Assembly (NCBI RefSeq): GCF_003991225.1
Contig: NZ_JTFC01000033.1
Location: forward strand, 62,001 to 126,000
DNA: 64,000 bases
Direction of reading: 5' to 3'
Source: Candidatus Kurthia intestinigallinarum
GTDB lineage: Bacteria > Bacillota > Bacilli > Bacillales_A > Planococcaceae
How positions within the stretch are numbered: position 1 is the first letter of the stretch; each line of letters opens with the position of its first letter. A model generated the notes under the pieces. That model made no database searches. It was not told the DNA's origin and worked only from the letters and a program-made list of their open reading frames with translations. Position numbers and translations under genes: made by a program. Shown one piece after another: positions 1 through 64,000 of this stretch.

Positions 1-227
1 TGGGAATCACAAAGCCAGTGCAAGGAAACTTAGATCCAACGCTTCTATTAGCAGATTGGAATGTTCTTGAAGCGCGTACCAAAGTAATTATCGACCAAGG
101 ATTAGAAACGCCTGGGCATATTTTCAACTTAGGTCACGGTGTATTCCCATCTGTTGATCCAGATGTATTAAAACGTTTAACAACATTAATCCATGACTAT
201 AGCCGCGAACAAATCGCGAAAAAATAA
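1..227 (+). CDS. hemE: Uroporphyrinogen decarboxylase HemE, C-terminal part
   Basis: The reading frame is already open at the window edge (first full codon at base 3) and stops at 225-227, so only about the last 75 residues are present. The family is about 350 residues long. The visible part contains the C-terminal HemE signature N-L-D-P followed by [12 protein letters not shown], typical of the uroporphyrinogen decarboxylase barrel. The enzyme removes the four acetate carboxyls of uroporphyrinogen III to give coproporphyrinogen III. It lies 20 bases upstream of hemH and is followed by hemY, the hemEHY order known from Bacillus. The GTG at 18 is internal, not a start. Confidence 0.95.
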
Positions 228-247
228 TTTTTGAGGTGACAACAATA

Positions 248-1180
248 ATGAAAAAGCAAATTGGTTTATTAGTGATGGCATACGGCACACCACAAAAAGA
301 CGAAGATTTAATTCCATACTACACACATATTCGTCACGGACACCGTCCAACAGACGCACAAATCGAAGACTTACGTAGTCGCTACCAGGCAATCGGTGGT
401 ATTTCACCACTTGCAGCAACGACAGAAAAACAAGCAGCTGCATTAGGTGCTCGTTTAAATGAAGTACAAGATGAAGTGGAATATAAAGTGTATATCGGTT
501 TAAAACATATTGCACCATTTATTGAAGATGCAGTTGAACAAATGATTAATGATGGTATAACCGAAGCTGTTGGTATCGTATTAGCACCACACTTTTCATT
601 ATTCTCAACTAAAGCGTATCACACACGTGCAATCGAAAAAGCTCAAACATTAGATGCAAACTTCAAATTTAAAGGCATCGATAGCTGGTATAAGGAAGAA
701 AAATTCTTACAATACTGGACTGAAAAAATTAATGCTGAATTTGATGGAATGTCAGATGAAGAACGTGAAACAGCTTGTTTAGTTGTTTGTGCGCATTCTC
801 TTCCAGAAAAAATTATCGCAATGGGTGACCCATATGCAGATCAACTATTCGAAACAAAAGATTTACTACAACAACGTACAGGTTTGAAAAATGTTGCATT
901 TGGATGGCAATCAGCTGGACAAACAAAAGATCCTTGGTTAGGCCCAGATGTACAAGATTTAACACGTGACTTATACAATGATAAAGGGTACCGTTCATTC
1001 ACCTATGTACCAGTTGGTTTTGTTGCAGAACATTTAGAAGTACTTTATGACAATGACTATGAATGTAAGACAGTATGTGAAGAATTAGGTGCGAACTATC
1101 ACCGTCCAGCAATGCCAAATGACAATGCTTTATTCATTGATGCTATGGCAGATGCCGTTCAGAAAGCGTTCGCGAAATAG
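248..1180 (+). CDS. hemH: Coproporphyrin III ferrochelatase HemH (CpfC)
   Basis: This 310-residue protein has the same length as B. subtilis HemH and begins M-K-K-Q-I-G-L-L-V-M-A-Y-G-T-P. It inserts iron into coproporphyrin III in the coproporphyrin-dependent haem pathway of Gram-positive bacteria. The catalytic His lies in the V-C-A-H-S-L-P stretch, and the conserved Glu region is P-V-G-F-V-A-E-H-L-E-V. The frame extends to a GTG at 236, but the GAGGTGA ribosome site at 233-239 covers that codon and is correctly spaced for the ATG at 248. It sits between hemE and hemY in an apparent operon. Function rests on family knowledge and operon context. Confidence 0.95.
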   Translation: MKKQIGLLVMAYGTPQKDEDLIPYYTHIRHGHRPTDAQIEDLRSRYQAIGGISPLAATTEKQAAALGARLNEVQDEVEYKVYIGLKHIAPFIEDAVEQMINDGITEAVGIVLAPHFSLFSTKAYHTRAIEKAQTLDANFKFKGIDSWYKEEKFLQYWTEKINAEFDGMSDEERETACLVVCAHSLPEKIIAMGDPYADQLFETKDLLQQRTGLKNVAFGWQSAGQTKDPWLGPDVQDLTRDLYNDKGYRSFTYVPVGFVAEHLEVLYDNDYECKTVCEELGANYHRPAMPNDNALFIDAMADAVQKAFAK

Positions 1181-1188
1181 GATAGAAA

Positions 1189-2613
1189 GTGATGATACAT
1201 GTGACTGACAATACGCGAAGGGTAGCCATAATCGGTGGCGGAATCACCGGTTTATCGGCAGCGTTCTATTTGCAGGAACAGGCGAAATTACATCACTATC
1301 CATTAGAAATCGTATTATTAGAAGGTTCTCATCGTTTAGGTGGGAAACTTCAAACGCTACGCAAGGATGGTTTTATAATTGAACGCGGGCCAGATTCTTT
1401 TATTGACCGCAACCATACTGTTTTAGATTTAGCGACAAAATTAGGGATTGATCATGACCTAGTACAAACAGCGAATGCAAAAACATATATTGCGGTGAAC
1501 AACAAAGAACTGCAGCCAGTCCCAAAGAACACTATTCTAGGGATTCCAACACAAATCAAACCATTTATGGCATCGAACTTGGTGTCGTGGAGCGGAAAAG
1601 TACGAGCTACAGCAGATTGGATTCTACCACCGAGCAGGATTGATGGGGATCAATCTCTCGGGAAATTTATGCGCCGACGTTTTGGCGAAGAATTTGTACA
1701 AAACTTAATAGAGCCTTTTCTATCGGGTGTGTTTTCTGGCGACATCGACGAGCTAAGCCTTCAAGCGACATTACCAACCTTGCTACAATATGAGCAGGAA
1801 ACGGGAAGTGTCATGCGAGGAATGCGCCGTGAGTTAACATCAATGGATCCACGTACATTTACAGAGGAGCATAATGCTTTTTCTGTGCAAACATTTACAA
1901 ATGGAATGGATATTATCGTTGATGCTCTTGCAGATGCATTTAATGGTCAGCTAATGAAGGGTGTACGTGTGCAATCAATTAAGAAATCAAACGACCGTGT
2001 TTGTTTAGCGCTCAATAATAAATCAAAGCTGTTAGTAGATGGGGTCGTTATTGCGACGCCTCACCAGGCAGCACAAAAACTTTTTAGCGAGCAACAATTA
2101 TTACAAGATTTAAAAAATATTCCATCCAATACAGTAGCTTCTGTTTCGATGATTTTTAAAGACGAGACGTTACCAGAGTTTGATGGTACTGATGTTTATA
2201 TGTCACGTAATAGCGATTATTCGTTAACATCCGTTACAAATGAAACGATGAAATTCCCGCATATTGCGCCAAAAGGATATACATTACTGAATTGTTATAT
2301 CGGTCGCACGGGTGATGCTGCCATTGTTGAATTATCGGATAGCGAAATTGAAAAAACAGTTATTGAGGATTTGAAGCAATTGTCTGGTGTAACAGAGCAG
2401 CCAGTTGAAACGGTTGTATCGAGATGGAAAGATTCTATGCCACAATATACAATCGGCCACATTGACCGAATTAAGCATGCGAAAAAAGAACTCTATGAGG
2501 CGTTTCCAACTGTTCGCCTTGCGGGTAATTCTTATGAAGGCATTTCCTTGCCAAAGTGCATTGAGCAAGGAATGAAGAATGCAGAAGAATTATTAGATGA
2601 GTTATTTAAATAA
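1189..2613 (+). CDS. hemY: Coproporphyrinogen III oxidase HemY (CgoX)
   Basis: A flavoprotein of about 474 residues, oxidising coproporphyrinogen III to coproporphyrin III to supply the substrate for the HemH encoded just upstream. The N-terminal FAD-binding Rossmann motif is I-G-G-G-I-T-G-L-S-A-A-F-Y-L, and the C-terminal FAD closure motif is R-L-A-G-N-S-Y-E-G-I-S-L-P-K-C-I. Length and layout match Gram-positive HemY/CgoX. The start is uncertain: GTG 1189, ATG 1192 and GTG 1201 are in frame, and the ribosome site is weak. It lies 8 bases after hemH and ends before a strong terminator, so it is the last gene of hemEHY. Confidence 0.94.
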   Translation: MMIHVTDNTRRVAIIGGGITGLSAAFYLQEQAKLHHYPLEIVLLEGSHRLGGKLQTLRKDGFIIERGPDSFIDRNHTVLDLATKLGIDHDLVQTANAKTYIAVNNKELQPVPKNTILGIPTQIKPFMASNLVSWSGKVRATADWILPPSRIDGDQSLGKFMRRRFGEEFVQNLIEPFLSGVFSGDIDELSLQATLPTLLQYEQETGSVMRGMRRELTSMDPRTFTEEHNAFSVQTFTNGMDIIVDALADAFNGQLMKGVRVQSIKKSNDRVCLALNNKSKLLVDGVVIATPHQAAQKLFSEQQLLQDLKNIPSNTVASVSMIFKDETLPEFDGTDVYMSRNSDYSLTSVTNETMKFPHIAPKGYTLLNCYIGRTGDAAIVELSDSEIEKTVIEDLKQLSGVTEQPVETVVSRWKDSMPQYTIGHIDRIKHAKKELYEAFPTVRLAGNSYEGISLPKCIEQGMKNAEELLDELFK

Positions 2614-2622
2614 ATGATAGAA

Positions 2623-2655
2623 AGAGGCAAGCTTAGGCGAGCCTCTTTTATTTTT
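2623..2655 (+). terminator. Rho-independent terminator after hemEHY
   Basis: AGAGGC at 2623-2628 pairs with GCCTCT at 2641-2646, followed by a T-rich run. It lies directly downstream of hemY. Confidence 0.85.
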
Positions 2656-2717
2656 CTCTAATAGTTCACAGACATTTCACAACGATTCGTTACAATAAAG
2701 GAAAAGGAGGAATGATT

Positions 2718-3662
2718 GTGCGGTTTAAATTACTTGGAATAATGTTTCTTAGCAGTTTGCTTGTGGCGTGCAATCATTCTGCATATTCAGAGATTGATAC
2801 ACAAACAGATTTTATTGCATCAGTGAATATTCAAGAGCCCTCGATTGATTTTATTGATTCAAAGGGTAAGCAGCTTGCGGTATGGCCACTTGCAGAAGCT
2901 TATAGTGGCGCGACATTGATTGGCGATGACCGAATTTTATTATATGGTCATGACCTAGAACATGCTGATATTTTTCAATTAAGTACAGGGAAAAGAGTAA
3001 CTGAAATAGAAACAGGTGAAGGGACTACAAATGCGCTTTATGATGAGCAGACGAAGCTTGTTTATTTAGCGAATAGCTGGGCTAATACAGTATCCGCATA
3101 TGATGAAAACGGTCAAGAGCGTTCAACGCAAAAGGTAGGAAAGTATCCGATGTCGATGATACGGTATAACCATCAATTATTTGTCGTGAATTTTAAAGAT
3201 ACAATGTTGAGTGTATTAGACGCAAAAACACTTCAAAAACAGCATGAATGGAAAATTCCAGCGTCATCTAATGGTCTAGTAGTTGTTAATAATGAATTAT
3301 GGATTGGTGGACATGGTTCAGGCAGTACACCAAATGACAATGTAGTAAGACTTAATATTAAAACAGGTGATATGCTAAAAAAAGTGAAGCTACCAATGAT
3401 GCCGATTGCTTTCTTAAAGGATAATAATGCGATTTATGTATTGAGTCATGGCGAGAATGTGCTGCATAAGCTAGATACAGACGGTAAAGAGATTTCAAGT
3501 AAGGAAGTTGGCGCAAATCCATTTACACTTGCAAGCTTTTCAGGACATATTATTGTGGCAGGGTATGATGATCATAAAATTTATTGGACAAATGGGACAG
3601 AAGTAGAGCGTAGCCAAACAGTTGGTACTGGACCATTTCAATTGTTAGTGAGGGAAAAGTAG
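2718..3662 (+). CDS. Lipoprotein with YncE/YVTN-like beta-propeller
   Basis: About 314 residues with a lipoprotein signal peptide ending in a lipobox, L-L-V-A-C, so it should be anchored outside the membrane by Lgt. The rest shows repeated strand-rich units (for example Y-L-A-N-S-W-A-N-T-V-S-A-Y-D and L-W-I-G-G-H-G-S-G-S) like the 40-residue YVTN/YncE propellers. The frame opens at ATG 2712, but AGGAGG at 2705-2710 fits GTG 2718 better. It touches the response regulator gene that follows, so it is probably an accessory or ligand-binding component of that two-component system. The ligand is unknown, and this coupling is inference. Confidence 0.75.
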   Translation: MRFKLLGIMFLSSLLVACNHSAYSEIDTQTDFIASVNIQEPSIDFIDSKGKQLAVWPLAEAYSGATLIGDDRILLYGHDLEHADIFQLSTGKRVTEIETGEGTTNALYDEQTKLVYLANSWANTVSAYDENGQERSTQKVGKYPMSMIRYNHQLFVVNFKDTMLSVLDAKTLQKQHEWKIPASSNGLVVVNNELWIGGHGSGSTPNDNVVRLNIKTGDMLKKVKLPMMPIAFLKDNNAIYVLSHGENVLHKLDTDGKEISSKEVGANPFTLASFSGHIIVAGYDDHKIYWTNGTEVERSQTVGTGPFQLLVREK

Positions 3663-4340
3663 ATGACGACGATTTTAATTGTAGACGATGAACAACCAAT
3701 GCGAGAGCTTGTACGCATTATGCTACAGAAAGATCGCCTAAAAACATACGAGGCATCAAATGGTCAAGAAGCGCTTGATTTATTGGCACAATTAGATATC
3801 GATCTTGTGCTACTTGATGTGATGATGCCTGGAAAAGATGGTTTTGAGGTGTGTGCAGAGATTCGGGAGATATCGAATGTACCCGTTATTTTTTTAACAG
3901 CAAAAGATGCAAATGAGGATAAAGTTCATGGCTTGCGTCTTGGTGGAGATGACTATATTGTCAAACCGTTTAGCGGAGAAGAATTAGTAGCACGTATCGA
4001 AGCGGTATTACGTCGTGCAGGCGCTATACACCAGACCTCATCGAATATACATTATGAAAAACTTATACTTGATGAAATTGCGCGTAAAGTAACCTATGAT
4101 GGGAAGCGCGTGTCGCTTACGATGAAAGAGTTTGATTTGCTACATTTATTTATGAAACATCCGAATATCGTTTATACACGTGAACAATTATTAACACAAA
4201 TATGGTCGCATGATTATGAAGGTGGTACACGTACAGTTGATACACATATCAAAACATTACGCTTAAAATTAGGAAAGATTGCAAGTAGATATATTCAAAC
4301 TGTTTGGGGAATAGGCTATCGCTTTGGATGTGACCAATAA
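3663..4340 (+). CDS. OmpR/PhoB-family response regulator
   Basis: 225 residues. The receiver domain has the acidic pair V-D-D-E near the N-terminus, the phosphoacceptor Asp in L-L-D-V-M-M-P-G, and the conserved Thr (L-T-A-K-D) and Lys (I-V-K-P-F). The C-terminal winged helix contains R-T-V-D-T-H-I-K-T-L-R and ends W-G-I-G-Y-R-F. It is a DNA-binding transcription factor phosphorylated by the kinase encoded next, which overlaps it by one base (TAATG). It starts immediately after the lipoprotein gene. Regulated genes cannot be read from the sequence; the same operon is a likely target. Confidence 0.92.
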   Translation: MTTILIVDDEQPMRELVRIMLQKDRLKTYEASNGQEALDLLAQLDIDLVLLDVMMPGKDGFEVCAEIREISNVPVIFLTAKDANEDKVHGLRLGGDDYIVKPFSGEELVARIEAVLRRAGAIHQTSSNIHYEKLILDEIARKVTYDGKRVSLTMKEFDLLHLFMKHPNIVYTREQLLTQIWSHDYEGGTRTVDTHIKTLRLKLGKIASRYIQTVWGIGYRFGCDQ

Positions 4341-5734
4341 TGAAAAAGCTATCGACAAAAATTTGGCTGTTAGTCGTTTCTTTTTTAGTATTTACAGTAC
4401 TTTTCATGTACGCCTTAACTAATTTTTTATATGAGCGTTTGTACGTGCAAGATACAAAGCAATCTATGATTGAAGTCGGCACCAAACTTACAGGCATGTA
4501 TGAAGGTGGTAAAGTAAAAGATGATTTTGTGGAAGCAGTTGACCGCTATAATATGTATTCAAATATAAATGTTTTTGCAGTACGAAATCCACGTGAGCTA
4601 AGTGCTTGTGTGCCGTTTGATATAGAATACGATACACTCATTGGACCGGAAGAAAGGCAGCAATTATTGCAAGGGAATACAGTGACGAAGCAAGGTTATG
4701 AGAAACGCTTTGATCGACAATTAATTTCAGTTGTTGTGCCACTTGTTGATAATGAACGACTAGAAGGAATTTTATATTTATATTTTCCGCTCGAAAAGAT
4801 TACAGAACTAGCCTCAAAAGATATTACACTCATTATAATTGCAGCATTGCTTTTCTTAGCCTTTATGACCTTTATTACAATAAAAGGTATTGGAGTTATT
4901 ATGAAGCCGCTTAAACGCTTGCAAAAGGCGTCACATGATATGGCTCATGGTGATTACACAACACGTGTAAAAGTGACATCGAAGGATGAGATTGGTCAGT
5001 TATCACAGACGTTTAATGAAATGGCTACCTCTATTCAAAAAAGTGATGAGCAACAAAAAGAATTTTTGGCAAATGTCTCACATGAGCTTAGGACACCAAT
5101 TAGCTATATTAAAGGCTATAGTGAAGCACTAGCGAACGGACTTATTCCGAAAGAAGATTGTGATGAAAAACTGGGGTTAATAGCGAGAGAAGCGGAACGT
5201 ATGGAAAAACTAACAACAGAATTATTACAATTGTCTCGTGCAGAGCAAATTGAAAAAATCGAACTGATGCCACTTGTATTGGCCGAGTCGTTACGCGAGG
5301 CGACAGCGTTAGCAGAGCAGCGAGCGCAGGTTAAGCAAATGAGGCTCGTTGTAGAGGCTGATGAAGAACTAATTGTTGAAGCGGATGAAGAAAAGTTGAA
5401 ACAAATCGTTGTTAATTTGATTGAAAATGCGATTCGCTACTCAGATGCTGGAACAACTGTATTTGTTTCTGCTTGTAGAGAAGGAAAGACGGCGAAGTTA
5501 CAAGTAAAAGATTATGGAATAGGGATACCAGCAAAAGATTTACCACATGTTTCAGAGCGATTTTATCGTGTGAATAAGGCGCGAAGTCGTAGTGATGGCG
5601 GCAGTGGTCTTGGCCTTTCGATTGTTGATCAATTAATAAAAGTGCATCATGGATCATGGAAAATCGACAGTATAGTTGGCAAAGGGACAACAGTGACATT
5701 ATATTTGCCACTATATGCGTTTGAAGACATGTAA
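4340..5734 (+). CDS. Membrane sensor histidine kinase
   Basis: 464 residues. A first membrane helix lies near residues 8-28, followed by an extracellular sensing region of roughly 130 residues, a second helix (I-I-I-A-A-L-L-F-L-A-F-M-T-F), a HAMP linker, the HisKA dimerisation domain with phospho-His in N-V-S-H-E-L-R-T-P, and an ATPase domain with N box (L-I-E-N-A-I-R-Y), G1 (D-Y-G-I-G-I-P) and G2 (G-S-G-L-G-L-S). It is the cognate partner of the regulator upstream. The large extracellular domain and the linked lipoprotein suggest sensing of an external signal, which is not identifiable here. Confidence 0.92.
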   Translation: MKKLSTKIWLLVVSFLVFTVLFMYALTNFLYERLYVQDTKQSMIEVGTKLTGMYEGGKVKDDFVEAVDRYNMYSNINVFAVRNPRELSACVPFDIEYDTLIGPEERQQLLQGNTVTKQGYEKRFDRQLISVVVPLVDNERLEGILYLYFPLEKITELASKDITLIIIAALLFLAFMTFITIKGIGVIMKPLKRLQKASHDMAHGDYTTRVKVTSKDEIGQLSQTFNEMATSIQKSDEQQKEFLANVSHELRTPISYIKGYSEALANGLIPKEDCDEKLGLIAREAERMEKLTTELLQLSRAEQIEKIELMPLVLAESLREATALAEQRAQVKQMRLVVEADEELIVEADEEKLKQIVVNLIENAIRYSDAGTTVFVSACREGKTAKLQVKDYGIGIPAKDLPHVSERFYRVNKARSRSDGGSGLGLSIVDQLIKVHHGSWKIDSIVGKGTTVTLYLPLYAFEDM

Positions 5735-5765
5735 AGAACTGTGCTACTACAGTTCTTTTTTTATA
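5734..5765 (+). terminator. Terminator after the lipoprotein/two-component operon
   Basis: AAGAACTGT at 5734-5742 pairs with ACAGTTCTT, followed by seven or more T residues. The hairpin overlaps the kinase stop codon. Confidence 0.85.
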
Positions 5766-5831
5766 CGTCTTAATTAATAGTAAAGAACAGTAGAGTTAGC
5801 AGTGAAAAAAGCATAAAACTGTATTACTACG

Positions 5832-5870
5832 AAAAAAAGAGGACACGTTGGGGGCGTGTCCTCTTTTCGT
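5832..5870. terminator. Bidirectional terminator-like hairpin
   Basis: AAAAGAGGACACG pairs with CGTGTCCTCTTTT around a 6-8 base loop. The A-run on one side and T-run on the other would allow termination in both directions. It lies between the kinase operon (+) and the YhfH-like gene (-). Confidence 0.7.
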
Positions 5871-5980
5871 TAAGCGATTTAATTATAGATTCATAAAGTA
5901 TTTAAACGACAAATTTATGAATGAGAGTATTAATAGCCATTGGGGTAGCGATTAATACAGTAATAGTCAGTGATTAAGGT

Positions 5981-6106
5981 TTATAGAGAATTGCATTTTT
6001 CGCAAGTGTTAGAGTAGCACTCACTTTGTTCCTCAATTTTTTCACCGCATTCTGCACAATTCTTAGCTGGTAAGTTTTTGAAAAATTCTACTACGTTTTC
6101 TAACAT
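5981..6106 (-). CDS. yhfH: YhfH-like small zinc-ribbon protein
   Basis: A 41-residue protein too short for ordinary ORF lists. It begins M-L-E-N-V-V-E-F-F-K-N-L-P and has two Cys pairs, C-A-E-C-G and C-E-K-C, with an extra Cys between them, suggesting a small metal-binding fold. I recognise the pattern as the YhfH family of Bacillus. In B. subtilis yhfH lies close to lplJ, and here lplJ begins 138 bases away on the other strand, which supports the call. An in-frame ATG at 6112 exists, but GGAGG at 6116-6120 is better spaced for 6106. Molecular function is unknown. Confidence 0.8.
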   Translation of the reverse strand: MLENVVEFFKNLPAKNCAECGEKIEEQSECYSNTCEKCNSL

Positions 6107-6243
6107 ATTCATTCTCCTCCTTCAATCTGTTATATTACTGATTTGTTGTTACCTATTGTATTATAACAGAAGATTAAAAGTCAATACAAAAAATCAAATT
6201 TAAGTTAAAATATTTATAGAACGAAAAAGGGAGGATTTATTCC

Positions 6244-7236
6244 ATGTTATTCATTGATAATAAGGGCATTCATGACCCACGTATTAACTTAGCAATTGAG
6301 GAGTATGCATTAAATAATTTAAATGTTGATGAGGGATTATTACTTTTCTATATTAACCAGCCATCAATCATCATTGGTCGTAATCAAAATACAGTTGAGG
6401 AAATCAATACAGACTATGTAGATGAAAAAGAAATTATTGTTGTGCGTCGCTTATCAGGCGGCGGTGCAGTTTATCACGATTTAGGAAATTTAAACTTTAG
6501 CTTTTTAACAGTTGACGACGGTGACAACTTCCAAAACTTTAAAAAATTCACGCAACCTGTAGTAGATGCACTTAAAAATATGGGCATTGATTCAGAGCTT
6601 TCTGGTCGTAATGATATTTTAGCAAATGGTCGTAAAATTTCAGGTAATGCAATGTTTTCAAAAAACGGTCGTATGTTTAGCCATGGCACATTAATGTTTG
6701 ATGCAAATATTGACGAAGTCGTAAATGCGCTACGTCCGAAAAAAGAAAAGATTGAGTCAAAAGGGATTAAATCTGTACGTTCACGTGTAACGAATGTGAT
6801 AGAAATGTTAGAAGATAAATCGATGACAGTTGAAGATTTCCGATTAGAAATTTTAAAATCAATTTTCGGTGGCTTAGATAATGTAAAATACTATGATTTA
6901 ACAGATGAAGACTGGGCTGCAATCCATAAAATTTCAGAAGAACGTTATCAAAAATGGGAATGGAATTACGGTAAATCACCAAAATTCAACATTCAACGTT
7001 CGAAAAAATTTGCATCGGGCTTTATCGATTTACGCTTAACTGTGAACAAAGGTATTATGCAAGACGTCCATATCTTTGGGGACTTTTTCGGGATTGGCGA
7101 TATGAAGGACATTGAAGAGGCGTTAGTAGGAAAACGTTATGAAAAAGAGTCAATTATTGAGGCTTTAAAAGAAATCGATGTACCGCGCTATTTTGGGGGC
7201 ACATCATTAGAAGATTTTGTTGAATTAATGTATTAA
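6244..7236 (+). CDS. lplJ: Lipoate-protein ligase LplJ
   Basis: 330 residues of the LplA/LplJ family. The enzyme activates free lipoate (or octanoate) with ATP and transfers it to lipoyl domains of 2-oxoacid dehydrogenases and GcvH. The hallmark R-R-L-S-G-G-G-A-V-Y-H-D-L-G-N-L-N-F-S is present near residues 70-90, together with G-R-K-I-S-G-N-A (catalytic Lys region). The C-terminal accessory domain is also present, so the gene looks complete. The ATG has a GGGAGG site upstream. The next gene starts 21 bases downstream, but its products are unrelated, so co-transcription with the Bce-type module may be incidental. Confidence 0.93.
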   Translation: MLFIDNKGIHDPRINLAIEEYALNNLNVDEGLLLFYINQPSIIIGRNQNTVEEINTDYVDEKEIIVVRRLSGGGAVYHDLGNLNFSFLTVDDGDNFQNFKKFTQPVVDALKNMGIDSELSGRNDILANGRKISGNAMFSKNGRMFSHGTLMFDANIDEVVNALRPKKEKIESKGIKSVRSRVTNVIEMLEDKSMTVEDFRLEILKSIFGGLDNVKYYDLTDEDWAAIHKISEERYQKWEWNYGKSPKFNIQRSKKFASGFIDLRLTVNKGIMQDVHIFGDFFGIGDMKDIEEALVGKRYEKESIIEALKEIDVPRYFGGTSLEDFVELMY

Positions 7237-7257
7237 CAGAAATGGAGGGGAGAATCG

Positions 7258-7962
7258 ATGAATACCCACCGGATTTTAATCGTAGAAGACGATATGAAAA
7301 TCGCAAATATGCTTGCAGATACACTTCGCAAGTACCACTACGAAGTGAAAACAGTGGAAATGTTCGATCAGATTATTGAAGAATTTAAAGCGTTCGACCC
7401 TCATCTCGTACTGCTTGATATAAACTTGCCATCTTATGATGGGTTTTATTGGTGTCGTCAACTACGTCAGTTTACGACGGTACCAATTATTTATATTTCA
7501 GCTCGTTCAGGCGAGATGGATCAAATTTTTGCGCTTGAGAATGGTGGCGATGATTTCATTACAAAACCATTCCATTACGAAATTGTTCTAGCAAAAATTA
7601 AAAGCCAATTACGCCGTACATATGGCGAATATGCGGCAAAGCAAGAAGAACGCACGATTAAGTTAGGACAGTTAACGCTTTATTTAGAACGCATGGAACT
7701 GCATACGAAAACAGATCAACTAGCATTACAAAAGAAGGAAAGTGTTATTTTGGAGCTATTGATGGGGGAATCTCCAAAAGTAGTCTCACGTGAACGTTTA
7801 CTTGAAGAGCTGTGGGATGACCAAGCTTTTGTAGATGAAAATACGTTAAATGTGAACATGACACGCGTGCGTAAAAAGCTAGCAGATTACAATGTACTAT
7901 CAACCATTGAAACGGTACGAGGTGCAGGCTATCGTTTCGTACTGAATAGTCAGGAAGTGTAG
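7258..7962 (+). CDS. BceR-type response regulator
   Basis: 234 residues, OmpR-family layout: receiver domain with V-E-D-D, phosphoacceptor Asp in L-L-D-I-N-L-P, and the Lys in I-T-K-P-F, then a winged-helix domain ending G-A-G-Y-R-F. It is followed within 2 bases by a short-loop kinase, then an ABC ATPase and an FtsX-like permease. That is the BceRSAB order used by Bacillota to detect and resist cell-wall-active peptides. The regulator is expected to activate the transporter promoter, but no obvious BceR-like inverted repeat was identified. Confidence 0.9.
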   Translation: MNTHRILIVEDDMKIANMLADTLRKYHYEVKTVEMFDQIIEEFKAFDPHLVLLDINLPSYDGFYWCRQLRQFTTVPIIYISARSGEMDQIFALENGGDDFITKPFHYEIVLAKIKSQLRRTYGEYAAKQEERTIKLGQLTLYLERMELHTKTDQLALQKKESVILELLMGESPKVVSRERLLEELWDDQAFVDENTLNVNMTRVRKKLADYNVLSTIETVRGAGYRFVLNSQEV

Positions 7963-7964
7963 CG

Positions 7965-8954
7965 ATGCAATTAGTGTGGCTGTTCTTACGCGAACATGTA
8001 TCGATTATTATATTTGAAATCTTTCTAGTAGGTTTTATTTTAGTTTTATATTGGCTAGATGGTTTCCGTGATATGAATACAGCAATTTATTCGATTTTAA
8101 TTACATTGATGCTAACAAGTACGTTTTTAGCGGCTCGTTATATTATTCGTAAACGCTATTATGAAAAGATTCTACAAGTGCCTAACACAATGGAAGATGC
8201 GCTACAATCAACCGGTAAAACAGCTGAGCAAATTCAGAGTGAAGAATATGTGCATGAATTGTATCGTATTTATCAGCTTGAAGCGCAGGAATTGTATGCA
8301 GCGCAAAATCGTCATCTTCAGTTTATGAATCAATGGGTGCATCAAATGAAGACGCCGCTTGCCGTATTAGAGTTGATGTTACAAGATCCAGATGAGCTTG
8401 ATAAAAAAGGTGTACAAGAAGAAGTAGAACGCTTAAAGCATGGGCTTGAAATGGTACTTATGAATGCGCGTCTTGATACATTTGAAGAAGATATGCATAT
8501 TGAAAAGGTTGATCTGAAACATCTTGTCATGGAAGTCGTCAATCAAAACAAACGTTTATTTATTACGAATCGAGTTTTTCCAAACGTCGAGATCGCGGAA
8601 GAAACGCTCGTCATGACGGATTCGAAATGGATGAAATTTATTATTGGCCAGTTTATTACGAATGCTGTGAAGTATACATTTGAAGAAGGTAAGAAAGTGT
8701 ATATTACAACAGAAGTATCCGCGAATGAAGTGAAATTGCATGTGCGTGACGAAGGAATAGGTATTCCGTCCACCGATTTAAAACGTGTAAAAAAAGCGTT
8801 CTTTACGGGTGAAAATGGTCGTAAATCTGGTGAATCAACAGGTATGGGGCTGTATTTAGCAGACGAAATTTGTCATAAGTTAGGCCATACATTAACGATT
8901 GATTCAGTAGTCGATGCGGGTACAACGGTAACGGTGACATTCAATTTGTCATAA
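7965..8954 (+). CDS. BceS-type intramembrane-sensing histidine kinase
   Basis: 329 residues with two N-terminal membrane helices (about residues 13-31 and 38-58) separated by only a few extracellular residues. This is the hallmark of kinases that read the state of a partner ABC transporter rather than a ligand. The phospho-His lies in W-V-H-Q-M-K-T-P. The ATPase domain has F-I-T-N-A-V-K-Y, D-E-G-I-G-I-P and S-T-G-M-G-L-Y. It is encoded between the response regulator and the ABC transporter genes. The inducing peptide cannot be predicted from sequence. Confidence 0.9.
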   Translation: MQLVWLFLREHVSIIIFEIFLVGFILVLYWLDGFRDMNTAIYSILITLMLTSTFLAARYIIRKRYYEKILQVPNTMEDALQSTGKTAEQIQSEEYVHELYRIYQLEAQELYAAQNRHLQFMNQWVHQMKTPLAVLELMLQDPDELDKKGVQEEVERLKHGLEMVLMNARLDTFEEDMHIEKVDLKHLVMEVVNQNKRLFITNRVFPNVEIAEETLVMTDSKWMKFIIGQFITNAVKYTFEEGKKVYITTEVSANEVKLHVRDEGIGIPSTDLKRVKKAFFTGENGRKSGESTGMGLYLADEICHKLGHTLTIDSVVDAGTTVTVTFNLS

Positions 8955-8969
8955 GTGGAGGGATTTTTA

Positions 8970-9743
8970 ATGGCGATTTTAGAAATTAATGATGTGACAA
9001 AAGTATATGAGGGCAAAGTAACGCATCGTGCGATTAATCAGCTAAGTTTTGAAGTAGAAAAAGGTGAATTTATCGCTGTCATGGGGCCATCTGGTAGTGG
9101 TAAAACAACTCTTTTAAATATGATTTCAACAGTTGATCGACCAACTGCGGGGGAGATTTTAGTCAATGGTGTTAATCCGCACACATTGAAAAAGAATGAA
9201 TTGGCTTTTTTTCGTCGTCGAGAATTAGGCTTTATTTTTCAAGATTTCAATTTACTCCAAACATTGAATGTTGAAGAGAATATGGTGTTGCCATTAACGC
9301 TTGATAATATGAATGTAAAAGAGATGCAAGCTCGCGTAGCAGAGCTTGCACATCATTTAGGGATGGATGATATTTTACATCGCCTTCCTAATGAGGTTTC
9401 AGGAGGTCAGGCGCAAAAAACAGCGATTGGACGTGCACTTATTCATAAACCGACGCTTATTTTAGCAGATGAACCTACAGGTAATTTGGATTCAAATTCA
9501 TCGAAGGATGTGCTTGAGTTACTTGGGAAAATTAATAAACGAGATAATACAACCATCGTTATGGTGACACATGACCCGATTGCAGCTAGTTACTGTGACC
9601 GTGTGTTATTCATTAAGGATGGCGAATATTTCAATGAAATTTACCGTGAAGACCATCGTCAAACCTTTTTCCAACGCATTTTAAATGTGTTGAGCCTATT
9701 AGGAGGTCATGTCGGTGAGTTTTCGTCAGTTCGCTTATCGTAA
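8970..9743 (+). CDS. BceA-type ABC transporter ATPase
   Basis: 257 residues. Walker A is G-P-S-G-S-G-K-T-T, the Q-loop is F-Q-D-F-N-L-L, the ABC signature is S-G-G-Q-A-Q-K-T-A and Walker B is L-I-L-A-D-E-P-T-G-N-L-D. It belongs to the MacB/LolD-like group that partners long FtsX-type permeases. The frame opens at GTG 8955, but that codon lies in the GTGGAGGG ribosome site, so ATG 8970 is preferred. Its end overlaps the permease gene by about 29 bases, indicating translational coupling. It would power removal or target protection against wall-active peptides. Confidence 0.92.
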   Translation: MAILEINDVTKVYEGKVTHRAINQLSFEVEKGEFIAVMGPSGSGKTTLLNMISTVDRPTAGEILVNGVNPHTLKKNELAFFRRRELGFIFQDFNLLQTLNVEENMVLPLTLDNMNVKEMQARVAELAHHLGMDDILHRLPNEVSGGQAQKTAIGRALIHKPTLILADEPTGNLDSNSSKDVLELLGKINKRDNTTIVMVTHDPIAASYCDRVLFIKDGEYFNEIYREDHRQTFFQRILNVLSLLGGHVGEFSSVRLS

Positions 9744-11646
9744 TGTTGTAAGAAATCATCGTATTTATGCAGCCTTTTTCTTAGCTAGTGTATCATCGGT
9801 GATGGTGTTTTTTATTTATTCGATGTTGATGTATCATCCTAAGGTTGAAAATGAGTTTATGATTGATATTGCATTTCGTGGTATGTACTTTGCACAAATC
9901 ATTTTAGTGTTGTTTATGCTTTTTTTCCTTTTTTATTCGATGCGTGCTTTTTTAGAAGCGCGTTCGAAAGAATTTGGGGTTTTAATGCAACTTGGGATGG
10001 AGAAGCAGCAACTCAATAAACTAGTAACGCTTGAAACGATGCTAATTGGTTTTGCATCGATTATTGTGGGGATTTTATTTGGCTTTGCTTTTTCAAAATT
10101 TTTCTTTATGGTCATTCGTGAAATTTTACAGATTTCCGCATTGCCAATTTATTTCTCATGGAAACCATTTATGCTAACGATTTTGACATTTGCAACGCTC
10201 TTTATTGTAGTGTCACATTTAAGTGTTCTAACAATTAAAGACCAAGAGTTAATTTACTTATTACGTGGAACAGATAAAAATATTCAACCACAGCCTTATT
10301 CGAAAATGGGTGCTATTACAGGATTTTTATTACTTGGCTTAACCTATTATATTATGTTGAATGTAGATAAAAGTAATTTGCTGTTTTTAGCGCTCGTTGT
10401 GCCACCGATTATGATGATTGGGACGTATTTCTTCTTTAGTGATGCGGTGTTATTTATAATTGATTTGTTAAGGAAGTCTAAGAAAATTTATTGGCGTAAA
10501 TATCGCTTACTTGCTTGGTCAGAGTATGCAAAAATGTTAAAAGCAAATTCTCGTATGTTTTTTATTTCGTCGATTGTATCAACGTTATCATTTTTAGCGA
10601 TAGGTACATTGAGTTCGATGTCGGCATTTACACATCAATATCATCAAATTAATCCAATTAGTATGATTTATATTAGTAAACTTGATAATCCGTATGAATA
10701 TCAGCATTTGATGAGTTTAGAAGATGAGTTAAATGATCGCAATTTAGATTATCAACTATCGATGCTCGAAGTGAAACCACAGACGTCTTCAAAAACGGGC
10801 AAGGCAATTCAAGTTGTTAGTGAGGAACAATTTAATCAGTTAGCAAAAGCATTAGATGAACCCACCATCGATTTGAAACGCGGTCATGCAATGTTTATTC
10901 CATATTCAGATGAAGCGTATAAAACATTGAATACATTAGATATAAAGACAACATTGGTTGAAAATGATGTGAATATTCGTATTCAAGGTGCGTATCCTGT
11001 CAGCTTCTTTTCAAAAGATCAATTGGGTGTTAATGCGATTGTTGTAGAGAGTAATGATTATGCGCGTCTTTATAATTTAAAAGAAGGCTATCATACAGGT
11101 AGTCGCATTGATAAAATCTTCGCATTCACTGTTAAGGATTGGACTGCTACACAATATGTTGGGCATGCACTCGATAATATTATGACAGAGGCATCGTTAA
11201 CGAACAGCCAAGGAACAACGCCGTTTTATTATAAAAATAATGGGATTGATTACGAGATTCTACGCTCAACCTTTGCGCTCATTTTATTTATCGGTATTTT
11301 AGCTTCTGCAGTATTCTTCTTAGCAGCAGGTAGTTTTATTTACTTTAAATTATATGCAAACTTAGATCGTGACAAAGTTCAGTATACGACACTTCGACGA
11401 ATGGGCGTAACAGATCGAGAAATACGTAAACTGGTAAACCGCCAACTTATTCCACAATTCTTTTTACCATGGGGTGTGGCAGTAGTTAACAGCAGTTTTG
11501 CTTTTATTGGCCTTCAAGTATTTTGGGAAGGTATTGCGGATTTATCGATTGCAAAAACGCTTATTATGGTAGTGGGAATTATGACTGGACTACAATTATT
11601 GTATTTCTATTTGATTCGTTGGCGTTATTTAGCGCATTTAAAATAA
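9715..11646 (+). CDS. BceB-type ABC transporter permease
   Basis: About 643 residues. The N-terminus F-R-Q-F-A-Y-R-N-V-V-R-N is typical of BceB proteins, and the protein shows the family layout: several N-terminal helices, a large extracellular domain in the middle (about residues 300-520), then three C-terminal helices in an FtsX domain. AGGAGG at 9701-9706 is properly spaced from GTG 9715 and too close to the ATG at 9709, so the GTG start is chosen. It is the last gene of the regulator-kinase-ATPase-permease unit and ends before a terminator. Known relatives confer bacitracin or lantibiotic resistance; the substrate here is not predictable. Confidence 0.92.
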   Translation: MSFRQFAYRNVVRNHRIYAAFFLASVSSVMVFFIYSMLMYHPKVENEFMIDIAFRGMYFAQIILVLFMLFFLFYSMRAFLEARSKEFGVLMQLGMEKQQLNKLVTLETMLIGFASIIVGILFGFAFSKFFFMVIREILQISALPIYFSWKPFMLTILTFATLFIVVSHLSVLTIKDQELIYLLRGTDKNIQPQPYSKMGAITGFLLLGLTYYIMLNVDKSNLLFLALVVPPIMMIGTYFFFSDAVLFIIDLLRKSKKIYWRKYRLLAWSEYAKMLKANSRMFFISSIVSTLSFLAIGTLSSMSAFTHQYHQINPISMIYISKLDNPYEYQHLMSLEDELNDRNLDYQLSMLEVKPQTSSKTGKAIQVVSEEQFNQLAKALDEPTIDLKRGHAMFIPYSDEAYKTLNTLDIKTTLVENDVNIRIQGAYPVSFFSKDQLGVNAIVVESNDYARLYNLKEGYHTGSRIDKIFAFTVKDWTATQYVGHALDNIMTEASLTNSQGTTPFYYKNNGIDYEILRSTFALILFIGILASAVFFLAAGSFIYFKLYANLDRDKVQYTTLRRMGVTDREIRKLVNRQLIPQFFLPWGVAVVNSSFAFIGLQVFWEGIADLSIAKTLIMVVGIMTGLQLLYFYLIRWRYLAHLK

Positions 11647-11651
11647 TATAG

Positions 11652-11686
11652 AGGAATCGGCCTGTTTCGGGTACGATTCCTTTTTT
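11652..11686 (+). terminator. Terminator after the BceRSAB-like unit
   Basis: AGGAATCG at 11652-11659 pairs with CGATTCCT at 11674-11681, followed by a T-run. A TATAAT at 11688-11693 immediately follows and may be the -10 box of the next gene. Confidence 0.85.
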
Positions 11687-11714
11687 GTATAATAAAGGGT
11701 AGAAGAGGTGACGC

Positions 11715-13127
11715 ATGTTGAATTTACTACAGCGATTAGCAAGTCAGCAGCCAGATCGCGCTGCGCTCATATTTGAAGGGCAAACAGTGAATTACGAGGC
11801 TTTATGTGAGCGAGTTGAAGGGATTGCCGTTCATTTACGTACACAAGGTGTATCAAAAGGACACCATGTTGCATTAATCATGGATAACCATCGAGCATTT
11901 GTGGAAAGTCTATATGCTATTTGGGTAATTGGAGCAGTAGCGGTGCCTTTAAATCCAGACTATACAGCAGCGGAGCTATCGTACATTTTAGATAATGGAG
12001 ACGTTAGGTATGCTATTGTTGCTTCAACGGATGGAATTGGTAAAGTACCATATACAACGATTGAGGAGATTAATCATGTAGAAGGATGTAAACCTACAAA
12101 TTGGCATGTGACGGATACAGAAACTGCACTAATTTTATATACATCAGGCACAACAGGTAAGCCAAAGGGAGCTATGTTAAGTCATTTAAATCTATATAGT
12201 AATGCGCGAGATGTTGCACAGTTTTTCTTATATAAGACAACGGATATCGTTATTGTCGCATTACCGTTATTTCATGTGTTTGCATTAACTGTAGCTTTGA
12301 ATGCGCCGTTATTTGTTGGAGCGAAGGTAATTATTTTACCACGGTTTAGTCCAACTACTGTACTCGATACAATTGAACGTGAACAAGTAACATTATTTGC
12401 AGGCGTTCCATTAATGTATAACTATATGGTACAAGCAGCTACGAAACGAGATTTAAGTAGTTTGCGTTTAGCTATTTCTGGAGGATCACCACTTCCACTT
12501 GCCATTCACGAAAAGTTTGCGAGTATCTTTAATATACAAATTTCAGAAGGGTATGGTTTATCAGAAGCTTCTCCTGTTACATGTTTTAATCCTGTAGGGC
12601 GCACTAAAATAGGTACAGTAGGGACGGCTATTCCAAATGTGTCGCTTAAAATTATAGATGAAGGATTAAGCGAAGTAGCAACAGGGCATATCGGCGAGCT
12701 TGCGGTAAGTGGACCAAATGTGATGGCAGGGTATTATAAAAATGCTGAAGCAACTACTGCGGCTTTTACAGGGCATTATCTACGAACAGGAGATCTAGCA
12801 TTTATCGACTCAGAAGGGTATGTGACGATTATTGACCGAAAGAAAGATTTAATTTTGGTAGGTGGATACAATGTCTACCCAAAAGAAGTGGAAGAAGTCC
12901 TTTATCGTCATCCAGATATAACAGAGGTAGCAGTTGTCGGAAAACGTAGTAAGCAACTAGATGAGGAAGTTGTAGCGTTTGTTGTAAGTAATACGAAACT
13001 AGATGAAGAAGATTTAAAAGCATATTGTGCGAAACGTTTAGTACGCTATAAATGTCCAGTACGTATTCAACAAATTGAGATGTTACCTAAAAATAGTACA
13101 GGAAAAATTTTAAAATATGAATTATAA
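11715..13127 (+). CDS. Long-chain fatty-acid-CoA ligase (AMP-forming), LcfB-like
   Basis: 470 residues of the ANL adenylating superfamily. The P-loop is L-Y-T-S-G-T-T-G-K-P-K-G-A, followed by S-E-G-Y-G-L-S-E-A-S-P, the adenine-contact Y-L-R-T-G-D-L, the hinge I-D-R-K-K-D-L-I and the terminal catalytic Lys in P-K-N-S-T-G-K-I-L-K. The enzyme converts a fatty acid, ATP and CoA to acyl-CoA. It is somewhat shorter than B. subtilis LcfB (about 513), but all core motifs are present. In B. subtilis lcfB also lies near yhfH and lplJ, which supports orthology. Chain-length preference cannot be judged. Confidence 0.88.
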   Translation: MLNLLQRLASQQPDRAALIFEGQTVNYEALCERVEGIAVHLRTQGVSKGHHVALIMDNHRAFVESLYAIWVIGAVAVPLNPDYTAAELSYILDNGDVRYAIVASTDGIGKVPYTTIEEINHVEGCKPTNWHVTDTETALILYTSGTTGKPKGAMLSHLNLYSNARDVAQFFLYKTTDIVIVALPLFHVFALTVALNAPLFVGAKVIILPRFSPTTVLDTIEREQVTLFAGVPLMYNYMVQAATKRDLSSLRLAISGGSPLPLAIHEKFASIFNIQISEGYGLSEASPVTCFNPVGRTKIGTVGTAIPNVSLKIIDEGLSEVATGHIGELAVSGPNVMAGYYKNAEATTAAFTGHYLRTGDLAFIDSEGYVTIIDRKKDLILVGGYNVYPKEVEEVLYRHPDITEVAVVGKRSKQLDEEVVAFVVSNTKLDEEDLKAYCAKRLVRYKCPVRIQQIEMLPKNSTGKILKYEL

Positions 13128-13175
13128 AAGAGATTGAGAAATACGTGTAAAAGCAACCTCTCCTATTGGCATAAG

Positions 13176-13215
13176 AAAAACCGGAATCGCGCTGCGGCGC
13201 GGTTCCGGTTTTTCG
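13176..13215. terminator. Strong GC-rich hairpin terminator
   Basis: AAAAACCGGAA-T-CGCGC pairs with GCGCG-G-TTCCGGTTTTT around a 4-base loop. The A-run and T-run flanks suit both the acyl-CoA ligase (+) and the small membrane protein gene (-). Confidence 0.85.
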
Positions 13216-13263
13216 TTGCGAACGCTAAAAAAGGAACATGACGTATTTTGTCCCAGTGTCTTT

Positions 13264-13548
13264 TTATACTTTTCTTTTACGAAAGGCAAAGTATACAGCT
13301 AATATATTAATTGTAACAGCGATGATACCAAGTGAAAAAGTTACCTCATCACCTTTTAAATCAAATTCTTCAACAATAATACCCTCTGTGAAAAATAGTA
13401 ATATGATGAATACTAAGTTACTAACCCCAAAGAATATTTGATAAAAGCGCGAGCGATATTTTGGAATAATCGCCAGTACAAGCATGATAAGTGATAGTGC
13501 TAAAATAAAATAAAATAATGGTTCGAATAATGTAAAAGTGTCTTGCAC
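13264..13548 (-). CDS. Small membrane protein of unknown function
   Basis: 94 residues with three predicted membrane helices: F-Y-F-I-L-A-L-S-L-I-M-L-V-L-A-I-I near the start, F-F-G-V-S-N-L-V-F-I-I-L-L-F-F in the middle, and L-G-I-I-A-V-T-I-N-I-L-A-V-Y-F before a basic tail. The start is GTG 13548, with an AGGAGGG ribosome site seven bases upstream. I do not recognise the family. It is convergent with the acyl-CoA ligase gene and lies downstream of, and on the same strand as, the amino-acid permease, from which a hairpin separates it. Confidence 0.7.
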   Translation of the reverse strand: MQDTFTLFEPLFYFILALSLIMLVLAIIPKYRSRFYQIFFGVSNLVFIILLFFTEGIIVEEFDLKGDEVTFSLGIIAVTINILAVYFAFRKRKV

Positions 13549-13572
13549 AACTTTACCCTCCTAGACAAAATA

Positions 13573-13612
13573 ACCCACAGCGTAAACTCAGTCGTTCTTT
13601 TTGCGCTGTGGG
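13573..13612 (-). terminator. Terminator of the amino-acid permease gene
   Basis: CCCACAGCG pairs with CGCTGTGGG around a loop of about 22 bases. Read on the minus strand, the hairpin follows the permease stop and is followed by a T-rich stretch. Confidence 0.65.
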
Positions 13613-13623
13613 CCTATGAATGA

Positions 13624-14988
13624 TTATTTAATCATTTTATTTTTATAGTAACCGAAGTATAGAACAAGCAATAAAATCATCCAAATTGGACCGACAATTA
13701 ATGCGATACGAGTGCCTTCGTTAAATGCCATTAAAATAACGACGAATAAGAAGAAAATAATCGAAATATACGACGTAAATGGATAAAGGAACATTTTAAA
13801 TGATAACTTATTTATTTGTTCTTTCGATAAGGTTTTACGATATTTAATTTGTGTTATCAAAATCATAATCCATGTAAAGACAGCTCCAAATGTTGAAACA
13901 CTTGTGATATATGTAAAGACCTTTTCATCGACAAAGTAGTTTAATACAACGCCAATTAGTAAAACAATTGCAGACATATAGATCGCATTTGTAGGTACAC
14001 CTGTTTTACCAACTTTTCCGAAAATTTTTGGAGCTTGCTTTTGATGACTTAAATTAAATAACATACGACCCGTACTGAAAATTCCTGAGTTACAGCTTGA
14101 AAGGGCAGCGGTTAATACAACGAAGTTAATAATTCCGGTTGCGTAACGAATACCAACGTTTTCAAACATCATGACAAATGGGCTATTACCATCTGTAATT
14201 TGATCCCACGGATAAATAGCCATAATGACCGTTAATGCGCCGATATAGAATACGAGAATACGAATTAATACGGTATTAATTGCACGTGGAATTATCTTTT
14301 TCGGATTTTTCGCCTCTCCAGCCGTTACACCAATCATTTCAACTCCTAAGTAAGCGAACATAACAATTGGTAGTGCGGCGATGATACCACCAAATCCATT
14401 TGGCATAAATCCACCATGTGACCATAAATTACTGAAACCAATTGCATCTCCGCCATTTCCAAGGCCAAATAAGATTAAGCCAAGGCCTAGAACAATCATA
14501 AAGATGATGGCTACGACTTTAACCATTGCAAACCAAAATTCCAGTTCACCAAATGCTTTTGCAGCGATTAGATTAATAATCGTCATTAGGATAAGTGCAA
14601 ATAATGCCCACATCCATTTTGGCGAATCTGGGAACCAAAGCTGCATGTAAATTCCTGCTGCAGTAATTTCCGCCATACATGTGACAATCCATAAGAACCA
14701 ATAGTTCCAGCCCGTTAAAAATCCAGCGAGTGGACCTAGTAGCTCTTGTGCGTAGCGGCTGAATGAACCCGCAACAGGATGATCTGTTGCGATTTCACCA
14801 AGTGCACGCATCATGAAAAAAATGAAAATACCCCCGAGTGCGTAAGTCAGTAAGACGGCAGGTCCGGCTAACTTAATTGCTCCCGCAGAACCTAAAAATA
14901 ATCCTACCCCGATAGCGGCACCGAGCGACATTAACGTGATGTGTCTTGACTCCAGACCTCGCTGAAGTTCAGGTTGCTGTTTTGACAT
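13624..14988 (-). CDS. Amino-acid permease, APC superfamily (AAT subfamily)
   Basis: 454 residues with about 12 hydrophobic helices. The N-terminal signature R-H-I-T-L-M-S-L-G-A-A-I-G-V-G-L-F-L-G-S-A is characteristic of proton-coupled amino-acid transporters of the AAT group (relatives of GabP, CycA and ProY). The mid-protein motif G-V-E-M-I-G-V-T-A-G-E-A-K-N-P is also present. The frame is open further upstream to 15063, but GGAGGCG lies just before the ATG at 14988 and the conserved N-terminus begins there. The substrate cannot be assigned; alanine, GABA, proline or aromatic amino acids are all possible. It is divergently placed from the S9 peptidase gene. Confidence 0.88.
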   Translation of the reverse strand: MSKQQPELQRGLESRHITLMSLGAAIGVGLFLGSAGAIKLAGPAVLLTYALGGIFIFFMMRALGEIATDHPVAGSFSRYAQELLGPLAGFLTGWNYWFLWIVTCMAEITAAGIYMQLWFPDSPKWMWALFALILMTIINLIAAKAFGELEFWFAMVKVVAIIFMIVLGLGLILFGLGNGGDAIGFSNLWSHGGFMPNGFGGIIAALPIVMFAYLGVEMIGVTAGEAKNPKKIIPRAINTVLIRILVFYIGALTVIMAIYPWDQITDGNSPFVMMFENVGIRYATGIINFVVLTAALSSCNSGIFSTGRMLFNLSHQKQAPKIFGKVGKTGVPTNAIYMSAIVLLIGVVLNYFVDEKVFTYITSVSTFGAVFTWIMILITQIKYRKTLSKEQINKLSFKMFLYPFTSYISIIFFLFVVILMAFNEGTRIALIVGPIWMILLLVLYFGYYKNKMIK

Positions 14989-15162
14989 AAAAACGCCTCC
15001 GATGCTATGAAATTGCATTATCAATGTTATCATAAAACTGTGACAAATACATGACAAAGACAAGGGTTTTTACATAAATTTTCAGAACATAATAGAAAAC
15101 TTAGATAATTTAGTGAGTATGGTAAGATATGGTATGCGAAGAATTTCGAGGGGGAATTTGAG

Positions 15163-17145
15163 ATGACACGTTTAATAGAATCAAAGGATTTATATCAATT
15201 ACATTCAGTTACAAGTCCAGTATTATCACCAAATGGAAAAGAAGCAATTTTTGTCCGTACAGAGATGAATGATCGCGACAATACGTATTATGGCTACTTG
15301 TATCATATTAATTTAGAAACGAAAGAAATTACGCAATGGACACATCTTAAGGAACGTATTTTAAATATTAAGTGGTCACCAGATGCACGTTATGTAAGTT
15401 TTTTAGCGACGCGTTCTAAAAAGAATCAACTATATATTTTGCCAACTCGAGGTGGCGAAGCACAATGCTTAACGAACTTTATGTACGGTCTAACAAATTA
15501 TGAATGGTCACCGAATTCAGAATCTATTTGGTTTAGTGCCAATGTAGAAGAAGATAAAGAATTTACAGATATGGCAACGAAAATCAATCCTAAGCGCCCA
15601 GACGTATATGAAGTTAGCGGCATGCGCTACAAATTAAATGGGATGGGATTACTCGCTAAAAATCGTCATAGCCAAATTGGCTCAATTGATATACTTACAC
15701 AGCGCATTACACGTTTTACAAATGACACATTTGACTACCATTTTGCGGCTTTATCAAATGATGGAACGAAGCTAGTATATGCTGTGAATCGCGCGGATGA
15801 AGAACAACGGGACCATGATTTTAGCTCACCACTTTATATTGTAGATATCGAGACAAAGGAAGAAACATTGATTACGGATATGCAAGGGTATTTCGGAGAG
15901 GCGTATTTTTCTTTAGATGATCGGTATGTAGCGTTTGTTGGCTCGCCTTTAGAGCCGTTTAAAAATGCAGCACATGCAGAAGTATATATTTATGATGTGA
16001 AAGAACAGTATTATTACAGCTTAACGGCAGCAATGGACTTACCAGTAGGAGATTATCAAACAGCGGATGTACAACAAGGTGCTGTAGCCCCAGGTGTTGT
16101 TTGGTGTGATGATAATGCGCTTTATTTCCAAATGTCTTCGATGGGTGATACACGTCTTTATTACGCGACGCTTGACGGAGCAATTTATCCAGCAACGCCT
16201 GAAAATGAGCATGTCTATGGCTATGATGTTAATCACGATGCAATCCATGCGATTGCGACAATTAGTGATTCGACGCATATTGGTGAATTATACGCACTTA
16301 ATATTTCAACAGGTGAACGTGAACAGTTAACACGTTTTAATACAGCTTTTGAAAAAGAGGTAACGATTGTAGAGCCTGAAGCATTTAATTTTACAAATGA
16401 TGCAGGTGAGCTTGTATTTGGCTGGCTAATGAAACCAGCAGCATATGAAGATGGCAAGCAGTATCCGCTACTTTTAAATATTCATGGTGGACCACATATG
16501 ATGTATGGCAATACCTTTATTCATGAAATGCAGTTGTTCGCGGCAAAAGGCTATGGTGTTGTGTATGTTAATCCAAGAGGTAGTCATGGCTATAGTCAAG
16601 CATTCGTCAATGGCTGTCGCAATGATTATGGTGGTGGCGATTATCGTGATTTAATGCAAGCTGTAGACATCGTTTTAGAAGAAAATCCGTGGATTGATGA
16701 ACATCGCTTAGCTGTAACAGGTGGTAGCTACGGAGGATTTATGACGAATTGGATTGTTGGTCATACAAATCGGTTCAAGGTAGCGGCAACACAGCGCTCT
16801 ATTTCCAATTGGACAAGCTTTTACGGTGTATCAGATATTGGCTATTATTTTACAGAATGGCAAATTGGTAGCGATATGACGGATGTAAATAAATTATGGG
16901 CGCATTCGCCGCTGAAATATGCGGAAAAAGTTGAAACGCCCTTACTGATTTTACATAGCGAGCAAGATTATCGCTGTCCAATTGAGCAAGCAGAGCAGTT
17001 TTACATGACGCTTAAATCAATGGGGAAAACGACGAAGTTTGTTCGCTTCCCACGAGCAAATCATGATTTATCACGTACCGGACTCCCAAATTTACGACAA
17101 GAACGTCTGAAACAACTTGTCGTATGGTTTGAAAAATATTTGTAA
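15163..17145 (+). CDS. S9-family serine peptidase (acylaminoacyl/dipeptidyl-peptidase type)
   Basis: 660 residues. The N-terminal 390 or so form a WD/PD40-like propeller with repeats such as W-S-P-D-A-R-Y-V-S-F and W-S-P-N-S-E-S-I-W-F. The C-terminal alpha/beta-hydrolase domain has the oxyanion region N-I-H-G-G-P-H, nucleophile Ser in G-G-S-Y-G-G-F-M-T-N-W, acid Asp in S-E-Q-D-Y-R-C-P and catalytic His in A-N-H-D-L-S-R. All three catalytic residues are present. It resembles B. subtilis YuxL. There is no signal peptide, so it is likely cytosolic and acts on short peptides or N-acylated amino acids. A GGGGGA site precedes the ATG. Confidence 0.9.
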   Translation: MTRLIESKDLYQLHSVTSPVLSPNGKEAIFVRTEMNDRDNTYYGYLYHINLETKEITQWTHLKERILNIKWSPDARYVSFLATRSKKNQLYILPTRGGEAQCLTNFMYGLTNYEWSPNSESIWFSANVEEDKEFTDMATKINPKRPDVYEVSGMRYKLNGMGLLAKNRHSQIGSIDILTQRITRFTNDTFDYHFAALSNDGTKLVYAVNRADEEQRDHDFSSPLYIVDIETKEETLITDMQGYFGEAYFSLDDRYVAFVGSPLEPFKNAAHAEVYIYDVKEQYYYSLTAAMDLPVGDYQTADVQQGAVAPGVVWCDDNALYFQMSSMGDTRLYYATLDGAIYPATPENEHVYGYDVNHDAIHAIATISDSTHIGELYALNISTGEREQLTRFNTAFEKEVTIVEPEAFNFTNDAGELVFGWLMKPAAYEDGKQYPLLLNIHGGPHMMYGNTFIHEMQLFAAKGYGVVYVNPRGSHGYSQAFVNGCRNDYGGGDYRDLMQAVDIVLEENPWIDEHRLAVTGGSYGGFMTNWIVGHTNRFKVAATQRSISNWTSFYGVSDIGYYFTEWQIGSDMTDVNKLWAHSPLKYAEKVETPLLILHSEQDYRCPIEQAEQFYMTLKSMGKTTKFVRFPRANHDLSRTGLPNLRQERLKQLVVWFEKYL

Positions 17146-17247
17146 AGATTATGTAAATACGCAACTTTAAAAGCAATAAAACGTTGCTTGTAAGTAGCAA
17201 TAGGCGTATGATACATTACGTATTTTGAAAGATTGTGAGTGACAAAT

Positions 17248-17892
17248 TTGGATATTATTAAATTTTTATTCGACTTTATTATGCATATTGATGAACATTT
17301 AGTTGAATTGATTAAAGACTTTGGTTTCTGGACATATGGATTGATGTTTTTAATCGTCTTTATTGAAACCGGCGTCGTTATTTTCCCATTCTTGCCTGGT
17401 GATTCATTATTATTTGCAAGCGGTGCTTTAGCAGCTATAGGTGGGTTAAAATTACCACTCGTGTTGCTAACATTTTTCGTTGCAGCAGTGTTAGGCGACA
17501 GCTTGAATTTTGAAATTGGGAAACGTGTTGGAACAACAATCAAGCCAGGAAGTTTTTTAGGGCGTTTTATTAGCCAAGAAAACGTTGAAAAAGCACAACT
17601 ATTTTTCAATAAACATGGTGGTAAAACAGTTTTAATTGCGCGCTTTATGCCTTTTATCCGTACCTTCATTCCATTTGTAGCAGGCGCTAGTCGTATGAAT
17701 TATCGCTACTTCCTTATGTATAATATTATCGGTGGAGCATTATGGACAGCAGTTTGCGTATTAGCGGGTTACTTCTTCGGTAATATTCCGATTGTGAAGG
17801 ATAATTTCTCAATTGTTGTTTTAGCGATTATTTTTATCTCGGTTTTACCAGCTTTGATTGCTGCGATTAAAGCAAAATTTTCAAAGAAATAA
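17248..17892 (+). CDS. DedA-family membrane protein
   Basis: About 214 residues with several hydrophobic segments. The DedA/SNARE-associated signature is clear: E-T-G-V-V-I-F-P-F-L-P-G-D-S-L-L-F-A-S-G near residues 40-60, then the re-entrant F-M-P-F-I-R-T-F-I-P-F-V-A-G motif. Family members are linked to phospholipid (undecaprenyl phosphate or phosphatidylethanolamine) flipping and membrane homeostasis. The frame opens at GTG 17239, but the family N-terminus (M-D-I-I-K-F-L-F-D-F) begins at TTG 17248, with a purine-rich GTGAGTG site before it. It is followed by its own terminator. Confidence 0.88.
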   Translation: MDIIKFLFDFIMHIDEHLVELIKDFGFWTYGLMFLIVFIETGVVIFPFLPGDSLLFASGALAAIGGLKLPLVLLTFFVAAVLGDSLNFEIGKRVGTTIKPGSFLGRFISQENVEKAQLFFNKHGGKTVLIARFMPFIRTFIPFVAGASRMNYRYFLMYNIIGGALWTAVCVLAGYFFGNIPIVKDNFSIVVLAIIFISVLPALIAAIKAKFSKK

Positions 17893-17905
17893 GCATATTT
17901 TTTAA

Positions 17906-17941
17906 GGCTGTAGGGAATACGTTTCCTACAGCTATTTTTTT
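17906..17941 (+). terminator. Terminator after the dedA-type gene
   Basis: GCTGTAGG at 17907-17914 pairs with CCTACAGC at 17925-17932, followed by a T-run. Confidence 0.85.
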
Positions 17942-17983
17942 GTGTAAAATAATGGGAAACAACGTTAGAGGGGGAGGCTGCTT

Positions 17984-19210
17984 TTGGAAGCGTATATTGG
18001 GAGGCAACCGATTTTTGATGAGTTAGAGCAAGTGTATGCGTATGAACTACTGTATCGCCATAATGAAAAAAATTATTTTGAGATGCCAGATGCAGATGTA
18101 GCTACTTATGATGTCATTGCGAAAACGTTTGTTTCATTTGGTGTAGACGAATTGTCGCAAGGACGGCCATGCTTTATTAACTTCACAGAGAATCTTTTGA
18201 TGAGCCCCATATTTGAGCAACTTTCAGCCCAACTTGTCGTTGTTGAACTACTAGAAGATATCGTCATTACAGTGGATATTATCGAGCGTGTGCAGGAATT
18301 AAAGGGTTTAGGATATCGTATCGCATTAGATGATTTTTTATTAAACGATGATTTACTAGAATCTGAAATTTTTAAGTATGTTGATATTATTAAGGTGGAT
18401 TTCTTACTTGCATCTGAGGAGGAACGCCTAAAAATAGAATATTTAGTGCGCAGCTATTATCCGCATATTACATTATTAGCTGAAAAAGTAGAGACTGTTG
18501 AAGAATATACATGGGCGCGTAGACATGGTTATAAGTTATTCCAAGGCTATTTTTTTAAACGTCCACAGATTATTGTGACGCAGGAAATTCCTGCGAACAT
18601 TTTACAGTATTACCGTGTGATCGCTCTTTTACGTGAAACAGATCCAGACATTAATGACTTAGCAGAAACAATCGAGTGTGATATGTCTTTATCTTATAAA
18701 TTATTAAAATTGATTAATAGTTCCCCTAAACGACGTTTGAATAAAGTACGTTCGATTAAAGAGGCGATTATTTCACTTGGACTACGTGATTTACAGCAGT
18801 GGTTGCATATTTTAACGTATCGAGAAATGCGGGACACGAAAGTTTCGGGGCGTATGGAGGAAGTGATGCGGACGTCATTAATTCGTGCAAAAATGTGTGA
18901 ATCACTAGCGCGCTATAATGGTGGGAAATTGCATTCGGAATATTTTTTAATCGGTATGTTTTCGTTGATAGATGTTATTTTAGGGCGACCGTTGCATCAA
19001 ATTTTAGAGCAGTTGCCATTGTCAGAAGGTGTTGTTGCAACGCTTAATGGAGAAGCTACGCCATTACAGCCTTATTTACAACTTGTTATTTCGTTAGAAA
19101 ATATGGAAATCGAGCGTATTCGTCAATTTGCGCAGCAAATAGAAGTACCGGCAAGTGCTATTTTACGCATGCATTATGAGGCGAATAAGTGGGCAAAGCA
19201 AGTTCACTAG
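17984..19210 (+). CDS. EAL-HDOD domain protein (YuxH-like), probably catalytically inactive
   Basis: 408 residues. The N-terminal half is EAL-like: it starts E-A-Y-I-G-R-Q-P-I-F-D and has Y-E-L-L-Y-R where active c-di-GMP phosphodiesterases have E-A/V-L, then V-V-E-L-L-E-D-I and I-A-L-D-D-F. Several metal-binding acidic residues of true EAL enzymes appear missing. The C-terminal half is an HDOD domain (S-L-S-Y-K-L-L-K-L-I-N-S, S-I-K-E-A-I-I-S-L-G). This architecture matches the YuxH/CdgJ type, thought to be signalling scaffolds. The start is TTG 17984 after a GGGGGAGG site. It is a single-gene unit. Confidence 0.85.
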   Translation: MEAYIGRQPIFDELEQVYAYELLYRHNEKNYFEMPDADVATYDVIAKTFVSFGVDELSQGRPCFINFTENLLMSPIFEQLSAQLVVVELLEDIVITVDIIERVQELKGLGYRIALDDFLLNDDLLESEIFKYVDIIKVDFLLASEEERLKIEYLVRSYYPHITLLAEKVETVEEYTWARRHGYKLFQGYFFKRPQIIVTQEIPANILQYYRVIALLRETDPDINDLAETIECDMSLSYKLLKLINSSPKRRLNKVRSIKEAIISLGLRDLQQWLHILTYREMRDTKVSGRMEEVMRTSLIRAKMCESLARYNGGKLHSEYFLIGMFSLIDVILGRPLHQILEQLPLSEGVVATLNGEATPLQPYLQLVISLENMEIERIRQFAQQIEVPASAILRMHYEANKWAKQVH

Positions 19211-19270
19211 GTAGATTTCATGCTATACTGAAAGCGACTGCAAGGATTAATAATTGGAGGGGGAGTCACA

Positions 19271-19591
19271 TTGAAAAAAGCATTTTTTGGCGTCATGATG
19301 GGAGCATCACTATTGTTAGCAGCATGTGGAAGTAGTGATGAATCAGGAAAAGAAAATGGTACTTCAGCAGAACCGGATGCAGCGCAATTAGCAGAGCAAA
19401 AATGTATGGGGTGTCACGGTAAAAACTTAGAAGGTGGCTCAGCACCTGCACTTACTAAAATTGGTGCTGAAAAATCAGAAGAGGAAATTGCGAAAATTAT
19501 TAAAGAAGGTACAAAAGGCGGCATGCCAGCAGGTCTTGTAAAAGATGAGGAAGCAGATACTTTAGCGAAATGGTTGGCTGAAAAAAAATAA
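19271..19591 (+). CDS. cccB: Lipoprotein cytochrome c-551 (CccB-like)
   Basis: 106 residues with a lipoprotein signal peptide and lipobox (L-L-A-A-C-G), a short Ser/Glu-rich linker, then a class I cytochrome c fold with the haem-binding C-M-G-C-H motif near residues 45-49 and the axial Met in G-G-M-P-A-G. It should be attached to the outer face of the membrane and shuttle electrons to a cytochrome oxidase. Translation starts at TTG 19271 after GGAGGGGGA. Haem c attachment needs Ccs proteins encoded outside this window. Length and organisation match Bacillus CccB. Confidence 0.9.
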   Translation: MKKAFFGVMMGASLLLAACGSSDESGKENGTSAEPDAAQLAEQKCMGCHGKNLEGGSAPALTKIGAEKSEEEIAKIIKEGTKGGMPAGLVKDEEADTLAKWLAEKK

Positions 19592-19600
19592 GTGTTCTAC

Positions 19601-19648
19601 GAAACTGCTCTTAACGCAAAGTTACGCGTTTGGAACAGTTTCTTTTTA
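19601..19648 (+). terminator. Terminator after cccB
   Basis: GAAACTG at 19601-19607 pairs with CAGTTTC at 19636-19642, with an inner AACGC/GCGTT stem, followed by a T-rich stretch. Confidence 0.75.
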
Positions 19649-19695
19649 TGTGTTAGGTTGCTAAAATAGGAAGGTATGAGAGGAGTGTGTATGAA

Positions 19696-20625
19696 GTGGA
19701 TCAAGTGAGTACAAAAGATGTAATGGAAATGTTTGATTTGACGCTAGAAAGCGGAGAAGAAGGTATTGGTCGTCACATTTTAACAAGTGATATTTCACGT
19801 CCAGGGTTAGAGATGGCAGGATACTTTCATCATTATCCGGCCGAACGCGTACAGTTGTTAGGAAAATCAGAGTTATCATTTTTTAATACATTATCGGTTG
19901 AAGCGAAGCGTGACCGTATGAATCAATTATGTGCCGCAAATACACCGGCAATTATTATTTCACATAACATGGAAGTGCCAAAAGAGTTGATTGAAGCTTC
20001 AGAGGCAAATCATGTTCCTGTATTAATGACAAAGTTAAAAACGACACGATTTTCAAGTATGTTAACAAACTATTTGGAAAGTCGTCTTGCACCGATGACA
20101 GCAGTACATGGGGTGCTAGTTGATATTTATGGTATTGGTGTTTTATTAACAGGTAAAAGCGGCGTAGGTAAAAGTGAAACGGCGCTAGAGCTTGTAAAAA
20201 AAGGCCATCGCTTGGTGGCGGACGATTGCGTAGAAATCCGTCAAGAATCGGAAAATATGTTGGTTGGCAATGCACCAAAGTTAATTGACCATATGTTAGA
20301 GATTCGTGGAATTGGTTTAATTAATATTATGACAATGTTTGGTGCTAGTGCCGTACGTCGTAATAAGCGTATTTCGCTTGTCATTGATTTAGAACTATGG
20401 GATGCTGAAAAAACATATGACCGACTAGGCCTAGAAACACAAACGATGAAAGTCCTTGATACAGAACTGACAAAGTTAACGATTCCGGTGCGTCCAGGAC
20501 GAAACTTAGCCGTTATTATTGAAGTAGCAGCGATGAACTATCGTTTGAAAAATCTAGGAATTAACTCGGCTGAAGAATTTACACAACGTCTTGAAAGTGT
20601 TATTCAAGAAAAATCAGATATGTAA
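19696..20625 (+). CDS. hprK: HPr kinase/phosphorylase HprK
   Basis: 309 residues. HprK phosphorylates Ser46 of HPr and Crh, and dephosphorylates them, setting carbon catabolite repression. The Walker A loop is [10 protein letters not shown], the HprK signature [10 protein letters not shown] is present, and P-V-R-P-G-R-N-L-A precedes the C-terminus. The frame opens at GTG 19687, but AGGAG at 19681-19685 is too close. GTG 19696 gives an N-terminus that aligns base-for-base in length with B. subtilis HprK. It heads a probable hprK-lgt transcript. Its second substrate, Crh, is encoded at about 35.6 kb. Confidence 0.96.
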
Positions 20626-20645
20626 CGTTGTGAAAGGAGAACAAC

Positions 20646-21449
20646 ATGGATTTAGCTTTAATGGCAATTGATCCGGTAGCTTTTTCAATAGGAGCAATTG
20701 ATGTCCGCTGGTATGGTATTATTATTGCTTGCGGAATTTTACTCGGATATTTTGTTGCACAAAACGAAATGAAAAAACGCGGTTTTGGAGATGAATTTTT
20801 AACCGACTTATTAATTTGGACAGTGCCAATCGCCATCATTTGCGCGCGCATTTACTATGTCATTTTTGAATGGTCTTATTACAGTCAAAATCCTGGGGAT
20901 ATCATTCAAATTTGGAATGGTGGGATTGCGATTCACGGTGCATTAATCGGTGGCGGTATTACAGTTTATGTATTTTGTAAAAAGCGTGGGGTTAGCTTCT
21001 GGCAAGTGGCAGATATTTTAGCGCCATCGATTTTAATTGGTCAAATTCTTGGTCGCTGGGGTAACTTTATGAACCAAGAAGCGCATGGTGGCCCTGTGAC
21101 ACAAGAATTCTTAGAAAACTTAATGATTCCAGATTGGATTATTAATCAAATGAATATTGGCGGTATTTATTATCACCCAACATTCTTATACGAATCACTG
21201 TGGAATATTTTAGGCTTGATTGTCTTACTATTATTACGCAAAGTGAATCTCCGCCGTGGCGAAATTTTCTTAACGTATGTCATTTGGTATTCATTTGGTC
21301 GCTTCTTTATTGAAGGCCTTCGCACAGATAGTCTATTAATTATGGGCTTCCGTACAGCACAGCTTGTTTCATTAATTGCCCTAGTAATCGCGGTGATTGT
21401 TTTTATTTATCGTCGTGTAAAAATGAAACAGGTACGTTATAAAGATTAA
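20646..21449 (+). CDS. lgt: Prolipoprotein diacylglyceryl transferase Lgt
   Basis: 267 residues, a polytopic membrane enzyme that transfers diacylglycerol from phosphatidylglycerol to the lipobox Cys of prolipoproteins. The essential Lgt signature [14 protein letters not shown] is present, as are the N-terminal [10 protein letters not shown] motif and a late [11 protein letters not shown]. It starts 21 bases after hprK with an AAAGGAGA ribosome site and ends before a terminator. Substrates in this window would include the lipoproteins at 2.7 kb and 19.3 kb. Confidence 0.97.
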
Positions 21450-21456
21450 ATGATAA

Positions 21457-21489
21457 GAGTATTGCGGATAACGCGATGCTCTTTTTTTC
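21457..21489 (+). terminator. Terminator after lgt
   Basis: GAGTATTGCG pairs over ten positions with CGCGATGCTC (two G-U pairs) around a 5-base loop, followed by a T7 run. Confidence 0.85.
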
Positions 21490-21525
21490 GTTATAATAAA
21501 GAAAAGAAAAGAGAGGTGCCGCTTT

Positions 21526-22176
21526 ATGAATTTTGAAGCATTATTATTTGATTTTGATGGAACATTGTTAAACACGAATGATTTAATTATTGAAACGTTC
21601 GCGCATGTTATTGATCCAAAATTTCCAGGACGTTATCAACGTGAAGATTATTTGAAATTTATCGGGCCAACACTCATGGAATCTTTTACAGAGGTAGATG
21701 CAATTAATGCGGAGTCATTAGTAGCTGAGTATCGTTTATGGAATCAGGAGCATCACGATGAGCTAGTAACAGAGTTTCCACATGTAAAAGAAGTGCTAGT
21801 AACGTTGCGAGAAGCAGGTGTACGTTTAGCTGTTGTGTCAACGAAACGTGGTGATACACTACGAAAAGGCTTAGATTTAATGGGCATTACGGAATTATTT
21901 GAAGTTATTATTTCACAGGATGAAGTAACGCATACAAAGCCACATCCAGAGCCAGTTGAAAAAGCAGTTGCGCTTCTTGGTGTTGAAAAATCAAAAACTT
22001 TAATGATTGGCGACAATTCACATGATATTTTAGGTGGGCATAATGCAGGCGTTAAAGCAGCCGGTGTGGCATGGTCATATAAAGGTATAGCGTATTTAGA
22101 GCAATTTAATCCGGATTATATCCTACATGATATGACGGATTTATACGACATCGTAGGAATTAAAAGCCATGCGTAA
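21526..22176 (+). CDS. ppaX: Pyrophosphatase PpaX (HAD family)
   Basis: 216 residues of the HAD superfamily. Motif I is F-D-F-D-G-T-L-L-N-T with both Asp residues, motif II is the S/T region V-V-S-T-K-R, and motif IV is M-I-G-D-N-S-H-D-I. In B. subtilis PpaX hydrolyses the pyrophosphate released when HprK dephosphorylates P-Ser-HPr, and its gene lies just downstream of hprK-lgt as here. An alternative would be a phosphoglycolate phosphatase-type HAD enzyme, but position favours PpaX. It overlaps the following acetyltransferase gene by 8 bases. Confidence 0.9.
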   Translation: MNFEALLFDFDGTLLNTNDLIIETFAHVIDPKFPGRYQREDYLKFIGPTLMESFTEVDAINAESLVAEYRLWNQEHHDELVTEFPHVKEVLVTLREAGVRLAVVSTKRGDTLRKGLDLMGITELFEVIISQDEVTHTKPHPEPVEKAVALLGVEKSKTLMIGDNSHDILGGHNAGVKAAGVAWSYKGIAYLEQFNPDYILHDMTDLYDIVGIKSHA

Positions 22177-22675
22177 AACGACACGCTATCCAGTAGAAGG
22201 ATCGACGTCGCTATGGCAGGTATACAAAACGGTTTCTTTTTGGAAAATTGTTAAATGTTTTATCGTTATTGAAATTGCACGCATTACACCATTTTTATCA
22301 TGGAAGAACTGGATGTATCGGACGTTTCTTCGGATGAAGGTAGGGAAACGAACAGCCTTCGCGCTGAAGGTGACACCTGATACGATGTTCCCAGAGCGCA
22401 TTTCAGTTGGAGATGACGCCATTATTGGCTTTAACACAACGATTTTAGCGCATGAATATTTAGTGGATGAGTACCGACTTGGTGATGTTATCATTGGAAA
22501 TAATGTGATGATCGGAGCCAACTCAACAATTTTACCAGGTGTGACAATTGGCGACGGGGCAGTAGTTTCTGCGATGACATTAGTGAATAAAGATGTTCCT
22601 GCAGGTGCAATGGCTGGTGGCAATCCGATGCGTATTATTTATACGAAAGAAGAGCGTGAAGCGAGGAGGAGATAA
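22169..22675 (+). CDS. Left-handed beta-helix acetyltransferase (YvoF-like)
   Basis: 168 residues with hexapeptide repeats, for example I-G-N-N-V-M-I-G-A-N-S-T-I-L-P-G-V-T-I-G-D, which form the LbH trimer of O- or N-acetyltransferases that use acetyl-CoA. The N-terminal 70 residues are basic and partly hydrophobic. It is translationally coupled to ppaX by an 8-base overlap, and the same gene order (ppaX-yvoF-hisZ) is found in B. subtilis. The acceptor is unknown; cell-envelope sugars are a reasonable guess but nothing here proves it. Confidence 0.85.
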   Translation: MRKTTRYPVEGSTSLWQVYKTVSFWKIVKCFIVIEIARITPFLSWKNWMYRTFLRMKVGKRTAFALKVTPDTMFPERISVGDDAIIGFNTTILAHEYLVDEYRLGDVIIGNNVMIGANSTILPGVTIGDGAVVSAMTLVNKDVPAGAMAGGNPMRIIYTKEEREARRR

Positions 22676-22686
22676 CCTCGTTTTTG
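22662..22686 (+). terminator. Weak terminator-like hairpin before the his operon
   Basis: CGAGG at 22662-22666 pairs with CCTCG at 22676-22680, followed by T5. The left arm lies inside the acetyltransferase coding end. Confidence 0.5.
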
Positions 22687-22726
22687 ATTCAAATAGTCTG
22701 TTTATTCAATCAAATCTGAAATAAGG

Positions 22727-22755
22727 TTGACGAATTAACATGATTGCGTTAAAAT
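22727..22755 (+). promoter_or_regulatory. Sigma-A-type promoter of the his operon
   Basis: TTGACG (22727-22732) and TAAAAT (22750-22755) are separated by 17 bases, about 65 bases before hisZ. The leader between them and hisZ is short, and I see no T-box consensus (no AGGGTGG-like element), so tRNA-His antitermination is not supported. Confidence 0.75.
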
Positions 22756-22821
22756 ATCTTCAACATATTAGTTCTCTAATACTCTAGTGTATTAAAGTAT
22801 TTTGGATAAGGAAGTGTCAAC

Positions 22822-23988
22822 ATGTCATCAATTCGTAAATTTGAAAAACCGCTAGGAATGCGCGATACATTCCCGAAAATATTTGAAAAGCAAGAAGCCG
22901 TTCGCAGTAAGGGGCGCGAATTTCTACAGTTACGTGGCTATGAATTTTTAAAAACACCTACACTTGAATACTACGACACAGTCGGTAAAGCGTCGGCTAT
23001 TGTCGAATCTTCATTATTCAAATTAGTCGATACACAAGGGAATACGCTTGTACTTCGTCCGGACATGACAACGCCGATTGCACGTGTTGCATCATCAAAA
23101 TTATTGAAGGAAAAAATTCCGTTGCGTCTGGCGTATTTTGAGAATGTTTTCCGTGCACAGGAGCATGAAGGAGGCCGCCCAGCAGAATTTAGTCAAATGG
23201 GTATTGAAATTATCGGAGATTCTTCTGTGTATGCAGATGCGGAAGTGATTTTAACAGCGATTGATTTCTTAAAACAATTAGGCATTGAAGATTTCAAAAT
23301 TACGATTGGAAACGCCGGTATTTTAGATGCCATTCTTCGTAAAAATGTTGAAACAGATGAGCAATTTGAAGAATTACATCAATTACTTGTGCAGAAAAAC
23401 CTTGTAGGATTTGAAGAAGCAGTTGCGCGCTATCGTCTGCCACGTAGTGAAGAGGAAACGCTACTTGCTTTCTTAGAAGAAGCGACAGAGCTAAAAAGTA
23501 TTCGCCAAATTTCAAAATACTTATCAGAAAAACAAGCCCTACTTTATATGGAACAGCTAGCATCGATTTTAGAAATCGCAGATGTTGCAAAATATATTGC
23601 ATTCGATTTTACATTAGCAAGTCATATGAATTATTACACGGGGATGCTATTTGAAGTGTATGCAGCAGGGTCAGGTTTCTCACTAGGAAATGGTGGGCGC
23701 TATGATGGCTTATTAAGTGACTTTGGTAAAGATGTCGGTGCGATTGGATTTGGAATGCGTATCGATTATTTAGTTGAAGTAATGCCGAAGCAGGAAATCG
23801 AAAAAGACGATGTACTTGTATTATTCGTCTCTACACAATTAAAAGAAGCATTAGAAACAGCAGAAACACTGCGTGCACAAGGAAAACGCACAACATTACA
23901 AGCAATTGAAGGCTTAGATGACTTAGCTACATTTGAAGAACAGTTTGGCGACGTCGTACGCATTGGTCAAGGAGGAACTTCACTATGA
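22822..23988 (+). CDS. hisZ: ATP phosphoribosyltransferase regulatory subunit HisZ
   Basis: 388 residues, a histidyl-tRNA-synthetase paralogue lacking the anticodon-binding domain. It pairs with short-form HisG to make the active, histidine-sensitive first enzyme of histidine synthesis. Class II aaRS-like motifs are visible: motif 2 region [10 protein letters not shown], and G-G-R-Y-D-G-L near residue 293. It opens the eight-gene his operon behind a clear promoter. Its stop overlaps the hisG start (ATGA), so the two partner subunits are translated in coupled fashion. Confidence 0.95.
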
Positions 23989-24620
23989 GTAATACAGCAT
24001 TAACAATCGCGATGCCAAAGGGTCGTATTTTTGAAGAAGCATATGACATGTTAATCGAAGCGGGGTTCAACTTACCAGCGAACGTCGAAATGTCACGTAA
24101 ACTGATGATTGAAATACCAGAAGAAAATATTCGTTTTATTTTAGCGAAGCCAATGGACGTACCAACGTATGTAGAGCATGGTGTAGCGGATATTGGCATT
24201 GCTGGAAAGGATGTTCTGTTAGAGGAACGTCGTAATGTACATGAGTTATTAGATTTAAATATTTCAAAATGTCATGTAGCTTCAGCGGGTTTACCAAATA
24301 CAGAGCTAAACGACATTGCACCACGTATCGCAACGAAATATCCAAATATCGCTTCAGATTATTACCGTGAAAAGGGCGAGCAGGTCGAAATTATTGGTTT
24401 AAATGGCTCAATTGAATTGGCGCCAATGATTGGTCTAGCAGATCGTATTGTCGACATTGTATCAACGGGTCAAACATTAAAAGAAAATGGCTTAGTAGAG
24501 TATGAATTTGTGGTCGATGTATCATCGCGTTTAATTGCAAACCAAGCGAGCTACCGCATGAAAAATGACCGAATCCAAGACCTTGTAAAACGTCTGAAAA
24601 AATGTGTGAGAGAAGGCTAA
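23985..24620 (+). CDS. hisG: ATP phosphoribosyltransferase catalytic subunit HisG (short form)
   Basis: 211 residues, the short HisG form that lacks the C-terminal regulatory domain and therefore needs HisZ, encoded immediately upstream. It condenses ATP and PRPP to phosphoribosyl-ATP. Visible motifs are the N-terminal [15 protein letters not shown] in the periplasmic-binding-like fold, and the PRPP loop D-I-V-S-T-G-Q-T-L. It overlaps hisZ by four bases and precedes hisD by four bases. Confidence 0.96.
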
Positions 24621-24624
24621 AACA

Positions 24625-25902
24625 ATGAAAATTCAACAATTAACAGCAGACATTTCATTAAAACGTCAGTTAGAAGGTGGCAATGAAGAACAGCTTCGTA
24701 CGGTGCGTGAAGTATTAGCTGATGTCAAAGCGAAGGGCGATGCAGCGGTAAAGGCATATAGTGAAAAATGGGACGGTGTAGCACTTGATACGTTACGTGT
24801 AACTGCACAGGAAATCGACGAAGCCGTTGCTTCAATGGATCCTCAAATCATTGCCGATTTAACAGAAGCGGCAACGAATATTCGTTATTATCACGAGCAA
24901 CAAAAACGCGATGGCTATAAATTACCGTTAGCAGATGGATCATGGCTTGCACAGCGCATTACGGCGATTGCATCGGTTGGTTTATATGTGCCAGGTGGCT
25001 CTGCAGCGTACCCATCTTCTGTATTAATGAATGTGGTGCCCGCACAAGTAGCAGGCGTTGAACGCATTGTTATTGCAACGCCCTGTGATAAGGACGGCAA
25101 ACTACCAGCAGCGGTACTTGCAGCAGCCTCTATTTTAGGCGTAACAGAAATTTATAAAATGGGCGGTGCACAAGCGATTGCGGCACTTGCATACGGGACG
25201 GAAACAATTGACGGTGTCGATAAAATTACCGGTCCAGGGAATATTTTCGTGGCACTCGCAAAACGTGAAGTATTCGGTGAAGTAGCGATTGATATGATTG
25301 CTGGTCCAAGCGAGATTGCGGTCATTGCGGATGAAACAGCACATGCTGATGAAGTGGCAGCTGACTTATTATCCCAAGCAGAGCATGACCCGATGGCTTG
25401 TGCGGTACTTGTAACAACAAGTGATGCGCTTGCGAAAGCGGTATCTGATGAAGTGGAAAAACAACTACAAACATTACCTCGTGAAGCGATTGCACGTAAA
25501 GCGATTGAAAATTATGGTGCGATTTATGTTGGTGAAACGATGACACAAGTAGTGGACGCGATTAATACATTAGCGCCAGAACACTTAGAAATTGTCACGA
25601 AAAATCCAGAGGCTATTATGGAACAAGTGAAAAACGCGGGTGCGATTTTCTTAGGACGCTATAGCTCAGAGCCAGTAGGGGATTATTTTGCGGGTACAAA
25701 CCACGTTTTACCAACGAACTCAACAGCACGTTTTGCATCAGGCTTAAATGTAGATGACTTTATTAAACGTACGAGCGTTGTATATTATTCAGAACAAACA
25801 TGGCAAGAGAATGCGCCGAAAATTGCGCGACTTGCACGACTTGAAGGCTTAGAAGCACATGCCCGCGCAGTAGAATCTCGCGGCTGGAATAAGGAGGACT
25901 AA
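24625..25902 (+). CDS. hisD: Histidinol dehydrogenase HisD
   Basis: 425 residues, the NAD- and Zn-dependent enzyme that oxidises histidinol to histidine in two steps. Typical motifs include V-G-L-Y-V-P-G-G, D-K-I-T-G-P-G-N-I-F-V, D-M-I-A-G-P-S-E, L-S-Q-A-E-H-D-P and the late N-H-V-L-P-T. Length is normal for the family. It lies four bases after hisG and its stop overlaps the first possible hisB start (TAATG). It is thus embedded in the operon, although it catalyses the last reactions of the pathway. Confidence 0.97.
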   Translation: MKIQQLTADISLKRQLEGGNEEQLRTVREVLADVKAKGDAAVKAYSEKWDGVALDTLRVTAQEIDEAVASMDPQIIADLTEAATNIRYYHEQQKRDGYKLPLADGSWLAQRITAIASVGLYVPGGSAAYPSSVLMNVVPAQVAGVERIVIATPCDKDGKLPAAVLAAASILGVTEIYKMGGAQAIAALAYGTETIDGVDKITGPGNIFVALAKREVFGEVAIDMIAGPSEIAVIADETAHADEVAADLLSQAEHDPMACAVLVTTSDALAKAVSDEVEKQLQTLPREAIARKAIENYGAIYVGETMTQVVDAINTLAPEHLEIVTKNPEAIMEQVKNAGAIFLGRYSSEPVGDYFAGTNHVLPTNSTARFASGLNVDDFIKRTSVVYYSEQTWQENAPKIARLARLEGLEAHARAVESRGWNKED

Positions 25903-25904
25903 TG

Positions 25905-26495
25905 ATGACACGTTCAGCAAAAATTGCACGTCAAACGAATGAAACACAAATTGAAATCGAATTAAACCTAGATGGTGAAGGGAAAGCTACGGTTGATACG
26001 GGTGTACCTTTCATGGACCATATGCTTGATTTATTCGTGAAGCATGGTTTATACGATGGTGTCATTAAAGCGAATGGCGATACAGAAATCGATGACCACC
26101 ATACTACGGAGGATTTAGGTATTGTGTTAGGTCAGGTTGTACGTCAAGCGCTTGGCGATAAAAAGGGCATTCGTCGCTATGGTCATGCATTCGTTCCGAT
26201 GGACGATGCGCTTGCACAAGTATTCGTTGATTGCTCGGACCGTCCACATTTAGAATTCCGCGCAGAGCTACCACAAGCTAAGGTCGGCACATTTGATACA
26301 GAGCTTGTGCATGAATTCTTCTGGAAATTTGCGCTTGAAGCACGTATTAATTTACACATTATTGTTCCGTATGGTCACAATACACACCATATTATCGAGG
26401 CGATGTTTAAGGCGACAGCACGTGCACTAGATGATGCTGTTCAAATCGATCCACGCGTAAAAGGTGTACCATCAACAAAAGGCTTGCTAGGCTAG
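25905..26495 (+). CDS. hisB: Imidazoleglycerol-phosphate dehydratase HisB
   Basis: 196 residues, the monofunctional dehydratase that makes imidazole acetol phosphate. The Mn-binding signatures D-D-H-H-T-T-E-D near residue 65 and a second histidine motif, G-H-N-T-H-H-I-I-E, are both present. Two ATG codons stand in tandem (25902, overlapping the hisD stop, and 25905). The GGAGG at 25893-25897 is better spaced for the second. There is no fused histidinol-phosphatase domain, as is usual for Bacillota. Confidence 0.96.
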   Translation: MTRSAKIARQTNETQIEIELNLDGEGKATVDTGVPFMDHMLDLFVKHGLYDGVIKANGDTEIDDHHTTEDLGIVLGQVVRQALGDKKGIRRYGHAFVPMDDALAQVFVDCSDRPHLEFRAELPQAKVGTFDTELVHEFFWKFALEARINLHIIVPYGHNTHHIIEAMFKATARALDDAVQIDPRVKGVPSTKGLLG

Positions 26496-26506
26496 GGGGA
26501 AACTTG

Positions 26507-27151
26507 ATGAAGATTGGGATTATCGATTATGGCATGGGCAATTTATTTAGTGTGGAGCAAGCGGTAAAACGTCTTGGTGCAGATGTAATTATTTCTGCGG
26601 ATAAGGCAGAGCTATTAGCAGCAGATGCGTTAATTTTACCAGGAGTTGGCGCATTTCCGGATGCTATGACGCGTCTAGAGGAAACGAATCTAGTTTCTTT
26701 ATTTGATGAAGTCGTCGCGACTAAAAAACCGCTATTAGGCATTTGCTTAGGGATGCAATTATTGTTTGAGACAAGCGTAGAGAAAGGCGACAACAAAGGT
26801 CTTGGCTTGTTCAAAGGACGCATTGCCGAATTTAGCGGGAAAGATGCTGCAGGTGAAGCATATCGTGTACCGCATATGGGATGGAATAACTTACAATTTA
26901 AACGCTACCCAGTATGGCTGTCAAAAGAAGCATTAGATAATGAGTATGTGTATTTCGTGCATTCATTTTATGCGACGGATTTAGAGGACGCAGATTTAGT
27001 CGCCTATGCAGACTACGGTGGTGAAATTGTACCGGGTATCGTTCAAAAAGGATCGATTACAGGGATGCAGTTCCACCCAGAAAAATCAGGTAGCTGCGGT
27101 GTGGCATTATTAACGGCTTGGCTAAAAGGCATTGAAAAGGGAGAGGCTTAA
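26507..27151 (+). CDS. hisH: Imidazole glycerol phosphate synthase glutaminase subunit HisH
   Basis: 214 residues, a class I glutamine amidotransferase that releases ammonia for HisF. The nucleophile elbow is G-I-C-L-G-M-Q-L, with catalytic His and Glu in Q-F-H-P-E-K-S. The N-terminal I-D-Y-G-M-G-N-L is typical. The frame opens at TTG 26504, but the ATG at 26507 sits at the right distance from the GGGGGA site. It is followed within 2 bases by hisA and then by hisF, its partner subunit. Confidence 0.96.
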   Translation: MKIGIIDYGMGNLFSVEQAVKRLGADVIISADKAELLAADALILPGVGAFPDAMTRLEETNLVSLFDEVVATKKPLLGICLGMQLLFETSVEKGDNKGLGLFKGRIAEFSGKDAAGEAYRVPHMGWNNLQFKRYPVWLSKEALDNEYVYFVHSFYATDLEDADLVAYADYGGEIVPGIVQKGSITGMQFHPEKSGSCGVALLTAWLKGIEKGEA

Positions 27152-27153
27152 CG

Positions 27154-27891
27154 ATGACAACAATTCAAATTTATCCAGCAATCGATATGCGTGGCGGTAA
27201 ATGCGTACGTTTATATAAAGGGGATTATGCGCAGGAAACAGTCTATGCGGATTCTCCGTTTGATATGGCAAAGCAGTTCAGTGATGCAGGTGCGACATAT
27301 GTACATATGGTTGATTTAGACGGAGCGAAGGACGGCGAGCGCGTGCATGCAAATGACGTGATTCGCGTTGCAAAGGAGCTTCCTGTAAAGGTACAAATCG
27401 GTGGTGGTATTCGCTCAATTGAGGATGTACGCTTTTATTTAGAAAATGATGTAGACCGCGTGATCATTGGTTCATTGGCGATTCGTGAGCCAGAGCTTGT
27501 GGCAACATTTATCGAAGAATTTGGCGCAGATCGTATTGTCATTGGCCTAGATGCGAAAGACGGTATGGTCGCAACCCATGGTTGGATTGAAACATCGGAC
27601 CAAAAAGCGACGGATGTAGCGAAATATTTCGTGAAACGTGGCGCGAAGCATTTCATCTTCACAGATATTGCGACAGACGGTACATTACAAGGACCGAATA
27701 TTGCCGCAAACAAAGAGCTTTCAGCTGCAACAGGTGCTGAAGTGATTGTCAGTGGTGGGATGAGCTCATTAGCGGATATTAAAGCGGTGAAAGAAGCGGC
27801 AACTGACTCAACAATTGGCGGCGTAATTATCGGGAAAGCTTTATACACAGGCCGATTTACGCTAGAAGAGGCACTTGAGGGGGCGAAATAA
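27154..27891 (+). CDS. hisA: ProFAR isomerase HisA
   Basis: 245 residues, a TIM-barrel isomerase converting ProFAR to PRFAR. The N-terminal catalytic Asp lies in P-A-I-D-M-R-G-G, and the second, around residue 130, in G-L-D-A-K-D-G. The phosphate-binding loops are G-G-G-I-R-S and S-G-G-M-S-S. Both barrel halves look complete. Its stop overlaps the hisF ATG by one base (TAATG), indicating coupled translation. Confidence 0.96.
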
Positions 27892-28649
27892 TGCTAACAA
27901 AACGGATTATTCCATGCCTTGATGTGAAGGAAGGACGCGTTGTAAAGGGCGTTCAATTCGTATCATTACGTGATGCAGGAGACCCTGTGGAGCTTGCGAA
28001 ATTTTATAATGAGCAAGGTGCGGATGAGCTTGTATTTTTAGATATTTCTGCAACGCATGAAGGACGCGAAACAATGGTTGATGTTGTTCGCGAAACGGCG
28101 TCTGCGTTATCGATTCCATTCACTGTTGGTGGTGGTATTCGTACGTTAGCAGATATGACGCGTATGCTGCGTGCGGGTGCTGATAAAGTATCGGTAAATT
28201 CGGCGGCACTACAAAATCCGCAATTAATTAAAGAAGGCTCGGATTATTTCGGCGCACAATGTATCGTCGTTGCTATCGATGCGAAATGGAGTGAGGAAGA
28301 CGGCACATGGATGATTTATACCCATGGAGGTCGTAATAAATTCCCGAAAGAGGCCGTTGCGTGGGCGAAGGAAGCCGTCGCATTAGGTGCAGGGGAATTA
28401 CTTGTGACAAGTATGGATAAAGACGGTGAAAAGACGGGCTTTGATAATGCATTACTAAAAGAAATTCGCGCAGCAGTGAATGTGCCAGTTATCGCAAGTG
28501 GCGGTGCAGGGAATGCGGAGCACTTTTATGAAACTTTAACGGAAGCAGATGCGGATGCGGCACTTGCAGCATCGATTTTCCACTACAAGGAAACATCGGT
28601 TGCTGAAGTGAAAAATTATTTGCGTAGTAAAGGGGTCGTTGTACGATGA
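27891..28649 (+). CDS. hisF: Imidazole glycerol phosphate synthase cyclase subunit HisF
   Basis: 252 residues, the TIM-barrel partner of HisH. It cyclises PRFAR with ammonia to give IGP and AICAR. The first catalytic Asp lies in [13 protein letters not shown], and the second in V-V-A-I-D-A-K. The phosphate loops are G-G-G-I-R-T and S-G-G-A-G-N. It overlaps hisA at the start and hisI at the end (ATGA), with no space for separate promoters. Confidence 0.97.
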
Positions 28650-29263
28650 GCTTAAAATTTGATGATAAAGGGTTAATTACAGCTGTTGTGCAACACGCGC
28701 AAACAAAGGAAGTATTAACTGTTGCTTATATGAATGAAGAATCGTATAACAAGACGCTTGAAACGGGGGAAACGTGGTTTTACTCACGTTCACGCCAGGA
28801 ATTATGGCATAAGGGTGCAACGAGTGGTAATACGCAAAAGGTCGTTGCAATGCGTTCGGATTGTGATGAGGATGCACTTGTTGTTGAAGTTTTACCAGCA
28901 GGACCTGCATGTCATACGGGCGCAGAGTCATGCTTTTATAATGTCATTCAAGAGAAGCCTGCTGAGACGGGCTCACTCGACATTTTAGAAACACTAAAAC
29001 GTGTCATTGATACACGCGCAGCTGAAATGCCAGAGGGGGCATACACGACGTATCTTTTCAATGAAGGTGTCGATAAAATTTGTAAGAAGGTCGGCGAAGA
29101 AGCGACAGAATCGGTTATTGCCGCAAAAAATCGTGATGCAGAAGAATTAAAATGGGAAGTGGCAGATTTGATTTATCACTTGCTTGTTTTACTTAAAGAG
29201 CAAAAAGTTGATTTATATGATGTCTTAGGTGTCCTAGAAAAACGTCATGATTCACATGAATAA
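28646..29263 (+). CDS. hisI: Bifunctional phosphoribosyl-AMP cyclohydrolase/phosphoribosyl-ATP pyrophosphatase HisIE
   Basis: 205 residues with two domains. Residues 1-105 are the HisI cyclohydrolase with [15 protein letters not shown] and the Zn/Mg residues in R-S-D-C-D-E-D and C-H-T-G. Residues 115-205 are the HisE MazG-like pyrophosphatase with [10 protein letters not shown] and E-V-A-D-L-I-Y-H. The fusion is common in Bacillota. It ends the his operon just before a terminator. No hisC or histidinol-phosphatase gene is in this cluster, so those steps must be encoded elsewhere. Confidence 0.96.
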
Positions 29264-29270
29264 TGAAATG

Positions 29271-29304
29271 AAGAAGTTTGGCATAAGCTAAGCTTCTTTT
29301 TTTC
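29271..29304 (+). terminator. Terminator of the his operon
   Basis: AAGAAG at 29271-29276 pairs with CTTCTT at 29293-29298 around a longer loop, followed by a T-run. Confidence 0.7.
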
Positions 29305-29403
29305 TGGTGCAAACATTGCTATAATCGTAGGTATGCTATAATTAAAAGAATTAAAATACAGGGACGCGACGACGTTCCTTCATGCTTTTCGGAGGAAAAT
29401 TTC

Positions 29404-30933
29404 TTGGAGAAAAATCATACAACGATGGAAACTAGTGCGAATAATGTTGTTTCGTTCATCCCAACAGGTGATTTTTATTATCATAAGGCGATGAAAGCAC
29501 TGGAACAGAACCATTTTGACCAAGCAAAAAAATATTTAAAACGCGCATTAGAGTTAAGTCCTGATGATGCAAAAATTCTTGTTCAGATGGCTTATTTAAA
29601 AATGGAAGAAGAATCGTTTTTAGAGGCACTTGAACTGTTACGACATGCGAATAATGTGGAGCCAAATGACCCGGAGACGGTGCTTTTTTTAGCAGAGGTT
29701 TCGGCGAATATGGGGCTTGCAGAAGATGCAATTAATTTTGCAACGCATTATTTAGAAATTGAACCGGCTGGTGAATACCGCGAAGAGGCAGAAGAGATTA
29801 TTGAGATTGTGACGGAGCTTTTAAAAGAAGAACCACTTGAGGATCGTCAGGGTTCTGCTGAGAAGAATTATGAGCAAGAGCGCGCACGCCATTTAATGGA
29901 GAAGGGCGACTTTGAACCAGCAATTGAAATCTTGGAAAACTTAATTGCGGAATATCCAGATTTTTGGTCAGCCTATAATAATTTAGCGCTTGCGTATTTT
30001 TATAAGGGCGAGCATGAGCAGGCACGTGCACTGCTACATGAGGTGCTCATTGGCAATTACGGCAATATTCATGCACTTTGCAACTTAACGGTGATGTCTT
30101 ATTATGAACAAAATGATGCCGATGAATTACATCTCTTAACAGAAACCTTGTTAAAGCTACAACCTTATTTTGTCGAGCATCGCTACAAATTAGGTGCGAC
30201 ACTGGCGTTGATTGGCCAATATGAGCAAGCATATAAGTGGCTTCGTAGCTTGAAAAAGCTTGGCTATGTTGGGGATACGGGTTATTACTTCTGGCTGTCT
30301 CATGCAGCCTATTTTTCAGGATGCGAAGAGGAATCTCATAAAGTATGGGATGAATTGATGCTAATTGACCCGTCAAAAGAAGGCTTAGAACCATGGGCAA
30401 ATGTCGTGGAAGTGCCGGACAGTGACGATATTTTAAGCGACCGCGATTATTTGGTTGGGCGCTTAGAGCATGAAATTTTACAGGAGCGTTTACTTGGCTT
30501 ATTCTTACTCGGTAAATCACCATTTAAGCAAGAGCTACTAGCGCATCCAACATTGATTAATATCGATAATTATTCGACCATTGAAAAGCTTTTATTAGCG
30601 TACGCTATGAACCACGATTTTTCAGAGGATGTGGCGTTAGCAAACTTTTATCGTGCTGTAGAAGTACTTGAAAAATTATATGCGCAACATGAGCCGCTAA
30701 CAATGGATACAACATTTTTACTACAGCTATGGCTTGTGCTTTTTGAAAAAGGATTGCACGAAGAATATGCGTTTAAAAATCCGCTGGCATTAGCTGCTGC
30801 GACAGAATACATGTTTTATGCTGTACGTGAAAAAGTTACGAAAAAAGAAATTGCCGAATGGTACGGTACCACAACGAAAACACTTACCAAATATGTAGAT
30901 GAACTTATGCAATTCCTGCCGATTTTTGACTAG
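29404..30933 (+). CDS. TPR-repeat protein (YvcD-like)
   Basis: 509 residues with tetratricopeptide repeats: residues 18-135 hold at least three (for example Y-H-K-A-M-K-A-L-E-Q-N-H-F-D-Q-A), a further set lies at about 155-215, and more degenerate helices follow. The last 35 residues (K-K-E-I-A-E-W-Y-G-T-T-T-K-T-L-T-K-Y) look like a helix-turn-helix. Translation starts at TTG 29404, eight bases after GGAGG. It occupies the same place between his and trxB as yvcD in B. subtilis. No enzymatic motif is visible; it is probably a protein-interaction scaffold. Confidence 0.82.
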   Translation: MEKNHTTMETSANNVVSFIPTGDFYYHKAMKALEQNHFDQAKKYLKRALELSPDDAKILVQMAYLKMEEESFLEALELLRHANNVEPNDPETVLFLAEVSANMGLAEDAINFATHYLEIEPAGEYREEAEEIIEIVTELLKEEPLEDRQGSAEKNYEQERARHLMEKGDFEPAIEILENLIAEYPDFWSAYNNLALAYFYKGEHEQARALLHEVLIGNYGNIHALCNLTVMSYYEQNDADELHLLTETLLKLQPYFVEHRYKLGATLALIGQYEQAYKWLRSLKKLGYVGDTGYYFWLSHAAYFSGCEEESHKVWDELMLIDPSKEGLEPWANVVEVPDSDDILSDRDYLVGRLEHEILQERLLGLFLLGKSPFKQELLAHPTLINIDNYSTIEKLLLAYAMNHDFSEDVALANFYRAVEVLEKLYAQHEPLTMDTTFLLQLWLVLFEKGLHEEYAFKNPLALAAATEYMFYAVREKVTKKEIAEWYGTTTKTLTKYVDELMQFLPIFD

Positions 30934-30995
30934 GCAGATTTGTTGTGAAAAAAGAAAAGATACTATACTATCTAGGGTATAGAGGAACTATTTAG

Positions 30996-31958
<963 letters not shown>

Positions 31959-31997
31959 GCTTTGCAATCGAATTGAAATAGTTGAAATAAAATTCAA

Positions 31998-32027
31998 ATA
32001 TGTGCGTAACAGCTCTGTTACACATAT
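31998..32027 (+). repeat. Imperfect inverted repeat downstream of trxB
   Basis: ATATGTG-C-GTAACAG is followed by CTGTTAC-CACATAT with an almost zero loop. There is no T-run after it, so it is not a standard terminator. It could be an operator or an RNA hairpin; no function is shown. Confidence 0.5.
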
Positions 32028-32078
32028 GAGTTATAGTAGTACATGTAATAACCCCTTTGAGTTTTAGAATATTGGTAA

Positions 32079-32116
32079 GCCCCTTCTCGACCGCACGCGA
32101 GAAGGGGTCTTTTTTT
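32079..32116 (+). terminator. Terminator downstream of trxB
   Basis: CCCCTTCTCG at 32080-32089 pairs with CGAGAAGGGG at 32097-32106, followed by a long T-run. Confidence 0.85.
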
Positions 32117-32233
32117 GTATTCAGGGCCTTTTTCGCGACATTTTATGCCACTAGCGCAATCCGAAAGATATACGTTTTTAGCTATCCATTGTATAATGAA
32201 GGATAGAACAATAGAGAAATGAGGTGTCGTGTT

Positions 32234-32710
32234 GTGCAACGAATTGCGAACTTATTAGTAAAGAAGGATGGAAAAGTTCTTCTATTAAAAAAACCACGAC
32301 GCGGCTGGTATGTAGCACCAGGAGGCAAAATGGAAGATGGCGAATCAATTTTTGAGGCAGCCACACGTGAATATTTTGAAGAAACTGGTACGAAGGCCAT
32401 TGATGCACATTTAAAAGGTGTTTTTACAATGGTTATCAAGCGCGGTGATGAGGTCATTAATGAGTGGATGCTTTATACATTTTTAGCAAATGACCTTGAA
32501 GGTACACCATACGGGGAAACACGTGAAGGCGTTTTAGAATGGCGCGACGTGAAGGACTTAGAAACATTGCCAATGAATGAAGGCGACCGAATTGATTTAT
32601 TATTTGCTGTAAATGAGCCTGGTGTTCAATACGGTACATTCACATATACGGAAGAATATGAATTACTAAATAGCACAGTTCAGACGTCTGTCGAAAGGAA
32701 TGGAAATTAA
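32234..32710 (+). CDS. Nudix hydrolase (YvcI-like)
   Basis: 158 residues. The Nudix box is present: G-G-K-M-E-D-G-E-S followed by R-E-Y-F-E-E-T-G-T, with the metal-binding REXXEE core. The enzyme should hydrolyse a nucleoside diphosphate linked to another group; substrate unknown. The frame opens at ATG 32219, but GTG 32234 follows a GAGGTG site and gives an N-terminus (V-Q-R-I-A-N) aligned with that of B. subtilis YvcI (M-Q-R-V). It is the first gene of the yvcI-rapZ-yvcK-whiA-crh order conserved in Bacillales. Confidence 0.9.
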
Positions 32711-32711
32711 C

Positions 32712-33590
32712 ATGCCAAACCCACAATCGAACGAGTTAATTATTATTACAGGAATGTCAGGGGCGGGAAAATCGGTAGCAGTACGCAGCTTTGAGGACTT
32801 AGGTTTTTATTGCATCGACAACTTACCACCGACATTACTCCCTACTTTTGTCAATCTCATGAAAGAATCAACAAAAGGCATTACTCGAATGGTTGCGGTC
32901 ATGGATTTACGTGGAGGCGATTTCTTCTCATCATTAATTGATGCGATTGATCAAATTGCGGATGAGGATATTGTGGAAACGAAAATTTTATTCTTAGATG
33001 CAGATGATGAGGTACTCGTACGTCGTTATAAAGAAACGCGTCGTTCACATCCATTGGCATCAACAGGACGTCCATTAGATGGCATTCGTCATGAGCGTGA
33101 ATTATTAACAGAAGTAAAAGAACGCTCGCAGTACATCTACAATACATCAAGCATGAAACCAAAAGAATTGCGTGAGCGCATTATTACGGAGTTTTCAGCG
33201 CAAATGTCGAAAAGCTTTAATGTAAATGTGATGTCATTTGGCTTTAAGCATGGGATGCCAATTGATGCGGATCTCGTATTTGATGTGCGCTTTTTACCGA
33301 ACCCCTATTATATTGAAAAACTGCGTCCAATGACGGGGCTAGATGAGGAAGTATCCTCTTATGTATTGAAAATGGACGATACGCAAACGCTTATTAACAA
33401 GTTAACGGATCTATTTGAATTTATGCTACCGCGTTATCAAGAAGAAGGAAAAAGCCAACTAGTAATTGCGTTTGGTTGCACGGGTGGTCAACATCGTTCT
33501 GTGACATTAGCGGAATATTTTGGGCACCTTCTTGAAAAAGAGTTACCAACGGTTATTACTCACCGAGATGTCGAGAAAAGAAAGGGCTAA
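32712..33590 (+). CDS. rapZ: RNase adapter/nucleotide-binding protein RapZ (YvcJ)
   Basis: 292 residues. An N-terminal P-loop kinase-like domain ([10 protein letters not shown]) is followed by a C-terminal domain with [11 protein letters not shown]. In B. subtilis YvcJ binds and hydrolyses ATP/GTP and affects competence; in E. coli RapZ is an RNA-binding adapter controlling glmS. A start at ATG 32700 would overlap the AAAGGA ribosome site, so ATG 32712 is used. Its stop overlaps the first possible yvcK start. Confidence 0.94.
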
Positions 33591-33595
33591 TGCTT

Positions 33596-34561
33596 ATGGG
33601 AACTAACAAGCGAGCTGTCATTATCGGTGGCGGTACGGGCTTATCTACGTTAATTCGTGGATTAAAGCAGTATCCTCTTGATTTGACAGCGATTGTGACA
33701 GTAGCAGATGACGGCGGTAGCTCTGGTCGTCTGCGCGATGACTATGACATTCCACCACCAGGCGATGTGCGTAATGTCATTGCTGCAATGTCAGAGGTAG
33801 AACCACTTGTCGAAGAAATGTTTCAATATCGTTTTAAAGGAAAAGAAGCGCTAAAAGGCCACTCACTTGGTAATTTGATGCTGACGGCATTAACTGAGAT
33901 TACCGGTGATTTTTCGCATGCCATTCGTGAATTAAGCCGTGTGTTAAACGTCCATGGTCGTGTCATTCCAGTAGTAAATGAAAGCATGACGCTATTAGCG
34001 GAGTTTACAGATGGCTCAATTATCGAAGGTGAATCGATTATTCCAAAACAACATAAAAAGATTAAACAAGTCTTTTTGAAGCAAGAAAACCTGCGCCCTC
34101 TACCAGATGCCATTGAAGCAATTGAAGAGGCGGATTTAATTATTGTGGGACCAGGTAGCTTATATACAAGTATTATTCCAAACTTCCTTGTGAAGGAAAT
34201 CCGTGATGCTGTCATTGCAGCGAGTGGACGTAAAGTATATATTTGTAACCTGATGACGCAAGACGGAGAAACATCGTATTACACAGCTGCAGATCATGTG
34301 CAAGCGATTTATGATCATGTAGGGACAGCCTTTATTGAAACCATTTTATTAAATAATCATTCGGAAGTACCGGATGATATAGAAGAAAATTACAAAGAAG
34401 AACGTGCGGAACCCGTTGTTTTCGATATAGAGCGCTTAGAAGGACTGGGACTTGAAGTGATTCAAGCAGACATTGCGACCGTGAAAAACGGGACAGTCCG
34501 TCATAAAGCGATACGCGTGGCCGAGTGGCTATATAACTATACGAATGAAAAACGAGTGTAA
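33596..34561 (+). CDS. yvcK: Gluconeogenesis/cell-envelope factor YvcK (GlmR)
   Basis: About 321 residues of the CofD/YvcK family. The N-terminal nucleotide-sugar-binding motif is I-I-G-G-G-T-G-L-S-T-L, followed by V-A-D-D-G-G-S-S-G-R-L-R and P-P-G-D-V-R-N. YvcK binds UDP-GlcNAc and is needed for growth on gluconeogenic carbon sources and for envelope precursor balance. Start codons at 33590 (overlapping the rapZ stop) and 33596 are possible; spacing from the purine run favours the second. The gene lies between rapZ and whiA as in other Bacillota. Confidence 0.94.
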   Translation: MGTNKRAVIIGGGTGLSTLIRGLKQYPLDLTAIVTVADDGGSSGRLRDDYDIPPPGDVRNVIAAMSEVEPLVEEMFQYRFKGKEALKGHSLGNLMLTALTEITGDFSHAIRELSRVLNVHGRVIPVVNESMTLLAEFTDGSIIEGESIIPKQHKKIKQVFLKQENLRPLPDAIEAIEEADLIIVGPGSLYTSIIPNFLVKEIRDAVIAASGRKVYICNLMTQDGETSYYTAADHVQAIYDHVGTAFIETILLNNHSEVPDDIEENYKEERAEPVVFDIERLEGLGLEVIQADIATVKNGTVRHKAIRVAEWLYNYTNEKRV

Positions 34562-34582
34562 AAATGAAAGGGGGAAATCGAT

Positions 34583-35533
34583 ATGTCATTTGCTTCAGAA
34601 ATGAAAAAAGAGTTGACGCAAATTGAAGCGGACGACGCAAGTTGCAAGGCCGAGCTATCTGCGCTAATCCAGATGAATGGCTCATTATCCTTTGCAAATC
34701 GTCAACTGAGTTTAGATGTGCAAACGGAAAATGCAGCGATTGCTCGTCGCATGTATACCATTTTAAAGCGTTTATATGATTATCCAATCGAGCTATTGGT
34801 GCGTAAAAAAATGCGCTTGAAAAAAAATAATGTGTACATTTGCCGCGTGCGTGAAGGTGCGAAAGAGTTGCTTGAAAGCCTTGAAATTTTATCGGGTAAT
34901 TTCCTCTTTAACCATGAAATATCACATGATTTAATCGATACATCAAATAAACGCCGCGCTTATTTACGAGGTGCATTTTTAGCAGGTGGCTCTGTCAATA
35001 ATCCAGAAACATCTGCCTATCATTTAGAAATTTATTCATTATACCGCGAGCACGGTGAGGCACTAGCCGATTTAATGAATGGCTTTGACTTAAATGCGAA
35101 AACGATTGAGCGTAAAAAAGGCTTTGTGACGTATTTAAAGGAAGCGGAAAAAATTTCCGATTTTCTAAGCCTAGTGGGCTCGCATTCTGCTATGATGAAA
35201 TTTGAAGATGTTCGTATTTTACGAGATATGCGTAATAGTGTAAATCGACTTGTAAACTGTGAAACAGCCAATTTAAATAAAACGATTGGTGCCTCACTAC
35301 GTCAGGTCGAAAATATTAAATTCATCGATAATATGATCGGGATTGAACAATTACCTGATAAGCTTCGTGAAATTGCGCGTTTACGTGTCGAGCATCAAGA
35401 GGTAACATTGAAAGAACTTGGGGAAATGGTGTCTACGGGCACTGTTAGTAAATCAGGGGTTAATCATCGCCTGCGTAAAATTGATTCGATTGCCGATTCA
35501 TTACGAGCAGGCCAAAAGCTAAATTTAAAATAG
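34583..35533 (+). CDS. whiA: DNA-binding protein WhiA
   Basis: 316 residues. The N-terminal two-thirds resemble a degenerate LAGLIDADG homing-endonuclease fold ([17 protein letters not shown]). The C-terminal helix-turn-helix contains [18 protein letters not shown]. WhiA has no nuclease activity; in B. subtilis it affects cell division and chromosome segregation, and in actinomycetes it is a sporulation regulator. It is preceded by a GGGGGA site 21 bases after yvcK and followed closely by crh. Confidence 0.95.
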
Positions 35534-35556
35534 TCATAGGGGAGTGGAAGAAAGAA

Positions 35557-35811
35557 ATGATCCAACAACAACTAACGGTTGAGCTAGAAGCAGGGTTACA
35601 GGCACGCCAAGCGGCAAGCTTTGTACAAGAGGCCAATAGCTTTATGAGTGATATTTTTATTGAAAAAGAAACCAAGCATATTAACGCTAAAAGCATCATG
35701 GGAGTGATGAGTTTAGCCATTTCATCAGGTGAAAGCATTACGCTCACAACTGATGGTGAAGATGAACAACAGGCAATTGAGAAATTGAGTAAATTTTTAA
35801 CGAGTAAATAA
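35557..35811 (+). CDS. crh: Catabolite repression HPr-like protein Crh
   Basis: 84 residues with the HPr fold. The position equivalent to the PTS phosphorylation site His15 is Gln (E-A-G-L-Q-A-R-Q-A-A), while the Ser46 region (K-S-I-M-G-V-M-S-L) is kept. That combination defines Crh rather than HPr: it cannot carry PTS phosphate but is phosphorylated by HprK, and then serves as co-repressor with CcpA. It ends the rapZ-yvcK-whiA-crh unit, before a terminator. HprK itself is encoded at 19.7 kb. Confidence 0.95.
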   Translation: MIQQQLTVELEAGLQARQAASFVQEANSFMSDIFIEKETKHINAKSIMGVMSLAISSGESITLTTDGEDEQQAIEKLSKFLTSK

Positions 35812-35825
35812 ATAGATTAAAGTAG

Positions 35826-35857
35826 CGAAAACCGTACAATTTGTGCGGTTTTTTTAT
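35826..35857 (+). terminator. Terminator after crh
   Basis: AAACCGTAC pairs with GTGCGGTTT (one G-U pair) around a 5-base loop, followed by a T-run. Confidence 0.8.
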
Positions 35858-36011
35858 TTTTTAAAAAAAGCTTCTTTTTGCCTATAAAAAATTCACAAAA
35901 TAAACCTTCTTAAAATTTACATAATAAATTTCAATAATAAGGATGTATAGCGAATGGTTTAAATGATAAAAAAACATATTTGAAATTAGAAAAAAAGCAT
36001 TTTTATATTAA

Positions 36012-37107
36012 GAAATACGGGATATTTTTACAGCAGTTAAAGGTACGACAGATGCGAATGGTCAAGTAACGTTTAAAGAAGCTGATAAAGATGTCATCAA
36101 AGTTGGTACGAATTTAACCGTTTCGAAAAACGGCTATGAAACAGCGACAACGATCGTTGGCAAAACAGCTGCAAAAGATTGTAGCACGATTATCACAATG
36201 CAAAAAACAGCATGTACGGATTTCACATTTACGGTGACGGATAAAGATGGCCAACCATTAAAAGATGTTGCAGTTAAAGTATATGGTGAAGATACTAAAA
36301 TGACAGATGAAAACGGTACGGTAACATTTGAAGATGTAAGTATTACAGCAGATACAAAAATTGTTGTTACAAAAGATGGCTATACAACAATCGCCCAAGT
36401 TGTAGGCGAAACAGAAGAATGTGAATTAGCGGTTTCAATGGAAGAAGCACCAAAAGTTTGCCCTACATTTGAAGTAGACGTTGCAAAATCTTCATATCTT
36501 GAAGGTGCGACAGTCATTGTTAAAGATGGCTCGGAAACACCATTAAAAGGTATTGTAGGGGGAAAAGGTATTGTTGAATTTGAAAACAATGCGGTCCCAA
36601 CATTAGAACCAGAAACAATTGTTGAAATTTCACAAGAAGGTTATGAGAAACAAACAAGAATGTGACGTAACAATCACATTATTAGCGGATGATGCAACAG
36701 AAGAACCAACCGATCCAGAAGATCCAGATGCAGACCCTGAAGACCCGGATAATGGGGATGATGGTGTAGATGAGAATCCAAATGATGGCAACACGCCAGA
36801 TGAAGGCCCGGATAGCGATGATAGCGACAATGACAATAACAATAACGGCAATCAAAATGGCGACACTGATTCTGATGATAATAACTCAGATAATCAAAAT
36901 GGTAACAACAATAATGGTAATAACACACCAGGAAACGGTAGCAATAACAATACAAATACGAATGGTTCAAATGGCAATAAAGCACCTTCAACAGGAAGTA
37001 GCCTACTACCTCAAACAGGGGAGCAGGTAGCGCTTTATAGCTTAGTAGGGATGCTGTTAATTGGCGCAGCGTTTATGTTATTTAAGCGTAATCGTCGTAA
37101 AGCATAA
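36012..37107 (+). pseudogene. Decayed LPXTG cell-wall-anchored surface protein
   Basis: The frame at 36012-36665 is open but has no start codon or signal peptide before 36198. It encodes three tandem Cys-bounded beta-sandwich repeats of about 75-80 residues (pattern D-x-N/G-G-x-V-T-F ... K-D/N-G-Y-x-T/E ... C) like carboxypeptidase-regulatory or Cna-B repeats. The third repeat is broken near 36650: deleting a single A after the codon for Thr in Y-E-K-Q-T rejoins it to E-C-D-V-T-I-T-L in the next frame. That frame continues through an Asp/Asn/Pro-rich spacer to a complete sorting signal, L-P-Q-T-G, a membrane helix and K-R-N-R-R-K-A. So both a missing 5' end and one frameshift are visible. No sortase gene is in the window. 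Confidence 0.85.
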
Positions 37108-37112
37108 AAAGA

Positions 37113-37150
37113 GAGGAATCACCGCTTTGGTGGTTCCTTCTTTTTTTTGT
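37113..37150 (+). terminator. Terminator after the LPXTG remnant
   Basis: AGGAATCACC pairs with GGTGGTTCCT around a short loop, followed by T8 or more. Confidence 0.8.
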
Positions 37151-37316
37151 TCTTTTTTACTATATCGAATTTCAAAAACGCTCTTTAGGTCGAAATTGTT
37201 CTTTTTCTAGATGCAATTTATGCGGTGGCGTAAGTTTTGAAAGTGTGAAGCGGGGGAATTAAATGATAGAATAAGTATAAATAAAACTTATACATTTGGA
37301 TGGAGGATTTTTCATC

Positions 37317-37649
37317 ATGGAATTAGATATTACGTACATTGCACATATCAAAACTGAAGGTCAAAAAGAACAAATCGTCGACTTAAAAATCCCTGAATTA
37401 ATCGAGTTCCACATCGGTCGTGAAAACAAAGCTGTAGAACTTTTAGAAGAATTAGGTCACACAAACGTTAAACGCCCAGAAATCACTGATGGCGAAGAAA
37501 TGAATAACTTAACAACAACTTCTACATTTGAAGGTAAAGAAGTAACAACAACTATTCACTACACTACAGCATTACGCGCTGGTAACGTTGGTAGTAAATC
37601 AGGCGACTTCTATTATGAATTAAAACAATTACACAACGTTGTAGAATAA
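37317..37649 (+). CDS. Hypothetical protein, about 110 residues
   Basis: A compact, soluble, mixed alpha/beta protein with no signal peptide, membrane helix or Cys. It starts M-E-L-D-I-T-Y-I-A-H-I. The frame reaches ATG 37296, but GGAGG at 37302-37306 is ten bases before ATG 37317, which is preferred. Codon choice is close to that of highly expressed genes nearby (for example many GGT, AAC and TTA codons), which argues that it is a real gene. I do not recognise the family. It is a single-gene unit between the surface-protein remnant and a convergent gene, with a bidirectional terminator downstream. Confidence 0.7.
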   Translation: MELDITYIAHIKTEGQKEQIVDLKIPELIEFHIGRENKAVELLEELGHTNVKRPEITDGEEMNNLTTTSTFEGKEVTTTIHYTTALRAGNVGSKSGDFYYELKQLHNVVE

Positions 37650-37738
37650 TCACCGTTTTGTGGTAGTAAGAAAAAGTCTAAACGAACGTTTTTAGGTCAT
37701 TTCTTGTTGTTACAGAGAGTGCTGCCGAATGGCACACA

Positions 37739-37774
37739 AAAAGAGAGCTTCCGATTGGGAGCTCTCTTTTTTTA
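37739..37774. terminator. Bidirectional terminator between convergent genes
   Basis: AAGAGAGCT at 37741-37749 pairs with AGCTCTCTT at 37760-37768, flanked by an A-run and a T-run. It serves the unknown gene (+) and overlaps the end of the GDPD gene (-). Confidence 0.8.
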
Positions 37775-38581
37775 TGGTTTCAGTTTATCGGTTTCGACTA
37801 GTAGTGGCTTATAGCTTTTGGCGCGTTTATAGGCACTTTTTGTATTGACGCCATAAATATGAATACGCAGTCCGCTAGCACGAATTTTTTTCGCTGTCGC
37901 GGCATCAAGATTATTAATATGGGTTGTATAAATGGCATGTTTGTATTTTTTAAGCTTTTTAATATCACTTGCTACGCTTTTTTTAGGATTGCCGATAAAT
38001 GAAATTGTGGCATTTGGATAATTTTTATTGAATTTCGCACGTGCTTTACTATCTGAGATGACGAAAAATGTTTTATTGTACATATTAGCCTTTTTGACAA
38101 GGGTCACGATGCCTTTAGCGTATTTTTGATCACCGAAATCACCTTTCGAGCCATCAATATTGACGCCAACATTATATTTTTTGGCTGAAGCTAATACGTC
38201 CTTTAATGTTGGGATTTTTTCTGTTGTTAGCCTATTATTTTTATCTACAAGATGATATACACGAAGTTGTTTTAATTTTTGACTAGCGACAGAACCATAT
38301 CCAGTAGTTGTACGGTCGATTGTTTTATCGTGCATTAATACATATTGATTGTCTGCTGTTTTACGCACATCGATTTCAATAAAGGCATAGCCAAGTTCTT
38401 TTGCGCCTTGTACACCAGCTAATGAATTTTCAGGTGCGACCACTTGTGCACCACGGTGTGCACTGAGTTTTGTATTTTTCCATTTTAGCCAGGAAGCTGT
38501 ATTTGTATCAGCAGAAGCAACCATAGGTGATACTAAGCTCATGCTCAGACAAATAGCTAAAATTCTTTTGAAATAGGTCAA
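37772..38581 (-). CDS. Secreted glycerophosphodiester phosphodiesterase-family protein
   Basis: 269 residues with a Sec signal peptide (M-T-Y-F-K-R-I-L-A-I-C-L-S-M-S-L-V, cleavage probably after A-S-A). The mature part carries the GDPD motifs S-A-H-R-G-A, A-P-E-N-S, F-I-E-I-D-V-R and V-L-M-H-D, supplying the catalytic His pair and metal-binding acids. It should cleave glycerophosphodiesters, or parts of teichoic acids, outside the cell. The protein is rich in Lys, which fits binding to a negatively charged wall. The start is TTG 38581 after GGGAGGG. It lies on the same strand as and downstream of clpP, separated by a terminator. Confidence 0.88.
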   Translation of the reverse strand: MTYFKRILAICLSMSLVSPMVASADTNTASWLKWKNTKLSAHRGAQVVAPENSLAGVQGAKELGYAFIEIDVRKTADNQYVLMHDKTIDRTTTGYGSVASQKLKQLRVYHLVDKNNRLTTEKIPTLKDVLASAKKYNVGVNIDGSKGDFGDQKYAKGIVTLVKKANMYNKTFFVISDSKARAKFNKNYPNATISFIGNPKKSVASDIKKLKKYKHAIYTTHINNLDAATAKKIRASGLRIHIYGVNTKSAYKRAKSYKPLLVETDKLKP

Positions 38582-38651
38582 TTAAAATCCCTCCCTTAAG
38601 TATATAATTCTATCATACTGCATTTTTTTGGCAAATGAATACTAAAAAACA

Positions 38652-38695
38652 TAAAAAAACACTAAACAACCAATGAGAAATGGTTGTTTAGTGTT
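38652..38695 (-). terminator. Terminator of clpP
   Basis: A perfect 15-base inverted repeat (AACACTAAACAACCA / TGGTTGTTTAGTGTT, 38658-38672 and 38681-38695) lies just past the clpP stop. On the minus strand it is followed by a long T-run. Confidence 0.9.
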
Positions 38696-38707
38696 AGGGA
38701 TGAAAAA

Positions 38708-39298
38708 CTATTTTGTTTCGTTACGTTCCATGATTTTATCAATGATACCGTATTCTAGCGCACGTTCAGCTGACATGTAGTTGTCACGATCTGTATCTTT
38801 TTCGATTACTTCGATCGGTTGACCAGTGCGTTCAGCTAAGATGCGGTTTAATTTTTCGCGTGTTTTTAAGATATGTTTTGCTGCGATTTCGATTTCAGTC
38901 GCTTGACCTTGAGCGCCACCTAGTGGTTGGTGAATCATGATTTCAGCGTTTGGTAATGCAAAACGTTTTCCTTTTGTACCAGCTGTTAATAGGAATGAAC
39001 CCATTGAAGCAGCCATACCGATGCAAATTGTTTGTACATCTGGTTTGATGAACTGCATTGTATCGTAAATGGCCATACCAGCTGTTACAGAGCCACCTGG
39101 AGAGTTGATGTATAGGTAGATATCTTTTTCTGGATCTTCTGCTTCTAGGAATAGAAGTTGAGATACGATTGCGTTTGCTACGTTATCGTCGATTGCACTA
39201 CCTAGCATGATGATGCGGTCTTTTAAAAGACGAGAGTAGATGTCATATGCGCGTTCGCCGCGGTTTGTTGTTTCGATGACTGTAGGAATTAAGTTCAT
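38708..39298 (-). CDS. clpP: ATP-dependent Clp protease proteolytic subunit ClpP
   Basis: 196 residues, the barrel protease that works with ClpX/ClpC/ClpE ATPases. The catalytic triad is visible: Ser in G-M-A-A-S-M-G-S-F, His in M-I-H-Q-P-L-G-G and Asp in D-T-D-R-D-N-Y. The frame is open upstream to 39376, but the family N-terminus M-N-L-I-P-T-V-I-E begins at 39298 behind an AAGGAGG site. Upstream lies a promoter overlapped by a CtsR-like operator, implying heat-shock or protein-stress control. Confidence 0.97.
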
Positions 39299-39356
39299 AA
39301 GTATTTCCTCCTTATATGTCCATAAAATTGGCACTGTTTCGTTGCCTTGTAAACAT

Positions 39357-39387
39357 ATCATAACTTTTTTGGTCAATAAAGGTCAAA
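39357..39387 (-). promoter_or_regulatory. clpP promoter with CtsR-like operator
   Basis: On the plus strand GGTCAAT-AAA-GGTCAAA (39371-39387) matches the tandem CtsR heptad repeat with 3-base spacing, one base off consensus. Read on the minus strand, its TTGACC forms the -35 box, followed 18 bases on by TATGAT (39362 to 39357) as the -10 box. The operator would thus cover the -35 region of clpP. Confidence 0.75.
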
Positions 39388-39411
39388 TGAAATGAATCAT
39401 TTAATAGAAAG

Positions 39412-39440
39412 TTGATAATACGCTCTTTACCTAGTATAAT
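39412..39440 (+). promoter_or_regulatory. Promoter of tRNA-Arg
   Basis: TTGATA (39412-39417) and TATAAT (39435-39440) are separated by 17 bases and lie 22 bases before the tRNA. Confidence 0.8.
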
Positions 39441-39462
39441 AGTAAGGTCGTCATATAGCTAT

Positions 39463-39534
39463 GCCTCTGTAGTTTAATGGATAAAACATAAGATTCCGGT
39501 TCTTAGGCTGGGGGTTCGATTCCCTCCAGGGGCA
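39463..39534 (+). tRNA. tRNA-Arg (anticodon CCG)
   Basis: All arms can be folded by eye: acceptor GCCTCTG with CAGGGGC (one G-U pair), D arm GTTT/AAAC, anticodon stem TAAGA/TCTTA with loop TTCCGGT, and the GGTTCGATTCC-type T arm. The loop gives anticodon CCG, reading the Arg codon CGG. The discriminator is A39534. The following bases are TCCA, so CCA is not encoded and must be added by the CCA-adding enzyme. Confidence 0.93.
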
Positions 39535-39582
39535 TCCATTTTTAAATACCTTTTGATAGGTCAATTGAAACATATAATTTTT

Positions 39583-39616
39583 AAAAAAACTGTGCATTTG
39601 TGCGGTTTTTTTATAT
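39583..39616 (+). terminator. Terminator-like hairpin after tRNA-Arg
   Basis: AAAAAACTG pairs with CGGTTTTTT around GTGC-containing loop bases, ending in a T-run. Confidence 0.6.
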
Positions 39617-39738
39617 TTTAGAGCATTTACAATGGAGCAAGTGATTTCATTGACATTTCATATATAAATTAACTACTATGTAGTAGAGTGCTTGTACGGA
39701 CAACTAATAAAGTGATTGTAATTGAAAGGAGAACAAAT

Positions 39739-41169
39739 ATGAAAAAAATCTTAATGCGTTCTGGGATGTCCCCACTAAACAACTTTGACCCAGCACATAT
39801 CGCTTCTACGAATTCTATTGGAGGGAATGTAGGGAACTTAGTTTATGCTTATGGGATTTACCGCACATTAACGACTGAGGATGTCATGATTGTGCCGGAT
39901 TATTATCGATTAAATCCGAAAGATGCAGATATGATTAATGCAAATTATGACGGCTATATTATTCCGTTAGCGGATGCATTCCGTCCAGATTTCATCGGGC
40001 ATTTAGAGCGTTATGCAGAGCTGATTAATAAATTAACAATTCCGGTTTATGTAATCGGTGTAGGGGCTCGTACGCCATTTGATGCACAAAAAGGTGCGAA
40101 ATATGAATTTGACGATGCAACGAAAAAATTCGTAAAAGCTGTATTAAATAAATCAGCAATGATTGGGGTACGTGGTCAAATCACTTCAGACTACTTAACA
40201 GGACTTGGCTTTCAAGAAGGCGTAGACCATATGCCAATTGGCTGTCCGTCGATGTATAGTTTCGGTCGTGATTTGAAAATTCGAGATACGAACATTACAA
40301 AGGATTCGTTAGTGTCAATTAACAACTCACGTTTATCACCAGATAATGTATTAAACTTTATTGATCGTAGCCGTCATGAATTTGGTAACTACTACTATAT
40401 TCCACAGTGGCTAAAAGAATTGAAAATGACCTACTTAGGTGGACCGGACCTACCTAGCCAAAATAAAGTGTATCCGGAATCTGTATTAGATGAATATTAC
40501 ACAGGAGATCATGTGCGCTACCCAGTAAATATTCCAACATGGATGGAGTTATTACAAGAAGTAGATTTAAGCTTTGGTGCACGTCTTCACGGGAATATTG
40601 CGGCAACGATTGCAGGGACACCAAGCATTATCTTACCGAAAGATGGTCGTATGCGTGAATTAACGGACTATCACCAATTAAATAATTATTGGGGTCCAGA
40701 TATTACAGAGGACACAAACATCTGGGATATTATCGAACAAAGTGACTTCCATAAACCAGAGAAAGTGGCGAATGAGAACTTTGACCGCTTTATTGGCTTC
40801 TTAAATAAAAATAACTTAGACCATGCGTATAAGGAAACAATGTATCCAAAAACGACACCTTTTGATGAGAAAATCAAAAATGTTGATATTCCAGGCGTTG
40901 TGACACCATATGTAACAGCACCAATTGATGAGCAAGTACGTCGTTGGCAAGCATTTAATGACGCAGAAAATGCACGTACAGAACGTCGTGTAAAACGTGA
41001 AATGGCTGCGAAGAAAAATGATGCAGCTAAAATTGCGGCGTACAAGCAGGAAATTGAGCGACTGAATAAAAAAGTAAAATTCCAAGAAAATACATTAAAT
41101 CGTAAAGCGGTAAAAGCAACTTTAGGCTTAGCGGATAAAGTCGCAAAATTACGTGGTAATAAAAAATAA
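39739..41169 (+). CDS. Polysaccharide pyruvyl transferase-family protein
   Basis: 476 residues. The region about residues 20-330 has the PF04230/CsaB-like fold: G-G-N-V-G-N-L at the start, Y-V-I-G-V-G-A-R-T, I-G-V-R-G-Q-I-T-S, and the diagnostic S-F-G-A-R-L-H-G-N-I-A. Such enzymes move pyruvyl groups onto wall or capsule sugars; many family members have other or unknown acceptors. The last 110 residues are a basic coiled coil (A-K-I-A-A-Y-K-Q-E-I-E-R-L-N-K-K-V), which is unusual for the family. The frame opens at 39688, but AAAGGAGA precedes ATG 39739. It stands alone between a tRNA and a terminator, so its pathway is unknown. Confidence 0.82.
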   Translation: MKKILMRSGMSPLNNFDPAHIASTNSIGGNVGNLVYAYGIYRTLTTEDVMIVPDYYRLNPKDADMINANYDGYIIPLADAFRPDFIGHLERYAELINKLTIPVYVIGVGARTPFDAQKGAKYEFDDATKKFVKAVLNKSAMIGVRGQITSDYLTGLGFQEGVDHMPIGCPSMYSFGRDLKIRDTNITKDSLVSINNSRLSPDNVLNFIDRSRHEFGNYYYIPQWLKELKMTYLGGPDLPSQNKVYPESVLDEYYTGDHVRYPVNIPTWMELLQEVDLSFGARLHGNIAATIAGTPSIILPKDGRMRELTDYHQLNNYWGPDITEDTNIWDIIEQSDFHKPEKVANENFDRFIGFLNKNNLDHAYKETMYPKTTPFDEKIKNVDIPGVVTPYVTAPIDEQVRRWQAFNDAENARTERRVKREMAAKKNDAAKIAAYKQEIERLNKKVKFQENTLNRKAVKATLGLADKVAKLRGNKK

Positions 41170-41171
41170 TC

Positions 41172-41213
41172 AAAAAAAGAGGTCGGGACGTAACTGTCCT
41201 GACCTTTTTTTGA
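41172..41213 (+). terminator. Terminator after the pyruvyltransferase-family gene
   Basis: AGGTCGGGAC pairs with GTCCTGACCT (one mismatch) around a 6-base loop, with A-runs and T-runs on either side. It may also serve the convergent tetR-type gene. Confidence 0.85.
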
Positions 41214-42095
41214 TTAACTATTATTTTTTGAAAGTTGCCATAGCTGATTCGTGATTTCAATGGCTTCTGGTGCGTGCGGTGTATCACGGAAGCTATTATA
41301 AAACTGGAAAGCAACGGCATTAATCACATGGTAGCGTGGTGTATCACGTTCTAATTCTTCGATTAAATAAGCAATGTATTCTTGTTGCTGGTTTGATAAA
41401 TCTTTTAAATACGATTTAAAGCCATGGAGTTGCTTGAGGAGCTCCTCTTTATCAATGACGCGCGCTTCAATATTTTCATTAATAAATTCCTCAAAAGTCG
41501 GTCCAAGCATCGTCTTTTGGTTGCTAATTAATGTTGGGGTAATGGCATCTAGTTGGTCTAATGCGAATGTTATAAATTCCATCGCATTGCCACGTGGGTA
41601 ATTAATTAACTTCCCGATGTGGAACATTTGATGCATCATACCAAATAATAGAATGGATGCATCATAATGATAGGGAACTAATTTTGTGCCATAGACGTCT
41701 AGTAATCTGCGCGCGGTCCAATCAATCTCTTGCAGGAGATTTTGATCGACGAGGCGCTTTAAATCTTTATCACCCGAATGCAGGATGGACTCAAAAATCG
41801 GTAGCAGATTATGTTCGTGGTTCACTTGCATCGTGGCGATAAGTTGAGCGGCAAGGACAGACTTGTCGTTTTTTTCTTTACCAGTAATCGCTTTAACTTT
41901 ACGGACTGTCGTTTCTTTTCGCCCGATATCTAAGATGGCGATTAGGCAGTCTTTTTTTGATGGGAAGTAATTATAAAATGTGCCTTTTGAAATTTTAGCT
42001 TCTTCAATAATTTCTTGAATGGACGTTTCTACAAAGCCTTTTTCAGAGAAGAGCTTAATACAGGCCTGAATAATTTGTCTTTTACGGTTGTTCAT
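41214..42095 (-). CDS. TetR/AcrR-family transcriptional regulator
   Basis: 293 residues, longer than the usual 190-220. Residues 1-55 form the TetR DNA-binding domain (I-I-Q-A-C-I-K-L-F-S-E-K-G-F, then T-S-I-Q-E-I-I, K-G-T-F-Y-N-Y-F-P-S-K). The rest is an all-helical ligand-binding and dimer region. It is divergent from a 14-helix MFS transporter gene; the 228-base spacer carries three copies of an operator-like element, two of them next to the two genes. The natural inference is that it represses itself and the pump, and is released by the pump's substrate. Confidence 0.92.
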   Translation of the reverse strand: MNNRKRQIIQACIKLFSEKGFVETSIQEIIEEAKISKGTFYNYFPSKKDCLIAILDIGRKETTVRKVKAITGKEKNDKSVLAAQLIATMQVNHEHNLLPIFESILHSGDKDLKRLVDQNLLQEIDWTARRLLDVYGTKLVPYHYDASILLFGMMHQMFHIGKLINYPRGNAMEFITFALDQLDAITPTLISNQKTMLGPTFEEFINENIEARVIDKEELLKQLHGFKSYLKDLSNQQQEYIAYLIEELERDTPRYHVINAVAFQFYNSFRDTPHAPEAIEITNQLWQLSKNNS

Positions 42096-42118
42096 TTAGT
42101 CACCTTTTTTATTCTATT

Positions 42119-42135
42119 TTGGACTAGCAGTATAA
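42119..42135. promoter_or_regulatory. Candidate TetR operator, site 1 (tetR-proximal)
   Basis: TTGGACT-AGC-AGTATAA, an imperfect palindrome with 3-base spacer. On the minus strand its right half gives TATACT, a plausible -10 box for the tetR-type gene, whose ATG is 24 bases away. Confidence 0.65.
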
Positions 42136-42168
42136 TTTTAATCATAGTTCGGATTAATTTCAAGTGAA

Positions 42169-42185
42169 TTGGACTCATATTATAG
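42169..42185. promoter_or_regulatory. Candidate TetR operator, site 2 (degenerate)
   Basis: TTGGACT-CAT-ATTATAG. The left half is identical to sites 1 and 3, and the right half differs at two of seven positions. The spacing is the same. Confidence 0.5.
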
Positions 42186-42234
42186 TGAAGAAAACGCTTT
42201 AAGTGGCGGTTTATTCTCGAATGAAATATTTTTC

Positions 42235-42261
42235 TTGCAAAAATTGGACTGCGAGTATAAA
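42235..42261 (+). promoter_or_regulatory. MFS promoter with candidate TetR operator, site 3
   Basis: TTGGACT-GCG-AGTATAA at 42244-42260 is identical in both halves to site 1. It lies between a TTGCAA (42235-42240) and a TATAAA (42256-42261) that could act as a short-spaced promoter for the transporter gene, so a bound repressor would block it. Confidence 0.65.
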
Positions 42262-42323
42262 ATGTATCAAGTAAACTTTGAAATCGAAGTAAATATAAAT
42301 ATTAGGCAAAGAGGGAATTGAAC

Positions 42324-43850
42324 ATGGATCAACCACTTAAAAAGCCCCCGTATTTAATGATTGCCATTTTATTCGTTGGGGCATTCGTAGCGTTCTTAAA
42401 TAACACGCTATTAAACGTAGCATTACCTTCAATCATGAAAGATTTTGATGTTGAAGCATCAACGGTTCAATGGTTAGCAACAGGGTATATGCTAGTAACT
42501 GGGGTACTTGTACCAGCCAGTGCATTTTTAATTACACGTTTTAAAAACAAAACATTATTCGTCACATCAATGGCGATTTTTACAATTGGTACAGCATTAG
42601 CAATTGTCGCACCAAACTTTGGTATTTTATTAGCCGCTCGTATGATTCAAGCATTAGGTGCTTCTGTTATGGGACCACTTCTTATGAACATCATGTTAGT
42701 CAGCTTCCCAGTTGAAAAACGTGGTGCAGCAATGGGTATCTTTGGTCTTGTAATGATCATGGCGCCAGCTATCGGACCTACATTATCAGGTTATTTAGTT
42801 GAGCACTTCTCATGGCATTACCTATTCATTATCATTTTACCTTTCGCTATCATTTCATTATTATTAGCGATCTTCAAATTTGATAATATTATGGAAACAA
42901 AACCAGTAACACTCGATGTTTTCTCGATTATCTTATCAACAATTGGTTTTGGTGGTTTATTATATGGCTTCTCAACTGCTTCATCAGCAGGTTGGGACGC
43001 AATCGAAGTATGGGGAACGATCACAATCGGTGCCATCGCACTTATCTTGTTCGTCTTCCGTCAACTGAAACTAGAAAAACCGCTTCTAAGCTTAGAAGTA
43101 TATAAATTCCCAATGTATGCAATGGGTAGTGTCATTTCCGTTATCATCTCAATGGCGATGTTCTCTGGTATGATTTTAACACCTTTATATGTACAAAATG
43201 TTCGCGGTATTTCACCATTAGATGCTGGTTTAATGATGTTACCAGGTGCTCTAATGATGGGCTTCATGTCACCAATCACAGGTAAATTATTTGACCGTAT
43301 TGGGCCGCGTCCATTAGCAATCGTAGGTCTAGCAATCGTCACAGTATCAACTTACTATTTATCTAAATTAACATTAGATACGTCTTACACGTATTTAATC
43401 GTAGCGTATACAGTGCGTATGTTTGGTATGTCAATGGTAATGATGCCGATTATGACAAATGGTTTAAACCAATTACCAATGCGTTTAAATCCACATGGTA
43501 CAGCAATCAACAACACACTTCAGCAAGTTGCAGGTGCAATTGGTTCAGCCGTGATGATCACAATTATGACAAACCGTACAAAATCAGCAGCAGAAGATCT
43601 AGACATTGAAGCAACTGTTGCAGATAAAGTGAAAGAAAAAGCAATGGAAGCTTCTCAAAATGGTGAGCAAATGACAGAAGTTCAATTAGCGAAATACGGG
43701 AAAGAGCTTGCTGAAACAATGGCAAACAAAGCGATGGTTGAAGGGATTAACTTCTCATTCTTTATCGCAATGATTGTTACAATTGTCGCGCTTGTCTTAT
43801 CGTTCTTCTTAAAACGCGTACGAGTAACGCCAATGAAAATGGGTAAATAA
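42324..43850 (+). CDS. MFS drug:H+ antiporter, DHA2 (EmrB/QacA) family
   Basis: 508 residues with about 14 membrane helices. The conserved early motif N-T-L-L-N-V-A-L-P-S-I and the W-L-A-T-G-Y-M-L motif mark the EmrB/QacA-type 14-helix efflux family; G-P-T-L-S-G-Y-L is the antiporter motif C. It should pump drugs, dyes or lipophilic compounds out in exchange for protons. GAGGG at 42311-42315 supports ATG 42324 over the TTG at 42318. It is divergent from, and probably repressed by, the TetR-type regulator next to it. The substrate is unknown. Confidence 0.92.
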   Translation: MDQPLKKPPYLMIAILFVGAFVAFLNNTLLNVALPSIMKDFDVEASTVQWLATGYMLVTGVLVPASAFLITRFKNKTLFVTSMAIFTIGTALAIVAPNFGILLAARMIQALGASVMGPLLMNIMLVSFPVEKRGAAMGIFGLVMIMAPAIGPTLSGYLVEHFSWHYLFIIILPFAIISLLLAIFKFDNIMETKPVTLDVFSIILSTIGFGGLLYGFSTASSAGWDAIEVWGTITIGAIALILFVFRQLKLEKPLLSLEVYKFPMYAMGSVISVIISMAMFSGMILTPLYVQNVRGISPLDAGLMMLPGALMMGFMSPITGKLFDRIGPRPLAIVGLAIVTVSTYYLSKLTLDTSYTYLIVAYTVRMFGMSMVMMPIMTNGLNQLPMRLNPHGTAINNTLQQVAGAIGSAVMITIMTNRTKSAAEDLDIEATVADKVKEKAMEASQNGEQMTEVQLAKYGKELAETMANKAMVEGINFSFFIAMIVTIVALVLSFFLKRVRVTPMKMGK

Positions 43851-43883
43851 ACATTCCTTTATAATAGGAAGAAATAGAAAAGG

Positions 43884-43919
43884 GCAGTCAACGAATTTCT
43901 CGTTTGACTGCTTTTTTTC
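43884..43919 (+). terminator. Terminator after the MFS gene
   Basis: GCAGTCA at 43884-43890 pairs with TGACTGC at 43905-43911, with extra inner pairs, followed by T8. Confidence 0.85.
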
Positions 43920-44008
43920 TGTCTTTAGCGGGGGGTAAACGCTACCATTTTATTTGAGTTTCTTCTATAATATAGAGAATCAATATAAAACAGCAAAGGA
44001 GTGTTCAC

Positions 44009-44269
44009 ATGCTCACTTTTTACAGTCGACAAAATTGTCGTCTTTGTGAGGAAGGAATGAACATGATGCGCCTCGTCCAGCAGGAAGTTCCGTTTGAATT
44101 TGCGACCGTAGATATCGAACAGGATGAAGACTTGCATGAGAGGTACATGATGATGATTCCGGTTCTCGAAAAAGACGGCGAAATGATTCAATATGGTATC
44201 TTAGATTATGAGACGATTATTGAAGCAGTGACAGAACAGACGGATTCATCATTTGAACAAGCACTTTAG
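44009..44269 (+). CDS. Glutaredoxin-like thioredoxin-fold protein
   Basis: 86 residues with a C-R-L-C redox motif after the first strand (L-T-F-Y-S-R-Q-N-C-R-L-C), a cis-Pro loop at M-M-I-P-V-L and a compact thioredoxin fold. This fits the small glutaredoxin-like (DUF836) group of Bacillota; both Cys are present, so a dithiol reaction is possible. It lies just upstream of cggR but ends at its own terminator and is therefore a separate unit. The partner protein is unknown. Confidence 0.83.
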   Translation: MLTFYSRQNCRLCEEGMNMMRLVQQEVPFEFATVDIEQDEDLHERYMMMIPVLEKDGEMIQYGILDYETIIEAVTEQTDSSFEQAL

Positions 44270-44270
44270 G

Positions 44271-44303
44271 GAAGAATTGCTTCGAGCAATTCTTCTTTTT
44301 TTA
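44271..44303 (+). terminator. Terminator after the glutaredoxin-like gene
   Basis: A perfect 11-base stem (GAAGAATTGCT / AGCAATTCTTC) with a 3-base loop, followed by a T-run. Confidence 0.9.
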
Positions 44304-44394
44304 TTAAAAAATGTTTTAATTATGGCTAAGTGGGAATACAAATTAATGTAAACATTTAATTAGCCACTCTCGGTGGGACATAATTAGCCCATGT

Positions 44395-44423
44395 TTGCAA
44401 AGCAATATTTAACCTGCTATAAT
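44395..44423 (+). promoter_or_regulatory. Promoter of cggR-gapA
   Basis: TTGCAA (44395-44400) and TATAAT (44418-44423) with a 17-base spacer, followed by the CggR operator-like repeat. Confidence 0.8.
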
Positions 44424-44460
44424 GGACGTAGGAACAAAAGAAATATTTTTTTATAGTGAG

Positions 44461-44496
44461 TGGGATAGAAAATGTATATATGGGATAAAAAAGAAC
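44461..44496 (+). promoter_or_regulatory. CggR operator (tandem repeat)
   Basis: TGGGAT-N6-TGTA-N4-TGGGAT-N6-GAAC reproduces the spacing of the B. subtilis CggR operator (CGGGAC-N6-TGTC-N4-CGGGAC-N6-TGTC). It lies downstream of the promoter and just before cggR, as in B. subtilis, so bound CggR would block elongation unless relieved by fructose-1,6-bisphosphate. Confidence 0.75.
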
Positions 44497-44516
44497 CCAC
44501 TGAGAGGAGAGAGAGT

Positions 44517-45554
44517 ATGCCTTCATTAACGGAAGCACAATTGAAAATGCTGCCTGAGATGTCAGGTTTGCTACAAGTACGCTATCGTATTTTAAATATG
44601 GTCCAAATGCTTGGACCAATCGGTCGTCGTGCTTTAGCAGATAGTCTCTCTCTAGCAGAGCGAGAAGTGAGGAAAGAAACAGACCTAATGCGTGAGCAGG
44701 GGTTAATCGTTGCAAATCGTACAGGGATGTCGATTTCAGAGGCAGGAATTCAAATTTTAGATGTGCTGAAGCCGCTTGTGTATGAATGGTCAGGTATTAC
44801 AGATTTGGAACGACAACTGCAAAAACATTTACGCGTGAAACGTATGACGATTGTCGATGGGAATGTCGATCAGGAACCTTCAGTGAAGGCAATGATGGGC
44901 GTCGAAGCGGCGAATCTTTTAAAACGTGAAGCGAAGCAAGGTGATATTATCGCCGTTACAGGTGGTAGTACGGTTGCGGCGGTAGGTGAACAGTTGTCGA
45001 CAGCTTCGAAGATACGCGGTGCGACATTTATCGCAGCGCGTGGAGGCATGGGTGTTGATGTGAAGATGCAAGCGAATACGATTGCCGCAGAGTTTGCGAA
45101 CAATACTGGCAATGAGTATCGCACATTGTACTTACCAGAGCATCTAAGTGAAGCCGCATATAATGCGATGATTCACGAACCTATTGTAAAGGACATGCTC
45201 GATTTATATGATCGCACAGATATCGTCGTTCACGGTGTTGGTTCTGCCGACGAGATGGCATGGCGTCGTAATTCTACCTCTGATGAAGTAGAGAAGTTAC
45301 GAGAGCATGGTGCAATCGGCGAGGCATTTGGTTATTATTTTGATGAAACAGGGAAAGCTGTACAGCGCATCCGGACAGTTGGCCTACAACTAGAGCAGGT
45401 CAAAAAATGTCCCACTGTTATTGCTTTAGCAGGTGGTGCTTCAAAAGCCAAAGCGATTTTAGCGTACTTTACAAATGCACCAGAACAAACAAACTTCATC
45501 ACAGATTTATCTGCTGCACAGGAAATGTTAAAAATAATTCGAGAAGAAATTTAA
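44517..45554 (+). CDS. cggR: Central glycolytic genes regulator CggR
   Basis: 345 residues of the SorC/DeoR-like family. The N-terminal helix-turn-helix (I-G-R-R-A-L-A-D-S-L-S-L-A-E-R) is followed by a sugar-phosphate-binding domain with I-A-V-T-G-G-S-T-V, A-A-R-G-G-M-G and G-A-I-G-E-A-F-G-Y-Y-F. It represses its own operon and responds to fructose-1,6-bisphosphate. The frame opens at 44472, but GAGAGGAGA before ATG 44517 and homology to B. subtilis CggR set the start there; an earlier start would also read through the operator. gapA follows after 27 bases. Confidence 0.95.
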   Translation: MPSLTEAQLKMLPEMSGLLQVRYRILNMVQMLGPIGRRALADSLSLAEREVRKETDLMREQGLIVANRTGMSISEAGIQILDVLKPLVYEWSGITDLERQLQKHLRVKRMTIVDGNVDQEPSVKAMMGVEAANLLKREAKQGDIIAVTGGSTVAAVGEQLSTASKIRGATFIAARGGMGVDVKMQANTIAAEFANNTGNEYRTLYLPEHLSEAAYNAMIHEPIVKDMLDLYDRTDIVVHGVGSADEMAWRRNSTSDEVEKLREHGAIGEAFGYYFDETGKAVQRIRTVGLQLEQVKKCPTVIALAGGASKAKAILAYFTNAPEQTNFITDLSAAQEMLKIIREEI

Positions 45555-45581
45555 TTAATTATACTATTGGAGGAAATAGAC

Positions 45582-46589
45582 ATGACTTTTAAATTAGCAA
45601 TCAACGGATTTGGACGTATTGGACGATTAGTATTCCGCACAGCATTACAACGCGAGGACATCGAGATTGTCGCAGTAAATGACTTAACGGACTCAGCAAT
45701 GTTAGCACATCTTTTAAAATACGATTCAGTACACGGTAAATTAGACGCTGACGTATCTTACGAAGGCGAAAACTTACTTGTTAATGGCAAAAAAGTTCGT
45801 GTATACGCAGAAACAGACCCAGCGAAATTACCATGGGGTGAATTAGACGTTGATATCGTAGTTGAATCAACTGGTCGCTTCACAAACTATGATGATGCGA
45901 AAAAACACGTTGATGCAGGTGCTAAAAAAGTTATCGTGTCTGCTCCAGGTAAAAATATGCCAACATTCGTAATGGGTGTTAACGAAGAAACATACAACAA
46001 AGACGAAGATATCGTATTCTCTAACGCATCTTGTACAACAAACTGCTTAGCGCCAGTAGCGAAAGTGTTAGACGAAAAATTTGGTATCAAACGCGGTATG
46101 ATGACAACAGTTCACTCATACACAAATGACCAAAAAATCTTAGACCTTCCACACAAAGATTACCGTCGTGCACGTGCGGCTGCTATGTCTAGCATCCCAA
46201 CAACTACAGGTGCAGCATCAGCAGTAGCAAAAGTTTTACCTCAACTTGAAGGTAAATTAGATGGGATGGCAATCCGCGTACCAACACCAAACGTATCACT
46301 TGTTGACTTAGTAGCTGAGTTAGATCAAAACGTAACAGTTGAAGAATTAAATGCCGCATTCAAAGCAGCATCTGAAGAAGGTTCACTTGCGGGTAAACTT
46401 TCTTACTCTGAAGAACCACTTGTATCAATTGATTACAACGGTAACACTTCTTCTTCAACAGTTGACGCATTATCAACAATGGTTCTTGAAGACAATTTAG
46501 TGAAAGTACTTGCTTGGTACGATAACGAAACAGGTTACTCAACTCGTGTTGTAGACCTTGCTGAATATGTTGCAAAACAAGGATTCTAA
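45582..46589 (+). CDS. gapA: Glyceraldehyde-3-phosphate dehydrogenase GapA
   Basis: 335 residues. The NAD-binding start is A-I-N-G-F-G-R-I-G-R, and the active-site Cys lies in S-N-A-S-C-T-T-N-C-L. It oxidises glyceraldehyde-3-phosphate to 1,3-bisphosphoglycerate. Position directly behind cggR marks it as the catabolic, glycolytic paralogue rather than GapB. The frame extends to 45567 but GGAGGAA precedes ATG 45582. Codon choice is strongly biased, as expected for an abundant enzyme. A hairpin follows, so pgk is probably transcribed partly from a separate promoter. Confidence 0.98.
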   Translation: MTFKLAINGFGRIGRLVFRTALQREDIEIVAVNDLTDSAMLAHLLKYDSVHGKLDADVSYEGENLLVNGKKVRVYAETDPAKLPWGELDVDIVVESTGRFTNYDDAKKHVDAGAKKVIVSAPGKNMPTFVMGVNEETYNKDEDIVFSNASCTTNCLAPVAKVLDEKFGIKRGMMTTVHSYTNDQKILDLPHKDYRRARAAAMSSIPTTTGAASAVAKVLPQLEGKLDGMAIRVPTPNVSLVDLVAELDQNVTVEELNAAFKAASEEGSLAGKLSYSEEPLVSIDYNGNTSSSTVDALSTMVLEDNLVKVLAWYDNETGYSTRVVDLAEYVAKQGF

Positions 46590-46685
46590 TAATTGAATAC
46601 GAAACGCTCGCTTTTAAAAGAAATCTTTATTTTGAAAAAATAATTAGCCTTTTAAGTAGTTAGCGTATATAATGAGTTTGAAAAA

Positions 46686-46722
46686 AGAGGAGAAGAGCGA
46701 GACGGTTACTTCTCCTTTTTTA
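46686..46722 (+). terminator. Terminator between gapA and pgk
   Basis: AGGAGAAG (46688-46695) pairs with CTTCTCCT (46709-46716), followed by a T-run. A TATAAT-like box at 46668-46673 lies just before it without a convincing -35. Confidence 0.8.
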
Positions 46723-46771
46723 TTGATAGCAAGTAAGCGTTTTACACGCGCTAAAGGGAGGCATTCTGTAG

Positions 46772-47956
46772 ATGAATGAGAAAAAATCGGTAAAAGATAT
46801 TGATGTGAAAGGTAAACGCGTATTTGTACGTGTGGACTTTAATGTGCCAATGGAAGATGGAAAAGTAACAGATGACACACGTATTCGCGCAGCATTACCA
46901 ACAATCCAATATTTAGTCGATGAAGGTGCCAAAGTGATTTTATCAAGTCACTTAGGCCGTCCAAAAGGTGAAGTAAAAGAAGAGCTTCGTTTAACAGCAG
47001 CAGGCGAGCGCTTAGCAGAATTGCTAGGTAAGCCAGTGAAGAAATTAGACGAATCTGTAGGTGAAAACGTGAAAGCGGTTGTCGCAGCTATGGAAGATGG
47101 CGACATCGTATTACTTGAAAATGTACGTTTCCACGCTGGTGAGGAAAAAAATGATCCAGCACTTGCAAAACAATTTGCGGAGCTTGCAGATGTCTATGTG
47201 AATGACGCCTTTGGTGCCGCTCACCGTGCACACGCAACAACAGCAGGTATCGCAGAATTTTTACCTGCTGTATCAGGCTTCTTAATGCAAAAAGAATTAG
47301 ATGTTTTAGGGAAAGCACTAGCAGATCCTGAGCGTCCATTCACAGCGATCATCGGTGGCGCTAAAGTAAAAGATAAAATCGACGTGATTAACCACCTGTT
47401 AGAAAAAGTGGATAACTTAATTATCGGTGGCGGATTGTCTTACACATTCACAAAGGCACAAGGTCACGAAGTTGGGACATCTCTTCTTGAAGAAGACAAA
47501 ATTGACTTAGCAAAATCATTTATCAAAAAAGCAGAAGACAAAGGCGTAAACTTCTATATGCCTGTCGATGAAGTTGTAGCGGACGAGTTTTCAAAAGATG
47601 CCAATACAAAAGTAGTCGATATCGATAAAATTCCTGCAGATTATATGGGACTTGATATTGGTCCAAAAACGGCTGAAATCTATGCGGACGTTATTAAAAA
47701 TTCAAAATTAATCATTTGGAATGGCCCAATGGGTGTATTTGAAATGGATGCTTTCGCAAACGGTACAAAAGCCGTAGCCAATGCGATGGCAGAAACAGAA
47801 GGCTATACAGTAATCGGCGGTGGCGACTCAGCTGCCGCGGTTGAAAAATTCGGTGTTGCAGAAAAAATGTCACATGTATCAACTGGTGGCGGTGCTTCAC
47901 TTGAATTCATGGAAGGCAAAGAGCTTCCAGGCGTTGTCGCGTTAAACGATAAATAA
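46772..47956 (+). CDS. pgk: Phosphoglycerate kinase Pgk
   Basis: 394 residues. The substrate-binding N-terminal domain has [10 protein letters not shown] and S-H-L-G-R-P-K-G, the nucleotide domain has [11 protein letters not shown], and the C-terminal G-G-G-D-S-A-A-A motif is present. It transfers phosphate from 1,3-bisphosphoglycerate to ADP. The start ATG has a GGGAGG site. It heads the pgk-tpiA-gpmI-eno series, which is tightly packed and is the classical lower-glycolysis operon of Bacillota. Confidence 0.98.
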
Positions 47957-47978
47957 ACTATATTTGGAGGATGATTGA

Positions 47979-50262
<2,284 letters not shown>

Positions 50263-50268
50263 AACTAA

Positions 50269-51591
<1,323 letters not shown>

Positions 51592-51606
51592 TTGAGTGAG
51601 TGAAAG

Positions 51607-51638
51607 AGGAATTGTGCTTAGGCGCAATTCCTTTTTTC
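51607..51638 (+). terminator. Terminator after eno
   Basis: AGGAATTG (51607-51614) pairs with CAATTCCT (51625-51632), extended by GC pairs inside, then a T-run. Confidence 0.85.
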
Positions 51639-51795
51639 ATTATGTGGATTTAAAAAAATACCGTTTTTTGCTATATAGTTGCACGTATTCATGTTAAAAT
51701 GGCATTATGTATGATTACGTTTAAATTATGCATTGCTTGCTGGGTCTATGATAAAATAGGCAAAGTTGTGATGTAGATGAGCAGGAGGTGGCATG

Positions 51796-52023
51796 ATGCA
51801 TACATTTTTACTAATCTCATTAATCGTTTTATCAGTGTTAATTATTGCGACAGTATTAATGCAGGAACCAAAAAGTGCTGGTCTTTCAGGCGCCATTTCA
51901 GGTGGTGCTGAGCAGCTATTTGGTAAGTCAAAAGCGCGTGGTGTTGAACTTGTTTTACACCGCGTAACAATGGTCCTTTCAGTATTATTTTTCGTGGTAG
52001 CAATTTTAATTGCAAAATTCTAA
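51796..52023 (+). CDS. secG: Protein translocase subunit SecG
   Basis: 75 residues with two membrane helices around the conserved loop [18 protein letters not shown]. SecG is the small non-essential subunit of the SecYEG channel and assists SecA-driven export. Two tandem ATG codons (51793, 51796) are present. GGAGG at 51784-51788 and the B. subtilis N-terminus (M-H-) favour the second. A terminator follows, so it may be transcribed separately from the esterase gene. Confidence 0.95.
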
Positions 52024-52033
52024 TAAACGATTG

Positions 52034-52063
52034 ATGCCTAACCACCAAAAGGTTAGGCATTTT
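52034..52063 (+). terminator. Terminator after secG
   Basis: ATGCCTAACC pairs with GGTTAGGCAT around a 7-base loop, followed by a short T-rich stretch. Confidence 0.75.
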
Positions 52064-52131
52064 ATATTTATTAAGGATATAATAGAGAAAGACATATTTA
52101 TCAACGAATGACACATCAGGAGGTTTTTGAA

Positions 52132-52878
52132 GTGAAGGTATCTTTGCCAGAGCCATTCTTTTTTGAGGCTGGGAAACGAGCAGTATTATTACTACACGGA
52201 TTTACAGGGAGTTCAGCGGATGTGCGTATTTTAGGGCGCTTTCTAGAAAAGGAAGGATATACCGTTAAAGCTCCGCATTATAAGGGCCATGGTGTATCAC
52301 CTAAGGAGCTTATTCAAACTGGACCAAAAGATTGGTGGCAGGATGTTGAAAGGGCGTATGAGGAGCTAGTGGAAGCTGGTTACTCAGAAATTGCTGTAGC
52401 GGGCCTATCGCTTGGCGGCGTCTTTTCTCTTCGTTTAGGTTATACAAAACCGCTAAAAGGCATTGTGACGATGTGTGCGCCGATGACGATGCGTACAACC
52501 GACACAATGTTTAGCGGCATTTTAAAATATGCGAACGATTTTAGTCGCGCATTTGGATATACTGAAGAGCAACGAGTAGCGCTAAAGGAAGACATTAAGC
52601 GTGAAGGAATGCCCTCATTGCCAAAACTTCCTGAACTGATTCAAGATGTGCGCAGTCACGTAGATGAAGTGTATGCACCGATCTTTGTTGTACAAGGACG
52701 ATTAGACGATGTCATAAATCCGAAGTCAGCGCAGATTATTTATGATACAGTAGAGTCAATTGACAAACACATAAAATGGTATGAGGAATCAGGCCATGTC
52801 ATTACGTTAGATAAAGAGAAAAAACAATTACATGAGGATATTTTAGCATTTCTAAATACATTAGATTGGCAGGAATAA
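52132..52878 (+). CDS. Carboxylesterase (Est30/YvaK-like)
   Basis: 248 residues of the alpha/beta-hydrolase fold. The oxyanion strand is L-L-H-G-F-T-G, the nucleophile elbow A-G-L-S-L-G-G, the Asp lies in Q-G-R-L-D-D and the catalytic His in S-G-H-V-I-T-L-D. This matches the Geobacillus Est30 monoglyceride/short-chain esterase type. The frame opens at 52108, but AGGAGG at 52118-52123 fits GTG 52132, and the protein then begins [11 protein letters not shown] as in relatives. It precedes rnr by 27 bases, the conserved secG-est-rnr-smpB order. Confidence 0.93.
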
Positions 52879-52905
52879 TCGTCAGAAAACGTAGGAGGAA
52901 AACAT

Positions 52906-55281
52906 TTGAGTAATTTAGAACAACGCACACTTGCGTTACTCACAGAACCAGAAATTAAACCGCTAACGGTGGCGGAGATAGAAGAAAACTTAGGACTTAC
53001 AGAGGCAGATGACTTCAGAGACTTAGTAAAGGTATTAGTGAAATTAGAAGAAGCAGGTACAATCGTACGCGGCAGCAATGACAAATACGGTACACCTGAA
53101 CGTATGAACACATTCCAAGGTCGCTTTATCGGCCATGCAAAAGGCTTTGGCTTCGTAGCACCAGAAGAAGCAGGCTTAGATGATGTATTCATTCCACCAA
53201 CAATGAAAGGTGGCGCTTTAAACGGTGATACAGTCATCGTGAAAGTATCTTCTGACTCAACAGGTGAACGTCGTGAAGGTCAAATTATCGAGGTTGTAGA
53301 ACGTGGGACATCACGTATCGTTGGTGAATTCCAAGCGAATAAAAACTTCGGTTTCGTACTGCCAGATGACAAACGTTTTGGTACAGATATTTTCATCGGT
53401 CAAGGCCACACATTAGGCGCTGTTGACGGGCATAAAGTTGTTGTTGAAATTACAAAATGGCCAGACGAAAAACGCTCTGCATCTGGTATGATTACACAAA
53501 TCTTAGGTCATAAAAATGACCCAGGTGTAGACATTTTATCAATCATTCATAAGCACAATATCGACGTAGAATTCCCTGAAGAAGTCGTAGAGGCCGCGCA
53601 ACAAGTGCCAGACGAAATTTCAGATGAGGACCGCGTAGGACGCCGCGATTGCCGCGAGGATATGGTCGTAACAATCGATGGCGAATCTGCAAAAGACTTA
53701 GATGATGCAGTAGGTGTTGTGAAACTAGACAACGGGAACTACAAATTAACGGTTCACATTGCAGACGTCAGCTACTATGTGACACTTGATTCGATTTTAG
53801 ATAAGGAAGCATATGAGCGTGCGACTTCTGTGTACTTAACAGACCGCGTAATCCCAATGATTCCACACCGTTTATCAAATGGTATTTGTTCATTAAACCC
53901 ACAAGTAGACCGTCTTGTACTATCTTGTGAAATGATCATTAGCCCAGAAGGTAAAGTTGTGGAACATGATATTTTCCAAAGTGTCATCCGCACAAACGAA
54001 CGTATGACATACTCAGATGTTTACAAAATTTTAGAACACAAAGACGAAGCATTAATCGAGCGCTACAAAGAGCTTGTCCCAATGTTTGAAACAATGAAAG
54101 AATTATCAACTATTCTTCGTAATCGTCGTGACGCACGTGGTGCAGTAGACTTCGATTTAAAAGAATCTCAAGTGGTTGTTGATGAAAACGGCTGGCCTGT
54201 AGACATCGTTGTTCGTGAACGTACCATCGCTGAAAAAATGATTGAAGACTTCATGCTTGCAGCGAACGAAACAGTAGCAGAGCATGTTTGTAAAATGGAA
54301 TTACCATTCATTTACCGTATTCACGAAGACCCATCTCCAGAGCGTCTACAACGTTTCTTCGAGTTTATTACGAACTTCGGTATTACTGTAAAAGGTGCGA
54401 CAGATTCAATCGATCCAAGCGCGCTACAAGGTATCTTAAAATCAGTTGAGGGTAAACCAGAATATCCAGTAATCTCAACAATGATGCTACGCTCAATGCA
54501 ACAAGCGAAATACAGCCCAGAATGTCTTGGTCACTTCGGCTTAGCGGCGCCGTACTACACACACTTTACGTCGCCAATCCGTCGTTACCCTGACTTAATC
54601 GTGCACCGTTTAATCCGCACGTACTTAATTGAAGGTGACAAATCACCAAAAACAACGTCTTATTGGGGCGCGCATATGGACGAAATCTCGACGCATACAT
54701 CTTCTCGTGAACGTCGTGCCATTGATGCAGAACGTGATACAGAAGCAATCAAGAAAGCACAATACATGGCTGATAAAGTGGGTCAAGAATTTGAAGGTAT
54801 CGTAGGTTCTGTAACGAACTTCGGTATGTTCATCGAGCTTGATAACACAATTGAAGGTCTTGTACACATTAGTAATTTAACAGATGACTACTACAACTTT
54901 GATGAAAGCTCAATGACGATGCGCGGTGAACGTACAGCGCGCCAGTTCCGTATCGGTGATCGTGTGAAAATCAAAGTATTCAACGTCAATGTAGACGAAG
55001 CGGCAGTGGACTTTATCATTACAGATATGCCAGAGCCACAACCACGTCGTCGTACAGGTGGCCCTCGTGTCATCAAAGGGAAAGACAAAGATAAAGAATT
55101 CAAACGCGGTGGTAAAGACGGTAGCAAACGTACGCCAAGCGGCCCGAAAGTAAACGGCCGTACACGCAAACAAGACCGCAAACGCGGCGGTGAGGGCGGC
55201 GGTAAGCCACGTAAAGGCGGCAGCTTCTACGATGCAATGGCAAAAGCTTCTCAAAAGAAAGACCACGGCAAACGAAAATAA
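52906..55281 (+). CDS. rnr: Ribonuclease R
   Basis: 791 residues. Order of domains: N-terminal winged helix (1-65), cold-shock domains (about 75-220), RNB catalytic domain with the four-Asp motif I-D-G-E-S-A-K-D-L-D-D-A, S1 domain (V-G-S-V-T-N-F-G-M-F-I-E-L), and a long basic Gly/Lys/Arg-rich tail (last 70 residues). It is a processive 3'-5' exoribonuclease able to degrade structured RNA. It also joins trans-translation by destroying stalled mRNAs, which agrees with its position just upstream of smpB. It starts at TTG 52906 behind AGGAGG. Confidence 0.97.
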   Translation: MSNLEQRTLALLTEPEIKPLTVAEIEENLGLTEADDFRDLVKVLVKLEEAGTIVRGSNDKYGTPERMNTFQGRFIGHAKGFGFVAPEEAGLDDVFIPPTMKGGALNGDTVIVKVSSDSTGERREGQIIEVVERGTSRIVGEFQANKNFGFVLPDDKRFGTDIFIGQGHTLGAVDGHKVVVEITKWPDEKRSASGMITQILGHKNDPGVDILSIIHKHNIDVEFPEEVVEAAQQVPDEISDEDRVGRRDCREDMVVTIDGESAKDLDDAVGVVKLDNGNYKLTVHIADVSYYVTLDSILDKEAYERATSVYLTDRVIPMIPHRLSNGICSLNPQVDRLVLSCEMIISPEGKVVEHDIFQSVIRTNERMTYSDVYKILEHKDEALIERYKELVPMFETMKELSTILRNRRDARGAVDFDLKESQVVVDENGWPVDIVVRERTIAEKMIEDFMLAANETVAEHVCKMELPFIYRIHEDPSPERLQRFFEFITNFGITVKGATDSIDPSALQGILKSVEGKPEYPVISTMMLRSMQQAKYSPECLGHFGLAAPYYTHFTSPIRRYPDLIVHRLIRTYLIEGDKSPKTTSYWGAHMDEISTHTSSRERRAIDAERDTEAIKKAQYMADKVGQEFEGIVGSVTNFGMFIELDNTIEGLVHISNLTDDYYNFDESSMTMRGERTARQFRIGDRVKIKVFNVNVDEAAVDFIITDMPEPQPRRRTGGPRVIKGKDKDKEFKRGGKDGSKRTPSGPKVNGRTRKQDRKRGGEGGGKPRKGGSFYDAMAKASQKKDHGKRK

Positions 55282-55303
55282 GAATTTATTGAGGTGACGC
55301 CAC

Positions 55304-55768
55304 ATGCCAAAGGGAAAAGGTAATGCAATCGCACAAAATAAAAAAGCGAGCCATGACTACTTTATCGAGGATACAATCGAAGCGGGCCTAGTGCTAGATG
55401 GTACAGAAATCAAATCGATTCGTAAAGGTAAAGTGCAGCTGAAAGACTCGTATATTCAAATTCGTAACGGTGAGGCGTGGGTATCAAATATGCACATTAG
55501 CCCGTACGAACAAGGGAACATCTTCAACCATGACCCAATTCGTACACGGAAGCTTTTACTGCATAAACGCCAAATCCAACAGCTTAATTACGACATTAAA
55601 CGTGACGGTTACACAATCGTACCGCTTAAAATGTATATTAAAGATGGTTACGCCAAACTACTAATCGGCCTTGGTAAAGGTAAGAAAAATTACGATAAAC
55701 GCCAGGACTTGAAGAAAAAAGACGCAAAACGCGATATGGCACGTGCCATGAAAGACCGCGTGCGTTAA
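55304..55768 (+). CDS. smpB: tmRNA-binding protein SmpB
   Basis: 154 residues. The OB-fold core has [16 protein letters not shown] and W-V-S-N-M-H-I, and the C-terminal basic tail [14 protein letters not shown] that occupies the mRNA channel is complete. It delivers tmRNA to stalled ribosomes. In most Bacillota ssrA lies directly downstream; here it is about 5.2 kb away because of inserted accessory genes. A terminator follows smpB. Confidence 0.97.
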
Positions 55769-55772
55769 TTTA

Positions 55773-55808
55773 TTAGAACTCATACGATATTGTATGAGTT
55801 CTTTTTTT
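55773..55808 (+). terminator. Terminator after smpB
   Basis: AGAACTCATAC pairs with GTATGAGTTCT around a 6-base loop, followed by a T-run. The next 230 bases (to 56042) are AT-rich with no gene I can support. Confidence 0.85.
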
Positions 55809-56247
55809 GTTTTTAAATGAAAAGACTTAAAAATTATATAGGTTATTGTATTTATATTTAGGAATAAATGATTCTTTTATTATTTTAAATTTAATAAATA
55901 ACATGTAATTGTCATTTTGCCTATTTTAAGTAATAAGTTTTATATCTTTTTGATACACTTCTGTAAAAAATCAACCGTATACTACGATTACTCAGTGCGA
56001 GAAATCATGAGTAAATTAAAATTTGTTAGGGGATTATACATAATGAAAAAAGCAATCGTCGCTGCGACAGCTGTAGCGTTAACATTCAGTGCTGCAACAT
56101 CAGCAAATGCAAAAGAAGTAAAACAACCAACGAAAAAAGTAGTAAAAGTAAAATCAAAAGCCGGTAAATCAATCGTTAAAAAAACAACAGCTGTATCATC
56201 AGATGCGAAAAAAGTGAAAAAAGCTGCAAAAGATTATTTTAAAGTAG

Positions 56248-56383
56248 TTGAACTACCCCCACTTAGCCGTTCTTACGAATGTGCTTGAAGTGGGGGATTC
56301 CTACGAACAGTGCTTGCTTGTTCCAACAGCTCGAACAGCGGCTTCACTTCTTGAGTAGGCGAGCCCCGTAGTTCCTACGGTTG
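56248..56383 (-). ncRNA. Predicted omega (reRNA) 3' region of the tnpB element
   Basis: The 136 bases between the tnpB stop and the right end hold the RE hairpin and correspond to where TnpB guide RNAs end in studied elements. The guide would be read from the flank beginning at 56247 on the minus strand (CTACTTTAAAATAATC). The 5' limit, which normally lies within tnpB, cannot be placed by eye. Confidence 0.5.
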
Positions 56384-57520
56384 TTAGATTAACGTAGTGA
56401 GCCCTTCGGCTAAAATATTCCGACTTGCGTTAAGGTCCCGGTCTAATACTGTGCCGCAAGATGGGCAAACCCACTCGCGAATATCGAGGGACTTCTTGCC
56501 GTCTCGATGCCCACAGACATGACAAAGTTGGCTTGATGGATAGAAGCGTGAAATCTTTACAATTTTTCGGCCATACCACTTCGCCTTATACATCAGTTTT
56601 TGCACAAAAGAAGTCCAAGAAACGTCACTAATGGCTTTTGCTAGTTTATAATTCTTTAGTAATCCTTTTGTATTCAAGTCTTCTAGGCAGATGATGTCAT
56701 ACTGGCGAATGAGTTCCGTTGATAACTTATTCAAAAAATCTTCCCGCTGAAACGCGACACGCTCACGTAAGCGCGCGACTTTACGACGTTGCTTTTGGTA
56801 GTTCATACAGTCACGCAAATCGCGTTTTTCTTTTTTTGCTTGTTCGTAGCGACGTGATAACTTGCGTTGTTCCCGCTTTAGTTTCTGTTCCATCTTCGCC
56901 GTAAAGCGTTGGTTATCCACTTTACGTCCATCAGACAGCATCGCAAAATCGGTGATGCCTAAATCAATCCCAATCGTCTTATTGGTTTTCGGTAACGGCT
57001 TAAAATCAGGCACTTCACATGTAATCGATACGTAAAAATGGCCACTTGCATGATATTTGATCGTTGCGCGCATCATCCGACCTTCCACTACACAAGTTTG
57101 TTTGAACTTCACAAGCCCAAGCTTCGGCAGTTTGATTCGTTTGCCGACAATCGCGATATTGTTATTTGTATTTTTGGTGGTATAGCTTTGAACAGGATTT
57201 TTTTTGCTTTTGAAACGAGGGTAGTTGTTTTGCTTCTTAAAAAATCGATTAAAGGCATCGATTAAACATTCATAAGAGGCTTGTAATGCCACACTATCTA
57301 CATTGCGCAGCCAAGCCGTTTCATCTTGTTTCTTCATCTTCGTGAGGACTTTAGACATCAAGCGACGATTTAAGCTTTTGCCATCTTCCTTATAAGAAGT
57401 GTTCCAAAGTGCAAGAAAATGGTTATAGACAAAACGACAATGACCATGCGTTTGATGGATGCGTGCTTGTTGGTCCTTATTTGGATATAATCTAAATTTG
57501 TAGGCTTTATTTTGTGACAT
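56384..57520 (-). CDS. tnpB: RNA-guided nuclease TnpB of an IS200/IS605-type element
   Basis: 378 residues. N-terminal helix-turn-helix/OrfB domain (Y-K-F-R-L-Y-P-N-K-D-Q), then a split RuvC nuclease: Asp186 in I-G-I-D-L-G-I-T, Glu280 in I-C-L-E-D-L-N and Asp362 in L-D-R-D-L-N-A-S-R-N, with a Zn-finger (Cys333, Cys336, Cys352, Cys355) between them. All catalytic and metal residues are intact, so it may be active. The frame is open to 57637, but GAGGTGA precedes ATG 57520 and the family N-terminus starts there. TnpB proteins cut DNA next to a TAM using an omega RNA from the element's right end, favouring retention of the element. Confidence 0.93.
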   Translation of the reverse strand: MSQNKAYKFRLYPNKDQQARIHQTHGHCRFVYNHFLALWNTSYKEDGKSLNRRLMSKVLTKMKKQDETAWLRNVDSVALQASYECLIDAFNRFFKKQNNYPRFKSKKNPVQSYTTKNTNNNIAIVGKRIKLPKLGLVKFKQTCVVEGRMMRATIKYHASGHFYVSITCEVPDFKPLPKTNKTIGIDLGITDFAMLSDGRKVDNQRFTAKMEQKLKREQRKLSRRYEQAKKEKRDLRDCMNYQKQRRKVARLRERVAFQREDFLNKLSTELIRQYDIICLEDLNTKGLLKNYKLAKAISDVSWTSFVQKLMYKAKWYGRKIVKISRFYPSSQLCHVCGHRDGKKSLDIREWVCPSCGTVLDRDLNASRNILAEGLTTLI

Positions 57521-58093
57521 GACATTCACCTCTTCCGTTCGTTCGTTTTTAATCGTTTCGATGGAAATACCGCCAGTAGAGATCCAACAGTCGTTTTTAG
57601 AGCAAAACAGTTTTAGTCTTTTCATACCCTTTTTCAATCAATAGCAAGCCCTATTAACGAGTATTTTAACGAGCATCTCTTGAAACGTACTATTCGTCAA
57701 AAGCATAGCATGCATCGCCCACCTACTCACTTCGCTCCTTGAGGTGGGCGTCTTCTGCTACAGACATGATAAAAAAGGTGCTTTAACAAAAGAAGAATAC
57801 ACAGCATTACTAGCACAAATCACACAGCTAGAAGCGCAAATCAAGGCGGATATGGAAAAACTACAAGAAGTATTGAAAGATGTAAAAAAACAGCTTGATA
57901 AAAAGCATGACAAGCCGAAAAAAGCGGATTGTGATGATAAAGACGATCATGACGACGATGATGATGACAAAGACGACGATTATGATGATGACCAAGATGA
58001 CGACCAAGACGACGATCATGATGACGATCATGATGATGACCAAGATGACGATGATAACGACAACGACTAATTAATTTTATAAAGAAACTGTGA

Positions 58094-58126
58094 AACACCT
58101 CCAAAATTTTTGGAGGTGTTTTTTGT
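58094..58126 (+). terminator. Terminator after the Asp-rich protein gene
   Basis: AACACCTCCAAAA (58094-58106) pairs with TTTTTGGAGGTGTT almost without loop, followed by a T-run. Confidence 0.88.
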
Positions 58127-58292
58127 TGAGGAAACAACTTAATAATGAAATTAGTTGATTTGAAAAATATGCTATATACTTGATTTGAATACATAGAAAA
58201 TATTTAAATGCAAACGTTAAATATGGATAAAAATAACTAAAAAATAAATAAATGTGATAGAATATGTTCATAAAATAAAAAGAGGTGTAGGT

Positions 58293-59168
58293 ATGTTTAA
58301 TAGCAAATTTAAAAAAGAAGCTATTTCAGGATATAAGGAAGTAGTTGAGGAATATGAACAATCACGTGAAGAAATTTTAAAGGGGTCAGAAAACTTATAT
58401 AACAGTAGAATATTATTAAAAGATTATATAGAATTAACATTAAATTTAGTGAATCGTTTAAAAAACAAACCACTTGAAATGTCATTAAAGGTTGAAGAAG
58501 CACAGCTTAAATTTGATAAATTCAAAAATACTATTCTAGAGTTAGAAAAAGAAATTGATACAGAATTGAAAAAGAATGTATTAGGTGCTGGCGCTGGTGT
58601 TGCTGCTGGTGGAGCAGTTGCTGCTTTTGGTCCATCTGCAGCAATGGCGATTGCTACAACATTTGGTACAGCATCGACAGGAACAGCAATCTCAGCATTA
58701 TCAGGTGCAGCTGCAACAAATGCAGCATTAGCCTGGCTAGGTGGTGGAGCTCTTGTAGCTGGAGGTGGTGGAACCGCAGCAGGCTCGACATTACTAGCGC
58801 TTGCTGGACCAATTGGTTGGGCTATTGGTGGTACGGCAGTTGCAACTGCGGGAATACTGACAAGTAGTAAAAATAAAAAAGTCGGAAAAGAAGCTTTAGA
58901 TAAAACTGCGGAGCTACATAAAGCAATTCGTGTTGCAGATGCAACAAAAATTGAAATTAAGTATACAACAGATGAGGTAAATCAATCAGCTTATTTAATA
59001 AAGACAGCTGTACAAACTATGGACTCAAATTTAGAACAATATAGTTTTAATTTCCATAAAATTGTTGAAGCCAATGCCAAACACATTCTTAATGATTTAG
59101 GGACATTGGTAAATAATATGAATTCAGCTATTCAATTATTAACTCGACCTATTGGAGAACAAGCGTAA
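58293..59168 (+). CDS. Coiled-coil protein with Gly/Ala-rich hydrophobic core, gene A of a two-gene unit
   Basis: 291 residues in three parts: residues 1-95 are charged helices (E-E-Y-E-Q-S-R-E-E-I-L-K; L-E-L-E-K-E-I-D-T-E-L-K), residues 96-190 a continuous Gly/Ala-rich hydrophobic region with glycine-zipper-like stretches (G-A-G-A-G-V-A-A-G-G; W-L-G-G-G-A-L-V-A-G-G-G-G; A-G-P-I-G-W-A-I-G-G), and residues 198-291 amphipathic helices. Helix-hairpin-helix layouts of this kind occur in alpha-pore-forming proteins, but I cannot assign a family. There is no signal peptide. The frame opens at 58254; AGAGGTG precedes ATG 58293. Gene B starts 16 bases downstream, so the two are surely co-expressed. 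ATA and AGA codons are more common here than in the core genes, suggesting acquisition. Confidence 0.78.
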   Translation: MFNSKFKKEAISGYKEVVEEYEQSREEILKGSENLYNSRILLKDYIELTLNLVNRLKNKPLEMSLKVEEAQLKFDKFKNTILELEKEIDTELKKNVLGAGAGVAAGGAVAAFGPSAAMAIATTFGTASTGTAISALSGAAATNAALAWLGGGALVAGGGGTAAGSTLLALAGPIGWAIGGTAVATAGILTSSKNKKVGKEALDKTAELHKAIRVADATKIEIKYTTDEVNQSAYLIKTAVQTMDSNLEQYSFNFHKIVEANAKHILNDLGTLVNNMNSAIQLLTRPIGEQA

Positions 59169-59184
59169 AGATAGGAGAATGACA

Positions 59185-60780
59185 ATGACGACGTTAACGA
59201 CCTATTTAGAGGAGCATTATTTAACTGTTTTAGAGGAATTACCTGAGAAAGAATTAGAAATTGCACAGGATTTATGGAAGCAGTATCAAGAGATTATTAC
59301 AACCTCTCTTTACCAGCAATTTGGGTTAAGCCATTTTATGCAATTTAAAGATGGTGGCAATGTAACGACATTGCACAATGCTAAAAATGGTGTTTTTGCA
59401 AAAGGTACAACAGAAAAACAATTTAATCGAAAATATGACGCGCAAACAAGAAAAGAAATTTATGAAAAAGATTTTGCTAAAAATCGTAAAAAAGCATTCC
59501 AAGAAAATAAAGAAATTCGTGATGGTTATACGGGAAAAGTGCTTAATAAAGATGGACGTACACAAAGAGACCATATTGTTTCGGCTGCAGAAATCCATAA
59601 TAATCCTGAAGCAAGATTATATATGACAGACAAAGAGCGTGGGCAGATGGCTGTTGATGAAAAAAACTTAACATGGACAGATGGAAGCTTAAATCAATCC
59701 AAGGGTAAGCATGATTTAAAAGAATGGATGGAATCAAGATCAAGCAAACACCCAGAGTTGAAAAATAAGGATCGTTTTGAAATTGATGAAAAAATGGCAT
59801 CTGAAAAATACGATGGTGCAACAGGACTTGTAAAAACAACAGTCAAAGATGCTAAAAAAGCATACTATAAAAAAGAGTTAACGAGTACAAGCTTGAAACA
59901 AGGTAAGCAAATGGCGATGCGCCAAGCAATAGGAATTTTTTTAGCGGATTTACAAATAGCTTTCTCTGAGGAGTTAGGGGCGTATATTCGTGATTTTCGT
60001 CAGTATGAAACAGTTAAAGAGAAAATCAATGCTTTTAAGAAACATATTCAAGCTGTGCAAGCACGAGTTTTGAATATGCAGTCTGTCAAAAAGGTATTTG
60101 TTGGTGCTTCTGAGGGGTTTGCTGGAGGCGTTATTAGCAATTTATTGACGGTATTTATTAATACTTTTTTAACAACTTCAAAGCGAATTGTACGTATTAT
60201 AACAGAAGGAACGACAGCGTTAATTCAAGCAATTCGTTTATTTGTTTTTAGACCAGCTGACATGACGAAAGAACAAGCCATTTTTGAAGGTTCTAAGTTA
60301 ATTGTTGCGGCTGTTATAACTGCAGTAGGTGCAATCGTTACAGAATCATTTATCACATATCTAAAGACAGTTCCAGTATTCATGCCATTTGCGAGCATAA
60401 TAGGTGGCATTTTAGGTGGTATTCTAACAGGTGTATTATCGGTAACAGTTATTTATAGTATGGATAATTTTTCAGATATCCTAAAGCAAGTAAAAATGAA
60501 AATGTTAGAAACAGCTTATTTTACAGTGGTTTCTATTGATGAATTAAAAATAAAGTATGATACGACAATTCAAGAAATGGATAGTGTTTATCAGGATATC
60601 TTAACTTCTATTTATAGTGAATATGAACAGCTGCGCATTTTGACAGAAAAAGCTTATGATACGACAGTTTCTACCACAGAGCGCTTTCATCATTCACAAA
60701 ATCTTTCCGAAAACATAGGCGTGAAAGAGAAGGATATTTTACGAACTGAACAAGATATTTTGGATTTCTTTAATAATTAA
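59185..60780 (+). CDS. HNH-nuclease-like protein with C-terminal membrane segments, gene B of a two-gene unit
   Basis: 531 residues. Residues 112-185 resemble a Cys-free HNH/ββα-metal nuclease: Y-T-G-K-V-L-N-K-D-G, then D129-H130 in Q-R-D-H-I-V-S-A, N161 in E-K-N-L-T-W, and N170 with K173-G-K in L-N-Q-S-K-G-K-H. The N-terminal 110 residues are helical and charged. Residues about 245-300 are helical; hydrophobic, probably membrane-spanning helices lie near 311-331, 370-392 and 399-425. The last 100 residues are helical and soluble. The frame opens at 59152, but AGGAG at 59173-59177 fits ATG 59185. An HNH domain joined to membrane helices and paired with gene A suggests a toxin or phage-defence effector, which is inference. 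No known system was recognised. Confidence 0.75.
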   Translation: MTTLTTYLEEHYLTVLEELPEKELEIAQDLWKQYQEIITTSLYQQFGLSHFMQFKDGGNVTTLHNAKNGVFAKGTTEKQFNRKYDAQTRKEIYEKDFAKNRKKAFQENKEIRDGYTGKVLNKDGRTQRDHIVSAAEIHNNPEARLYMTDKERGQMAVDEKNLTWTDGSLNQSKGKHDLKEWMESRSSKHPELKNKDRFEIDEKMASEKYDGATGLVKTTVKDAKKAYYKKELTSTSLKQGKQMAMRQAIGIFLADLQIAFSEELGAYIRDFRQYETVKEKINAFKKHIQAVQARVLNMQSVKKVFVGASEGFAGGVISNLLTVFINTFLTTSKRIVRIITEGTTALIQAIRLFVFRPADMTKEQAIFEGSKLIVAAVITAVGAIVTESFITYLKTVPVFMPFASIIGGILGGILTGVLSVTVIYSMDNFSDILKQVKMKMLETAYFTVVSIDELKIKYDTTIQEMDSVYQDILTSIYSEYEQLRILTEKAYDTTVSTTERFHHSQNLSENIGVKEKDILRTEQDILDFFNN

Positions 60781-60811
60781 AGTGTCATTGCTAGAGTTAC
60801 ATGCCTTTTAG

Positions 60812-60840
60812 TTGCGACGTCTACAGTATTGCGCTATAAT
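60812..60840 (+). promoter_or_regulatory. Promoter of ssrA
   Basis: TTGCGA (60812-60817) and TATAAT (60835-60840) with a 17-base spacer. The mature tmRNA start lies about 115 bases downstream, so a 5' leader must be removed by RNase P. Confidence 0.8.
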
Positions 60841-60954
60841 AGTACTAGATTTAAGCCAGTCTCGTTTATCGCCACCGCGCGATTTCCGAACTTACCCAAT
60901 TCAGGCAGCTAGTACGAGCTCATGTGGCTCCATGCTCTTTGTCATAGTGAATAG

Positions 60955-61307
60955 GGGGACGTTACGGATTCGACAGGGATGTCTGGGCTTAAGTCGCGTG
61001 TCGGAGGCCTCGGCTTCGTTACCAACGGAAGTTATATAATAACTGGCAAAACAAACAATCAATTAGCTGCAGCCTAGTTCTGCAACTGCCTCACCGCTCT
61101 ATCGCCCATGTAGTAGTGACTGAGGCCCAACTTTAGTGGGATACGCTTACAGGTGCAACCTGAGTCTGTAAGAAGAGATTAGTAGGTTAGCGCTCAAGAC
61201 GCCTGTCTGTCGGCATAATGCAGTGCGAAACGTAAGTAGATAGACTACACACGTAGTGGCTTAAGTACTGGAGTTTCTGGACGCGGGTTCGACTCCCGCC
61301 GTCTCCA
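60955..61307 (+). ncRNA. ssrA: tmRNA (ssrA)
   Basis: About 353 nt. The 5' acceptor strand GGGGACG pairs with CGTCTCC at the 3' end (one G-U pair), with discriminator A61307. The conserved 5' sequence continues G-T-T-A-C-G-G-A-T-T-C-G-A-C, and the 3' T-arm is GCGGGTTCGACTCCCGC. The tag reading frame encodes G-K-T-N-N-Q-L-A-A-A and stops at TAG, so stalled proteins would receive (A)GKTNNQLAAA, close to tags of other Bacillales. The bases after the discriminator are TAT, so CCA is not encoded. An integrase remnant directly downstream points to the 3' end as an attachment site. Confidence 0.96.
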
Positions 61308-61342
61308 TATATTTATTTCCATATACACCTTATGGAAGCTGA

Positions 61343-61373
61343 AACCCTTGATATACAAGGGTTTTTTATTTTG
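61343..61373 (+). terminator. Terminator of ssrA
   Basis: AACCCTTG (61343-61350) pairs with CAAGGGTT (61356-61363), followed by a T-run. Confidence 0.85.
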
Positions 61374-61437
61374 CTTAAAAAAGCATTATCATCATATAAA
61401 GTCATAGTTACTTAGTCAAAACTTAGTCAAAAACTAT

Positions 61438-62787
61438 TCAAAATTCAGTATTAGTAATTAAGTAATCAACAAAACAATCAGCTGTTTTTGTTTGAGCCTG
61501 CTCAGTAACGTGAGCATAAATCTTCATTGTAATCTCAATGTCTAAGTGGCCCAATCGCTCCATTACCTCACGCGGAGGAACACCAGCCTCTAATAGAAGA
61601 GTACAATGCGTATGACGTAGTCCGTGAGTTGATATTTCTTTTAGACTATATTCTTTTTGAACCTTTTTTATCCAACGGTTTTAATAAGTTGGATTAAAGT
61701 AGTCATTATTCTTGTTATGAAAGAGAAGCTGCTTGCTATCTGAAAGTAGCTGTCTTTTTAATAACCGCTTTTGTTCCTCTTTCCAGGCTGCTAAAGTAGC
61801 TAGCGTTGCTTGATCTAAATAAACATTACGAGACTTACCATTCTTATGTTCTTTAATATATAGCTTATTTGTAGGGCTGTAAGAAAGTGCCTTCGTGATT
61901 TTAATTAATCCTTTTTCAAAATCGATATCTTACCATTTCAATGCAAATGCTTCTCCTTAGCGTATACCGCTATACGCTAAGGTATGAAGGAATGTATAAA
62001 TCATTGTACTTGTACTCGACTTAGCTGCTTCAATGAATTCGTTTAATTCACTCACAGTATAAAAATTTTCTTCAAATAATTCGGTTTCTACCTCGCCATT
62101 AATTTTTTTAGCAGGTTTTGGTCGATCTATCAACTTCATCGGATTTTTTTGAATGTAATCACGTTTCAATGCAAATTCAAAAATTAAAGATGTATAGTTA
62201 ATAACATCCTTAAATTTCTTTAGTTTTTTCGGATATTTATTAATAAATTGCTGACACATTTCCACGGTTATTTGATCAATTAAATATTTTCCGAGTGCCG
62301 GAAGTATATGGTTTTTAAATATACCTACAGTTTTTCCGAGTGTGCTAGCTTGTACAGTTGTTTCGTATTGGACTAGCCAATCAGTATATATTTCAACAAA
62401 GGTTTTAGATTTAACAACTGGAACCTTTAGTAAAGAGGAAATTAGCTCTCCATTTGCAAGCTCGAACTGAAGTTTTTTAAGCTCATCAGCTGCTTCTTTA
62501 TTGATTTTTAGCCGATAATTACGACCAAGGTAAGGCAACTTTTCCCCAGATAAAAACCTGATTTTCTCATCATATGATTGAATTTCTTCAAAGTCAGCTA
62601 GCTGCTGTAAAATCCACGGTGCCTTCTTGCACATAACAGCCTCAATTTCGGCTGTTTCCACATTAGCTGGTGCAATTACCTTCACACCTGTTTCGGATAC
62701 TTGAATTGCTAATGTTTTGCGTCTATTACTGAATTCTAACGTATAAGAAATGACAGTATTTCCGAACTCGATTTGATGTATTGTCAT
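61438..62787 (-). pseudogene. Tyrosine integrase pseudogene with fused YgjP/DUF45-like 5' segment
   Basis: One frame runs from about 62787 to TGA at 61438-61440, interrupted by three TAA codons (61957-61959, 61930-61932, 61681-61683). Residues 1-120 resemble a YgjP/DUF45 metallohydrolase start (N-R-R-K-T-L-A-I-Q-V, W-I-L-Q-Q-L, G-E-K-L-P-Y-L-G-R-N-Y-R-L), but the later HExxH part is missing. From about residue 127 it is a phage-type integrase: core-binding domain (T-F-V-E-I-Y-T-D-W-L; F-K-N-H-I-L-P-A-L-G-K), then the catalytic domain with Arg (A-Y-S-G-I-R), H-G-L-R-H, L-G-H and Tyr (M-K-I-Y-A-H-V). It reads toward the ssrA 3' end. The stops replace residues usually Lys or similar, so no frameshift is needed. 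The start is uncertain: AGGAGG lies almost against the ATG at 62787, and the frame reaches 62826. Confidence 0.85.
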
Positions 62788-62880
62788 TCCTCCTGAAATA
62801 GCGATATTTTTTTTTAATATTAACACTAATTTAAAATATTAAATATGCATAAGTTTCTATTAAGATTGTCGAACTATCTA

Positions 62881-62910
62881 TTGATTTGTAAGCGAACATA
62901 AAGGTAAAAT
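62881..62910 (+). promoter_or_regulatory. Possible promoter of the DUF6119-type gene
   Basis: TTGATT (62881-62886) and TAAAAT (62905-62910) with an 18-base spacer, 33 bases before the ATG. The surrounding DNA is very AT-rich, so chance matches are likely. Confidence 0.45.
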
Positions 62911-62942
62911 AAAATTACATATTATGGAATGTCGGTGATTAT

Positions 62943-64000
62943 ATGGCGAAAGTTAATGTGTATAAAATTGATTGGAAAAATCATAGAGCATTTGAAGAAA
63001 GTTTAGATGGGAAATTAGATTTAATTGCTCAAAATAATGAAATAGATGGATTTTACTTTAAATATTATGAGTTCGTACCTAACAATGAGAATACCAAATC
63101 TGTAGGGTGGAAGTGGATATTAAGAGAATTTAATAGAGAAGAAATTAAAATTAATAATCAACCTAGAGCGATATTAATTATCGAGTTTGATGATGAAATG
63201 TTTGCTATAGCATTTGGTAGTTCGTATTTTTATATAGATAGATATGCAGATAAGGATTTTCCTTTTGACATTGCTAAGCGTGTTAAGTGTACTGAAATTA
63301 AAACAACTACTGTAGTTTCACCGAATGTTAGGAGAAATAAAAGTATTAATTCATTTGTAAATTATTCAAATCTTGAATTTGATAGCGGTGAGTCTTTTGC
63401 AAAGTTAAAAGCAAAAGTAGAGATTGGAAAATTAAAAGGGGATATTAGTATTGGTGAAACTTTTGAATTTGGTAATTCAATCAAAGTAGATATTAAGAGA
63501 CCTGATTTAGAGACCGTTAGTAAGTTGTTAGAGCTTTTTAAAGAAATTTTGAATTTAGAAGCTATATATCCTATACCATTATTTAATAAAGTTACGGATA
63601 TACAACTAATTGACGAGCTTGAAAGAAATTTAAAAGAAAATGGTGAAAATAATAAAGAAAGAATAGGGATTTCAGAAGTAGATATTATTGGTGTAAATGA
63701 AATCTTTAATAATCAAGATGCTACATATTTGTTGATGTTAGATGATGGGAATGAACAACTAGAAGAAATAACTTATTCAGAATTAGAAAAAATAGCTGAA
63801 CAAAAAAGGTTCAAGTTAAGTGATAAATTGCTTGAATTGAAAATCCAGGTTATTAAAGAAGACGGTACAACTTATACTGAAAGAGTAAGGAAATTGATTG
63901 ATTATATCGATGATGAAAAAAGGTGTGTTTTAAACAAAGGGATTTGGTATCACTTCAACGATGATTATCAAAAATATTTATCAGCTTCATTATCTGAAAT
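62943..64000 (+). CDS. TIGR04141/DUF6119-type sporadically distributed protein, 5' part
   Basis: Open from ATG 62943 to the window end, about 352 residues visible, truncated by the edge. It begins A-K-V-N-V-Y-K-I-D. Features I associate with the TIGR04141/DUF6119 family include the mid-protein S-F-A-K-L-K-A-K-V-E and, near residue 330, C-V-L-N-K-G-I-W-Y-H-F-N-D-D-Y (family pattern C-x-L-x-x-G-x-W-Y). Family members occur patchily, often in defence islands and on mobile elements; biochemical function is not known to me. Codon use is AT-rich (AGA for Arg, ATA for Ile), unlike the core genes here, and an integrase remnant lies next to it, so transfer is likely. GGTGAT before the ATG is a weak ribosome site. 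Confidence 0.72.
   Translation, partial: MAKVNVYKIDWKNHRAFEESLDGKLDLIAQNNEIDGFYFKYYEFVPNNENTKSVGWKWILREFNREEIKINNQPRAILIIEFDDEMFAIAFGSSYFYIDRYADKDFPFDIAKRVKCTEIKTTTVVSPNVRRNKSINSFVNYSNLEFDSGESFAKLKAKVEIGKLKGDISIGETFEFGNSIKVDIKRPDLETVSKLLELFKEILNLEAIYPIPLFNKVTDIQLIDELERNLKENGENNKERIGISEVDIIGVNEIFNNQDATYLLMLDDGNEQLEEITYSELEKIAEQKRFKLSDKLLELKIQVIKEDGTTYTERVRKLIDYIDDEKRCVLNKGIWYHFNDDYQKYLSASLSE

Follow-up and report, generated by a model that had tools for sequence, protein, structure and literature searches.

A DUF6119 gene carried by a decayed ssrA island belongs to a family found repeatedly inside or beside restriction-modification operons

Few effectors that watch over restriction enzymes are known, and PrrC is the textbook case. 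The prrC gene is described as embedded in a type IC restriction-modification (R-M) operon (PMC3874165), and its product as a latent tRNase that is released once the R-M enzyme has been neutralised (PMC3874165, PMC2610378). The link of PrrC is to type IC systems, and its anticodon nuclease has an Arg-Glu-His triad; its relative RloC is mostly found on its own, and an action in trans has been proposed for it (PMC2610378). Other families also occupy such operons. DarTG2 sits in the slot between hsdS and hsdR, described as a possible hot spot at which defence systems recombine (PMC12255303), and a different type I R-M cluster contains TgvAB (PMC11411939).

The gene considered here lies at the end of a 64,000-nucleotide stretch of Candidatus Kurthia intestinigallinarum DNA, referred to as the window (G000:C177:62001-126000, G000 being the window genome). 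It encodes a member of DUF6119 (PF19614)/TIGR04141, a family without an assigned function. Like the PrrC/EcoprrI anticodon nuclease, relatives of the protein are encoded inside type I R-M operons, in their case between hsdS and hsdR. The type IC tie of PrrC has a counterpart as well, since the HsdR beside the nearest relative of the window gene carries an EcoR124_C domain. Unlike PrrC, the DUF6119 protein has no ABC-ATPase match and is of a different size, and no R-M operon surrounds the window copy, the island being devoid of hsd genes, whereas the copies at four other loci (L063, L068, L119 and L122) are embedded. The window copy resembles RloC in being of an R-M-linked kind that can stand alone, but RloC has a Rad50-like ATPase with a zinc hook, for which DUF6119 gives no match. 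DarTG2, a toxin-antitoxin system, and TgvAB, a GmrSD type IV system, share with the DUF6119 relatives a position inside an hsd operon, but belong to unrelated families. In the literature searched, which does not cover the Payne 2024 preprint on embedded defences (cited in PMC12255303), DUF6119 is named in one paper, on wheat, and TIGR04141 in none, and no paper relevant to the family or linking it with restriction-modification was found.

The window gene is carried by an island at the 3' end of ssrA. The initial annotation placed an integrase pseudogene at a tmRNA site and expected an island to continue beyond the window. The contig extends past the window to base 128901, so that the remainder of the island can be read. 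The tmRNA gene called by ARAGORN is also recognised by Rfam RF00023 (187 bits, match 60955-61310), and attL lies at its 3' end. This end, CCCGCCGTCTCCATA, recurs as a 15-nt direct repeat with one change (14/15 identical), providing the attR that the initial annotation had sought. In a relative (G021), the sequence to the right of ssrA matches that to the right of attR with 93% identity across 90 bp; there the island is absent and the site is empty. The empty site indicates that the island is complete, with a size of 5,045 bp. The island does continue as expected, for 2.3 kb past the window, and with a total of 5 kb it is short. Its next genes are not core genes, which disposes of a downstream stretch made up entirely of such genes.

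Table 1. Features of the ssrA island and its borders. Position p of L003 equals window position 60000+p.
Feature	Coordinates	Strand	Basis
tmRNA gene ssrA	60955..61307	+	ARAGORN; 3' end is the integration site
attL core	61295..61309 (L003:1295-1309)	+	direct repeat
Terminator-like hairpin after ssrA, island-supplied	61341..61365 (L003:1341-1365)	+	consensus scan
Tyrosine integrase pseudogene	61438..62826	-	Phage_int_SAM_3, 57 bits; PHROG 1 integrase
DUF6119/TIGR04141 gene	62943..64000 (first 352 codons); ends at L003:4565	+	ORF call, HMMs
GIY-YIG-type protein, 179 aa	L003:4591-5130	+	matches of relatives
PLD-like protein, 353 aa	L003:5147-6208	+	PLDc_2, motif
attR	L003:6340-6354 (extended coordinates 66340-66354), beyond the window		direct repeat

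A repeat of the ssrA 3' end, an integrase and an empty site in a relative together mark the locus as an ssrA island. The integrase is a single reading frame broken by three in-frame TAA codons (61957-61959, 61930-61932 and 61681-61683), as its description as a pseudogene implied, and the element is therefore decayed while its cargo is intact. A 5-kb integrative element entered the ssrA 3' end, which it restored, and its integrase was lost to nonsense mutations. The hairpin that now follows ssrA was supplied by the island. A longer hairpin of 20 pairs, just after attR (L003:6379-6421), belongs to the stretch common with the empty site of G021 and now lies 3' of the cargo. As an object, the island is of an ordinary kind, an ssrA island with defence-like cargo. 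The N-terminal part of the integrase (61957-62826) matches a YgjP-like model at 52 bits, and the protein reads as a tyrosine recombinase bearing a YgjP-type domain. The SprT/YgjP protein that closes several DUF6119-containing hsd operons matches the same N-terminal part at 40 bits.

The DUF6119 frame (62943-63998) is open up to the window end and is intact over its full length of 540 codons. The 540-aa protein passes both curated cut-offs, with 84.0 bits against PF19614 (cut-off 27; residues 47-470 in one stretch) and 51.5 bits against TIGR04141 (cut-off 35), which settles the family named in the initial annotation; the in-window part alone gives 60.9 and 44.1 bits. The foreign composition noted there is equally clear. 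The GC content of the gene is 26%, whereas the window has 38.6%, and AGA makes up 0.60 of its Arg codons and ATA 0.35 of its Ile codons (0.02 each in rnr). All three cargo genes are at 26-29% GC and overuse AGA and ATA. A Pfam scan of the full protein returned DUF6119 only. In PADLOC-DB 2.0.0, the window protein had no match at E<=1, and seven of seven other DUF6119 proteins had none at E<=0.01. The window protein forms a subgroup with those of L012, L016 and L032 (41-48% identity), and the Pfam core is distant (L014, 19%). Its nearest relative in the tree is L016 (48% identity, SH-aLRT 96), where 23 nt separate the DUF6119 gene and an EcoR124-type hsdR.

The family is rare. Among 261 genomes of the taxonomic family, 6 have a PF19614 match above the cut-off and 8 have one at E 0.001; in the phylum sample, where G000 and G012 are counted again, 9 of 398 genomes have one. 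The family also occurs on plasmids of Pseudomonadota, Actinomycetota and Enterococcus (32 records); the window protein and those of L037, L015 and L016, used as queries, gave no plasmid match. The neighbourhoods of 39 DUF6119 loci were compared, of which 16, the window among them, come from genomes, contigs and a single phage-clone record of Bacillota and 23 from plasmids. Nine plasmid matches (H18, H20, H21, H23, H29, H31, H38, H40 and H41), several of them apparently near-copies, and the Staphylococcus phage records H2 and H3 were left out. The weak PF19614 matches L010 and L011, which score 19-20 bits and so stay under the cut-off, fall in other proteins and were excluded from the family; their surroundings served as controls L040 and L041. 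The open frames of all loci were searched with reference R-M proteins. With flanks of unequal length, some cut by contig ends, an R-M match was present at 18/39 DUF6119 loci and at 0/11 loci of a small control set, nine of which have PLD or GIY-YIG relatives and two of which are unrelated.

The family thus lies repeatedly inside or beside R-M operons, and at best between hsdS and hsdR with overlapping frames. Two or more of hsdM, hsdS and hsdR lie within the flanks of 13/39 loci, and annotation adds a fourteenth (L123). The four embedded loci share the order hsdM-hsdS-DUF6119-hsdR-SprT, with hsdM in pieces at L068. At each of them, the DUF6119 gene shares 1-8 nt with hsdS at its start and 4 nt (ATGA) with the beginning of hsdR at its stop. 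Pfam confirmed a type III R-M pair adjoining the DUF6119 gene at L015 and a McrBC component adjoining it at L017. These positions suggest that the family is a so far undescribed partner of R-M systems. Together with the lack of PADLOC-DB matches, they also suggest that the family, rather than the island, is the interesting part of the locus.

The tie to R-M systems is loose, and a stand-alone defence gene, with its own sensor and effector and brought near R-M genes merely by accumulation in defence islands, is a serious contender that we consider somewhat doubtful. No R-M match was found at 21/39 loci, and the type I label, mapped on a tree with 33 members, requires 10 changes; shuffled labels need as few in 257 of 500 cases, so that the label is unclustered. 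The DUF6119 gene therefore appears to enter and leave R-M operons. The search with reference R-M proteins found no R-M gene in the island of the window, and elsewhere the neighbours of the family include an AbiH gene (L070) and a NACHT gene (L066). Shedu and Mrr-type proteins are likewise among them: at L035 (8062-11788) a distant member is followed directly by an SduA_C (Shedu) protein (41.5 bits) and an Mrr_cat protein (25.3 bits). Part of the R-M enrichment could come from a general tendency to cluster in defence islands, and the hsdS-hsdR gap is itself the possible hot spot of recombination described above (PMC12255303). However, the genes that overlap both hsdS and hsdR at the four embedded loci look co-translated rather than just neighbouring.

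The conserved residues of the family point to a catalytic part. An alignment of 23 members, in which the 22 others are 11-48% identical to the window protein, has only W335, E404, E432, D435, K446 and Q460 invariant in 23/23. The last five lie in the final third of the protein. PD-(D/E)XK enzymes have ordered acidic residues, a (D/E)xK element and a helix Gln, and the DUF6119 order E, ExxD, K, Q resembles this arrangement. The acid two places before the Lys is absent in 23/23, the position being occupied by A, T, H, F, C or N, and the PD-(D/E)XK pattern is thus incomplete; a migrated acid in DUF6119 is possible. AlphaFold, run on four and on two sequences (window, L012 and L013 only), gave models with pLDDT 48 and 47. 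Searched with VIA-align, these poor models had no match with Z >=8. The best rows, at Z 4-6.5, mixed CdiA-CT, the Avs4 N-terminus, EndoMS and FANCM-FAAP24, chains that we take to be PD-(D/E)XK, with STAS, Rossmann and decarboxylase folds. Comparison of the 23 C-terminal parts with Mrr, the HsdR N-terminus, PLD and HsdM by hhalign gave a probability below 1% for every pair; this comparison has little power, since Mrr and HsdR themselves reached only 9% and the Mrr set contained truncated fragments. From the order of the residues we infer that DUF6119 is probably a nuclease; structure prediction and hhalign add no support to this. Two further matches were seen with the C-terminal parts. TolC rows, from an hmmsearch of the PDB with the C-terminal profile, were judged spurious, and SMEK_N was matched by 1/23 parts at E 0.019, a domain matched in 0/199 genomes.

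The same residues bear on another role for the family. If DUF6119 regulated or assisted R-M enzymes as a subunit, serving restriction control or self-protection and not acting as an effector, the embedded position and the translational coupling with hsdR would fit. Many DUF6119 loci lack a detected R-M gene, however, and the invariant charged residues look catalytic, which makes a helper subunit improbable.

The best explanation of the whole is a decayed ssrA island with defence cargo, in which DUF6119 is an R-M-coupled effector with a C-terminal catalytic part; we advance it tentatively, as a reading that falls somewhat short of an even chance. The R-M complex would either hold the DUF6119 protein in an inactive state or recruit it. 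A phage that blocked or evaded restriction would free the effector, as in the case of PrrC. The catalytic part, most simply a nuclease, would be the last third, where the invariant E, E, D, K and Q lie. The window copy may act alone, or in trans with a type I system of the same genome. A complete type I R-M operon is indeed present on another contig (C226, L084:7860-14098), but its subunits are only 22-38% identical to the reference HsdM/HsdR of DUF6119-linked systems, and because of this distance a partnership in trans is speculative. The C226 operon is followed by a GmrSD_N protein (120.6 bits; L084:7860-16092), another neighbourhood of R-M and type IV genes.

An R-M-coupled effector that is also able to travel alone, in the manner of RloC, would be the simplest common account of the embedded and the solitary copies. 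A wider proposal, possible but on balance unlikely, is that DUF6119/TIGR04141 proteins are undescribed R-M-coupled effectors of Bacillota, Pseudomonadota and Actinomycetota with the signature E...ExxD...K...Q, which may be embedded in type I operons, lie beside type III or McrBC genes, or occur alone, as here, as a back-up against phages that defeat restriction. If this is true, the database label 'sporadically distributed' gives way to a testable second line of defence, formed by a widespread unnamed family that shares its kind of operon with prrC and has invariant charged residues. The window provides a clean, bounded, R-M-free natural copy to compare with the embedded ones.

The other cargo genes are less informative about the role of DUF6119. 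All three genes lie on one strand, with gaps of 25 nt between DUF6119 and GIY-YIG and of 16 nt between GIY-YIG and PLD, and they are most likely phage-defence genes. The GIY-YIG-type protein is assigned through its relatives and not by its own sequence: GIY_YIG_2 is matched by two of three alignment members, which share 40% identity across the aligned region, with a best E of 2.2e-4. The PLD-like protein falls just below the PLDc_2 cut-off (24.4 bits against 27, E 2.8e-5) and has one HxK...GSxN motif, read by eye. The initial annotation had hoped for partner genes that reveal the role of DUF6119. Such neighbours are present, but neither type recurs beside DUF6119 in 27 other loci (L014 and L062 have different GIY-YIG proteins), and the functional clue therefore comes from R-M operons elsewhere and not from the island. 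That the three genes form one multi-gene system, as their shared strand, short gaps and common low GC and codon use might indicate, is very improbable in view of this lack of recurrence and of the examined GIY-YIG and PLD relatives, which occur without DUF6119 in 9/9 loci. The viral contigs scanned for relatives of the three proteins contained none. At one locus (L058:6158-9439), a relative of the GIY-YIG gene stands alone beside a thyA-like gene recognised by eye; L058 also has stretches of repeated DNA with frames reading 'FQSILSIQRET', probably a CRISPR array.

The surroundings of ssrA show further insertions. Between smpB and ssrA, the window contains a second insertion of about 5 kb (55769-60954); in G021, smpB lies about 130 nt from ssrA (L131). 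This insertion has a TnpB-like gene recognised by eye (56384-57637) and a gene pair (58254-59168 and 59152-60780) that matches the PADLOC candidates PDC-M09A and PDC-M40B. On the other side, the contig ends 0.5 kb after attR within a fragment that by eye resembles an IS21-type IstB gene (L003:6716-6901). Genus-wide, ssrA is an integration hot spot. In G019, an integrase lies beside an ssrA 3' end with phage-like genes adjoining (L129:4119-5247), and in G022 an isolated copy of the ssrA end adjoins unrelated cargo (L128:11151).
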